Shown here: positions 1 through 42,173 of the stretch, piece after piece
Layout of the letters: the number at the start of each line of letters is the position of its first letter
Position numbering within the stretch: the first letter of the stretch is position 1
Source of the DNA: an archaeon
GTDB lineage: Archaea; Methanobacteriota_B; Thermococci; Methanofastidiosales; NM3
Assembly (NCBI GenBank): GCA_004212155.1
Contig: RXIG01000021.1
Coordinates: 1 to 42,173 of the forward strand
Length of the DNA stretch: 42,173 bases
Reading direction: 5' to 3'
Notes under the pieces: model-generated
Databases searched by the model: none
What the model was told of the DNA's origin: nothing
What the model saw: only the letters and a program-made list of their open reading frames with translations
Position numbers and translations under genes: made by a program

Positions 1-807
1 CAACGGTTCAGGGCAACGGTGGATGCGAACATGACGTGCCTCGACCGGATCCTTCGCCATAATGTGGAGGTAGGGCTGCTCTTCTTCAGGATCAGTTCGG
101 ACATCATACCATTCGCGAGCCATTCCGTGCTATCTGTTGATTGGAAAAGCGAGTATTCCGCACGGCTTGCGGCCTTAGGCGACTACGTCAAGGAGCACGA
201 CATGCGGATATCGATGCATCCCGACCAGTTCATAGTGGTAAACTCGCCCAAGCCGGACGTTGTCACGCGCAGCATCGCAGACCTCGAATGGCAGGCCGAC
301 CTCCTTGACCTGATGGAACTCGATGCAGGCGCCAAGGTGCAGATACACGTCGGCGGCGTCTACGGGGATAAGAAAAACGCTACCGGGCGCTTTATAAGTA
401 CATATAATGCGCTCTCCAAGAAGGTACGTGACAGGCTCGTCATAGAAAATGACCATCGTTCATATACGCTCTCAGACTGCATGGACATCCACGAACGGTG
501 CGGCGTGCCCGTCGTCTTCGATTCGTTCCACCATGCATGCCTGAACAAGGGAGAGTCGACATGGGACGCCCTTGTCAGTGCAATGAGCACGTGGAAGCGC
601 CGCGACGGTGTCCCCATGACCGACTACAGTTCTCAAGAGCCAGGCATGGCGGCAGGGACGCATGCCCGCACGATCGACCAGGAGGATTTCGCACACTACC
701 TCGAAGAAACGGACGGTCTCGACTTTGATATCATGCTCGAGATCAAGGACAAGGAGCAAAGCGCACGTGTAGCGCTCCAGATCGCGCGCTCGAAGGGAAG
801 GTGCTGA
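1..807 (+). CDS. uvsE: UV damage endonuclease UvdE/UvsE (5' truncated by window edge)
   Basis: UvdE-family TIM-barrel endonuclease, which nicks DNA 5' of UV photoproducts in a metal-dependent alternative excision repair pathway. Seen: the phrase LFRISS-like 'FFRISSDIIPFASH', 'MHPDQFIVVNSP', 'IHVGGVYGDK', 'IENDH' and 'VVFDSFHHACLN', which hold the metal-binding His, Asp and Glu residues of the family, and a C-terminal 'IMLEIKDKEQSA'. A GTG at 19 could serve as a start, but the frame is open to base 1 and encodes family-like residues (QRFRAT) before it, so the true N-terminus probably lies upstream of the window. The 3' end converges on the J-domain gene with only 6 nt between stops. Confidence 0.93.
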   Translation, partial: QRFRATVDANMTCLDRILRHNVEVGLLFFRISSDIIPFASHSVLSVDWKSEYSARLAALGDYVKEHDMRISMHPDQFIVVNSPKPDVVTRSIADLEWQADLLDLMELDAGAKVQIHVGGVYGDKKNATGRFISTYNALSKKVRDRLVIENDHRSYTLSDCMDIHERCGVPVVFDSFHHACLNKGESTWDALVSAMSTWKRRDGVPMTDYSSQEPGMAAGTHARTIDQEDFAHYLEETDGLDFDIMLEIKDKEQSARVALQIARSKGRC

Positions 808-813
808 CCTTGC

Positions 814-1137
814 CTACTTCCATAGTGGGTCGTCCATGAACTGCTTCTTCCATTGTTCGTTCATCCTGACCGCCACAGGAAGATTCTTGATGATGTCGTC
901 CTTCTTGAAGGAAAATCGGTAATGGGTGCAGTAGGCCATCACGATCTCGTACGCATTGACGATCTCCTCAGTCCTTTTCCTGCATATCTCGGGATCGTCG
1001 TTGCAGTTATCTGGATGCCAGCGTTTCACAAGCTCGCGATACGTTTTCTTGATGTCCTCTATCGTCTCGCGTTCGCCAAGGCCCAGCACCCTGGCCGCAG
1101 CGTGCACTGTCTCGGGGTCAAGCATTTCCTTGTCCAT
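814..1137 (-). CDS. small J-domain (DnaJ-like) protein
   Basis: A 107-residue protein that is almost entirely a J domain. Residues 12-75 carry the helix II-HPD-helix III pattern, with the signature HPD in 'VKRWHPDNC' followed by a helix of the form 'RTEEIVNAYEIV'. J domains stimulate the ATPase of Hsp70 (DnaK). There is no G/F region, zinc-finger or C-terminal substrate-binding domain, so it is a J-domain-only co-chaperone (type III) and not a full DnaJ. The last 35 residues are basic and have no recognised domain. Upstream on the minus strand 'gtggtaggga' abuts the ATG as a possible ribosome site, and 'cttaaag' near 1178 could be its TATA element. Its partner Hsp70 is not in the window. Confidence 0.85.
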   Translation of the reverse strand: MDKEMLDPETVHAAARVLGLGERETIEDIKKTYRELVKRWHPDNCNDDPEICRKRTEEIVNAYEIVMAYCTHYRFSFKKDDIIKNLPVAVRMNEQWKKQFMDDPLWK

Positions 1138-1218
1138 TCCCTACCACCGCTCTACAGAACGTATGTAGCAGGCGCTTTAAGATGCTATTGCCCTTTCCCT
1201 TGTTATCAACACAGACCC

Positions 1219-2394
1219 TCAGGAGGGTGAACACATGAACGCCATGAAGAGTATAGCAAGTCCTGCCGTCAATCCCATGATGCCCGAGACGTAAAAGACA
1301 GTATCGAATCCTGCCATGCTCCGCACGAGTCCGAGCAGGAACGGTGCAGCGACCTGGCCTGCATATTTAGCGATGTTGTTGGCAGACGAAACGCCCCCGA
1401 GCAGTCCCTCTGGAGCGACGTCAGCGACGAGGGTGATGATCTGCGGCTGATAGAGCCCCCTCCCAAAGCCGTAGACCACCAGCGAGATCGCTATCCAGAG
1501 AAGTGCCCCATATGTTGGAAGGAAGAGGAACCCAAGCCCCGAGGCAACGAATCCTATGCCAAACAAGTATCGACGCTCCACCCGTTGCACAAGCCTTCCC
1601 GACTGGAGCGCAAGCGTTATCGTGGCCAGTGCCTGAACGGCTAAGAATCCGCCTGCCTGCGCCTCTGTGAGGCCATACGTGGATGTCAGATGCTGAGGGA
1701 TGAACGTCATGACGGTATAGAGCAAAAAGAACGAGAGAAAACTCATGACAAGGACTGCCTGTACGCCTGTTCCCCTCACTGCCCTAGCAAGCGGAGTGAG
1801 ATACTCGCGTATCGAGAGCGTAGTATGCGTATCGGGAAAGGGGAATTGCGACCAGAAGATGAGGGAGAGTGGTATCGATAACGAATAGACAGCAAAAGGA
1901 TAGTTCCAGCTCAAGGTAGCCAGCGTGCCTCCAAGAAGTGGTGAGATGATCCCTCCTGCAGAACGTATGCTACTCAGTGAACCCATCGCACCTGCGCGTT
2001 CCACGTCCTCATAGAGGTCGCCGATGAGCACGACGGCCATGGGCGCCATGCCGGCTATCCCGACCCCCTGCAATGCGCGAGCAGCGAGAAGAAAATTAAA
2101 TGATGGGGCTACTGAACCGAGTATGCCTGCCACACCGTTGATGACAAGGGCAGGGACGAGAACGTTCCTGCGGCCATACCTGTCCGTGAAGTACCCCATA
2201 ACGGGGAAGAACAACGCAGTCGTTGCGGCGTAAACGGTGATGACAAGACCGACTGAGCCACCGCCAACACCGAAGTGGTCCGACAATGCTGGCAACACGG
2301 GGCCCATGAGCACGCCACCCATCATGCCAAGAAGTCCCACTGCGAGAATGAGTGCGAGCGTTGACGTGTCCTTGTTGCCATCTGCATGTTGCAT
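1219..2394 (-). CDS. major facilitator superfamily transporter (drug-efflux type)
   Basis: A 391-residue MFS permease with about 12 hydrophobic helices. The loop after helix 2 has the MFS motif A pattern 'GYFTDRYGRRNVL', and helices 4-5 carry 'ALQGVGIAGMAPMAVVLIGDL', typical of proton-driven multidrug exporters (DHA families). The substrate cannot be told from sequence. The frame is open further upstream to 2451, but GGGAGG lies 8 nt before the ATG at 2394 and only 2 nt before the ATG at 2400, so 2394 is preferred. It sits downstream of, and on the same strand as, the TetR-ABC operon, but a terminator-like hairpin at 2522-2553 separates them, so it is probably transcribed separately. Confidence 0.9.
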   Translation of the reverse strand: MQHADGNKDTSTLALILAVGLLGMMGGVLMGPVLPALSDHFGVGGGSVGLVITVYAATTALFFPVMGYFTDRYGRRNVLVPALVINGVAGILGSVAPSFNFLLAARALQGVGIAGMAPMAVVLIGDLYEDVERAGAMGSLSSIRSAGGIISPLLGGTLATLSWNYPFAVYSLSIPLSLIFWSQFPFPDTHTTLSIREYLTPLARAVRGTGVQAVLVMSFLSFFLLYTVMTFIPQHLTSTYGLTEAQAGGFLAVQALATITLALQSGRLVQRVERRYLFGIGFVASGLGFLFLPTYGALLWIAISLVVYGFGRGLYQPQIITLVADVAPEGLLGGVSSANNIAKYAGQVAAPFLLGLVRSMAGFDTVFYVSGIMGLTAGLAILFMAFMCSPS

Positions 2395-2521
2395 AATCAT
2401 AGCCTCCCACAATAGCAGGAATCGCCTCTTCAAAAAGGGAATCGATACCATCCTTTATGGCTTTTTTGCACATCATAGATCTGTCACACGCCGACTGAAG
2501 AGAGCTGGAAAACGGATGGAT

Positions 2522-2553
2522 CAAAAAAAGAAAAATGAAGCGCAAAGGCTTCA
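2522..2553 (-). terminator. hairpin plus T-tract after the TetR-ABC operon
   Basis: On the minus strand the permease stop codon opens a perfect 6-bp stem, TGAAGC-ctttgc-GCTTCA (2536-2553), followed at once by TTTTTC and TTTTTTT (2522-2535). Archaeal RNA polymerase terminates at T-tracts, so this is a credible 3' end for the TetR-ATPase-permease transcript. Confidence 0.7.
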
Positions 2554-3387
2554 TATGTCGCGCCGTTCGAACGCAAGGTATGCGATGATGAGCGGAACAA
2601 TGATCCACACGAGATGGGCCCCGATGATGCTTGCCAAGTCAACGAACGAGGGTACCTCGATGGCAAAACCGAACGCCCGCTCGATATTGAACACGAGCAT
2701 GCTCGCGGTCTGATTCATGTCCATGGGGCTAAAGTAGATGCTCTGCCATATCCAATCGGGGATGGTGGGGTTTGCAGACGTGAAATCGCTCATCGACCCG
2801 CCCGTGGCAAAGTAGATTCCCATGAGCACCGTTCCATAGATCGTCGACCAGAAGAAAAGCAGTATGCCCGCTCCAAGCGATGCCACTCGCCGCTTGAAAA
2901 GCGCCGAGAAACACATGGAAACGCTCAGATAGAGGAGTCCGAGCAGCACCGACAATGAGATGAACGCCGCGTAGCTTCCCCACGGCGTCGCGCTCTTCGA
3001 CAGGCCTATTACGATACCCGAGACACCGAACCCGACGGCCGTTGCCAGCGCGATGACGATGCCCAATCCCAGGAATTTGCCAATGAACACCTCTCCGCGC
3101 TTTATGGGGTATGATAGCAAGACCGCAAGCGATCCATCCTCATCCTCGCCCGAGATCGTCGAATATCCCAACATGATGGATATCAGAGGGATGAGGATCA
3201 TCGATATGCTCATCAGCGTCGTTACCGTCTCCTCGAGCCCGCCGAGGCTGCCGCCGCCGGCCAGAACAGATGCGGCAAGCGTGAGGAATGCGAAGATGAT
3301 CGTCAAAAGGATGATCCACTTGTTCCTGATGTTGTCAGAGACCTCCTTTTTGAGCACAGTATGGACCGGACCAAACTCGATCATCAT
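2551..3387 (-). CDS. ABC-2 type transporter permease
   Basis: A 278-residue membrane protein with six predicted helices and a cytoplasmic N-terminus 'MMIEFGPVHTVLKKEVSDNIRNKW', the usual opening of ABC-2/NatB-like permeases ('xxKELxxxxRxRW'). The loop 'ISGEDEDGSLAVLLSYPIKRGEVFIGKFLG' after the second helix is characteristic of the family. It would pair with the ATPase encoded just upstream to export an unidentified compound. The start at 3387 gives an ATGA overlap with the ATPase stop (3386-3384), implying translational coupling; the open frame running to 3561 lies inside the ATPase gene and is not used. Ends in a terminator hairpin. Confidence 0.9.
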   Translation of the reverse strand: MMIEFGPVHTVLKKEVSDNIRNKWIILLTIIFAFLTLAASVLAGGGSLGGLEETVTTLMSISMILIPLISIMLGYSTISGEDEDGSLAVLLSYPIKRGEVFIGKFLGLGIVIALATAVGFGVSGIVIGLSKSATPWGSYAAFISLSVLLGLLYLSVSMCFSALFKRRVASLGAGILLFFWSTIYGTVLMGIYFATGGSMSDFTSANPTIPDWIWQSIYFSPMDMNQTASMLVFNIERAFGFAIEVPSFVDLASIIGAHLVWIIVPLIIAYLAFERRDI

Positions 3388-4334
3388 TGCTCGCCCCCAT
3401 GGTCTGAGATAAGCTCCACGAAGGCATCCTCCAACGTTGGATCGAGCGTCTTGAAGTTCTTGATGGTAAGCCCCCTTCGTTCGAGAGCAACAAGCACCTG
3501 GATGCGTGATGACGCATCGCATGAGACGGTGAGCTTGTCGCCCTCGGCATCGGCGTTCCATACGCCTTCAATAGCATCGATGCCATCGGGCACAGCCCCG
3601 TCAAGGCCTGTTATCGTGACCTCGAGGCGCGGGCGCAGCTCGAGATGGTCGCTGAGATTGTCGATGGTGTCCTCTGCCACGAGCGCCCCCTTGTTGATGA
3701 TGCCAACACGGTCGCAAAGCATCTGCACCTCCGAGAGTATGTGCGAAGAAAAGACGATCGTAGCGCCGCGCTCGTTGAGCTCGCGTATCTTGTCGCGGAC
3801 GATGCGCACCCAGCGGGCGTCAAGGCCGCCCATGGGTTCGTCAAGGATGTAAAGGGACGGGTCGCCTATCATCGCCTGAGCGACGCCAAGCAGCTGGACC
3901 ATGCCCTTGGAAAACGTACCGACCTTTCGATCACTTACATCGCCTAGCCCCACATCCTCAAGGAGCTGGTCCACCACGACGGGGTCTGCGCCCTTGAGCT
4001 CACAGAGGAACGTGAGCGTCTGTACAGGCGTGAGATTCCGATAAAACGAGATCTTTTCCGGAAGGTAACCGATATCCTTATGAATGTCGACGGTCTTTGT
4101 AGACACAGGTGTGTTGTGGACCTTGATGACGCCGCTCGTTGGATGCGTAAGCGCCATTATCGTTTTGATCGTCGTCGACTTGCCAGCTCCGTTGGGGCCG
4201 AGGAATCCGTAGATCTCTCCCTTGCGCACTGACATCGTGAGATCGTTTACCGCCTTGACCTTATCATAGTTCTTGTGAAGACCCATGACCTCGATGACCG
4301 GGGCCTCCGCGTTCAAAGCGGCAGGTGCGGTCAC
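3384..4334 (-). CDS. ABC transporter ATP-binding protein
   Basis: A 316-residue ABC ATPase of the ABC-2 (CcmA/NatA-like) group. Seen: Walker A 'GPNGAGKST', a degenerate signature 'FSKGMVQ' in place of LSGGQ (usual in this group), Walker B 'LYILDEP' and the switch His in 'FSSHIL'. The C-terminal 90 residues form the extra domain common to exporters of this type. The frame extends to 4391, but the GTG at 4334 is preceded by AAGGAG at 9 nt spacing and avoids most of the overlap with the TetR stop at 4372, so I chose it. It is the middle gene of the TetR-ATPase-permease operon and is probably repressed by the TetR protein. Confidence 0.9.
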   Translation of the reverse strand: MTAPAALNAEAPVIEVMGLHKNYDKVKAVNDLTMSVRKGEIYGFLGPNGAGKSTTIKTIMALTHPTSGVIKVHNTPVSTKTVDIHKDIGYLPEKISFYRNLTPVQTLTFLCELKGADPVVVDQLLEDVGLGDVSDRKVGTFSKGMVQLLGVAQAMIGDPSLYILDEPMGGLDARWVRIVRDKIRELNERGATIVFSSHILSEVQMLCDRVGIINKGALVAEDTIDNLSDHLELRPRLEVTITGLDGAVPDGIDAIEGVWNADAEGDKLTVSCDASSRIQVLVALERRGLTIKNFKTLDPTLEDAFVELISDHGGEQ

Positions 4335-4371
4335 AAGATCGCTCTCCTTGTTACTTTTCCATACTTCATTT

Positions 4372-5076
4372 TCACACCTCTTTGTTCGCATCTTCCTTCT
4401 GGAGGCGGTACTGGTCGACCGCCTCTTCCATCAAGCCGTCCAGGTCTTGTACCATGTCATCGAACAGTGCAAGGAGCGTTCCCTTCTTCGTGCCGAGCAA
4501 GTGCTCCATGATGTCCATAATCGCATAGAATCGCCGTTTGAGTGCCTCAGCATCGAATTGCTCCGACTCCATGTCAAATAGGTCAGAGAGGGAGAAGATG
4601 ACGTAGGCTGTCTCTTCAGGATATGACACGTCAAACACACCCTCTTCGTTACCCTGTCTCACTATCTGCGCAAACGAGGGAAGGATATGTTCATAGACCC
4701 TCTTGCGCAACGATGAACGCAGGAGCAGATGTTGCTCCTGGGCGTTCACATAGGTGATAAACCCCGACCTGCCCTTCTTGAATTCATACGATGCCAGATA
4801 CATTCGCCGCATCTTCTCAAGCGAGCTGAGCTCATCGGCCTCGACTATCGATGACAGCCTCTCCTCGAACACGGAGAGGTTGCGGGATACGATACCATCG
4901 ACGATCTCGTCCTTCGAACAGAAATAATAATAGAATAACCCGTGCGCAACGCCGACGGCTTCGACGATGTCGCTAATCGATGTGTTCTCATATCCCTTCG
5001 TAAGAAAAAGGCGTTCTGCAGCATCAAGGAATTCCTGTCTCCTCTCAGCCGGGTCCTTGCTGGTACGTTTGGCCAT
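4372..5076 (-). CDS. TetR/AcrR family transcriptional regulator
   Basis: A 234-residue regulator with an N-terminal TetR helix-turn-helix (residues about 12-58: 'RRQEFLDAAERLFLTKGYENTSISDIVEAVGV', then 'GLFYYYFCSKDEIVDGI'). The C-terminal two thirds is the all-helical ligand/dimer domain, which is too variable to give a ligand. The ATG at 5076 has AAGGTGAT just upstream as a ribosome site. It leads an operon with an ABC ATPase and permease, and two tandem 17-bp palindromes lie between its TATA box and its start codon. It is therefore probably autorepressed and released by the compound that the ABC pair exports. Confidence 0.93.
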   Translation of the reverse strand: MAKRTSKDPAERRQEFLDAAERLFLTKGYENTSISDIVEAVGVAHGLFYYYFCSKDEIVDGIVSRNLSVFEERLSSIVEADELSSLEKMRRMYLASYEFKKGRSGFITYVNAQEQHLLLRSSLRKRVYEHILPSFAQIVRQGNEEGVFDVSYPEETAYVIFSLSDLFDMESEQFDAEALKRRFYAIMDIMEHLLGTKKGTLLALFDDMVQDLDGLMEEAVDQYRLQKEDANKEV

Positions 5077-5089
5077 GACATCACCTTAC

Positions 5090-5124
5090 TGATTGACGGT
5101 CAGTCACTGACTGATAATCAGTCA
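5090..5124 (-). promoter_or_regulatory. tandem palindromic operators for the TetR regulator
   Basis: Two 17-bp near-identical palindromes separated by one base: 5090-5106 (TGATTGACGGTCAGTCA, one mismatched pair) and 5108-5124 (TGACTGATAATCAGTCA, perfect; the symmetry reaches 5106-5126). They match at 13 of 17 positions. With the TATA element at 5130-5138 the expected transcription start (near 5109) falls between them, a typical arrangement for repression by a TetR dimer pair. Confidence 0.85.
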
Positions 5125-5129
5125 GTATG

Positions 5130-5138
5130 ATATAAAAA
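5130..5138 (-). promoter_or_regulatory. TATA box of the TetR-ABC operon
   Basis: Minus-strand TTTTTATAT fits the archaeal TATA consensus and lies about 25 nt before the expected start inside the tandem operators and about 55 nt before the ATG at 5076. Confidence 0.65.
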
Positions 5139-5171
5139 TCTTCCTATTGTTTTATTCGTGAGAGAACTTGA

Positions 5172-5930
5172 TCACAGTATGTCCTTTTTAGAGAACACAT
5201 ACGTACTCAGAAAAACGGCTGCAAACGTGGCGGCAGTTATCATGAGCAGTGCGACACCAGCTGAAGATGTCGATACCTGTGAGAGGAACTCGACATTCTC
5301 AACAAAATATGATAAAAGAGAGCGCAGGTGATAAAACACCGTGGCATATGGTATGTTGCCAGGCAGATTCGAGACCACTCCCTCCCAGAGGAAGGCAATG
5401 AGCAGGCCGATGACAAGAGGGTGCGAGAGGAGCGTGCCGAGCAGGCAGAAGATGGCACCGTAGGCAAACACGCCACAAAGCGACACACCAAGGAACGACC
5501 CGAGCATGTCAAGATTCGACATGAGCCCGCCGAACGTCGACCCGATAACGATATACGAGACGACGATGGGCAGGGCTATGAGCAGCCATGTCACGGGGAT
5601 GAACCCCAGATACCGTGCAACAATGAATTGCCTGCGAGTGTAATAACCTGATATGAGATATGATATAGTGCGCGATTGGAGCTCCTCGCTCACGAGCGCA
5701 GTGCCGTATATGAGCGTCACGAAGGGAAGCATCAACTGCAGATAGACAAGATACGTGTACGTGCTAAAGAACGTGAACGGCGGCGTTGCATCGGGGCGGT
5801 ACGACCAGTATGCGAGGAGCGCCACGGGCGCGGCGCACAGCGCCATGAGCACCACCCACTTCCTGGACCTTACGATCTGTGACGATGTGAATCGTGCGAG
5901 CGAGATAAATGCCATGGTCATAGGACTCAT
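5172..5930 (-). CDS. ABC-2 type transporter permease
   Basis: A 252-residue permease with six hydrophobic segments. It begins 'MSPMTMAFISLARFTSSQIVRSRKW' and has the family loop 'GTALVSEELQSRTISYLISGYYTRRQFIVARYLG' between helices 2 and 3. It is the last gene of the four-gene ATPase-permease-ATPase-permease run and overlaps the ATPase stop by one base (TGATG), so the two products are surely partners. Substrate unknown. No clear terminator hairpin follows; the next promoter, of the tetR operon, begins only about 35 nt downstream. Confidence 0.88.
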   Translation of the reverse strand: MSPMTMAFISLARFTSSQIVRSRKWVVLMALCAAPVALLAYWSYRPDATPPFTFFSTYTYLVYLQLMLPFVTLIYGTALVSEELQSRTISYLISGYYTRRQFIVARYLGFIPVTWLLIALPIVVSYIVIGSTFGGLMSNLDMLGSFLGVSLCGVFAYGAIFCLLGTLLSHPLVIGLLIAFLWEGVVSNLPGNIPYATVFYHLRSLLSYFVENVEFLSQVSTSSAGVALLMITAATFAAVFLSTYVFSKKDIL

Positions 5931-6838
5931 CAGCGCATCATCCTCTCAAATATTGTTTCTAGGTCGGTGCCGATAGGTTCGACCGTCGTGATATCGATGC
6001 CGTCAGCTACCACGATGGACGGCAACCGTTCGTAGAGACGTCCTGGAACGTCCGTGTTGACGATAAGGGCGCTATCGGTTACCTCGGCACCATCGATGAT
6101 TCCCTCGGAGAGGAGAAGCAAAGCCAGTTCGCGAGGAGACGGCGTCGAGAGCCGTATGGACGTGACCAGGTCCTCGATCGATTGATGCACACGTGATATG
6201 TCGCCCTGATAGACGAGCTTACCATGATTCATGAGAACCACAGACGATGTGAGACGTTCAACCTCGTGGAGCACATGGCTGCTGAGGAGTATGTGCACAC
6301 CATCATTGGACAGTGAGGAAAGCAGGTCAAATAGCTCCACACGGGCAACAGGGTCCACACCGGAGAATGGCTCATCGAGGATAAGGAACGCTGGGTCGTG
6401 AAGCAGAGCCTGGGCAATCTTGACCCGCTGCTTCATCCCTTTGCTATATGTCGTGATGGGGCGTTTAAGTGTGGGCAGACCTACTTTCTTCAAACACGAG
6501 CGCGCGCGAGAATGTGCCTCGGAGGCAGTATACCCCTTCATTCGTGCCTGCCATGAAAGAAAATCGGTCGATGTAAGATTCTCGAACATGGCCTCGTGTT
6601 CAGGACAGTATCCAATGCATGCCTTGAGCGAGGGATTGTCAAATGGCACCTCGCCAAGAACGAGAAGCGAGCCTGCACTGGGGCGTATCATCCCGGTGAG
6701 TAGGCGAATGAACGTCGTCTTGCCCGCCCCGTTGGGGCCAACGAGGCCCGTGATGCCTTCTTTGACGGAGACGCTGAACTTGTTGAGACCTACGACCTCG
6801 CCGTACCATCGGGAAAGGTCGCGTGCTGACACGATCAT
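5930..6838 (-). CDS. ABC transporter ATP-binding protein
   Basis: A 302-residue ABC ATPase: Walker A 'GPNGAGKTT' near residue 36, signature 'YSKGMKQRVKIAQAL', Walker B 'FLILDEPFSGVDP', switch His in 'LLSSHVLHEVE', then an accessory C-terminal domain. The open frame runs far upstream, to 7189, but that part lies within the preceding permease gene. The ATG at 6838 has GGGAGG upstream and makes an ATGA overlap with the permease stop at 6835, so I take it as the start. It works with the permease downstream. Confidence 0.92.
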   Translation of the reverse strand: MIVSARDLSRWYGEVVGLNKFSVSVKEGITGLVGPNGAGKTTFIRLLTGMIRPSAGSLLVLGEVPFDNPSLKACIGYCPEHEAMFENLTSTDFLSWQARMKGYTASEAHSRARSCLKKVGLPTLKRPITTYSKGMKQRVKIAQALLHDPAFLILDEPFSGVDPVARVELFDLLSSLSNDGVHILLSSHVLHEVERLTSSVVLMNHGKLVYQGDISRVHQSIEDLVTSIRLSTPSPRELALLLLSEGIIDGAEVTDSALIVNTDVPGRLYERLPSIVVADGIDITTVEPIGTDLETIFERMMR

Positions 6839-7656
6839 GGGAGTACCTCCCGTTTGATGAGCGTCGTGTAAAGGACATATGAACTTGCAGCCATGGCACC
6901 GAGGAGGACGAGCGCGCTGTATCCTTGCTCCACCGGGAACGGGGGTGGGGACCTGAAGAAGTAGGAAGCAACCATGTTGATGTTGTCGAACACCGAGACG
7001 AGGTGAACATAGTGAGATGAGGTAATCGAAGAAAGGATCGACCGCCCGATATCTGACACAAGGACGATGAAAAAGAGAGCAGCACCTGCATACCTCCGGT
7101 CGGCAAATGCGCTCGAGAGTGCGGACACGACGAGCACGTAGAACCCCGTGAGCAGAAGGGAAAAGCCGATGATGCCCCCTATGACCCATCCGCCCTCCAT
7201 GAATGCCGAAACGGGGGGAGCACTTGCCAAAAGCGCCACAATGAGGAGCATGATCGGTGGCAGCAACGTGAGCAGACCTGTCAGGAAGAACACAGTGAAC
7301 ACGCGCCCAACGACGTAGCGCACCCTTCCGAACGAGGTGGTAAAGAGCAGCACGAGCGATCCATCCTTCATGTCATTGGCAATAACACCGGATCCCACGA
7401 CGGCAGCGAGCAGGAGTATGAAGAGGTCGCCCTCTGAGAAGTACGTCGCATAAAACGACGCATCGAACGGCGTGGCCATCGCGAGGGTCATGAAGAGCCT
7501 GGGCACGAATAACAGTGCATATGATATGACAAGTATCGCGATCGTCCATTTCGACTTGATATGTGAGATGATGGCACGGGATACGAAAAAACGCATTCGC
7601 CGACCCATCGAGATGCGTTCAGCAGAGCCGATCGAGCGCAACTCTGCCTTACTCAT
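6835..7656 (-). CDS. ABC-2 type transporter permease
   Basis: A 273-residue permease with about six membrane helices. The region 'GSGVIANDMKDGSLVLLFTTSFGRVRYVVGRVF' is the conserved ABC-2 loop. The start overlaps the end of the upstream ATPase gene by 8 nt, and its own stop overlaps the next ATPase start, so all four genes of this run are translationally linked. It is best paired with the ATPase at 7649-8557. Substrate unknown; two ATPase/permease pairs in one operon may form one heteromeric exporter or two separate ones. Confidence 0.88.
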   Translation of the reverse strand: MSKAELRSIGSAERISMGRRMRFFVSRAIISHIKSKWTIAILVISYALLFVPRLFMTLAMATPFDASFYATYFSEGDLFILLLAAVVGSGVIANDMKDGSLVLLFTTSFGRVRYVVGRVFTVFFLTGLLTLLPPIMLLIVALLASAPPVSAFMEGGWVIGGIIGFSLLLTGFYVLVVSALSSAFADRRYAGAALFFIVLVSDIGRSILSSITSSHYVHLVSVFDNINMVASYFFRSPPPFPVEQGYSALVLLGAMAASSYVLYTTLIKREVLP

Positions 7657-8557
7657 GGTGGCTCACCGCCTGGATGAAGACGTCCTCGAGTCGTTTAACG
7701 TGTGGATAGAGATAGCTTACGTGCGAGTTGGCCAGGTGAGCCGCTTCGAAGATATCCCTTGCCTCTACGCCGCCCTCGATGATGAGCATCGAGCCCCGGG
7801 CCTCGACGGAGAGTCCCCGGTCCTTGAGCAACGCCATGACGCCCTCTTGGTCGCCAACGATGCGAACGCTCACCTGCTTCGCATCGAGCATGTGCTCAAG
7901 AGAATCATGCATTAGTATGCGCCCGTCCTGGAGGATGACGACATCGTCACATACGTACTCGATGTCGGGAAGCAGATGTGAGCTAAGTATGATGCTCTTA
8001 CCTGTTGATATCACGTCCCTGAGCATGTCAAGCATCTCCTTTCGCCCCTGTGGGTCCATACCATTGGTCGGCTCATCAAAGAAGACGAGACTTGGTTCGT
8101 GGACGAGCGCCTGTGCGAACTTGACCTTTTGCCGCATCCCTGTCGAGAATCCCTTTATCTGGCGATACCGCTCCTCGCCCAACCCCACGTAGTCGAGGAT
8201 GTCGTGCGTGCGCTCAAGCGACACGTCACTATCAAGGCCAGATACCTGGCCCATGTACGCTACGAATCCGACCGCCGTCATGGCTGGGGGCAGGCAATCG
8301 TGTTCGGGCATATACCCCACCTTGTCGAGCATTGGTCGTGCGTCCGGGGACCCAAGGAGGGTAACCGAACCGTTTGTCGGGGATATGAGCGACAAGACGA
8401 TGCGAATTAGCGTGCTCTTGCCAGCACCGTTTGGCCCAAGGAGCCCCACAGCGCCGCCAGGGATCGACAGCGTCACGTCCTGAAGGGCATATGTTTGCCC
8501 AAACCGCTTCGTAACGCCGTTCAACGTGAAGGCGGCCGCATCGTCGTCTTGTTGCAT
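7649..8557 (-). CDS. ABC transporter ATP-binding protein
   Basis: A 302-residue ABC ATPase with Walker A 'GPNGAGKST', signature 'FSTGMRQKVKFAQAL', Walker B 'LVFFDEPTNGMDP' and switch 'LSSHLLPDIE'. The frame is open to 8617, but those first 20 codons span a TATA element (8589-8596) whose expected transcription start is near 8566; the ATG at 8557, encoding MQQDDDAAAF, is therefore the likely start. It is the first gene of the ATPase-permease-ATPase-permease operon and is divergent from the YigZ-family gene. Confidence 0.9.
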   Translation of the reverse strand: MQQDDDAAAFTLNGVTKRFGQTYALQDVTLSIPGGAVGLLGPNGAGKSTLIRIVLSLISPTNGSVTLLGSPDARPMLDKVGYMPEHDCLPPAMTAVGFVAYMGQVSGLDSDVSLERTHDILDYVGLGEERYRQIKGFSTGMRQKVKFAQALVHEPSLVFFDEPTNGMDPQGRKEMLDMLRDVISTGKSIILSSHLLPDIEYVCDDVVILQDGRILMHDSLEHMLDAKQVSVRIVGDQEGVMALLKDRGLSVEARGSMLIIEGGVEARDIFEAAHLANSHVSYLYPHVKRLEDVFIQAVSHHE

Positions 8558-8578
8558 GTCGTTCCCTGAATCTATGCG

Positions 8579-8597
8579 TATAAAATAGTTTTTATAT
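8579..8597. promoter_or_regulatory. two-way TATA promoter between ABC operon and YigZ gene
   Basis: TATAAAAT reads rightward at 8579-8586 and TATAAAAA reads leftward at 8596-8589. Twenty-five nt from each falls near 8608 (10 nt before the YigZ-family ATG) and near 8566 (9 nt before the ATPase ATG), so one short element serves both genes. Confidence 0.65.
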
Positions 8598-8617
8598 GAC
8601 TCCGATGAGCAATCCAC

Positions 8618-9244
8618 ATGACACCGCGTCCTTTTTTGACGCTAGCTAAAGAAGGTCATGGGACGATACGTGTCCTCGAATCCACGTTCATATCGTATGC
8701 ACTGCCCGTATCGTCCGAACACGAAGCTCTCGAGTCGCTATCGCTCATGCGGGCTCGCCAACCGGAGGCCTCGCATCACGCCTTTGCATATCGCATAGGC
8801 ACGACCGGCGACGTCCTGAAATGGAGCGATGACGGCGAACCGCACGGAAGTGCCGGCGGGTCGCTCAAGACTCTCCTCATACGTCGCGATGCCACCAATG
8901 CGCTTGTCATCGTGTCCCGCACCTTCGGCGGCACAGAACTGGGAAAGGGGCGCCTCACGAGGACATATGCGGCCGCCGGGAAGTGTGCTGTGGAGGACGC
9001 AGGCATCGTACGCATGGTCCCATGTTCGATCATGCAGGTGATAGCACCGCACGAACACGCCGCACGGGCCGAACACGACCTGCGCTCGAGCTCATATGAC
9101 ATCATCGACGTAACATACGGTACCCGCGTCACCATCACGCTTCACTGCGCGCCAGGTAAGGAGGGTGGCGTCGAGAGTGTATGTGCCCATCTTACGGACG
9201 CGGAAGTGAAGCAGCAGGGCACCACGATGCGACCAGAACAATAA
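8618..9244 (+). CDS. YigZ/IMPACT (UPF0029) family protein
   Basis: A 208-residue protein of the YigZ/IMPACT family. Seen: the conserved N-terminal region with 'SHHAFAYRIG' and the hallmark 'SDDGEPHGSAGGSLKTLL', then 'ALVIVSRTFGGTELGKGRLTRTYAAAGKCAV' and a C-terminal ferredoxin-like domain. Members bind nucleic acid or translation factors (eukaryotic IMPACT regulates GCN2), but the prokaryotic role is not settled. The first residues 'MTPRPFLTLAKEGHGTIRVLESTFISYALPV' fit the family start. The transcript probably has only about 10 nt of leader. A T-rich stretch at 9270-9276 may end it. Confidence 0.9.
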   Translation: MTPRPFLTLAKEGHGTIRVLESTFISYALPVSSEHEALESLSLMRARQPEASHHAFAYRIGTTGDVLKWSDDGEPHGSAGGSLKTLLIRRDATNALVIVSRTFGGTELGKGRLTRTYAAAGKCAVEDAGIVRMVPCSIMQVIAPHEHAARAEHDLRSSSYDIIDVTYGTRVTITLHCAPGKEGGVESVCAHLTDAEVKQQGTTMRPEQ

Positions 9245-9293
9245 TCGTTCAATGAGGGCCTATTCTGCCTTTTTATAATAATTAATTCAAAAA

Positions 9294-9302
9294 TTTATTA
9301 TA
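9294..9302 (+). promoter_or_regulatory. TATA box of the aldo/keto reductase gene
   Basis: TTTATTATA in a strongly AT-rich stretch, with the expected transcription start near 9323, eight nt before the ATG at 9331. A GGTGAT abuts the ATG but is too close to act as a ribosome site. Confidence 0.6.
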
Positions 9303-9330
9303 TCTCCGTGTCATAGCCATATACGGTGAT

Positions 9331-10161
9331 ATGATAAACGGCCTAGAACGTACCACAACCCTCAACAACGGGACGAAGATGCCATGGGTCGGTGTGGGAA
9401 CATTCAAGATCCCCGACGGCCCGGAAGTGGAAAAGACCGTATCGAGCGCTTTGGACATAGGATACCGGCACATTGATACCGCCACATACTATGGTAACGA
9501 ACGCGGCGTCGGAAAGGTGATCAATGATAGTATGTTGGAACGTGACGACGTCTTCATCACGACAAAGCTCTGGACGACCGACATGGGATTTGACAAAGCG
9601 TTCAAGGCATTCGACCAGAGCCTCGACCTCCTTGACATGGACTATGTCGACCTCTACCTCGTCCACTGGCCGAAAAAGGGCCTCATCAAGGATACGTGGA
9701 GCGCGCTCGAACGAATCTATGAGACGGGCCGCGCCAGGGCCATCGGTGTGAGCAACTTCCAGATCCACCATCTCGAGGAGCTCTTGGAGGGTGCGGACAT
9801 CGTGCCCGCCGTCAATCAGATCGAGTACCACCCCTATCTCAATCAACGCGATGTACGCGAGTTTTGCGAGGAGCACAAGATACAGGTCGTAGGGTGGAGT
9901 CCCCTCATCCGCGGTAAGATCGTCAACAATCCCTCCATCAGCGCGATATCGAAAAAGTACGGCAAGACGCCAGCGCAGATAGCGCTCCGGTGGGCGCTGC
10001 AGCACGATGTGGTCGTGATCCCCAAGACGGTCCACGAGGAGCGATTGCGTGAGAACGCCAACGTCTTCGACTTCGTTTTGGCCGACGAGGACATGGAGAT
10101 CATCGACGCGCTCGACGGCGGAACGCGCATCGGTCCGCATCCCGACCATGTCGATTTCTAA
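9331..10161 (+). CDS. aldo/keto reductase (AKR5-like)
   Basis: A 276-residue NADPH-dependent oxidoreductase with a TIM-barrel fold. All four catalytic residues are visible: Asp49 (in 'YRHIDTA'), Tyr54 ('YYGNERGVG'), Lys79 ('ITTKLW') and His112 ('LVHWPKK'). Also present are 'GVSNF', 'NQIEYHPYL' and the cofactor-binding 'VVIPKTVHEERLRENANVFDF'. Length and motifs match 2,5-diketo-gluconate reductase / glyoxal reductase relatives; the physiological substrate cannot be assigned. It stands alone, convergent with arsC (8 nt between stops). Confidence 0.93.
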   Translation: MINGLERTTTLNNGTKMPWVGVGTFKIPDGPEVEKTVSSALDIGYRHIDTATYYGNERGVGKVINDSMLERDDVFITTKLWTTDMGFDKAFKAFDQSLDLLDMDYVDLYLVHWPKKGLIKDTWSALERIYETGRARAIGVSNFQIHHLEELLEGADIVPAVNQIEYHPYLNQRDVREFCEEHKIQVVGWSPLIRGKIVNNPSISAISKKYGKTPAQIALRWALQHDVVVIPKTVHEERLRENANVFDFVLADEDMEIIDALDGGTRIGPHPDHVDF

Positions 10162-10169
10162 CGGGACTG

Positions 10170-10604
10170 CTAGCAGCAGTCGGTGTCGTGTTCCACGAAG
10201 TTTTTGATCTTTTCCTCTATCTGATCGCGTACCTGGCGCGTGAATGACATGCGCTGCTCGTGTGTCCCGTCGATGGCGGTTGGGTCCGGGAACGGCCAGT
10301 GGATACGGTAGGTAACGCCTGGAAAGATTGGGCAGCGTTCGCTTGCCGCATCGTCGCAGACGGTGATGACCCTGTTGAAGAGCCGTCCCGAACGGACGAT
10401 ATCAAAGACGCTTTTGGCCTCCTGGCCGCTGATGTCGATGCCGCGCTCCTTCATTGCCTCAACAACATAGGGGTCCAAAGAAGTGGGCTCGAGCCCCGCG
10501 CTCTCGGCGATATAGTCCTCTCCTCCGTAATGGCGCAGGAACGCCTCGGCCATCTGGCTTCGCGCACTGTTGTGGACGCATATGAACAATACCTTTTTCA
10601 CCAT
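10170..10604 (-). CDS. arsC: arsenate reductase, low-molecular-weight phosphatase type
   Basis: A 144-residue ArsC that reduces arsenate to arsenite. The nucleophile Cys9 lies in the P-loop 'CVHNSARS', and the resolving pair Cys83 and Cys91 ('VCDDAASERC') matches the intramolecular disulfide relay of thioredoxin-coupled enzymes; 'WPFPDP' is the conserved Asp-Pro loop. An extra Cys-Cys ends the protein. No arsenite pump gene (arsB/acr3) or arsR gene lies beside it, although a palindrome typical of an ArsR-type operator is just upstream. AGGTG 11 nt before the ATG at 10604 is the ribosome site. Confidence 0.93.
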   Translation of the reverse strand: MVKKVLFICVHNSARSQMAEAFLRHYGGEDYIAESAGLEPTSLDPYVVEAMKERGIDISGQEAKSVFDIVRSGRLFNRVITVCDDAASERCPIFPGVTYRIHWPFPDPTAIDGTHEQRMSFTRQVRDQIEEKIKNFVEHDTDCC

Positions 10605-10618
10605 GAAGACAACACCTA

Positions 10619-10638
10619 ATATAAGTAATTACTTATAT
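10619..10638. promoter_or_regulatory. perfect 20-bp palindrome upstream of arsC
   Basis: ATATAAGTAATTACTTATAT is its own reverse complement. It lies 15-34 nt before the arsC ATG, between leftward TATA-like elements (10640-10662) and the gene, so a bound dimer would block arsC transcription. The AAGTAATTACTT core resembles ArsR/SmtB operators. It could also affect the divergent flavoprotein gene, but that promoter is 75 nt away. Confidence 0.7.
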
Positions 10639-10712
10639 GATTATATTTAACTTATAAATGTTTCTGTCATCCTGTGCCAGAATGCACGAATCATCATCAA
10701 AAAAAAACGAAA

Positions 10713-10723
10713 AAATATATAAT
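10713..10723 (+). promoter_or_regulatory. TATA box of the flavoprotein gene
   Basis: AAATATATAAT centred near 10718, with the expected start at about 10743, matching the ATG at 10745 and implying a leaderless mRNA. Confidence 0.65.
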
Positions 10724-10744
10724 TACGCCGTCTTATCTCAACGT

Positions 10745-12355
10745 ATGAGAAAGGAAGTACTTGAGAATTACATCGTCGACGTGGCAGTGGTGGGGGGCGG
10801 CATCGCCGCCCTGCGCTCCGCCATCGCCGCTCGCAAGAAGGGGCGGGACGTACTGCTCATATCCAAGGGCAAGGCAGGAAAGAGCGGATGCAGCCTCATA
10901 TCTGAGGGCATACTCAATGGGACCTTTGGAGAAGACGACTCCCCGGAGCTCTTCTACAAGGACATCATGAAAGGATCGGGCGACGTGGCTGACCCCGATC
11001 TTGTCAAGGTGCTCGCAGAGAACGCTCGCGACGCCGTGCTATCCCTTGAGGGCATCGGCGTATCGTACGTGCGCGAGGACGGCAAGCTCTCCCTAGACCT
11101 TTCAGGAGGCAACTCGGTCGCACGGACGGTGCGCATCGACCCGCCCGGTCCTGGATGCGGCAAGGTGATCCCCAAGAAACTATATGAACAGGCCCGCGCG
11201 GAGGGCGTGGCATTCCTTGAAGGATACAGCGTCGTCAAGGTATTCACCAAGGACGGTGCCGTCAACGCCGCGCTCGCATACAACGGCGAGTCGTTCGTCT
11301 ACATCCAGTGCCCCTCGCTCGTGCTCGCGACTGGCGGTGGCGGAAAGCTCTATACGCAGACAACAAACCCCAACGGGATCACGGGTGACGGATACTATCT
11401 GGCCCATGATGCCGGCGCCTCGCTCGTCGACATGGAGTACGTGCAATTCTTCCCAACGGTGGCACTGCGCTCATACCTCGTGCTGCCCTTCATCTTCACC
11501 GACGGCGCCACGATGGTCAACAGCGAAAACGAGCGATTCCTCGAACGCTACGACCCCGATCTGAAGGAGAAGACGACACGCGACCGAATGTCGCGTGCCA
11601 TATTCACGGAAGCGATGGAGGGCCGCGGCCACGAGGGCGGCGTCTACATCTCGTATGCAGATATCCCTGAGAAGCTCCGTGGGACAAAGTACAAAAAGGA
11701 GGTCGACTTCTTCAAGTCCAAAGGTATCGACGTGGCCAAGGAAAAGCTCCACGTCCGTCCAGCATGCCATTTCTTCATGGGCGGTGTCAAGATCGATGAA
11801 AAGTGTGCCACAGACGTTGCCGGCCTCTACGCATGCGGAGAATGCGCAGGCGGCGTCCACGGAGCAAACAGGCTGGCGGGAAATGCCCTTGCTGAGGCGC
11901 TCGTCTTCGGAGAGATAGCCGGGAAGAGCGCTGCAGACCACTCCATGGGGGCATCGTTTGTCTCGGCCGATGTCGATGCATACATTGCCTCGCTTCCCGA
12001 TGAGACGGGCGGCACCAAGGAAAGCGAACATCTCGAGGAGCTCAGGGAGCTTGCATGGACGTCGCTTGGTATCATACGTTCAGAAAAGCCTCTCGAGGAA
12101 ACGCTTGGCACGCTACGTGCCCTTTCGGAAGATTACCGGGGCGTAGAGTCCGTCGGTTCGCTGAAGCACTACTTCGAATTGAGAAACGCCATTCACGTAC
12201 TTCGCACCATCGCCGGTGCGGCCCATGCGCGCACCGAATCGCGCGGGGCGCACTATCGGGAGGACCACCCACAGACGCGCCCTGAATGGAAGAAGGCGCT
12301 GATAGTGAAAAGCGACCTCTCGCTTGTCACGGATCCTCGGCAGGTGACGGGATGA
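10745..12355 (+). CDS. FAD-dependent fumarate reductase / L-aspartate oxidase-like flavoprotein
   Basis: A 536-residue flavoprotein of the succinate dehydrogenase/fumarate reductase family. Seen: the dinucleotide-binding 'VAVVGGGIAALRSAIAA', the flavin loop 'SKGKAGKSGCS', 'LVLATGGGGKLY', the active-site stretch 'HFFMGGVKID' and the FAD-binding end 'YACGECAGGVHGANRLAGNALAEALVFG'. The family oxidises or reduces succinate/fumarate or aspartate. No iron-sulfur or membrane subunit is nearby, so the substrate is open. I chose the ATG at 10745 because the TATA box at 10713-10723 would put transcription right on it; the longer frame from 10658 begins upstream of the promoter. It is coupled by ATGA to the iron-sulfur flavoprotein gene. 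Confidence 0.88.
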   Translation: MRKEVLENYIVDVAVVGGGIAALRSAIAARKKGRDVLLISKGKAGKSGCSLISEGILNGTFGEDDSPELFYKDIMKGSGDVADPDLVKVLAENARDAVLSLEGIGVSYVREDGKLSLDLSGGNSVARTVRIDPPGPGCGKVIPKKLYEQARAEGVAFLEGYSVVKVFTKDGAVNAALAYNGESFVYIQCPSLVLATGGGGKLYTQTTNPNGITGDGYYLAHDAGASLVDMEYVQFFPTVALRSYLVLPFIFTDGATMVNSENERFLERYDPDLKEKTTRDRMSRAIFTEAMEGRGHEGGVYISYADIPEKLRGTKYKKEVDFFKSKGIDVAKEKLHVRPACHFFMGGVKIDEKCATDVAGLYACGECAGGVHGANRLAGNALAEALVFGEIAGKSAADHSMGASFVSADVDAYIASLPDETGGTKESEHLEELRELAWTSLGIIRSEKPLEETLGTLRALSEDYRGVESVGSLKHYFELRNAIHVLRTIAGAAHARTESRGAHYREDHPQTRPEWKKALIVKSDLSLVTDPRQVTG

Positions 12356-12969
12356 AGGTCGTAGGCATCATAGGGAGCAAGCGTGCGACTGGCAACACGG
12401 CAACGCTTGTGACCTCCGCCCTTGACGAGATCAAGCGCCACGGCATCGAGACGGAGGTAGTGTACCTCGGCGAGATGTCCATCAGCGGATGCACGGGATG
12501 CGAGGGCTGTGCCAAGACGATGGAGTGCACCATCGATGACGACATGCAAAAGGTCTACCCCCTCATTCGCGAGGCGGATGCTCTCATCGTCGGCTCGCCA
12601 ACGTACTTCTACGACGTCACATCGGACATGAAGGCGTTCATCGACCGATGCTACTCACTGGTCATGTTCGATGCGGGCGACAGGTCATGCTGGGTCGGTG
12701 CGGGAAACCTGCGTTCGCCGCAGCCGCTCCTTGGCGTGGTGACCGTTTGTGAGCAGTCCGATGTCTCAAACATCAGGTTCACGGCCGATGTCATCCAGCT
12801 CGGGCTCGAGAGTGTGGGATACCGCACCATAGGGGTCGTCAAGGCGCCCAATCTCTTCAGGCAGGGCGAGGCATCCGAGGACGGCGGTGCGCTCGACGAG
12901 GCGCGGCGCCTTGGTGCACGCATCGCAACGACGCTACGGCTCCAGGAGCAGGCCTCGCTCCTCGTATGA
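12352..12969 (+). CDS. iron-sulfur flavoprotein (Isf-like, NADPH-dependent FMN reductase fold)
   Basis: A 205-residue flavodoxin-fold protein. Residues 8-14 ('GSKRATG') form the FMN phosphate loop and 'VGSPTYFYDVTSDMKAFIDRC' the flavin-binding strand. The compact cluster motif Cys47-x2-Cys50-x2-Cys53-x5-Cys59 is the hallmark of archaeal iron-sulfur flavoproteins, which pass electrons from ferredoxin. The start codon overlaps the stop of the preceding flavoprotein (ATGA), so the two are co-translated and may be redox partners. The frame extends to 12286 inside that gene, which is not used. Confidence 0.9.
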   Translation: MKVVGIIGSKRATGNTATLVTSALDEIKRHGIETEVVYLGEMSISGCTGCEGCAKTMECTIDDDMQKVYPLIREADALIVGSPTYFYDVTSDMKAFIDRCYSLVMFDAGDRSCWVGAGNLRSPQPLLGVVTVCEQSDVSNIRFTADVIQLGLESVGYRTIGVVKAPNLFRQGEASEDGGALDEARRLGARIATTLRLQEQASLLV

Positions 12970-12973
12970 CCCG

Positions 12974-14614
12974 TTAGCGGCCGCCGAGGAGCGCCTTTGC
13001 CTGCTCGACGAGCCGGTATTTTTGGATCTTTCCGCTCGCTGTCATGGGATATGCGTCCACGAAGAAGATATGGCGGGGTACCTTGTATCGGCTTATCTGA
13101 CCCCTGCAAAAGTCCCTGACATCCTCCTCGCGCAGATCGTGGCCCTTGCGCGCGATGACAAACGCGACCACCTCCTCGCCGTACTTCGGATCGGGGACGC
13201 CGACCACCTGAACGTCAGTTATGCCCTCCATCCTGTAGAGGAACTCCTCGATCTCGCGGGGATAGATGTTCTCGCCACCCCTGATGATCATGTCCTTGTA
13301 CCGCCCCGTGATGGTAAGGTATCCTTCCTCATCGACGTGACCGAGGTCACCCGTATGGAGCCATCCCTCCTCGTCGATGACGGCCCTGGTCTCCTCGGGC
13401 TGATTGTAATACCCCTTCATCACATTGTAGCCCCGGCAGCACACCTCGCCGGTGATGAGAGGCGGCAGCTCCTCGTTGGTCTCGGGATCGACGATGCGCA
13501 TCTCGATGCCGGGCATGGCGCGCCCCACCGTCTCGACGCGCCTGTACACCTCGTCGTCGACGTGTGTCTGCGTGATGACGGGCGACCCCTCGGTGAGCCC
13601 GTAGCATATGGTGATGTCAGTCAAGTACATCAGGTCCATGACCTGCCTCATGACCTCAACGGGACATGGGGAGCCCGCCATGATGCCGGTGCGTAGGGAC
13701 GAGAAGTCGAACTTGTCGAACAGCTCGTTTTGAAGGATCGATATGAACATGGTCGGCACGCCGTAAAGGGCGGTGCAGCGCTCCTTCTCGACTGCCGTCA
13801 TGACATGGACGGGATTGAAGTGCTCCAGCACCACCATCGTCGTGGCATGGCTTACGGCGGCAAGCACCCCGAGCACACAGCCGAAGCAATGGAAGAGCGG
13901 CACGGGAAGGCACATCCTGTCATTTTCGGACAGGCGCTGGTGCTCGCCGATCCAGAAGCCATTGTTGGCAATGTTGTGATGGGTAAGCATGACGCCCTTG
14001 GGAAACCCCGTGGTGCCGGACGTATACTGCATGTTGACGACGTCATAGGGGTCAAGCAACGCCTGGCGTCCCCTGTACTCCCCGTCGGAAACGATGTTTG
14101 AAAGCCCCATGATCTCGGGGATGGAGTACATGCCCCGATGCTTTTCAGGGCCCAGGAAGAAGACGCGGCGAAGGTGGGGGAACGAATCGCTTCGCAGGTA
14201 ACCACGCTGCTGTGTCGCAAGCTCGGGGACGAGCTCATAGATCGTCTGGACGTAGTCGGTGTCCTTGTAGCCGTCGATGATAAAGAGATTCTCCGTCTCT
14301 GAATGGGACAGCACGTATGCGATCTCCGACTTCTTATAGAGTGTGTTGACAGTAAGGAGCACGGCGCCTATCTTTGCTGTAGCGAACTGCAGTGCGACCC
14401 AGTACGGGATGTTGGTGGCCCATACAGCCACCTTCTCGCCCTTCTCGACACCAAGGGCCATGAGGCCCTTTGCCAGCCTGTCAACAACTGCTCCGAACTC
14501 AGCATATGTGAGGCGAAAGTCGCGGTCGACGTAGACGAGCGCCTCGTTGTCGGGATGGGCCTCGATGGCCTCATCGAGGAGAGTACCCAGCGTTATTTCC
14601 CGAAGCTGCTGCAT
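12974..14614 (-). CDS. AMP-forming acyl-CoA synthetase
   Basis: A 546-residue member of the ANL adenylating superfamily: ATP + carboxylate + CoA to acyl-CoA + AMP + PPi. Seen: the P-loop '[11 protein letters not shown]' near residue 195, 'YGLTEGSP', 'GWLHTGDLG', the hinge region '[21 protein letters not shown]' and the catalytic Lys near 529 in 'ASGKIQKYR'. These match medium/long-chain fatty-acid CoA ligases of the syntrophic type, although the chain length is not decided by sequence alone. AGGTGATG precedes the ATG. It lies 8 nt after an XRE-cupin regulator gene and is probably controlled by it. Confidence 0.93.
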
Positions 14615-14622
14615 GGCATCAC

Positions 14623-15192
14623 CTATTCAGGAAAGTACAGGACGGCGTATATGGTCGCCTTCGTGTCACCCGCACAGCTCACGTAGTGAGGTACTATCGA
14701 GTTGTAGTAGATGCTGTCGCCCGGGTGAAGAAGGTACGTGGACGACCCGTAGATGACCTCGATGCTGCCCGTGTCAACGACGATGAACTCCTCGCCCTCG
14801 TGAGACGAAAGGTGCTTGTCAAGCGACGACTCGGGGTAGACATCGATGAAAAACGGCTCCATGTGCCGGTCGGTCTTTCCCCGCCCCAGAGAATGGAAGG
14901 TAAGCGAGGCAGGCTTGTTGTCCCCTCTGTGCGTCACGATCTCCTCGGTCCGCTCCGACATGCGTATGACAAGCGGGTCCTCGCTCACGTTGTCATCGAG
15001 GAACGTGCCAAGACGCACGCCGAGCGCGCGGGCGATCTTGAGCAACGGGCCGAGTGACGGATAAACGTCATCCTTCTGGAGCGACTCGATAAATCCACGT
15101 TCAAGCCCTGTTCGTTCTGCCAGATCGTCTGAAGTGATGCCCTTTTGCTCCATGAACGACCGTATGCGCAGACCAATGTTTTCCGACCTCAT
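14623..15192 (-). CDS. XRE-family regulator with C-terminal cupin domain
   Basis: A 189-residue two-domain regulator: an XRE helix-turn-helix at residues about 7-62 ('[34 protein letters not shown]', then '[15 protein letters not shown]') and a cupin beta-barrel at about 110-189 ('[21 protein letters not shown]', '[17 protein letters not shown]'). Cupins in such proteins bind small effectors. The frame is open to 15324, but this would overlap the flavin reductase gene; the ATG at 15192 with AGGATG upstream begins with the usual '[11 protein letters not shown]'. It is encoded 8 nt before the acyl-CoA synthetase, a pairing that suggests it senses an acid or acyl-CoA. Confidence 0.9.
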
Positions 15193-15217
15193 GATGCCAC
15201 ATCCTGATGAGAATGAA

Positions 15218-15784
15218 TCACTCAAGTGACGTGCCGATACTCCATCCATCGCCTTTTGTATCACCGAGTGACCAGTACTTTCGGTCGTTAGGCGTGTAGA
15301 TGAGCGGATCGATCTTGAGCGCATCGGGCACGCCGTCTGTCATGCAGGACTCGTCGATGTATGACTCAACGACCTCGCCGATGATGATAGTGTCGTTGCC
15401 GCCGATGTCGAGCATCTCCCGAACGCGGCACTCGAGGGTGACAGGGGACTCTGCGATAAGCGGTGCGTTTGACAGCACGCCGTAATGAACGTCGAAAATC
15501 TTTGACTTGTCCACATCGCGGCCCGAATAGATGCCGACGTAGTCGGTCTTTTCCGCCATCGATGTTGACGGGATGTTGACGGAAAATGTCTTGTGTTCCC
15601 GGATGCCCTTCATCGTATGGTGCGACGGGTTCGACCCTATGGCGACCATGGCGGGGTTGTTGTTAACGACACCGCAGTACGCGATGGTCATGAAGTTCGC
15701 CTTGCCGTCGACCATCGATCCGATGATGGCTGCCGGCATGGGGTATACGAGCGGTTTGGAACCGTATGTTACCTTTCCTTTCAT
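15218..15784 (-). CDS. flavin reductase-like (flavoredoxin family) protein
   Basis: A 188-residue FMN-binding split-barrel protein. Seen: 'YPMPAAIIGSMVDGKANFMTIAYCGVVNNNPAMVAIGSNPSHHT' with the FMN-binding Thr/Ser and Asn residues of the family, 'FSVNIPS', and 'TLECRVREMLDIGGNDTIIIGEVVESYI'. Members either reduce flavin with NAD(P)H or carry electrons as flavoredoxin. It lies 25 nt upstream of the XRE-cupin gene on the same strand, so the three genes (flavin reductase, regulator, acyl-CoA synthetase) may form one transcript. Confidence 0.9.
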   Translation of the reverse strand: MKGKVTYGSKPLVYPMPAAIIGSMVDGKANFMTIAYCGVVNNNPAMVAIGSNPSHHTMKGIREHKTFSVNIPSTSMAEKTDYVGIYSGRDVDKSKIFDVHYGVLSNAPLIAESPVTLECRVREMLDIGGNDTIIIGEVVESYIDESCMTDGVPDALKIDPLIYTPNDRKYWSLGDTKGDGWSIGTSLE

Positions 15785-15946
15785 AGGTTACCATCACATG
15801 CATTCCTTTATTAGTATTTGGGTTTTTTAACAATCCATCGTCCCATGAAGAAGATACCTGGATGTGTCTGTTAACTTCAAGGTTCGTTGAAGCTAAGCGA
15901 AACCAATATATGCCTAGAAGGCGTAACTACGCATGTGGTGACATGG

Positions 15947-16699
15947 ATGGATGATACACGTATGACCATCGGGACCATCGGAACAATACTCATAGTCATT
16001 GGCATCGTCGCCGTAGGCCTCCTTGCCATGGGCATGGGCGATACGACGGTCACGATTGATGAAAATCCTGAGGACAGGGTCCTCTCGGTGACAGGTACCA
16101 CCCAGATGGCAGTCGAGCCGGACCTCGTCGAGGTCTCTGTCGGCGTATCGGTGCTTCGCCCCACAGCCGCAGAGGCACAGGAGGCAGAAGACATGGCCAT
16201 CAACGACATCGTCGACGGCCTCATCGCGCTTGGCATACCGGAGGAGGACATAGAGACATCCCAGATCAGCCTTCACGAGGAGCAGCGCTGGATCAGGGAG
16301 GAGATGGAAACGGTGGGATGGCGAGCTTCGCAGACGCTGACCGTTTCGTCGACCGACCTCACGCTTGCTGGGCCTATTATCGACACAGCGGTGCAAAACG
16401 GCGCCAACAAGATAAACGGCGTGACATTCTCGCTCACGGAGGAATCAAAACAGTCCTACCAGGACGAGGCGCTCACGGCAGCGGCCCAACGCGCACGCGA
16501 CAAGGCCGAAGCGATCGCCGAAGGGCTTGGAGTAAGCCTTGGTAATGTCAAGACGGTGCGTGAGTCAAGTGCCTACATCGTGCCGTACGACTACAGGGAA
16601 AGCGTACTCAAGGACGAGATGTCCGATGCGCCAGCGGTGGTGCTTCCGGGCGACGTCACGGTCACCGGCACGATCTCGGTCGACTATATCATTGAGTGA
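15947..16699 (+). CDS. SIMPL (DUF541) domain protein, membrane anchored
   Basis: A 250-residue protein with an N-terminal hydrophobic segment (residues about 7-28, 'TIGTIGTILIVIGIVAVGLLAMGMG') that acts as a signal or anchor, then a SIMPL/DUF541 domain outside the membrane: 'LSVTGTTQMAVEPDLVEVSVGV', 'GIPEEDIETSQISL', 'ALTAAAQRARDKAEAIAEGLGVSLGNVKTVRE'. The molecular role of the family is uncertain; bacterial relatives are linked to stress resistance. The ATG at 15947 (MDDTRMTIG) has GGTGA upstream and a TATA-like 'caatatatg' about 40 nt before; the open frame from 15887 begins before that promoter. Confidence 0.85.
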   Translation: MDDTRMTIGTIGTILIVIGIVAVGLLAMGMGDTTVTIDENPEDRVLSVTGTTQMAVEPDLVEVSVGVSVLRPTAAEAQEAEDMAINDIVDGLIALGIPEEDIETSQISLHEEQRWIREEMETVGWRASQTLTVSSTDLTLAGPIIDTAVQNGANKINGVTFSLTEESKQSYQDEALTAAAQRARDKAEAIAEGLGVSLGNVKTVRESSAYIVPYDYRESVLKDEMSDAPAVVLPGDVTVTGTISVDYIIE

Positions 16700-16710
16700 T
16701 GGGCATCCAT

Positions 16711-16726
16711 CTCTCTTTTTTTCCTT
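16711..16726 (+). terminator. T-rich tract after the SIMPL gene
   Basis: 'ctctctttttttcctt' begins 12 nt after the stop at 16699 with no strong hairpin before it; a T-tract alone can stop archaeal RNA polymerase. Confidence 0.5.
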
Positions 16727-16759
16727 AGTATTACGACGTTACTACCGCTCCACGAGAGC

Positions 16760-16768
16760 ATTTTTAAG
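16760..16768 (+). promoter_or_regulatory. TATA-like element of the helicase-nuclease genes
   Basis: ATTTTTAAG centred near 16764 puts the transcription start near 16789. This falls after the ATG at 16780 and before that at 16804, which supports the shorter start for the gene. Confidence 0.5.
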
Positions 16769-16803
16769 AATACAATGAAATGTGGGGTGGAGCAGATGAT
16801 TTC

Positions 16804-19395
16804 ATGTCAGCGCCAAAGACGATAGATGAATTGTACGAGGAATGCCGCGATTTCGAGATGGTCGTGACCAACGACACGGCCCTTGCCCGCGCCCTTAATA
16901 GAAAACGAGAAGGGCCCATGGTAGGGCGCTGGGCCGTCACCCCTCGCCAGCTTGCGATAAACCATGCTGCCATGCATGTCGATGAACCCCTCTGTTCCGA
17001 GGCGGAGCTCATAAAGCGCATAGCTCACTCGCTCGGTCTGCCACTCGCATATTCGCACCAGTGCGTGCTGAGGGTCAGGGACGCCCTTAGATGCGCACGG
17101 TCAGTACGTGGCCTGCTCACAAGCGATGAACGGAGAGTGCATGACGTATTGCTGAGCCTGCCTTCGCTTGAGGCGGTCATGATGTCGTTTGACCATTCTG
17201 TGCTCCCCGCGCCGCTTGGCGTCATCGGCGATGGGCTCTTTGATGCGCTCGACCTGCGCGTCTTGCCGCCATCGTATGCATCCGTGTCCGCATTCAAGGA
17301 TGCGCCGTTCACGCTTCCCTCATTCTTCGGAGCCGACTCGCACGAGGAGGTCGTGCGCTACGTATGCGACCACGTCACGAGCGACAATCAGGACGACATC
17401 GCAATCGTGGTCGACAAGGGGGGCGCCTACCACTCTTCGATTCTCTCGGTGCTGCAGCAGAGAGGGTTCACGGTCAACCTCGCGATGCAGCTCAACGAAC
17501 ACCTCATGGTACGCTCACTCCATGGCCTCATCAGCGCCGCCCTGGAATACCCTCGCCTGCGTGTTAGCGACGTTCGACCGTTCTTTGGCATATTCAACAT
17601 CGACATGCCCCTCAAATACGACAAATATCATGTCGATGCCGCCCTGCCAGACCCATCTCCTCGCTATGAGCGGCTCAAAGAGCTCCTCTCCGAGATACCG
17701 AACATGACCTATGGCGACGTCATATGGCGTATCAGCGAGAATGCGGGCACCTTTCCCGAAGAACTCAATGATACCATTCGCACGCTGGGGTTCTACGACA
17801 CACCAGTTACGAGACGTTCGTTCGAGGAGCTCTCATACTGCATCATGAACTTCGACATAGCGCTCCAACGCCCGCGACGGGGTGTCGTGCTCACCGATGC
17901 TCACAATTCCATGTATGTCGACAGGCCGATATGCATCTTCGTTGGGCTCGACGCAGAGTGGAGGCGGCGCCTTCCCTCTATCCCCCTTAACGATACGCAC
18001 GAGATCCAAGCCACGCACGTCAATGAGTTCAAGATACTCCTTACACAGGGCGAGGCGAGCCGTGCGGTCGTGGCGCTCAGGAAGAACGGCGAGGTGGTGA
18101 TGCCATGTCAGTACTTCTCACTCATCCTTGAAGGTCCTGTCGAGGACTTCTTCCATCCTACGTTTGATACCTATCGCGTGACGGTGCCGCTTCCATCTGT
18201 GGATCGCATGCAGGCACCGATCGCGGCCGAGGCGACGGAATGGGACGGCCCTTTCTCGCAAAGTTCCCTCAATCGCTTCATGGAATGCCCGAAACGATTC
18301 GAATACGGACGCCTCGTGTCAACTGCGGAGGCGCCTGCGATGATGAAAGGGCGCCTCATTCATGAATTTGCCGAACTGTATCTTTCCCATCCTGCACTCG
18401 TGCGCGAACGCGGGGACCGTTACTTCGCATCAGTGCTCGCCGAGGAGTATGCCAAGCTCGTGACTGACGAGCAGGCATCGCTTGCCACCTCATCGTTTCT
18501 CATGGGGATTCGTATGATGCGGGCCTACCTCGATTCGCTCGAGCTCGGCGAGCCGCCCCGATTCGAGAAACGCCCAAAGGACAACACGATCGCGCGCCGC
18601 CTTGGCGTCGATGCCTCGACGCCGTACGGTGAGGTGCGCTTCACGTCGTCGAACCACCCCGTGATGGGATATATCGACCTTCTCTTGAACAACAATCACA
18701 TCGTGGATTACAAGACGGGGGCGCGGCCCAAGAGCACAAAGAGGATCATGCGCGAACTCCATGCGTGGCTCCATCGCGACAGGGTCGACGTCCAGCCGAT
18801 CCTCTATCTGCTCGCATTATGCGAGCAGGTCCCCAATACGGAATTGACGTTCACATACTTCCACCCCTATGCCGACATGGAACGCGCCATAGAGGGAGAA
18901 CCACCATCAGCAAAAAACTGCGTCACCGTTTCATACGTCCCCACGACATTTCATGAGTTCCTTGCAGACGAGCGTTCCCTGGATACGTATCTTGACACGA
19001 AGTCGAATCAGGCCTTCGTAAAGAAGGTAGGAAGGGAGACTGTCATGTCGTTTCTCAAGGACCACCCCCCGACGCTCGAGGACCAGTTCCTCGCCCCTCA
19101 TGGTGATTGCCCATGGATCGATGAATTCATCTCCTATATACGACTGCACAACGAAACGAAGACTGTGACCGACAATGCTCGCTCCTTTGCTCAAAGCATT
19201 ATCAAGAAACGCAGGGGGGAGAACACAGAGGTGCGTCTGTTCAGGGACGACCTCGACTTGTTCGCAGCGATCGTAGAAAAACGTCACCAGCAGGTTGGTG
19301 AATTCATGGCCACAGACTTTTCCGCAGCGCCACTTGATAGAAAGATATGCGACTCGTGCGAGTTTGCCGACCACTGCATCGGGAGGTTCTGGTAA
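16804..19395 (+). CDS. AddB-like protein with iron-sulfur RecB-family nuclease domain
   Basis: An 863-residue protein. The C-terminal third is a PD-(D/E)XK nuclease of the RecB/AddB type: 'SSLNRFMECPKRFEYG', 'GRLIHEFAEL' with His520 and Glu524, Asp625 in 'GYIDLL', Asp635-x-Lys637 in 'VDYKTG', and 'QPILYL'. Cys495 together with Cys849-x2-Cys852-x5-Cys858 reproduces the four-cysteine iron-sulfur 'staple' spacing of AddB. The N-terminal two thirds resembles a degenerate UvrD fold ('VVTNDTALARALNRK') but shows no Walker A or DExx motif, so it probably does not hydrolyse ATP. The gene lies 1 nt before a complete AddA-like helicase gene. The frame opens at 16780; 16804 is preferred from the promoter position. 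Confidence 0.85.
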   Translation: MSAPKTIDELYEECRDFEMVVTNDTALARALNRKREGPMVGRWAVTPRQLAINHAAMHVDEPLCSEAELIKRIAHSLGLPLAYSHQCVLRVRDALRCARSVRGLLTSDERRVHDVLLSLPSLEAVMMSFDHSVLPAPLGVIGDGLFDALDLRVLPPSYASVSAFKDAPFTLPSFFGADSHEEVVRYVCDHVTSDNQDDIAIVVDKGGAYHSSILSVLQQRGFTVNLAMQLNEHLMVRSLHGLISAALEYPRLRVSDVRPFFGIFNIDMPLKYDKYHVDAALPDPSPRYERLKELLSEIPNMTYGDVIWRISENAGTFPEELNDTIRTLGFYDTPVTRRSFEELSYCIMNFDIALQRPRRGVVLTDAHNSMYVDRPICIFVGLDAEWRRRLPSIPLNDTHEIQATHVNEFKILLTQGEASRAVVALRKNGEVVMPCQYFSLILEGPVEDFFHPTFDTYRVTVPLPSVDRMQAPIAAEATEWDGPFSQSSLNRFMECPKRFEYGRLVSTAEAPAMMKGRLIHEFAELYLSHPALVRERGDRYFASVLAEEYAKLVTDEQASLATSSFLMGIRMMRAYLDSLELGEPPRFEKRPKDNTIARRLGVDASTPYGEVRFTSSNHPVMGYIDLLLNNNHIVDYKTGARPKSTKRIMRELHAWLHRDRVDVQPILYLLALCEQVPNTELTFTYFHPYADMERAIEGEPPSAKNCVTVSYVPTTFHEFLADERSLDTYLDTKSNQAFVKKVGRETVMSFLKDHPPTLEDQFLAPHGDCPWIDEFISYIRLHNETKTVTDNARSFAQSIIKKRRGENTEVRLFRDDLDLFAAIVEKRHQQVGEFMATDFSAAPLDRKICDSCEFADHCIGRFW

Positions 19396-19396
19396 C

Positions 19397-22252
19397 ATGG
19401 CCTCCAACCTAGCACAAGAGGAGGTCATACGAACGACGGAGGGGATACTCCTCGTCGATGCGGGCCCCGGCACGGGAAAGACGTACACGATCACGAAACG
19501 CTACATCTCCATACTCGAAAATGACCCAAACGCCACACCGGAAGACATCCTGCTCCTCACGTTCTCGAACAATGCGGCAGACAACATGAAGCGCAAGGTC
19601 ATGAGCGAACTGACAAGGCGCGATCCCTCTACATTATGGGATGCCAAGATATCGACGTTCCATGCATTTTGCAAATCGATCCTTACCACATACACGTACA
19701 AGGTGCCTTCACTGCTCGGGTATGGTGAGCGGCTCTCGCCATCGTTTTCCATTCTGGAAAACGACGTTGGCGAGCATATGTTCTTCTCGAAGGTCTACAA
19801 TGCGTTCTACGAACGCCACAAGGACACTCATCGTGAGATGGTTTCCATTGTGGGCGATGACAGTGATCAGGTGCTGCGCATCATCAAGCAGCTGCTCAGC
19901 AAGGGCATCTTCCCCACGCGAGACGGCTGGTTCCTCGACGGGCGGTCGCACCTGGAGGGAGACTGGGAATCGTTTTGTGTTCGCATGCGTGTCGAGAACA
20001 CGTGCCCCATGGGTAAGAGGGGTCCGACGCAGGCTCGGATGCTCAAGCGCCTCAAGACGCGTCGTGCCAACAAGATCTATCTCGATGCCCCTTCCACACT
20101 CCTTGAAGGAAAAAACATATCTGAGGACGACATCAGGGAAGCGTTTCACGAAGACCGGGAAAAGGAGATCTCGTTTATCCATGACATATATCTCTTCTAT
20201 ATAAAGCGCGCCATCCGCGCCGGCATGCTGCCGTTTGACTTCCTCATCATGCTCGTCTTCCTGATACTCCACGATGATGACGACATCCGCAGGTCGGTGG
20301 CGTTTGACTATGTCATGGTCGATGAGTTCCAAGATACCAACGAGATGCAGTTCATGCTCACGCTGCTTCTCATGAAACGCAACAATCTGTGTGCGGTAGG
20401 CGACTGGAAACAGGGGATCTACGGGTTCAGGTACGCCTCGATAGACAACATACTCCAATTTCAGGAACGCATCAGACGTTATAAGGCATTGCTCAATGAA
20501 GGCAGGACGCGCATACACTTTCCTGTCGATGTCGATGCGCGCGAGTTCACGATAAACTACAGGAGCACGCAAACGCTCCTCGACACGTCGTTTGGGTCGC
20601 TCTACATCGAGGCCACAAACGAAGATGCTGTCGAGGCCGAGACGCTCGACGAGGCCATCACGCCGCTTGTCGCACACCGTGAGGATGAACACATCTCCGG
20701 CGTACGATTCTACACTGCAGACGACAACGATGCGGAAGTGGAGATGATTATCTCTCTCATCCAGGACATGTTGGCAAATGACGATATGCGCATCATCGAC
20801 GAAGGGGCCGAGGGATGTTGCCTGCGCCCGATACGCTACGAGGATATCGCCGTGCTATCACGGACAAGGGATTTTGGCCTTCAACTGCAAGAACGCGCTG
20901 CACACTACGGCGTGCCCATCGTCTTCGAAGGGGGAACCGAGATATTCAACTCAGAAGAGGGATTGTTGTTGCTGGCATGGATGCGCTTGCTCATCGACCC
21001 CCATGACAAGCGCGCATGGACAGTGCTCCTTGAACGTGAGGGGCACCCCTACAAACGAAGAATGGATATCTTATCAGGGCACGCATATCCGCTCCACCTC
21101 GTAGAACGTCTGGACGAGCTTCGAAGGAAGGAAGGCACGATCATCGAGTTCATATCGCGCATTTACGGCTTCTATGACATGGCAACGCCCGTATCCCACG
21201 CCATCACTCACACCATATCGTCGATGTTTGCCTCGTCATCGATCTCGTTCGAGGAGATATGCTTTTTTATCGAGGAGAACATCAGACGCAAGAAGACGTA
21301 TGCCATCGACACCCAAGCGAGCGAAGGTGCCGTGACGGTCCAGACGCTGCATGGGGCAAAGGGTCTTGAGTATCCTGTCGTATTCATCTCAAACTGCAAC
21401 AAAGACCGGTTCCCCTCCTCGGTCTCGGACTCTTCGCTATTCACATACGATACACGCCTCGGCCTGCGGTGTTCCAAGACGCATGGCACGCGCGGTGACT
21501 ACAGCGCGATCTTTGACAACTGGCACAATGATGTCTTGCGGTGCGGCATTCCCACCCTCTACGACGAGGAACGCAGACTCCTTTTCGTCGGGATGACACG
21601 GGCGCGCCAATACCTGCTGTTTACCGCACACAAGCCCTCCTCGTTCTTCACGCGACTGGCAGAATCACACAACGTCGTGCATATCGACGACCCACGCCCC
21701 ACACAGCGTGAATGCGCCGAGGGCCAGGAACGCTACGAGCCGCCGCATCTTGTCTACCGCGGATCCACCCCCGTGCAGGCACAGGTGCACTCGGTGCTTC
21801 GCATCATGCCGGAACGATCGGGGAGAGGAAAGCACTACGGTTCCTCGGTCCACTTTGCTGCAGAGCGTGCAGCGCGGGGTGCCCGGGTAGAGGCGGACAA
21901 CGAGGACATTGGGGCAATCCTACGATACATCGATGGCCTCGATGCGCAAAAGCTTTGGCCCGAGGCCGAGTGCGTGCTTCCCATAGCCAATATGCGCCTA
22001 TCGGGCACCATCGACCTGCTCGTGTTCCACGACACGGCAATCGACATCGTGGACTACAAAACCGACCTCACGGACGCCAATCTCGAAGAGTACCGTATCC
22101 AGATCTCCTGCTACTACCATGCAGTGCGGGGCGTTTACGACGTTCCGGTCAGATGCATCGTGTTCTTTACCGCCCGTGATGAACGCATCGTCGTAGATCC
22201 CATACCGTTTGACGAGCTTGAAACGCTCGTCAAGGGGCGGCAAGGGCAATGA
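19397..22252 (+). CDS. AddA-like UvrD/Rep helicase with C-terminal nuclease domain
   Basis: A 951-residue superfamily 1A helicase-nuclease. Helicase motifs in order: 'QEEVIRTTEG' (Q motif), 'AGPGTGKT' at residues 22-29, 'LLTFSNNAADNMKRKV', 'VDEFQDTNE' near 309, 'GDWKQGIYGFR' near 335, 'NYRSTQTLLD' near 387, 'VQTLHGAKGLEYPVV' near 650 and 'LLFVGMTRARQYL' near 730. The end holds a PD-(D/E)XK nuclease: 'GSSVHFAAERA' near 815, 'GTIDLL' near 869, 'VDYKTD' near 886 and 'QISCYY'. It lacks the iron-sulfur cysteines, as AddA does. With the preceding gene it should form a dimer that resects double-strand ends. The start at 19397 follows the upstream stop by 1 nt, with GGGAGG before it. Confidence 0.92.
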   Translation: MASNLAQEEVIRTTEGILLVDAGPGTGKTYTITKRYISILENDPNATPEDILLLTFSNNAADNMKRKVMSELTRRDPSTLWDAKISTFHAFCKSILTTYTYKVPSLLGYGERLSPSFSILENDVGEHMFFSKVYNAFYERHKDTHREMVSIVGDDSDQVLRIIKQLLSKGIFPTRDGWFLDGRSHLEGDWESFCVRMRVENTCPMGKRGPTQARMLKRLKTRRANKIYLDAPSTLLEGKNISEDDIREAFHEDREKEISFIHDIYLFYIKRAIRAGMLPFDFLIMLVFLILHDDDDIRRSVAFDYVMVDEFQDTNEMQFMLTLLLMKRNNLCAVGDWKQGIYGFRYASIDNILQFQERIRRYKALLNEGRTRIHFPVDVDAREFTINYRSTQTLLDTSFGSLYIEATNEDAVEAETLDEAITPLVAHREDEHISGVRFYTADDNDAEVEMIISLIQDMLANDDMRIIDEGAEGCCLRPIRYEDIAVLSRTRDFGLQLQERAAHYGVPIVFEGGTEIFNSEEGLLLLAWMRLLIDPHDKRAWTVLLEREGHPYKRRMDILSGHAYPLHLVERLDELRRKEGTIIEFISRIYGFYDMATPVSHAITHTISSMFASSSISFEEICFFIEENIRRKKTYAIDTQASEGAVTVQTLHGAKGLEYPVVFISNCNKDRFPSSVSDSSLFTYDTRLGLRCSKTHGTRGDYSAIFDNWHNDVLRCGIPTLYDEERRLLFVGMTRARQYLLFTAHKPSSFFTRLAESHNVVHIDDPRPTQRECAEGQERYEPPHLVYRGSTPVQAQVHSVLRIMPERSGRGKHYGSSVHFAAERAARGARVEADNEDIGAILRYIDGLDAQKLWPEAECVLPIANMRLSGTIDLLVFHDTAIDIVDYKTDLTDANLEEYRIQISCYYHAVRGVYDVPVRCIVFFTARDERIVVDPIPFDELETLVKGRQGQ

Positions 22253-22260
22253 TTTTTAAC
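22252..22260 (+). promoter_or_regulatory. TATA-like element inside the end of the AddA-like gene
   Basis: ATTTTTAAC overlaps the end of the helicase gene; about 25 nt from its centre is 22282, next to the ATG at 22283, implying a separate leaderless transcript for the membrane protein gene. Confidence 0.5.
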
Positions 22261-22282
22261 CCCGCTCCCGCACGTTTACACC

Positions 22283-23023
22283 ATGGAAAGCGAGATGTCA
22301 CGCTTCAACAGGATGGTCGAGGACTTCATCAAGACGACCTATGAGGACTTCAATCCTCATCCGCTCGTCATATGCGACACGTCTGACCTTGAACGCTACG
22401 CAGATATATTTTCCCTGCTGTGGAAACGCTACAACGAGCGGTGGCGCTACGACCTCCATGGAACGCTCAAGGAGGCTGAGATCATGTTCGACCAGCTGTT
22501 CAAGGAGGTTGAAACGAAAAAGTTCCAACCCATCGTCGACCACCTGTTTTGCGTGACCGACAAGAGCGATGAGAACAGCTGCGACTTCCTCGCCAAGGTC
22601 GTATCAGACCTTGAATCGATCGTCGACCACGAACGCAAGAAGGTGGAGCTGCGAAAGAAGCGGGTCTCGATCATATCGTCGATCCTCTCGTTTGCAGACA
22701 TCATCATCTCGGTAGCACTGATCGTTGCCATATCGTTTGTCTCACACATTGGGCAGGACTTCATCGGCACCGTATGGGTCGGTGTGGCGTTCATCGTTCT
22801 TGTCGCGTTCTTCAAGGTGTCACTTGACCGTTTCTACATCCTGCCGCTGATACGCAAGCGGGGCTGGAAGCTTTACCGCAACGTGGTGCGCAGCTACGAA
22901 TCGATCATCGCGAAGATCGAGGGGATATCCCTTGTGGTCTGCCAGTCGATGCAACGCGGCGACGACGAAATGTACACGCTGCACCTCATATCAAAAGGGT
23001 TGGAGCGATTGGATGAGGAGTGA
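22283..23023 (+). CDS. uncharacterised two-helix membrane protein
   Basis: I do not recognise this 246-residue protein. Residues 1-125 are soluble and charged, ending in a Lys/Arg-rich helix ('VDHERKKVELRKKRVS'). Two hydrophobic helices follow at about 134-155 ('FADIIISVALIVAISFVSHI') and 161-182 ('GTVWVGVAFIVLVAFFKV'), and a further basic segment and helical tail face the same side. The layout, with both ends on the same (probably cytoplasmic) side and a long N-terminal helical domain, suits a membrane-tethered scaffold or sensor, but no enzymatic motif is visible. It overlaps the uracil-DNA glycosylase gene by 11 nt, so the two are co-expressed. Confidence 0.7.
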   Translation: MESEMSRFNRMVEDFIKTTYEDFNPHPLVICDTSDLERYADIFSLLWKRYNERWRYDLHGTLKEAEIMFDQLFKEVETKKFQPIVDHLFCVTDKSDENSCDFLAKVVSDLESIVDHERKKVELRKKRVSIISSILSFADIIISVALIVAISFVSHIGQDFIGTVWVGVAFIVLVAFFKVSLDRFYILPLIRKRGWKLYRNVVRSYESIIAKIEGISLVVCQSMQRGDDEMYTLHLISKGLERLDEE

Positions 23024-23528
23024 GGACGCCCTCGACGACGTAGCAGAGCGTGTGCGCAGCTGCACGCAGTGCCCGCTGTCCAGCGTGCGCATCAACGCCG
23101 TGCCGGGGGAAGGGCCAGCCGACGCGCGCGTCATGCTTGTTGGACAGAATCCTGGCAACGAGGAGGATAGGGCGGGCAGGCCGTTTGTCGGCAGGTCAGG
23201 GGCATATCTTGACGATGTACTTGCACGCCACGGGATACCACGCTCAGCACTCTTTATCACATCGATCGTCAAATGCACGAGCCCGGGCAACAGACGCCCG
23301 TCCAATGAGGAGGTCATAACATGCATGCCATACCTTGAGGCACAGGTGACGATCATCTCACCAAGCGTGATCGTCGCGCTTGGGCGCGTCGCGCAGATGA
23401 TGCCCCGCTACGACGAGATCGAGTATATCGAGACGTACCACCCTGCGGCGGCGATGCGATTCCCTCGGTTTCGTTCTCGGTTCGAGGATGACATCTCAAA
23501 GGTAAAGACATATGTAGGACGTCCATAA
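23013..23528 (+). CDS. family-4 uracil-DNA glycosylase
   Basis: A 171-residue iron-sulfur uracil-DNA glycosylase, starting base excision repair at deaminated cytosines. Cysteines 17, 20, 88 and 104 give the CX2C-X67-C-X15-C pattern that binds the 4Fe-4S cluster. Also seen: 'RAGRPFVGRSGAYLDDVL', 'FITSIVKCTSPGNRRPSNEE', 'VIVALGR' and the second active-site motif 'HPAAAMR'. The first active-site motif reads 'VGQNPGNEED' where family 4 usually has GEAPG, so the usual Glu is Gln. The ATG at 23013 lies within the end of the preceding gene; the open frame before it is a shadow. Confidence 0.88.
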   Translation: MRSEDALDDVAERVRSCTQCPLSSVRINAVPGEGPADARVMLVGQNPGNEEDRAGRPFVGRSGAYLDDVLARHGIPRSALFITSIVKCTSPGNRRPSNEEVITCMPYLEAQVTIISPSVIVALGRVAQMMPRYDEIEYIETYHPAAAMRFPRFRSRFEDDISKVKTYVGRP

Positions 23529-23552
23529 TAGTATGTATAAGGTGAGGCGCAC

Positions 23553-24620
23553 GTGAGGATAGAATCTTTCAATCCCTTCAACACGACTATCGTATCGGTG
23601 ATAGAATGGATGACATTCGCCCTTTCTATCATCCTTGCCGCACTCATCATCGCGTTCGTCATCGCGCTGCTCTACCGGTCTTGGAAGGAGTCGTCCATGG
23701 CCCGGTCGAAAAAGGACGAGAGCTTCATCACACTCTACCTCGAAGGGTTAATGCCAGACGAACGCATCCCTACAAGGGACAGTGAAAGGAGGAGATTGCT
23801 CGCACGAGTCATCGAAAGGGACGTCGGCCAAAGCGACCGCCTGGCTAACGCCCAGAAGCTCTACAGGGCGCTTGGTGGCGTGGAGCGCGACCTTGGCGAC
23901 CTCAAAAGCAGATGGTGGTGGCGACGCTCTCACGCCATATACCGCCTCACGAGGCTGCATATCAAGGAAGCGGAGCCGTACGTGCACCCTTTGATGTATG
24001 TTGGTCGCTCGGAGGTGCGCATATCCGCGCTCAAGTACTGCGTCCACGTGTGCCCCCATGAGCTCGAAGGGAAGATGAAGCACATCTTCATGTCGTTTTC
24101 CCGATGGTCGTACAAATATATCATCAACCAACTTTCTGTGGCACACCCATCAGTCGAGTCGTTGCGTCCGCTTGCCACGTCAAGAAATGATGATTTTCGC
24201 AAGGCGGCGGCCATCCTGCTCGGATACTCCGGAAACACGCCTGCCCTCCCCCTGCTCTCCGGGCTCAGCGACGACATCGTCAAGGACGTGCGACGAGAGT
24301 CGGTCGTATCGATGGGAAAGATCGATCATCCCGATGCCATCCCGTACCTGATCGAGATGGCATCCGATGCCAACTATCAAATACGGCGCGAGGTCGCCAA
24401 GGCATTGGGAAAGTTTAGGGACGCGCGCGCGTTCGACATGCTTACCGAGCTTGCCGATGACAAGGCGTTTGAAGTACGCTATCATGCGCTCAGGGCGCTC
24501 ATGAGATACGGAGAGAAGGGTCGCACAACCGTTTCATCGTTTTATGGAAGTTCCCAGTCCATAGTCGACGAACTGCTCCAGGCCTATGACAGGGAGCGAC
24601 ACCATGAAGGGGGTGCGTAG
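23553..24620 (+). CDS. membrane-anchored HEAT-repeat protein
   Basis: A 355-residue protein with one N-terminal membrane helix (residues about 18-42, 'IEWMTFALSIILAALIIAFVIALLY') and a cytoplasmic part that ends in a run of HEAT repeats from about residue 205 to 325, for example 'DIVKDVRRESVVSMGKIDHPDAIPYL' and 'NYQIRREVAKALGKFRDARAFDML'. Such repeats form a binding solenoid for protein partners. It starts with GTG at 23553, preceded by AAGGTGAG at 6 nt spacing. The stop codon (24618-24620) abuts the ATG of the glycosyltransferase, so the two are probably made together and may interact. Confidence 0.85.
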   Translation: MRIESFNPFNTTIVSVIEWMTFALSIILAALIIAFVIALLYRSWKESSMARSKKDESFITLYLEGLMPDERIPTRDSERRRLLARVIERDVGQSDRLANAQKLYRALGGVERDLGDLKSRWWWRRSHAIYRLTRLHIKEAEPYVHPLMYVGRSEVRISALKYCVHVCPHELEGKMKHIFMSFSRWSYKYIINQLSVAHPSVESLRPLATSRNDDFRKAAAILLGYSGNTPALPLLSGLSDDIVKDVRRESVVSMGKIDHPDAIPYLIEMASDANYQIRREVAKALGKFRDARAFDMLTELADDKAFEVRYHALRALMRYGEKGRTTVSSFYGSSQSIVDELLQAYDRERHHEGGA

Positions 24621-26027
24621 ATGGACGTTGTTGGAGCGCTCGTCAGTGTCGTCATGGGATACAACGTGGTCGTATTCGCATACTTCATCCTGCTCAACGC
24701 GTTTTACCTCCTCATCTTTCTCCTTTCCACCGACCAGTTGCTCTATTTCATGCAACGCTCGCGTTCGATTGAACAATTCGATGATCCAACGCTCATGTAC
24801 CCCTCGATATCGATCATCGTGCCTGCTTACAACGAGGAGAAGTCCATCGTATCAAGCGTCAATTCGTTCCTAGAAAACGACTATCCCAACCTCGAGGTTG
24901 TCGTGGTAAACGACGGTTCGGCAGACTATACGATGGAGATGTTAAGGAAGAGGTACAGGCTTATCGAAAGCTCGCGCGGCGTCGACGAACAGCTCTCCAC
25001 AAACCAGGTGAAGATGACGTACTGCTCGGTCGAGGAACCACGCCTGGTCGTCGTGGACAAGCACAACGGTGGGAAGGCCGATGCGCTCAACGCGGGCATC
25101 AACTACGCACGCGGTTCATTGTTTTGTGCCGTCGATGCTGACTCGATCATCGAGGTGGATGCGCTCAGAAAGCTCGTTCGGAAATATCTCGACCGCAAGG
25201 AGAAGATCGTGGCCCTTGGCGGCATCGTGCGCATCGCCAACGGATGCTCCATCAAGGGCGGCAAGGTGGAAAGGGTCAGCCTTCCATCATCGATGCTTGC
25301 CACGTTCCAGGTCGTCGAGTACATTCGAGCGTTCCTATGCGGTCGTGTGGGATGGAACAAGTTGAACATCCTCCTTATCATCTCGGGCGCCTTCGGCCTG
25401 TTCGAGCGAAAGACGGTCATCGATGCAGGCGGATACAAGACAGACACCGTTGGCGAGGATATGGAGCTCGTCGTACGGCTCCACAAGTACATGCGCAAGC
25501 GGAAAAAGGCGTACAAGGCATACTTCCTGCCAGACCCCGTATGCTGGACGGAAGTCCCTGAATCGCGCCGAGTGCTTCGTACGCAGAGGAGGCGATGGCA
25601 ACGTGGCCTTGCAGAGACCATGCATGAGCACAGGCGCATGGTGGGCAACCCCAGATATGGGGCCATAGGGCTCATAGGCATGCCCTACTTCCTCTTCTTC
25701 GAACTCCTCGGACCGGTGATCGAGACGACAGGGTACTTCGTCGTTGCCCTATCATTCTTATTTGGGCTTATCAGTGCCGGGGTCTTCATGCTCTTTGTCA
25801 TGCTCTCGCTCGTGATCGGGATGCTGCTGTCGGTGTTTTCTCTCCTGATGGAGGAGTTCACGATCAAGCGATACCAGCGAAAGCGTGACGTCCTGAAGCT
25901 CTTCGTCTTTGCGCTGCTTGAAAACTTCGGATACCGGCAGCTCAACTCCTGGTGGAGGCTTCTAGGGCTCAAGGACTACATACGAAAACAGGGTTCGTGG
26001 GGATCGATGGAGCGCAAGGGACTTTGA
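24621..26027 (+). CDS. membrane family-2 glycosyltransferase
   Basis: A 468-residue processive-type GT2 enzyme. After an N-terminal membrane helix (about 8-38) the GT-A domain shows 'SIIVPAYNEEKSIVSSVNSFLENDYPNLEVVVVNDGS', 'DKHNGGKADALNAGI', the metal-binding 'DADS', 'GEDMEL' and the product-site motif 'QRRRWQRG', as in PgaC, IcaA and hyaluronan synthase. Three or four membrane helices follow (about 350-430) that would form the export channel. It should polymerise a surface polysaccharide from a nucleotide sugar at the cytoplasmic membrane. It is encoded immediately after the HEAT-repeat protein, with zero spacing. Confidence 0.92.
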   Translation: MDVVGALVSVVMGYNVVVFAYFILLNAFYLLIFLLSTDQLLYFMQRSRSIEQFDDPTLMYPSISIIVPAYNEEKSIVSSVNSFLENDYPNLEVVVVNDGSADYTMEMLRKRYRLIESSRGVDEQLSTNQVKMTYCSVEEPRLVVVDKHNGGKADALNAGINYARGSLFCAVDADSIIEVDALRKLVRKYLDRKEKIVALGGIVRIANGCSIKGGKVERVSLPSSMLATFQVVEYIRAFLCGRVGWNKLNILLIISGAFGLFERKTVIDAGGYKTDTVGEDMELVVRLHKYMRKRKKAYKAYFLPDPVCWTEVPESRRVLRTQRRRWQRGLAETMHEHRRMVGNPRYGAIGLIGMPYFLFFELLGPVIETTGYFVVALSFLFGLISAGVFMLFVMLSLVIGMLLSVFSLLMEEFTIKRYQRKRDVLKLFVFALLENFGYRQLNSWWRLLGLKDYIRKQGSWGSMERKGL

Positions 26028-26084
26028 TCGCATCCCGCGCCCTCATACCCTCAAATGACAACAAAATGCCCACAAACTATTAAA

Positions 26085-26094
26085 AGTTATAATA
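26085..26094 (+). promoter_or_regulatory. TATA box of the histidine kinase gene
   Basis: AGTTATAATA centred near 26089, with the expected start near 26114; GGAG at 26121-26124 then lies 9 nt before the ATG at 26134, giving a short led transcript. Confidence 0.6.
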
Positions 26095-26133
26095 TCACGT
26101 TCGACCCATAATGAGCGCACGGAGCTAGGACAT

Positions 26134-27870
26134 ATGGAATGGATATTGGTCTTGCCATTGTTGTTGACCATCCTCATCTCATCAGTGCTTGTCTGGAAGG
26201 TGCATAAGGGCTCGGTGATGCCACGCCTTTCAAGCGCGTTCATCGCCGTTTTAATAATCATCGCAGCATGGTCGTTTTTCGAGATCATGTTCATCTATGC
26301 ATCGACGCTTGATGGCAAGACGCTTGTCGATGCAGTCTCATACATCCCCATAACGCTGCTTCCAGTGGCATTGTTGCACTTCTCCTCGCTCTACAGCGGC
26401 AGGGGCGGCATCATTGGGTCCCGGGGTTCCTACCTCATTTTCTTCATCCCGATCGTCACGATTGCTCTTGCATTCACGAACGGCGCCCATGGCCTCATTT
26501 GGAAGGAGATAAGCCTGATCACAAGGGATGCAGGTGTCGAAGTGCAGCGCACGTATGGGGCATGGTTTTGGATACATATCACATATTCGTATGGTCTCAT
26601 CCTGGCCGGCATATATTTTGTTATCTCGGGGATCAAGGAATCTCCTTCCTACTACAAAAAGCATTATTATATGGTGTTTGCAGGCATCGTCATCCCTTTA
26701 TTGTTTAACATCGTCTATATTACCTTAGGTAGTCCGATCAACGGCATCGATTATACACCTGCATTCTTCTTCGTCACGATGGTCGTCTTGGCATACGCCG
26801 TCTTCTCGTCACGATTTCTCGACATCATGCCCCTCGCGCTGCGCCGTGTCTTTGGCGTGTTGAACGATGCGTTAATCATCCTGGATATCCGGGGAAACGT
26901 CGTTGACATGAACCAAGCTGCCGAACGCCTCTTTTCCACAAAGGATGCCACGTCAGGCAATGTTACCTATGAAGACCTCGGGGAACTGCCGCCGCTATCG
27001 TCATTGCTCGAAAGCGAGGCCGAACCGTGTTATTACGAAGTCATGAAGAGGGGGGAACGCCATGTCTATTCGTGTGACGCACATACGATGATAGACAAGG
27101 GGATCGTTGAAGGATATATCATATCACTTCGTGACGTCACGCCCGAGATGCGTGAAAGAAAGGCGCTCGAGCGGCTCAACACACACCTCATGGTCTACAA
27201 CAAGATGATACGGCATGACATCGCCAACAGTATCATGGCTGCACAAGGATACGTTTCGCTCATCGAGACCGAAGAAAAGGATTTGCAGCTACGAGGATTG
27301 TCAGCATTGCAACGGGGAATTGGTCTCATCAAGATGTTCAACAAAATCGAGAGTTTCATTACGTCCAAGTACAAGTATGAGACCCTCGACCTCAATCCAT
27401 TCATCGCATCGATAGCCTCATCGTTTCCAGAACTTTCCATATCGATCCGGGGGGCTTGCACTATCGAGGCAAATGACGCGCTTGGATTCGTCTTCAACAA
27501 CCTCTTCCATAACGCCCTCGTGCACGGGAAGAGCACAATGATCGAGGTGGCCATCGAGCGTAAGAAGGAGATGTGTTACATAGACGTCATCGACGACGGG
27601 ACTGGTATACCAACTGAAAGGGAAAAAAAGATCTTTCATGAAGGGTCAAGTTACGGGAAGAACAAGGGTTCGGGGCTCGGTCTCAATATAAGCAGGTGGA
27701 TCGTGAGGGAGCTTGGTGGAGACATCACACTGCAAAAACGCGTCGAGGGTAAGGGGGCACACTTCCAGATAACGCTTCCCCTTACGCAGTCTCAGGATGA
27801 GCGTGTCGACGAATCCGAAGAACCCAGAAATGATAGGGAGAATCGACCCACGCCAGCACCTTTGTTGTAG
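26134..27870 (+). CDS. sensor histidine kinase with 7TM, PAS and HATPase domains
   Basis: A 578-residue membrane kinase. Residues 1-235 hold seven hydrophobic segments of the 7TM histidine-kinase N-terminal type. A PAS domain follows ('ALIILDIRGNVVDMNQAAERLF'). The dimerisation helix has the phosphoacceptor His in 'MIRHDIANSIMAAQGYV'. The ATPase domain has the N box 'NNLFHNALVHGK', G1 'DVIDDGTGIP', F box 'IFHEGSSYG' and G2 'GSGLGLNISRWIV'. It senses an unknown signal, perhaps in the membrane. No response regulator gene is adjacent. The last about 25 residues, after 'FQITLPL', are a charged tail whose DNA overlaps the end of the opposing flippase gene. Confidence 0.92.
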   Translation: MEWILVLPLLLTILISSVLVWKVHKGSVMPRLSSAFIAVLIIIAAWSFFEIMFIYASTLDGKTLVDAVSYIPITLLPVALLHFSSLYSGRGGIIGSRGSYLIFFIPIVTIALAFTNGAHGLIWKEISLITRDAGVEVQRTYGAWFWIHITYSYGLILAGIYFVISGIKESPSYYKKHYYMVFAGIVIPLLFNIVYITLGSPINGIDYTPAFFFVTMVVLAYAVFSSRFLDIMPLALRRVFGVLNDALIILDIRGNVVDMNQAAERLFSTKDATSGNVTYEDLGELPPLSSLLESEAEPCYYEVMKRGERHVYSCDAHTMIDKGIVEGYIISLRDVTPEMRERKALERLNTHLMVYNKMIRHDIANSIMAAQGYVSLIETEEKDLQLRGLSALQRGIGLIKMFNKIESFITSKYKYETLDLNPFIASIASSFPELSISIRGACTIEANDALGFVFNNLFHNALVHGKSTMIEVAIERKKEMCYIDVIDDGTGIPTEREKKIFHEGSSYGKNKGSGLGLNISRWIVRELGGDITLQKRVEGKGAHFQITLPLTQSQDERVDESEEPRNDRENRPTPAPLL

Positions 27871-28853
27871 AGCGCAAGTGCAGCAGCGCCTATCGCCACC
27901 ATCAGCCAGAACGTGATGAATCGATCCACGAACACGACCGGGGCAACGGCACCCGTGCTCATTCCAGGTATCAGTGAGAACACTGCGATCCTGCCGGACT
28001 CGATCGCCCCGATGCCACCAGGTGTCGCCATGAACGGGGCGATGAAAAACCATGCGGTCTCAAAGAGTATGAAGTAGTAGACCGGCACCGACATGCCGAA
28101 CGCCTTGAAAAGTACCATCATGCGCACGGCCTCAAAACAGCGGACCCCCGCCGTATAGCCGAGCGCGCGCGACGCCCGGCGAGGATTGTGGACGATGTGG
28201 CGAAACGTCGCGACGAACTCGAACACTTTCTTGCCCAGCCTGTGCCTTGAGAGGCGCTCCAAACGCGCCCATCTGAACGGGGCGGTCCTGTCATCGCTGA
28301 TAAGCGTTACGTGCCTGTTGACAACGACGATGCCAACGGTGGCGATGGCAAGTGACGAGATACACGCCCCGATCGTTGTCTGCAGAGGGTCGGGAAGGTG
28401 GGAGCGCAGTATGAACATGCTTGGGATGGCAAGGAGGAGCGTGCCCACGATATCAACGCCGTAATCGAGCACGATGGTGGCAAATCCCTTCGATTTCGGT
28501 ATGCCGTATTCCTTCTGTAGAAGGTACGATCGCGCCGCCATGCCCACTGCCGACGTCGGGAAGAACGCATTTGCGAACTTGTCGATAAACGTGAATTGCA
28601 GTATCTTCCCACGGTGCACGCCCCCATGGACGAGGCGTATGAGCGTGGCCCATCGTGATGCTGTGAAAACGAGCGTTCCGGCATACAGCAAGAGTGCAAC
28701 TGCCAGATAACCCTTGTCGACCTCAGTGAGAGCAGAGACGATCTCGCTGATGCCCACATGGTATACGATACCTCCCAGGGTCGCGATAGCGCCTATGAGT
28801 GAGAGTGAAAACGAGTGTCTTCGTATGAACGAGAAACGCATCATGCGCACCAT
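27792..28853 (-). CDS. UPF0104 / lysylphosphatidylglycerol-synthase-like flippase protein
   Basis: A 353-residue polytopic membrane protein of the PF03706 group (transmembrane part of MprF, AglD and relatives), with about eight helices. Typical phrases are 'FIDKFANAFFPTSAVGMAARSYLLQKEYGIPKSKGFATIVLDYGVDI' and 'FFIAPFMATPGGIGAIESGRIAVF'. Relatives flip or modify lipid-linked sugars and charged lipids, so a role in cell-surface glycan or lipid handling is likely given the GT2 gene nearby. A TATA element at 28902-28914 precedes it. The 3' end overlaps the histidine kinase gene by 79 bp in the opposite direction. Confidence 0.88.
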   Translation of the reverse strand: MVRMMRFSFIRRHSFSLSLIGAIATLGGIVYHVGISEIVSALTEVDKGYLAVALLLYAGTLVFTASRWATLIRLVHGGVHRGKILQFTFIDKFANAFFPTSAVGMAARSYLLQKEYGIPKSKGFATIVLDYGVDIVGTLLLAIPSMFILRSHLPDPLQTTIGACISSLAIATVGIVVVNRHVTLISDDRTAPFRWARLERLSRHRLGKKVFEFVATFRHIVHNPRRASRALGYTAGVRCFEAVRMMVLFKAFGMSVPVYYFILFETAWFFIAPFMATPGGIGAIESGRIAVFSLIPGMSTGAVAPVVFVDRFITFWLMVAIGAAALALYNKGAGVGRFSLSFLGSSDSSTRSS

Positions 28854-28901
28854 AAATCAAATCCTGTCTCCTAAGAACAGATAACGGGGCTATGAATATG
28901 C

Positions 28902-28914
28902 ATTTATAAATTTT
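28902..28914 (-). promoter_or_regulatory. TATA box of the flippase-like gene
   Basis: Minus-strand AAATTTATAAATG, centred about 55 nt before the ATG at 28853; transcription would start near 28883, leaving a leader of about 30 nt with TAGGAGA in it. Confidence 0.6.
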
Positions 28915-29030
28915 TCTATCATTCAAATATTCCTTTTTCTTATCTCGATATATGCAAACGATTACCAACATACATTATGTTGTTTCCTTAAAAAAGAAAA
29001 TCATTTAAAGGCTAAGGGGCATCTCCCGTC

Positions 29031-29192
29031 ATGACATTGTTCGGATTGCTGATTTTGCTGATTCTCTTCTTCGTGGCAGTGGCGTTCCTGGTAGGTGCGA
29101 TCATGCTCGCGTCGCTATTGATACGGCCCCTTCTGGCGCTGGTGCTCATACTCCTTGCGCTCTACCTTATCAAGAAGGTCTTTGGCAAGTAG
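29031..29192 (+). CDS. small 53-residue membrane protein
   Basis: An unrecognised short gene. The product begins MTLFGLLILLILFFVAVAFL, turns at 'LLIRPLLA' and ends 'LYLIKKVFGK', so it is two hydrophobic helices joined by a single Arg-Pro with a basic tail. A TATA-like CATTTAAAG at 29002-29010 places the transcription start at the ATG itself, which suggests a leaderless mRNA. Only 3 nt separate its stop from that of the convergent transporter gene. It may be a small membrane peptide that modulates a larger complex; function unknown. Codon choice resembles that of its neighbours. Confidence 0.65.
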   Translation: MTLFGLLILLILFFVAVAFLVGAIMLASLLIRPLLALVLILLALYLIKKVFGK

Positions 29193-29195
29193 GAT

Positions 29196-30704
29196 TCATC
29201 CCCCATCTTGCACAACGGTCTTTCGCAGGCGCGGAAAGATGACCCATGAAAGGATGGGTATGAAAAGGACAACTGCCAGGAACACCCCGTTGTTGATGGC
29301 AGCAGGGAAGTCGCCGTAGGTCTGCGTCACGCCCGTCACGAACTGGGCGAGGAAGTCCTCCCATGCGCTCGCCACGACGATCGTGATGATGACAAGCGGT
29401 GTTAAGAACTTCATGCAGTAGTCCCACCATCGACCCAGGCGCCATTCGGAGACGGCGGTGATCCACTTGCGAAAGTCAGTCACATCGTATGCCCACCCTA
29501 TGAAGAGCGCCTCGCCAAGGCAGACGAGCGTCACCCCATAGTTGTTGATGAAGTGATCCACGATCTCGATCCAGTAGAACCCGCCGTCTGTGGCAAAAAA
29601 GAGGCTCAAGAAGAACAGGACCGTGCACACGATGGCAGACGATTTCCCTGTGCTGATGTTCCAGGAGTCAGCTATCGACGTGTTGATCGCCTCCACGAAC
29701 GAGAAGGCGCTATCGAGCGCGAACGTGAGCAACGTCAGGAAGAAGATGATACCAAAGAGCGGTGCCGCCACCGGCATGAGCTCGATGGCCGTCGGGAAGG
29801 CGACGAATGCGAGCCCCGTCCCGCCCGTTGCGACCTCGGGAATCGTGACGCCCTGCTGAAACGCGAGGTAGCCAAGCACCGAGAAGACGGCAAAGCCCGC
29901 CATGACGGAGATGATGGCATTCGATGCTGTGATGATGATCGACGTCTTCGTTACGTCGGACTGGACATATTTGTACGAGGCAAACGATATCACGATCGCC
30001 ATGCCCACCCCGACGGAGAAGAAGACCTGCGTGAACGCCGCAACCCATACGTCAAAGCTCATAAGGCTTGCGAAGTCAGGTGTAAGGTAGTATGTAACGC
30101 CCTCCATGGCGCCATCGAGCGTGATGCCCCGGATGATCATGATGATGAGGAGGATGACGGGCATGGGCACCGTGATCCTGACGATGCGGCTGACGAGCTC
30201 TGGGCCCTTGCGTATCGAAAGGAAGATGGTAAGCCACGTCAACACGAGGCCTACGACCACCGGCACGCTCACCGAACCGATGACCGACGGGCCTGACGAG
30301 ACGCCGAGGAAGTCGTTGAGGAAGAAGTCGGCGGCACGGCCCTTCCATGCGATCGTGAGCGAGTAGTAGAGATAATCGAAGATCCACGCTACGATGACGG
30401 CAAAGTATATTGCGATCACAAACGATACGAACGTGCTCCACCACCCGAGACCCTCCATCTTCTTCGATACCTTCGTCCACGCGCCTGGCGCGCCACGCTG
30501 GAACCGCTGTCCAAGACCCAGCTCAAGGAGTATGAGCGGTATGCCAGCTGCGAGATAGGCAAGAAGGTACGGTATGAGAAATGCACCGCCGCCATTGGCA
30601 TACGATACATAGGGAAAACGCCAGATGTTGCCAAGTCCCGTTGCCGCACCTACCGTGGCCAGTATGAATGCCTGCTGTGTCTTCCATCGCGCACGCTGTA
30701 CCAT
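29196..30704 (-). CDS. sodium-dependent transporter, NSS (SNF) family
   Basis: A 502-residue neurotransmitter:sodium symporter of the LeuT fold. The N-terminal signature 'ATVGAATGLGNIWRFPYVSYANGGGAFLIPYLLAYLAAGIPLILLELGLGQ' covers helix 1 with the sodium- and substrate-binding residues. Eleven or twelve helices follow. Prokaryotic members import amino acids with sodium, and tryptophan or leucine are common substrates, but the exact one cannot be read here. The ATG at 30704 (MVQRARWKT) is preferred over a TTG at 30725. Two candidate TATA elements lie upstream on the minus strand (30735-30742 and 30753-30761). Confidence 0.93.
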   Translation of the reverse strand: MVQRARWKTQQAFILATVGAATGLGNIWRFPYVSYANGGGAFLIPYLLAYLAAGIPLILLELGLGQRFQRGAPGAWTKVSKKMEGLGWWSTFVSFVIAIYFAVIVAWIFDYLYYSLTIAWKGRAADFFLNDFLGVSSGPSVIGSVSVPVVVGLVLTWLTIFLSIRKGPELVSRIVRITVPMPVILLIIMIIRGITLDGAMEGVTYYLTPDFASLMSFDVWVAAFTQVFFSVGVGMAIVISFASYKYVQSDVTKTSIIITASNAIISVMAGFAVFSVLGYLAFQQGVTIPEVATGGTGLAFVAFPTAIELMPVAAPLFGIIFFLTLLTFALDSAFSFVEAINTSIADSWNISTGKSSAIVCTVLFFLSLFFATDGGFYWIEIVDHFINNYGVTLVCLGEALFIGWAYDVTDFRKWITAVSEWRLGRWWDYCMKFLTPLVIITIVVASAWEDFLAQFVTGVTQTYGDFPAAINNGVFLAVVLFIPILSWVIFPRLRKTVVQDGG

Positions 30705-30870
30705 GATATCAACTTTTTGGGGCAAATCGTGACCTTATAATCTAAAAGAAGGGTATAAAAGTGTTTTCGACATCATGTGTTTTCCGATGGCGAATCGGGC
30801 ATAACCCTTTATGAAAAAATTCATAAGTATCCTTGTTCATAATGGGTGGACAGGTGATATATTGGCAGAC

Positions 30871-31302
30871 ATGAAGATAACGAGCTCCGCATTTGGCCAC
30901 GAGGGGATCATACCGACGACGTACACGTGCGACGGAGAGGATATCAATCCCCAGCTTCGCATTGCCAACGTTCCCGAGGGCACAAAAAGCCTCGCACTCA
31001 TCGTCGATGACCCGGACGCTCCCGGGGGGACGTTTGATCACTGGGTCGTCTGGAACATCATGCCGACCGACGAGATCGCCTCCGATACGGTACCCGGGGC
31101 GCAGGGTAAAAACGGCTTCGGCGACCTGGGTTATGGCGGGCCATGTCCCCCATCGGGGACGCACCGCTACTACTTCAGGCTGTTTGCGCTCGACACGACC
31201 CTCGACGTGGAAGAAGGGGCCCCTCGCTTTGAGGTCGAGCAGGCAATGAAAGGACACGTCATCGCTCGCGCCGAGCTCATGGGCACGTACACGCGCGGTT
31301 AG
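30871..31302 (+). CDS. YbhB/YbcL-type PEBP (Raf kinase inhibitor-like) protein
   Basis: A 143-residue phosphatidylethanolamine-binding-protein fold. Seen: the start 'MKITSSAFGHEGIIPTTYTCDGEDINPQL', the ligand-pocket motif 'DDPDAPGGTFDHWVVWNI' and 'GPCPPSGTHRYYFRLFALD', all conserved in the bacterial/archaeal YbhB group. No signal peptide, so it is cytoplasmic; the biological role of the group is unknown. The frame is open from 30811. I prefer the ATG at 30871, because family members begin at this 'MKITS'; a TTG at 30862 with GGTGAT just before it is the alternative. Confidence 0.9.
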   Translation: MKITSSAFGHEGIIPTTYTCDGEDINPQLRIANVPEGTKSLALIVDDPDAPGGTFDHWVVWNIMPTDEIASDTVPGAQGKNGFGDLGYGGPCPPSGTHRYYFRLFALDTTLDVEEGAPRFEVEQAMKGHVIARAELMGTYTRG

Positions 31303-31365
31303 AAACCGCCAAAGGCTCTTCTCTTGTCTCAGACGATCCAAGGGGCGGCCATCCTACGTGATAAT

Positions 31366-31375
31366 CTATTTATTA
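31366..31375 (+). promoter_or_regulatory. TATA box of the split permease genes
   Basis: CTATTTATTA centred about 25 nt before the ATG at 31395, implying a leaderless transcript for the first permease half. Confidence 0.55.
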
Positions 31376-31394
31376 GAAAATAGAGAACAATCGT

Positions 31395-31823
31395 ATGGAC
31401 CATGGCATGCTCCAGCGCTCCATGAAAAGGGCAGTGCGTTCGATGATCTCTGCCCTTCCACTCATCGTGGGGATATTCCTGCTCTTCGGACTTTTCAAGG
31501 CGTTCATCCCGCCTTCGTGGTACGTGAACGCGTTCGAGTACAGCGAGGTGTTCAACTCGATTATCGGCAGCCTCGTGGGCAGCATCCTTGCCGGCAATCC
31601 AATAACAAGCTACATCATCGGCGGCGAGCTCATGGACCAGGGTGTCAGCCTCGTCGCCATCACGGCGTTTCTCGTCGCATGGGTCAGCGTTGGTGTCGTG
31701 ACGCTTCCCGTGGAGGCAACATATCTTGGAAGGCGCTATGCCATCCTCCGTAACACCCTCTGCTTTTTCTTCTCGATAGGCGTGGCGCTCGCGACCGTTG
31801 CCATCATCGGGGTGGTTGCATGA
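31395..31823 (+). CDS. UPF0718/DUF318-type permease, N-terminal half
   Basis: A 142-residue membrane protein with about four helices, equal to the first repeat of the two-domain UPF0718 (DUF318, ArsP-like) permeases. The conserved stretch is 'IIGSLVGSILAGNPITSYIIGGELMDQGVSLVAITAFLVAWVSVG'. Related single-chain proteins export organoarsenicals or other small compounds; the substrate here is unknown. The second half is encoded by the next gene, which overlaps by the ATGA sequence at 31820-31823, so the two halves should assemble as a heterodimer. The frame is intact, so this is a natural split and not a frameshift artefact within one gene. Confidence 0.82.
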   Translation: MDHGMLQRSMKRAVRSMISALPLIVGIFLLFGLFKAFIPPSWYVNAFEYSEVFNSIIGSLVGSILAGNPITSYIIGGELMDQGVSLVAITAFLVAWVSVGVVTLPVEATYLGRRYAILRNTLCFFFSIGVALATVAIIGVVA

Positions 31824-32320
31824 GCGACAACGTCCTGGGACGCAAGGGGCATGCCTTTTTAGGGGTCGTCGCAGCGCTCTACATCCTTGTTTTCGCACTG
31901 CGCCCGGCCGGTACGCTCGATGCGCTGCGCACCACGGTACGCATGCTGTGGAACATCGTGCCCATCCTCGTGCTCGTGGTGGGGGTCATGACATTTACCA
32001 ACTACTTCATCACCCCCGCATGGGTCAAGGCCAATCTCGGTTCGAAGGGCGGCTATAGGAGATGGGCGTTTGCCATGGTGGGGGGTGTTCTCTCGACCGG
32101 CCCCATATTCCTGTGGTATCCGTTCATGAAGGATCTCAAGACCCATGGGGCAGGACATGGATTCATTACCGTATTTCTCTACAATCGCGCGATCAAGCTC
32201 CCTCTCCTCCCCGTGCTCGTCTATTACTTCGGGTTCGCCTACGTCATTGTGCTCACAATTGTGATGGCGGCGGCCTCACTGATCCAGGGAAAGCTCATGG
32301 AACTCCTTGCGCCGGACTAG
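31820..32320 (+). CDS. UPF0718/DUF318-type permease, C-terminal half
   Basis: A 166-residue membrane protein with about four or five helices, equal to the second repeat of UPF0718 permeases: 'WNIVPILVLVVGVMTFTNYFITPAWVKANLG', then 'GGVLSTGPIFLWYPFMKDLKTHG' and 'LYNRAIKLPLLPVLVYYFG'. The 'G-x-STGP' stretch mirrors the 'GNPITSY' of the partner half, as expected for an inverted or tandem repeat around a common pore. It starts within the preceding stop codon. It converges on the GT4 gene, with 6 nt between the two ends. Confidence 0.82.
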   Translation: MSDNVLGRKGHAFLGVVAALYILVFALRPAGTLDALRTTVRMLWNIVPILVLVVGVMTFTNYFITPAWVKANLGSKGGYRRWAFAMVGGVLSTGPIFLWYPFMKDLKTHGAGHGFITVFLYNRAIKLPLLPVLVYYFGFAYVIVLTIVMAAASLIQGKLMELLAPD

Positions 32321-32326
32321 CGCATC

Positions 32327-33457
32327 TTACAGCGCCGCCATTTCAAGCAGCGAGATGTATCTCTTACCTATGCGCGACCAGTGAAAGCATGACGTGTCAT
32401 GGTGCTGGCGACCATCGGCGTCGAATGCGCGCATGGTGCGCTCGAGGGCTGCCCGCAACGACGAGGGATCGCCTGCCGAGAAAAAGGTCGCATGGGAAAA
32501 CAGCTCGAGGAACGGCTCGATGTCCGTGAGCACGAGCATGCAGCCTGCCTGCATGGCCTCAAGCACGGAGACAGAAAAACTCTCAAGGCGACTCGTGGAG
32601 ACGAAGATCGCGGCGCGCCCGATGAGCCGATGGTAGTGTTCGCTGCGATTGTTGAGCCAGCCGTAAAACTCCACACCATGACCCACGTCCTCCTCGTTGC
32701 AAAGCTCACGAAGCTCGTCGAAGTGTCTCCCATCACCGATTATCTTGATGTGCCACCCGTCCAAATGCATCCCTGCGATCGCCCTGATGATGTCATGCAT
32801 GCCCTTTTCCCGCACGGCGCGAGCGGTGACCACCACATAATGCTTCTTTTCCATGGGCGAGAGGAATGAGGGATCGATCCCGTTGTAGACAACCGTGCAG
32901 GAAGTGCCATCGCGTTCGTTTTCTATCTTTTTGCAAAGATATGCCGACGGCGCCGTCACGCATGAAGCGCCTGCAACGATGATGTGCCATAGGGGACGTA
33001 CGAGGTGATACGCATGCCTGAATCGCGGATCGAATCCTATCACGTCACTGCCATGAGATGTGAGGACATACGGAACCCTTGCTATCCGACAAAGCAGGTA
33101 TGCCACCAATCCGGTGGGAAGGATGAAATGGGCGTGGCACACGTCGTAACGGTACGCCGTTGTGAGTGTGCGCGCATAGAGGAACGCGCGCGTGAGGAAG
33201 ATAAGCATCTCGGCAAGCGACGGATGGCCGCTTGAGCGCCGGCAGGGGATGCGGTGCACATGCATCGAGCCATCATGGGACGTCACGCACCGGGATGAAG
33301 TGCCCATCGTGATGACATCGACCTCATGGCCATGTGATTCATATTGACGGGCAATCTCATACGAAACGGTCGCGGCCCCGCCGCCATAGGGTGGAAACTC
33401 ATAATTGAGATACAGTATGTGGATCGTAACACCAACACCCGGGATATGGGGCACCAT
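32327..33457 (-). CDS. family-4 glycosyltransferase
   Basis: A 376-residue GT-B glycosyltransferase. The N-terminal domain has 'YLNYEFPPYGGGAATVSYEIARQYESHGHEVDVITMG' and 'HAHFILPTGLVAYLLCRIARVPYVLTSHGSDVIG'; the C-terminal domain has 'ITARAVREKGMHDIIRAI'-like 'VVTARAVREKGMHDII', and the donor-site 'STSRLESFSVSVLEAMQAGCMLVL' with its Glu-x7-Glu pair. It transfers a sugar from a nucleotide donor, probably to a glycolipid or surface glycan. The ATG at 33457 is the only ordinary start before the conserved region, yet it lies only a few bases after a TATA-like element (33461-33471), so the N-terminus is uncertain. Confidence 0.88.
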   Translation of the reverse strand: MVPHIPGVGVTIHILYLNYEFPPYGGGAATVSYEIARQYESHGHEVDVITMGTSSRCVTSHDGSMHVHRIPCRRSSGHPSLAEMLIFLTRAFLYARTLTTAYRYDVCHAHFILPTGLVAYLLCRIARVPYVLTSHGSDVIGFDPRFRHAYHLVRPLWHIIVAGASCVTAPSAYLCKKIENERDGTSCTVVYNGIDPSFLSPMEKKHYVVVTARAVREKGMHDIIRAIAGMHLDGWHIKIIGDGRHFDELRELCNEEDVGHGVEFYGWLNNRSEHYHRLIGRAAIFVSTSRLESFSVSVLEAMQAGCMLVLTDIEPFLELFSHATFFSAGDPSSLRAALERTMRAFDADGRQHHDTSCFHWSRIGKRYISLLEMAAL

Positions 33458-33496
33458 CTTTTTAATGATTGCCCGAACAGGGTCCTACTACAGAAG

Positions 33497-34147
33497 ATGA
33501 TCAACATGGAAACGATCACATCATATATCAAGAGCCGCCCGGACACCTCGCGAGCTGAGAAGGGGTTTGAACGGGCAGAGCTCCTTTCGATCCTCGATGG
33601 TGTCGGGGCCTTCACGGTCTTCGTCCCCACTGACGCCGCCTTCGATGCGCTGCCTAGGGAGTTGCATGAAGGTATTGAGGAAGACGAGGACGTATGCGAC
33701 GATATCTTCATGTACCACGTCATCCAGGGCTCGTACACGCTCGAGGACTTCAAAGGATACATCGCACCTGGACAGGACGAGGTGCGTGTGCCAACGGCGC
33801 AGGGAGAGGATGTCGTCATACGAAGCTTTAACGACACGCTCTCGGTCAACGGCATGTCGATTACTGAGCCTGACATCGATTGCTCGAACGGCACGGTCCA
33901 TATCGTCGAAGGCGTGCTGCGTCCTCCTTCCTTGCTCCCCCGCAGCGCCGAGGCCGGCACGCCACGATTCGAGGTCATGTCGAGTGAGAAAGGCGTTCGA
34001 TTCAGACTTCGCCTCTCGTCAGGCGAGGTGGTGGCGGTGAGCAAGGGATATGTATCGAGGTCCGAGTGTCTCAACGATATAGAAACGATCAGGCATGAGC
34101 TTTTGAAGGCAGAGGTCATCGAGGTCGACGAAAACGAAGAAGGATAA
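33497..34147 (+). CDS. fasciclin (FAS1) domain fused to DUF1508 domain
   Basis: A 216-residue two-domain protein. Residues about 1-145 are a FAS1 domain: 'LLSILDGVGAFTVFVPTDAAFDALP', 'IFMYHVIQGSYTLEDFKGY', then 'LSVNGMSITEPDIDCSNGTVHIVEGVLRPP'. Residues about 157-213 are a DUF1508 (YegP/UPF0339) domain: 'RFEVMSSEKGVRFRLRLSSGEVVAVSKGYVSRSECLNDIETIRHE'. FAS1 domains mediate adhesion outside cells, but there is no signal peptide here, so the protein appears cytoplasmic. The ATG at 33497 or that at 33506 is the start; the frame upstream lies in the GT4 gene. 'ctttttaatg' at 33460-33469 may be its TATA element. Confidence 0.87.
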   Translation: MINMETITSYIKSRPDTSRAEKGFERAELLSILDGVGAFTVFVPTDAAFDALPRELHEGIEEDEDVCDDIFMYHVIQGSYTLEDFKGYIAPGQDEVRVPTAQGEDVVIRSFNDTLSVNGMSITEPDIDCSNGTVHIVEGVLRPPSLLPRSAEAGTPRFEVMSSEKGVRFRLRLSSGEVVAVSKGYVSRSECLNDIETIRHELLKAEVIEVDENEEG

Positions 34148-34155
34148 GTTTTAAT
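34147..34155 (+). promoter_or_regulatory. TATA-like element of the methyltransferase gene
   Basis: AGTTTTAATA-type sequence overlaps the stop codon of the fasciclin gene; its centre lies about 26 nt before the ATG at 34178, implying an almost leaderless mRNA. Confidence 0.5.
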
Positions 34156-34177
34156 ACAGCTAATCAGAAGACATACC

Positions 34178-34759
34178 ATGCCGCATGAACCAATCGATGA
34201 GGAAAGGATCCATTTCGTGGAAGACGCGATATCGCTTGTCAACGTCTCGCTTCCCGGGCGCGTGCTCGACATCGGAAGCGGCGGGGAAAACATTATCGGA
34301 CAGATAAAGCCCGAGTCGGTCGTTGGTATCGACAAGAACAGGGAGGAGCTCCTCGAGGCGCCCGAGGGCGGCCTCAAGATCGTCATGGATGCGACGAATA
34401 TGCAGTTTCTCGATGAGACGTTTGATTGCGCAACGCTTTTCTACACGCTGCTCTACACGTCGCCCGAGGAGAAGCGCAGCATCCTTGCGGAGACCTATCG
34501 CGTGCTTCAAAAAGGAGGGGAACTCCACATCTGGGACGTTACCATCCCACCGCGAGGCGACAAGAAAGAGGATCTCTATGCCGTGCGGCTCTCCGTCACC
34601 ATCCCTGGAAAAATAATATCGACAGGGTATGGCTCGTACTGGACACAACCACAGGATGCGGCATCGATCAAGGAGTTGTGCGCATCGGAGGGGTTTGACC
34701 TCGTTGATGAAGAGTCGACATCAAATTCATACCACCTCACGTTTAGGAAGATACCTTGA
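34178..34759 (+). CDS. class I SAM-dependent methyltransferase
   Basis: A 193-residue methyltransferase of the methyltransferase-11 type. Motif I 'GRVLDIGSGGENIIG' binds S-adenosylmethionine, the acidic end of strand 2 is 'VVGIDKN', motif II 'MDATNMQFLDETFDCATLFYTLLYT' follows, and 'AETYRVLQKGGELHIWDV' is motif III. The acceptor cannot be predicted. It has its own leaderless-type promoter and converges on the XPB-like helicase gene; the 118 nt between the two ends show no further feature. Confidence 0.87.
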   Translation: MPHEPIDEERIHFVEDAISLVNVSLPGRVLDIGSGGENIIGQIKPESVVGIDKNREELLEAPEGGLKIVMDATNMQFLDETFDCATLFYTLLYTSPEEKRSILAETYRVLQKGGELHIWDVTIPPRGDKKEDLYAVRLSVTIPGKIISTGYGSYWTQPQDAASIKELCASEGFDLVDEESTSNSYHLTFRKIP

Positions 34760-34877
34760 TAGTTTCACATGCCGTGTCCTCTGCCAAAGGCCTCTACTCT
34801 ATTTTTAGCCCTCGACCAAACAACACGGGCTTGTGCCGTTTCCTTGAATATCCCAATGACAAGGTATGTTTGGGGGC

Positions 34878-36350
34878 TCACTCGCCCGATACTGACTGGC
34901 CGGCACCATTGCCACGCAGGCACCGTATCGAAAGCCCCTGCTCCTCAAGCGCATAGAGGCGCCGTTCGAAGCGGTGCAGCTCCTCATCGGTCATCAGGAT
35001 GATGTGCACCCCTTCGATCGAGCTGTGCATCACGCGCCCCACGCGCTGGGCCTCCTGACGCCTGCTGCCACCAAGGAAGTCGTACTCCACCACCGCGTCA
35101 AGCGTTGGTAGCGAGAGCCCCTCATCCCCGACGCGTGAACAGATAACCATGCGATGTGAACGTATGACGTTCATGCGGTCCGCGGTACCCCCGTGAACGA
35201 ACGGCACACCGAACTCTTGTGAGAGCTGTTGTCCCTTGCGCAGCGAGTCGCAGAAGATGAGCACGCGTCCCGTGAGCGTGCGTACGAGTGACTTGAGGCC
35301 TTGTCGCTTCGCATGCTGGGACGTGTAGAGGTAGACCGTCACATCTGGGCTGCGCACGGCGCCGATCGATATCATATCGTGCCACCCAAGCCCAATCGGG
35401 AACCCCGTGAGCGCGAAGATATACTCCGTGCGCCCATCCTCGCGATACGGCGAAGCGGAGAGGCCGATGCGATACGTCGTTTTGATCGTGGCCAGACGCG
35501 AGAACGTGGTGGCGGGGAGATGGTGCACCTCATCGAAGATGGTGAGCGCGGTGTTGCCGACGCCATATATCCATCCTTTGCGACCGGTAAGGTACTGGTA
35601 CGTATGCACCTTCCACTCATCAGGGAATCGGCAATAGGTGCGAATGCGCTCTTCCCACTGTTCCCGAAGCGTTACCGACGGCACGACCACGAGCTTGTTC
35701 CCGTTGATGCGCTCGCCGCTATAGAGCGAGAAGAATGTCTTGCCGGCGCTTGGTGGCCAGTAGACGCCGACCATACCAGTTCGAAGGAACGTCTCCCATG
35801 CCCGTTGCTGGTAGTCGCGCAGCTCGATGGAGCGCGGTGGCGGCCTGAGGTCGCAGGACTCGACAGGTGACGGGACAAACGGCAGGTTGCCATCATCGAT
35901 GATGCGTGCGATGAGCTCAAACTCGCGGCCCTTGCGTACATGAAGTGAGCATTCGCCCGACTCACCGTCCACAAGCTCCCCATAGCGCCTTTGCGCCCGG
36001 TCGCGCTCCTCTCTCGATGAGAAGACGACGATGCCGTTGGCGACCTTGGCACTCTCGAAAAGTGGTGAGATCCCAACCTTCTCGCGGACATCCGCAGGTA
36101 GTGGCGATATCCAGTCGACGTACTTGTTGACGATGAAGTAGTTGTACGAGTCCGTCTGGCGTTCGAGGTGACCGAGATAGAAAGGCACGAATCGCGGTAC
36201 GATCACCCATACCTCGTTCCTGCCGCGCGGGAGGAGTGCATAGGGAGTCTCGAAGAACGCGGAAAGATGTGTGGGGTCCATGCCCTCGAAGTGGGACGCG
36301 ATATCGTCATGCGAGCTGTTTTCATTGCCGTCCACGGACGCTTCACCCAT
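34878..36350 (-). CDS. XPB-like superfamily 2 helicase
   Basis: A 490-residue SF2 DNA helicase. Seen: Q-like 'LRDYQQRAWETFL', a variant Walker A 'PPSAGKT', 'LVVVPSVTLREQWEERI', the DExH box 'FDEVHHLP', motif III 'GLSASPYREDGR' containing the RED tripeptide typical of XPB, and C-terminal motifs 'ICSRVGDEGLSLP' and 'QEAQRVGRVMHS'. About 170 residues precede the motor, as in archaeal XPB damage-recognition regions. Role: repair or transcription-linked DNA opening. The frame opens at 36371, but the TATA element at 36371-36380 would start transcription near 36350, exactly at the ATG chosen here. Confidence 0.87.
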   Translation of the reverse strand: MGEASVDGNENSSHDDIASHFEGMDPTHLSAFFETPYALLPRGRNEVWVIVPRFVPFYLGHLERQTDSYNYFIVNKYVDWISPLPADVREKVGISPLFESAKVANGIVVFSSREERDRAQRRYGELVDGESGECSLHVRKGREFELIARIIDDGNLPFVPSPVESCDLRPPPRSIELRDYQQRAWETFLRTGMVGVYWPPSAGKTFFSLYSGERINGNKLVVVPSVTLREQWEERIRTYCRFPDEWKVHTYQYLTGRKGWIYGVGNTALTIFDEVHHLPATTFSRLATIKTTYRIGLSASPYREDGRTEYIFALTGFPIGLGWHDMISIGAVRSPDVTVYLYTSQHAKRQGLKSLVRTLTGRVLIFCDSLRKGQQLSQEFGVPFVHGGTADRMNVIRSHRMVICSRVGDEGLSLPTLDAVVEYDFLGGSRRQEAQRVGRVMHSSIEGVHIILMTDEELHRFERRLYALEEQGLSIRCLRGNGAGQSVSGE

Positions 36351-36370
36351 ACGACCTGTGGGGGAGACCA

Positions 36371-36380
36371 TTTATAATTA
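36371..36380 (-). promoter_or_regulatory. TATA box of the XPB-like helicase gene
   Basis: Minus-strand TAATTATAAA centred near 36375; 25 nt downstream is the ATG at 36350, which points to a leaderless transcript. Confidence 0.6.
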
Positions 36381-36398
36381 TCTCATCATGGCGCGTGC

Positions 36399-36746
36399 TC
36401 ATGTACGGGGTGCGTCATCGCCCTCGTACTTGATGATCCTGACCCGTTCCTCTGTGATAAGCCCCCCTTGTACAAGCTTCATCAAGCGGGGCTTTATGCG
36501 CTCGATGTTCTCGGCCAGGTCGGTGACCTCCATCACGAGGGGGAGGTCTGTGGAAAGGCGCAGTATTGAACTCGTATGGATGCGGCTCGTCTTGCCGAAT
36601 CCCGCTATCCCCCTCAGTACGGTGGCGCCGGCGATGCCCTCTTCCTTGAGCATCTTGAGGATGTGCATGTAGAGGTGCTCCCCATCATGCTCGTCCGATT
36701 CCCCTATGAAGATGCGAAGCAGTATCGCATCTGCATCATACTTCAT
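36399..36746 (-). CDS. DUF190 protein, CrcB partner
   Basis: A 115-residue protein of the DUF190 family, which has a ferredoxin-like fold related to PII signal proteins. Typical phrases: 'AILLRIFIGESDEHDGEHLYMHILKMLKEEGIAGATVLRGIAGFGKT' and 'SILRLSTDLPLVMEVTDLAENIERI'. Members are nearly always encoded beside crcB and may regulate fluoride export. The ATG at 36746 follows the crcB stop by one nucleotide and has AGGGG upstream; the open frame before it lies within crcB. Controlled by the fluoride riboswitch ahead of crcB. Confidence 0.92.
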   Translation of the reverse strand: MKYDADAILLRIFIGESDEHDGEHLYMHILKMLKEEGIAGATVLRGIAGFGKTSRIHTSSILRLSTDLPLVMEVTDLAENIERIKPRLMKLVQGGLITEERVRIIKYEGDDAPRT

Positions 36747-36747
36747 T

Positions 36748-37128
36748 TCAACCCCTCCACGCGGCCAATACAAGGTACCGCCCCAAGTAGATGGCACATA
36801 GTGTCAGCAGCATGGTGCCAAGGAAGTTGATGCCAAAAAGCAGTGTTTCCTTTTGCTCAAGCAAACGAAACGATTCGTAACTAAACGTCGACATCGTCGT
36901 GAACGCCCCGAGCAACCCGATGGTCAAGAAGATGCGCGTCTCTTCGCCAAACACGCCCCGGTACTCTGAAAGGTACATCACGATGCTCAGTACCAAGCTT
37001 CCGATAAAGTTCACGCCAAGCGTTCCCAGAGGGAACGTAGCGATGCCGTTCTGTATCCATCCACCGACAAGATACCGCAAGATCGCACCGATCGAACCGC
37101 CAACGCCAACGAGCAACAGCACATGCAT
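36748..37128 (-). CDS. crcB: fluoride ion channel CrcB (Fluc)
   Basis: A 126-residue small membrane protein with four helices that forms a dual-topology dimeric fluoride channel. Seen: 'GVGGSIGAILRYLVGGWI', 'PLGTLGVNFIGSLVLSIVMYL' with the conserved Asn, 'GLLGAFTTMSTFSYESFRLLEQ' with the Phe-box and the 'TTMSTFSYE' signature around the central sodium site. It exports toxic fluoride. A fluoride riboswitch precedes it on the same strand, and the DUF190 gene follows it. Confidence 0.96.
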   Translation of the reverse strand: MHVLLLVGVGGSIGAILRYLVGGWIQNGIATFPLGTLGVNFIGSLVLSIVMYLSEYRGVFGEETRIFLTIGLLGAFTTMSTFSYESFRLLEQKETLLFGINFLGTMLLTLCAIYLGRYLVLAAWRG

Positions 37129-37147
37129 ATCATCATCTCACGTATAT

Positions 37148-37208
37148 GCCAGAAGTCATCAGCGCACGCGGTTTAGGCATATGCCAAGGCGGACCTCATC
37201 ACCTCTGC
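37148..37208 (-). ncRNA. fluoride riboswitch (crcB RNA motif)
   Basis: On the minus strand the three conserved blocks of the crcB RNA appear in order: GGTGATGAGGTCCGCC, then AAACCGC after the hairpin GGCATATGCC, then GCTGATGACTTCTGGC. The GAGGTC and GACTTC stretches can pair to form P1. It lies 20 nt before the crcB ATG and begins about where transcription should start. Fluoride binding should turn on crcB and the DUF190 gene; I see no clear terminator, so control may act on translation. Confidence 0.95.
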
Positions 37209-37225
37209 ATAAGTCTGGGACGTTG

Positions 37226-37237
37226 CTTTATAAAATT
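37226..37237 (-). promoter_or_regulatory. TATA box of the crcB transcript
   Basis: Minus-strand AATTTTATAAAG, centred near 37232; the expected transcription start (near 37207) coincides with the 5' edge of the fluoride riboswitch. Confidence 0.7.
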
Positions 37238-37297
37238 GACGGGCGTAACTGATGCCGTGCAACATATGCCGGCACTCGACGTGAGTAAAAAGGAGAG

Positions 37298-37333
37298 AAA
37301 AAAAGTGAAAAAATGCCACGTCTTAGTGCGTGG
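37298..37333 (-). terminator. hairpin and T-tracts after mvhA
   Basis: On the minus strand CCACG-cactaaga-CGTGG spans the mvhA stop codon (37316-37333), followed by ATTTTTTC and ACTTTTTTTC, a likely 3' end for the hdr-mvh transcript. Confidence 0.65.
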
Positions 37334-38702
37334 CGCAACCAAAGCATGGGTCGTAGGCACGAAGCGCCACCTCGACCCTGTTCATCTGGTCGACGTTGGT
37401 GTTGCCGCTTGCAAGCTCTGCTCGCGCAGCCTTTGCGATCGAGAGCGAGATGGCGGCCGCATTGTGCGTTGTAGGCACGATGAGGTTGACATCCTTGATG
37501 AGGCCGTCGTCGTCGACAACGTAGTCGTGGATAAGCGTGCCGCGTGCAGCCTCGACGCTGCCGACGCCGCGTCCCTGGATCTCCCCGACGGGATTTCTCA
37601 GCTCCCCCTCGACGAGTATGTCGCTTTCGGCTAGGTCCCGAAGCATCTCACTTACGTTAAGCACCTCGGTGAGACGCGTCCAGTGGTATGCAAGTGTCAT
37701 GTTGCAGGGTCTGCCTAGCGTCTTTTCAAGCAGTTTTCCCTCCTCGTTGGCAAGCGGTGTCGAGTAGCTCGTGCTGGCATTGTAGCGGCCCAGCGGCCCG
37801 ACACGGTAGACGCCGTTTTCCGGGGATTCGACGAGCCCCTTCCATCCGAGCTTGCGGTAGAAGGGGAACTTCATGTACGAGTACTCCTCCACGGCCTCCC
37901 CTATATACTCAAGATAGTCGAAGGGGACGAACCGTGCCAGCTGGGTACCGGTCGTGTCGGTCATGCGGAGCTCGCCGTCGTAGTACTCGGGCTGGTTGTC
38001 CTTGTTGACGGTGCCGAGATTGTATGTCTCGAGCTCGTACTCGGAGCTCTTGAGCGCATCGGCGAAGAAGTCGCTTTCCATGACCTTGTCATGGAAGATA
38101 GAAAGCGTCGTCTGGGCAAACTCGATGCACGACTCGGCCATCGAGCGCACCTCCTCGCGCTCCTCCTCGGTCAAGCCCTTGGAGACGCCGCCCGGTATGC
38201 CAAACGCAGGGTGTATCGCCTTTCCGCCTAGCATGCGTACCATCTCCTGGCCATACTTGCGGTGTTCCATGATGGTGGAAGCTATCTCCTTGCCGTAGGT
38301 CTCGATGATGCCAATGATGTTTCGCTTTCCCACCGGCGTATCGGGGCCCAGGAGGAGGTCGGGCCCTCCGAGGTAGTAGAAGTGAAGGAGGTGGTCCTCG
38401 ATCATATAGCCGTAGTGCATGATCCGCCGAAGCGCGGTGGCGCGCTCGGTCGGCGGTGCGTTGTATGCCATGTCGAGCGTCTTGATCGATGCCAGATGGT
38501 GCGGCACGGGACAGACGCCACATATCCTGCTTGTGAGCTGGGGCATGTACTCAGCCTGTCTGCCGACGCAGAACTTCTCGAATGCCCGAAGCTCGGGGAT
38601 CTGGAGATAGGCCTGCTTGAGCGTCCCGTCGTCATCCGTGAATATCTTGATATTGCCGTGACCCTCGAGTCGCGTGATAGGATTGATCTCTATTTCACTC
38701 AT
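37323..38702 (-). CDS. mvhA: [NiFe]-hydrogenase large subunit MvhA
   Basis: A 459-residue group 3c hydrogenase catalytic subunit. Cys61 and Cys64 in 'RICGVCPVPHH' and Cys453 and Cys456 in the C-terminal 'DPCFGCATH' hold the Ni-Fe centre that splits H2. Electrons pass through MvhG and MvhD to HdrA. The protein ends exactly at the His of the last motif, so it lacks the C-terminal peptide that maturation proteases usually remove. All four ligands are Cys, with no selenocysteine. The ATG overlaps the end of mvhG by 8 nt. Last gene of the operon. Confidence 0.96.
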   Translation of the reverse strand: MSEIEINPITRLEGHGNIKIFTDDDGTLKQAYLQIPELRAFEKFCVGRQAEYMPQLTSRICGVCPVPHHLASIKTLDMAYNAPPTERATALRRIMHYGYMIEDHLLHFYYLGGPDLLLGPDTPVGKRNIIGIIETYGKEIASTIMEHRKYGQEMVRMLGGKAIHPAFGIPGGVSKGLTEEEREEVRSMAESCIEFAQTTLSIFHDKVMESDFFADALKSSEYELETYNLGTVNKDNQPEYYDGELRMTDTTGTQLARFVPFDYLEYIGEAVEEYSYMKFPFYRKLGWKGLVESPENGVYRVGPLGRYNASTSYSTPLANEEGKLLEKTLGRPCNMTLAYHWTRLTEVLNVSEMLRDLAESDILVEGELRNPVGEIQGRGVGSVEAARGTLIHDYVVDDDGLIKDVNLIVPTTHNAAAISLSIAKAARAELASGNTNVDQMNRVEVALRAYDPCFGCATH

Positions 38703-39669
38703 CGTTATACCTCCTTTTCAGGAACGATGTAGGGAGACTGTACATATAGAAGAACCCCACAGGGTCGCGAAGCGATGCAAGGGCCTCTGCGACCTCCTCC
38801 GCCGTGGCTTCGCGTTCGTTCTCGACGCCTATGAGCGACGTTATGGCGGTCACCATGCGAGACCCCTGCTCCTGAGAGGCCGGGGGCGGACCCATACAGC
38901 CGGTACATGGCATATTGGCAGAGGGGCAGGCAGCCTCGCATCCGCCTCGCGTGGCGGGGCCCATGCAGGGGATGCCTTGCTCGAGGAGGCATCGCGAGGG
39001 ATCGACGTCATCGTCGTATATCCTGCGTGCCTTGCCTACCATCTTCTTGCGTTTCTCCTTGTCGCACTCGTCGCAGACCGTCTTTTCGGTAGAGAGTACG
39101 GCTCCCTTGCGCGGAAGCTCGCCGTTCATGAGCGCCGCTACCGCCCCTTCTATGACGGGCAGCGGCGGCGGGCATCCTGGTATGTAATAATCAACGTCAA
39201 CGACGTCGTTCAGTGCGCTGACCTCCGTGCGAAGCGCGGGAAGGTCGATCGTGTTGCCGTCCTTGACGCATGTCGTGCACGGCATCGTCCCGCCCTCGTT
39301 CCCAGAAACGGGCGTCTTTCGGTAAACGTAATCGAGCGTCTCGTCACGGCTCGAGAGATTGCCAAGACCGGGGATGCCCCCGAGATGAGAGCAGGACCCG
39401 AACGCGATCATCACCTTCGACTTCTGCCTCAGGAGACGCGCGATCTCCTCGTTCTCCTCGTTCCTGATGCAGCCGTTGAAGAAACAGACCTCGATCTCGC
39501 CGTCCTCGAGGTTGCGGATGTCGTCGTACTTCGTGTCGATGGCCACGGGCCAGAACACGATGTCGAACGCATCAACAACGTCGTAGATCTTCTCGCCGAG
39601 GTCAACAACGGCGACCTCGCAACCACCGCAGGACCCGGCCCAGTAGAACGCGATCTTTGGCTTACTCAT
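38695..39669 (-). CDS. mvhG: [NiFe]-hydrogenase small subunit MvhG
   Basis: A 324-residue electron-transfer subunit. The proximal cluster ligands are in '[12 protein letters not shown]', '[13 protein letters not shown]' and 'YIPGCPPP'; further cysteines in 'VCDECDKEK', '[34 protein letters not shown]' bind the medial and distal clusters. It carries electrons from the Ni-Fe site in MvhA to MvhD. No twin-arginine signal, so the enzyme is cytoplasmic. The ATG at 39669 overlaps the mvhD stop by 8 nt; a GTG nine bases earlier is less likely. Confidence 0.95.
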
Positions 39670-40093
39670 CCGTTGCACCCCCGTTGATCGGCGATGGTCC
39701 GAGCTCGCGGATCTTTTCAGTCATGTCGTTGACCACGTGAGCAAAACGCGCACCCTCTGCGGCAGAGACCCACTCGAGCCGCAACCGTTCGGGGTTGATC
39801 CCAAACTGCTCGAGCATGCGCCTCATGAGCTCCATGCGGCGACGGGTCTTGTAGTTGCCCGACATATAGTGGCAGTCGCCCGGATGGCATCCCGCGATGA
39901 GGACGCCGTCCGCTCCCTTCTCGAACGCCTTGAGGACGAAGAGGGGGTCGACGCGGCCAGAGCACATGACGCGTATGACGCGCACGTTGGGTTTGTACTT
40001 CGTTCGTGACGTCCCAGCAAGGTCTGCACCTGCGTACGAACACCAGTTGCAGAGGAATCCCACGATCTTTGGTTCAAAGGATTCTTCAGTCAT
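39662..40093 (-). CDS. mvhD: MvhD, [2Fe-2S] link between hydrogenase and heterodisulfide reductase
   Basis: A 143-residue iron-sulfur protein with cysteines 15, 18, 44, 69 and 74 ('[12 protein letters not shown]', '[10 protein letters not shown]', '[15 protein letters not shown]'), the pattern that binds the single cluster of MvhD. It docks MvhAG to HdrA and delivers electrons to the bifurcating flavin. The N-terminus '[21 protein letters not shown]' is strongly conserved. The start overlaps the hdrA stop by 8 nt (ATGACTGA), and the stop overlaps mvhG likewise. Confidence 0.95.
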
Positions 40094-42041
40094 TGAGAAC
40101 AGCTCCTATCTGTGCAAATATCTGCGTGTCCCTGAAGTGGTTGAGGGATATGGCGCCAGCGGGGCATGCGGCACCGCACACGCCGCACCCCTTGCAGAGC
40201 GTATCGTTGATCTCCATCACGCCCTTCTCCTCGTTGAAGTGGTGCGCATCAAAGGGGCAGAGTGACTCGCATATCCTGCATCCTCCGCACAGATCGGTGT
40301 CGACCACGGCGTTGTACGGCTCGATGGTGATCTTACCCTTCGAGAGCACGTCGATGACGTGTGCCGCCGCGGCGCCTGCCTGGGCGACCGTATCGGGGAT
40401 GTCCTTTGGTCCCTGTGCGCAGCCTGCAAGGAAGATACCGTCGGTGACGGTATCAACGGGCCGGAGCTTGGGATGTGCCTCGAGGTAGAATCCGTCAGAC
40501 GAGTTGGATATGTGGAGCAGCTGCCCCATCTCGTTGCTGTCGGCGTTGGGTATGATGCCCGTGCCGAGCACGAGGAGGTCGACCCCCTCGTCGAACGGTT
40601 CGGCCATGAGCGAGTCCTCGCCGCGCACATGCACCCTCCCGTCCTCCTCGTAGACCTCTGATATGAGGCCCCGTCTGTAGTGGACGCCCTCCTTTTGCAC
40701 GCGCTCGTAGAACTCCTCGTAGCCCTTTCCGAACGCACGGACGTCGCAGTAGTAGACGGAGACATCAGCATCGGGGATGTGTTCCTTGACGAGGTGCGCC
40801 TGCTTGGCGATATACATGCAGCAGACGCGCGAACAATACGGATTTCCAACACGCTTGTCCCGCGAGCCTGTGCAGGACGCGAACGCGATCTTTTTTGGCA
40901 CCTTGCCGTTGATGACGAGCTCGCCGCTCGTCGGGCCGTTGGGGGCGAAGATGCGCTCGAACTGCAGGCCAGTGAGTACATTGCCCAGGTCGTTGAAGTG
41001 AAGCTCGGGCTTCTGGGCCGGATCGAACTCGCTGTAACCTGTGGCGACGACGATGGTTCCCACCTCGACCTCCTCGACCTCTTCCTTTTGTTCGAAGTCG
41101 ATCGCGTTGGCGCTGCAGGCATCGACGCACTTGGGCGACTTGCCGCACTTGCCGCGCGTGATCATGAGGCAGCGGTCGGGGTCGATGGTGTACTTGAGCG
41201 GGACCGCCTGCGGGAATGGCACATAGATGGCCGAGCGCTTGCTGAGGTTGTGGTCAAACTCGTTGGGAATGCGGTCGGCAAGCCTGCACTCGGTAGCGCA
41301 GTCGCCGCATGCGACGCAGTGCTCCTCGGAGACATAGCGGGGCTTTTTACGGATCTTGACCTTGAAGTTGCCGATATATCCGCTGATGTCCTCGACCTCG
41401 CTGTAGGCGCGCAACTCGATGTTGGGATGGCGCGCCACGTCGACCATCTTCGGTGTGAGGATGCACGCCGCGCAGTCAAGCGTTGGGAACGTCTTGTCGA
41501 ACTGTGCCATGTGCCCGCCGATCGAGGGCTCCCGCTCGACGAGGTAGACCTTGTAGCCCGCCTCGGCGATGTCAAGGGCCGACTGGATGCCTGCGATGCC
41601 GCCGCCGATGACAAGCGCTGCGGGCGTCACCGGGACCTCGTTCTCGATAAGGGGTTCGAGCAGCGCGGCCTTTGCCACCGCGCTCTTCACAAGCGATATG
41701 GCCTTTTCCGTCGCACGCTCCTTGTCCTCGTGCACCCATGAGCACTGCTCACGGATGTTTGCCATCTCGAGGCAGTAGGGATTCATCTTGGCTTCCTTGA
41801 GCGTTCCCTGGAACGTGGGGTAATGCATACGGGGAGAGCATGCGGCGATCACGACACTCGATGGTTGGTATTTGTTGATATCCTTCTTGACGAGTTCCTG
41901 ACCAGGGTCTGAACACATGTACTGGTAATCACGGCAAATAGTGACCTCAGGCATCTTCTCTATCTCTTCTACGACCTTTTTCACGTCCACCGTCTTGGCG
42001 ATGTTGACGCCGCAGTGGCATATGTAGACTGCTACTCCCAT
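40086..42041 (-). CDS. hdrA: heterodisulfide reductase subunit HdrA (electron-bifurcating)
   Basis: A 651-residue FAD protein, the bifurcating core of the HdrABC-MvhADG complex, which sends H2 electrons to ferredoxin and to the CoM-S-S-CoB disulfide. Domains in order: N-terminal iron-sulfur domain ('[10 protein letters not shown]', 'MCSDPGQ', '[13 protein letters not shown]'), FAD-binding '[26 protein letters not shown]' with '[14 protein letters not shown]', inserted ferredoxin-like clusters ('[11 protein letters not shown]', '[11 protein letters not shown]'), and two C-terminal 4Fe-4S motifs ('[13 protein letters not shown]', '[14 protein letters not shown]'). Length and cysteines are complete. 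It shares one base with the hdrB stop (TAATG). Confidence 0.97.
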
Positions 42042-42173
42042 TACTGGTCCCTCCTTTTCACATCCTTGACCTTCTTGACGATGTCCCTCGTGGAGACAAG
42101 GTTCATGTGGAGGCCGAGGTGCTTGTGCTTTGATCCGAACGCCAGGCCGAGGAGCTGATTTAAGTGGAGCACG
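42041..42173 (-). CDS. hdrB: heterodisulfide reductase subunit HdrB, C-terminal fragment
   Basis: Only the last 43 codons are in the window. The translation includes 'VLHLNQLLGLAFGSKHKHLG' then 'LHMNLVSTRDIVKKV', matching the HdrB C-terminus, where 'LNQLLGLAFG' follows the second cysteine-rich CCG domain. HdrB holds the two noncubane 4Fe-4S clusters that cleave the CoM-CoB heterodisulfide. The CCG motifs themselves and probably hdrC lie beyond the window edge. The stop overlaps the hdrA ATG by one base. Confidence 0.85.
   Translation of the reverse strand, partial: VLHLNQLLGLAFGSKHKHLGLHMNLVSTRDIVKKVKDVKRRDQ

Follow-up and report, generated by a model that had tools for sequence, protein, structure and literature searches.

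An AddAB-type helicase-nuclease gene pair in archaea and a haloarchaeal branch that lacks the AddB iron-sulfur motif

AddAB and RecBCD are regarded as bacterial machines, and a separate archaeal AddAB lineage would be a second candidate machine for DNA-end processing in archaea. In AdnAB of Actinobacteria two UvrD-like proteins, both carrying a nuclease, form a heterodimer, and AdnA retains its ATPase site. In RecBCD the nuclease of RecC is inactivated (PMC1185551). Fusions and operons of UvrD with Cas4-like nucleases are known in bacteria and mesophilic archaea (PMC5704561). Archaeal repair reviews, in the relevant passages, treat Mre11-Rad50 and HerA-NurA and name RecBCD only as bacterial (PMC7690668, PMC7776575). 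In the literature searched, which mostly excluded subscription papers, no description of an archaeal AddAB or an archaeal RecBCD was found.

The gene pair studied here lies in the window, by which we mean the whole 42,173-nucleotide stretch of DNA analysed, from an archaeon of the Methanofastidiosales. Its features are the following.

16804..19395, + strand: AddB-like gene, 863 aa; degenerate UvrD-type helicase half, then C-terminal PD-(D/E)XK nuclease, four cluster cysteines
16804..18213, + strand: helicase-like half of the AddB-like protein, residues 1-470, without Walker A and without DExx box
18253..19377, + strand: PD-(D/E)XK nuclease domain of the AddB-like protein, residues 484-858 (Pfam PDDEXK_1, E=1.5e-18)
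18286..18288, + strand: C495, first (upstream) cluster cysteine of the AddB-like protein, within ECPKRFEY
18667..18714, + strand: AddB-like nuclease motif GYID(625)LLLNNNHIVD(635)YK(637), from the alignment of archaeal homologues
19348..19377, + strand: CX2CX5C of the AddB-like protein (C849, C852, C858), predicted [4Fe-4S] staple
19397..22252, + strand: AddA-like gene, 951 aa; SF1A (UvrD-type) helicase, then C-terminal PD-(D/E)XK nuclease
19457..19483, + strand: AddA-like Walker A, DAGPGTGKT; G23 and G25-T29 invariant in 14 homologues
20318..20335, + strand: AddA-like Walker B, VDEFQD
20396..20431, + strand: AddA-like helicase motif III, VGDWKQGIYGFR
21335..21373, + strand: AddA-like helicase motif V, TVQTLHGAKGLEY
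21572..21604, + strand: AddA-like helicase motif VI, RRLLFVGMTRA
22004..22060, + strand: AddA-like nuclease motif GTID(873)...VD(886)YK(888); its catalytic residues and H819, Q902 and Y906 are invariant in 14 homologues

Both genes are on the same strand, and one base separates the AddB-like stop codon from the AddA-like start (TAA C ATG). The AddB-like start at 16804 is preferred over the in-frame ATG at 16780 because homologues align from APK(T/S)I-ELYEE onward. In the AddA-like protein Pfam recognises UvrD-helicase (E=5.4e-51), UvrD_C (1.8e-29) and a C-terminal PDDEXK_1 (6.4e-6), and in the AddB-like protein PDDEXK_1 is the sole match above the cut-off. These domains confirm the two adjacent genes, a UvrD helicase-nuclease and an AddB-like nuclease, that the earlier note had read at this place; the UvrD protein, taken there as the first, is however the second, the AddB-like gene preceding it. 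The CX2CX5C staple and the fourth upstream cysteine of the same note were found as C849-X2-C852-X5-C858 and C495, and all four cysteines are kept in near relatives. Residues H520, E524, D625, D635, K637, Q664 and Y668 of the AddB-like nuclease are invariant among 15 archaeal homologues. In the AddA-like protein the SF1A helicase set (Walker A, DEFQD, motifs III, V and VI) is complete and conserved, as are the GxxD/DYK/QxxxY residues of its C-terminal RecB-family nuclease, invariant in 14 homologues.

The locus resembles AddAB (RexAB; structures 3u44 and 4cei) in its two adjacent genes with B before A, in the single motor with full SF1A motifs, in the intact catalytic residues of both C-terminal nucleases and in the four-cysteine cluster motif of AddB. 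Moreover, AddAB chains B and A are the best structural matches of the AddB-like and AddA-like proteins, respectively. It differs in that the archaeal proteins are shorter (863 and 951 aa versus 893-1064 and 1046-1248 aa in the intact bacterial panel), in line with the remark made earlier on the AddB-like partner, that archaeal AddA is a separate clade on a long stem and that one archaeal AddB branch has no cluster. AdnAB is also similar, AdnA being the next-best fold after AddB, but the AddB-like protein has no ATPase site, unlike AdnA. With RecBCD the pair shares RecB, the next match of the AddA-like protein after AddA, and RecC, which is among the structure matches of the AddB-like protein; the nuclease residues of the archaeal partner are intact, in contrast to those of RecC. 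UvrD-Cas4-like associations (PMC5704561) likewise link a UvrD-type helicase to a cluster-bearing RecB/Cas4-like nuclease, but in the archaeal pair the motor itself carries one nuclease, and the other sits on the partner protein, joined to a dead-helicase half. HerA-NurA and Mre11-Rad50 share with the pair only the presumed job of processing DNA ends; their proteins are unrelated to it.

The identity of the AddB-like protein emerged only from profile-profile and fold comparison. Searches of PDB sequences with the protein by phmmer and with its family profile gave no meaningful match, and NCBIfam gave no match. The AddA-like protein scores 170.8 bits against the NCBIfam AddA/AddB equivalogs (TIGR02785, TIGR02773, TIGR02784, TIGR02786), which does not reach the cut-off of 707.65; divergent bacterial AddAB also fall short of these cut-offs. 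Sequence identity of the pair to any characterised AddAB is low. We compared a profile of 15 archaeal AddB-like proteins with one of eight bacterial AddB, chosen as the genes upstream of bacterial AddA matches; four of the five bacterial members tested score with NCBIfam AddB models and the fifth with a related model, all below curated cut-offs. The two profiles match by hhalign at 98.7% (E 3.8e-16) over 457 columns, collinear over the helicase-like half and the nuclease, with AddB-like residues 1-190 lying outside the alignment. Against archaeal AddA the same family reaches only 18%. On its own, the helicase half matches the corresponding part of bacterial AddB at 95.1% (E 3e-8), compared with 0.8% for the archaeal AddA helicase and at most 0.1% in five column-shuffled controls. 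The AddA-like family matches bacterial AddA at 100% (E 2.1e-88).

Fold comparison gave the same assignment. The AlphaFold2 model of the AddB-like protein (pLDDT 80, 13 sequences) was compared with 350,542 PDB chains, and the best five matches are all AddB of AddAB (E 5e-14 to 1e-12), followed by AdnA, UvrD and RecC. For the predicted AddA-like structure (pLDDT 70) the best four matches are all AddA (E 2e-36 to 2e-30), followed by RecB. It is important to note that both are monomer predictions with pTM of about 0.5 and that global TM-scores of their top matches are 0.34-0.49. Low global scores are expected, because the models are multidomain with uncertain domain arrangement. Since the TM-scores are modest and the arrangement is unreliable, it is the ranking of matches, not the TM-score, that we take as fold evidence. 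A tree made by a quick method places 16 archaeal AddA together in a single clade (support 100), whose stem is long (1.47 changes per column). This clade and bacterial AddA group together with support 99, leaving bacterial UvrD/PcrA outside. This supports the view that archaeal AddA proteins are a separate, apparently divergent lineage.

Profile, structure and tree thus agree on a predicted one-to-one match, AddB-like with AddB and AddA-like with AddA, and the suggestion of an AddAB-type pair in the earlier note is borne out by all three. Of the checks that it had proposed, the profile comparison places the proteins with AddB and AddA, and the tree places the AddA-like protein with AddA and not with UvrD. 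Its idea of a scaffold with a nuclease, or a divergent lineage, also holds: judged by motifs and modelled fold, the AddB-like partner combines a dead UvrD-type helicase with intact nuclease residues and all four cluster cysteines. A motif scan for Walker A and DExx box found neither in it, as had been noticed. The absence had been presented as remarkable, which it is not. No Walker A pattern was found in 12 archaeal AddB-like homologues (one of them has an unrelated MLDEA string) or in any of the six bacterial AddB of the panel with an intact N-terminus, two further ones being cut by contig ends. Lack of Walker A is therefore ordinary for AddB. Altogether, we think it very probable that the products of the two genes form a helicase-nuclease heterodimer of the AddAB type.

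The pair is present in two more genomes of the same genus and in one of the same family (B/A identity 90/93%, about 30/44% and about 32/42%), and because it is conserved in these three relatives it is a real archaeal gene pair and not an assembly accident. In the contigs C112 and C212 of one relative (G003) there are two AddB-like ends, 91% identical over 230 residues, representing a recent duplicate or a strain mixture. The pair is a widespread archaeal family and not peculiar to the genome of the window; the earlier note had missed this, together with the cluster-less branch described below. The AddB-like gene occurs in four of 115 genomes of the window's phylum, all in one family, in 45/394 sampled genomes of the haloarchaeal phylum and in 43/390 of Thermoplasmatota. 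Among the matches listed in a genome-wide scan with the AddA profile, the archaeal relatives (Haloarchaea, Methanomassiliicoccales) have E 1e-128 or better and the next are bacterial UvrD/AddA proteins at E 1e-32 or worse, which is a sharp break. The order AddB then AddA is constant wherever both genes are readable (window family, 12 loci, 9 haloarchaeal and at least 28 Thermoplasmatota loci, annotated plasmids). In the window's genome and in Methanomassiliicoccales the pair appears to be chromosomal. The haloarchaeal pair is patchy, sometimes multicopy and often plasmid-borne. One haloarchaeal family has AddB-like matches in 72 of 148 species, up to three per genome, some haloarchaeal matches being broken (fragments or internal stop codons), and a near-full-length copy is found on 33 haloarchaeal plasmids, where the usual annotation is 'PD-(D/E)XK nuclease family protein', with an 'ATP-dependent DNA helicase' alongside. 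No AddB-like relatives were found in viral contigs and phage records.

The earlier note had called such a pair unusual in archaea that resect ends with HerA-NurA and Mre11-Rad50. A substitution for this machinery does not fit the window's genome, in which HerA, Mre11 and Rad50 lie in one cluster (L158, contig C19 of G000; Rad50 is named from its own sequence and its place next to Mre11). The pair is therefore an addition to the usual machinery. NurA was undetected by profile search in this genome, in its relatives G001 and G003 and in three Methanomassiliicoccales genomes; this is a weak result, because the HAS-barrel profile likewise missed the HerA of the window's genome, later found by a full-length query. 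The gap in G000, G001 and G003 is possibly due to a diverged NurA or to incomplete genomes. NurA is present in the pair-bearing G002, there as a weak match, and in 11 of 11 haloarchaeal carriers tested. Replacement of HerA-NurA by the pair is ruled out by these carriers and by the HerA-Mre11-Rad50 cluster. By kinship data the window's genome belongs to the same class as the group f5 but to another order, and the NurA of f5 matches solved NurA structures strongly; the NurA structure 3tai is from Pyrococcus. PMC7776575 states that Haloferax volcanii lacks HerA and NurA, contrary to the matches of the NurA profile in our H. volcanii control.

Between the window's genome and G002, identity is 29.9% for the AddB-like and 43.8% for the AddA-like protein, compared with 64.8% for Mre11, 64.5% for HerA and 46.3% for Rad50. 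Sporadic distribution and fast divergence of the pair are not typical of core repair.

One branch of the family differs in its iron-sulfur motif. On the side of the window family and Methanomassiliicoccales, all 28 rows of the AddB tree carry CX2CX5C; on the branch that unites haloarchaea with three genomes from the Thermoplasmatota sample, none of the 23 rows does. The difference is a single change on the tree (support 100), and cutting or masking the columns of the trait itself does not alter this count. Since bacterial AddB mostly carry the motif, the change was probably a loss. In most cluster-less proteins the first cluster cysteine is a serine; Haloquadratum (L024) and one Thermoplasmatota-sample genome (L118) retain it. 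All members of the branch keep the nuclease motifs. In place of the cysteines most of them have a conserved tail, FPxxG..GEPNYRRVDNRDLLL or a close variant, with the core (N/H)(R/K)D(L/M)xL in the deeper members. The tail may take over the stapling. With the nuclease motif retained, the cysteines gone and a conserved tail newly present, this single loss offers a natural experiment on the purpose of the AddB iron-sulfur staple. The three Thermoplasmatota-sample genomes (L113, L116, L118) have cluster-less AddB-like genes that group with the haloarchaeal ones and not with those of Methanomassiliicoccales. Transfer between salt-living archaea is a possible origin of these genes.

Haloarchaea carry two AddAB-type pairs. 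The second one, met in control stretches of pair-bearing plasmids, is longer (1062 and 1212-1222 aa). Over 741 columns its AddB aligns with that of bacteria (E 5.7e-38), and it keeps CX2CX5C; the AddA partner clusters with bacterial AddA (support 100). The longer pair was found in 45 plasmid records, haloarchaeal among the matches listed and including Halobacterium salinarum. Two examples are given here.

L166:261-7110: longer bacterial-type AddAB, Halobiforma lacisalsi plasmid pHLAJ5I
L167:7510-14329: longer bacterial-type AddAB, Natrinema pellirubrum pNATPE02, adjoining BrxA/BrxB of a BREX locus

Because the longer AddB keeps the motif, salt alone does not explain the cluster loss; high salt as a bar to the cluster is ruled out. 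The single loss in the haloarchaeal branch with its conserved tail and the longer AddAB on haloarchaeal plasmids are the new points of this work.

If the proteins work like AddAB, the complex would bind a DNA double-strand end, with the AddA-like subunit as its only motor, moving 3'-5' with ATP. The C-terminal nuclease of this subunit would cut one strand. The AddB-like subunit, a dead helicase, would serve as a scaffold and strand guide, and its own nuclease, presumably held together by the [4Fe-4S] staple, would cut the other strand. The products would be a 3' overhang for RadA-dependent recombination or degraded linear DNA, and a Chi-like signal might play a part. In the window's lineage and in Methanomassiliicoccales the role is probably DNA-end repair, which is favoured because the pair appears chromosomal and stands alongside HerA-Mre11-Rad50 in the window's genome. 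The haloarchaeal pair would be an accessory, often plasmid-borne module, for which plasmid or foreign-DNA turnover is as likely as repair. A wider history can be proposed only tentatively: an ancient short archaeal AddAB lineage, whose haloarchaeal, largely plasmid-borne branch swapped the [4Fe-4S] staple once for a protein-only tail, its role moving from DNA-end repair towards foreign and plasmid DNA turnover. Archaeal AddAB is open to deletion and assay in culturable haloarchaea.

The pair could instead be chiefly an anti-virus or anti-plasmid device, a portable helicase-nuclease degrading foreign linear DNA with repair as a secondary function. Its patchy, sometimes multicopy and partly broken occurrence in haloarchaea, the near-full-length plasmid copies and the rapid divergence are consistent with such a role. 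So is the fact that in Halococcus dombrowskii (L148:1-14555) it directly adjoins BREX-5 genes (PglX, PglZ, helicase), as does the second copy on Halorhabdus pHTIA (L172:7740-13197 with L163:2219-15135). However, defence-type neighbours, read from annotations, occur in 8 of 17 pair regions and, on the same plasmids, in 4 of 12 control stretches, which is not distinguishable. The AddB-like protein matches no PADLOC model beyond Cas4, and defence genes were not recognised around the window copy or, by eye, around three Methanomassiliicoccales-type copies. We consider a mainly defensive role possible but rather doubtful. Housekeeping of plasmids or chromosomes, that is, replication-linked end processing as distinct from break repair or defence, seems still less probable to us. 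Genes for ParA, Orc1/Cdc6 or an integrase are found close to the pair on several haloarchaeal plasmids, but genes of these types are common on such plasmids, control stretches included. Methylases, Abi genes, ParA or Orc1/Cdc6 are frequent around the plasmid-borne pair, but comparison with the control stretches shows no enrichment. The window copy has other neighbours: upstream lies a gene for a SIMPL protein, and downstream one for an orphan protein and one for a uracil-DNA glycosylase.

It is very improbable that the pair is not AddAB by descent and consists of a UvrD helicase that happens to adjoin a Cas4-like nuclease, as in the operons and fusions of PMC5704561. Such associations do exist, and the AddB-like nuclease half taken alone resembles Cas4 and Pfam PDDEXK_1. 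This reading is already contradicted: the partner has 863 aa, its non-nuclease half itself matches the AddB helicase-like region, its best folds are AddB, and the helicase groups with AddA and not with UvrD.

Some further genes lie near the pair. The orphan protein (window 22283-23023, 246 aa, two likely membrane helices) begins 30 bases 3' of the AddA-like gene; a Pfam search with it gave zero matches. It also adjoins the AddA-like gene in the related genome G001 (L010:1297-2064). The uracil-DNA glycosylase gene, of the UDG superfamily (window 22932-23528, Pfam UDG 9.6e-33), is two genes 3' of the pair. In three Thermoplasmatota copies a gene that reads as P-type-ATPase-like lies downstream of the pair.
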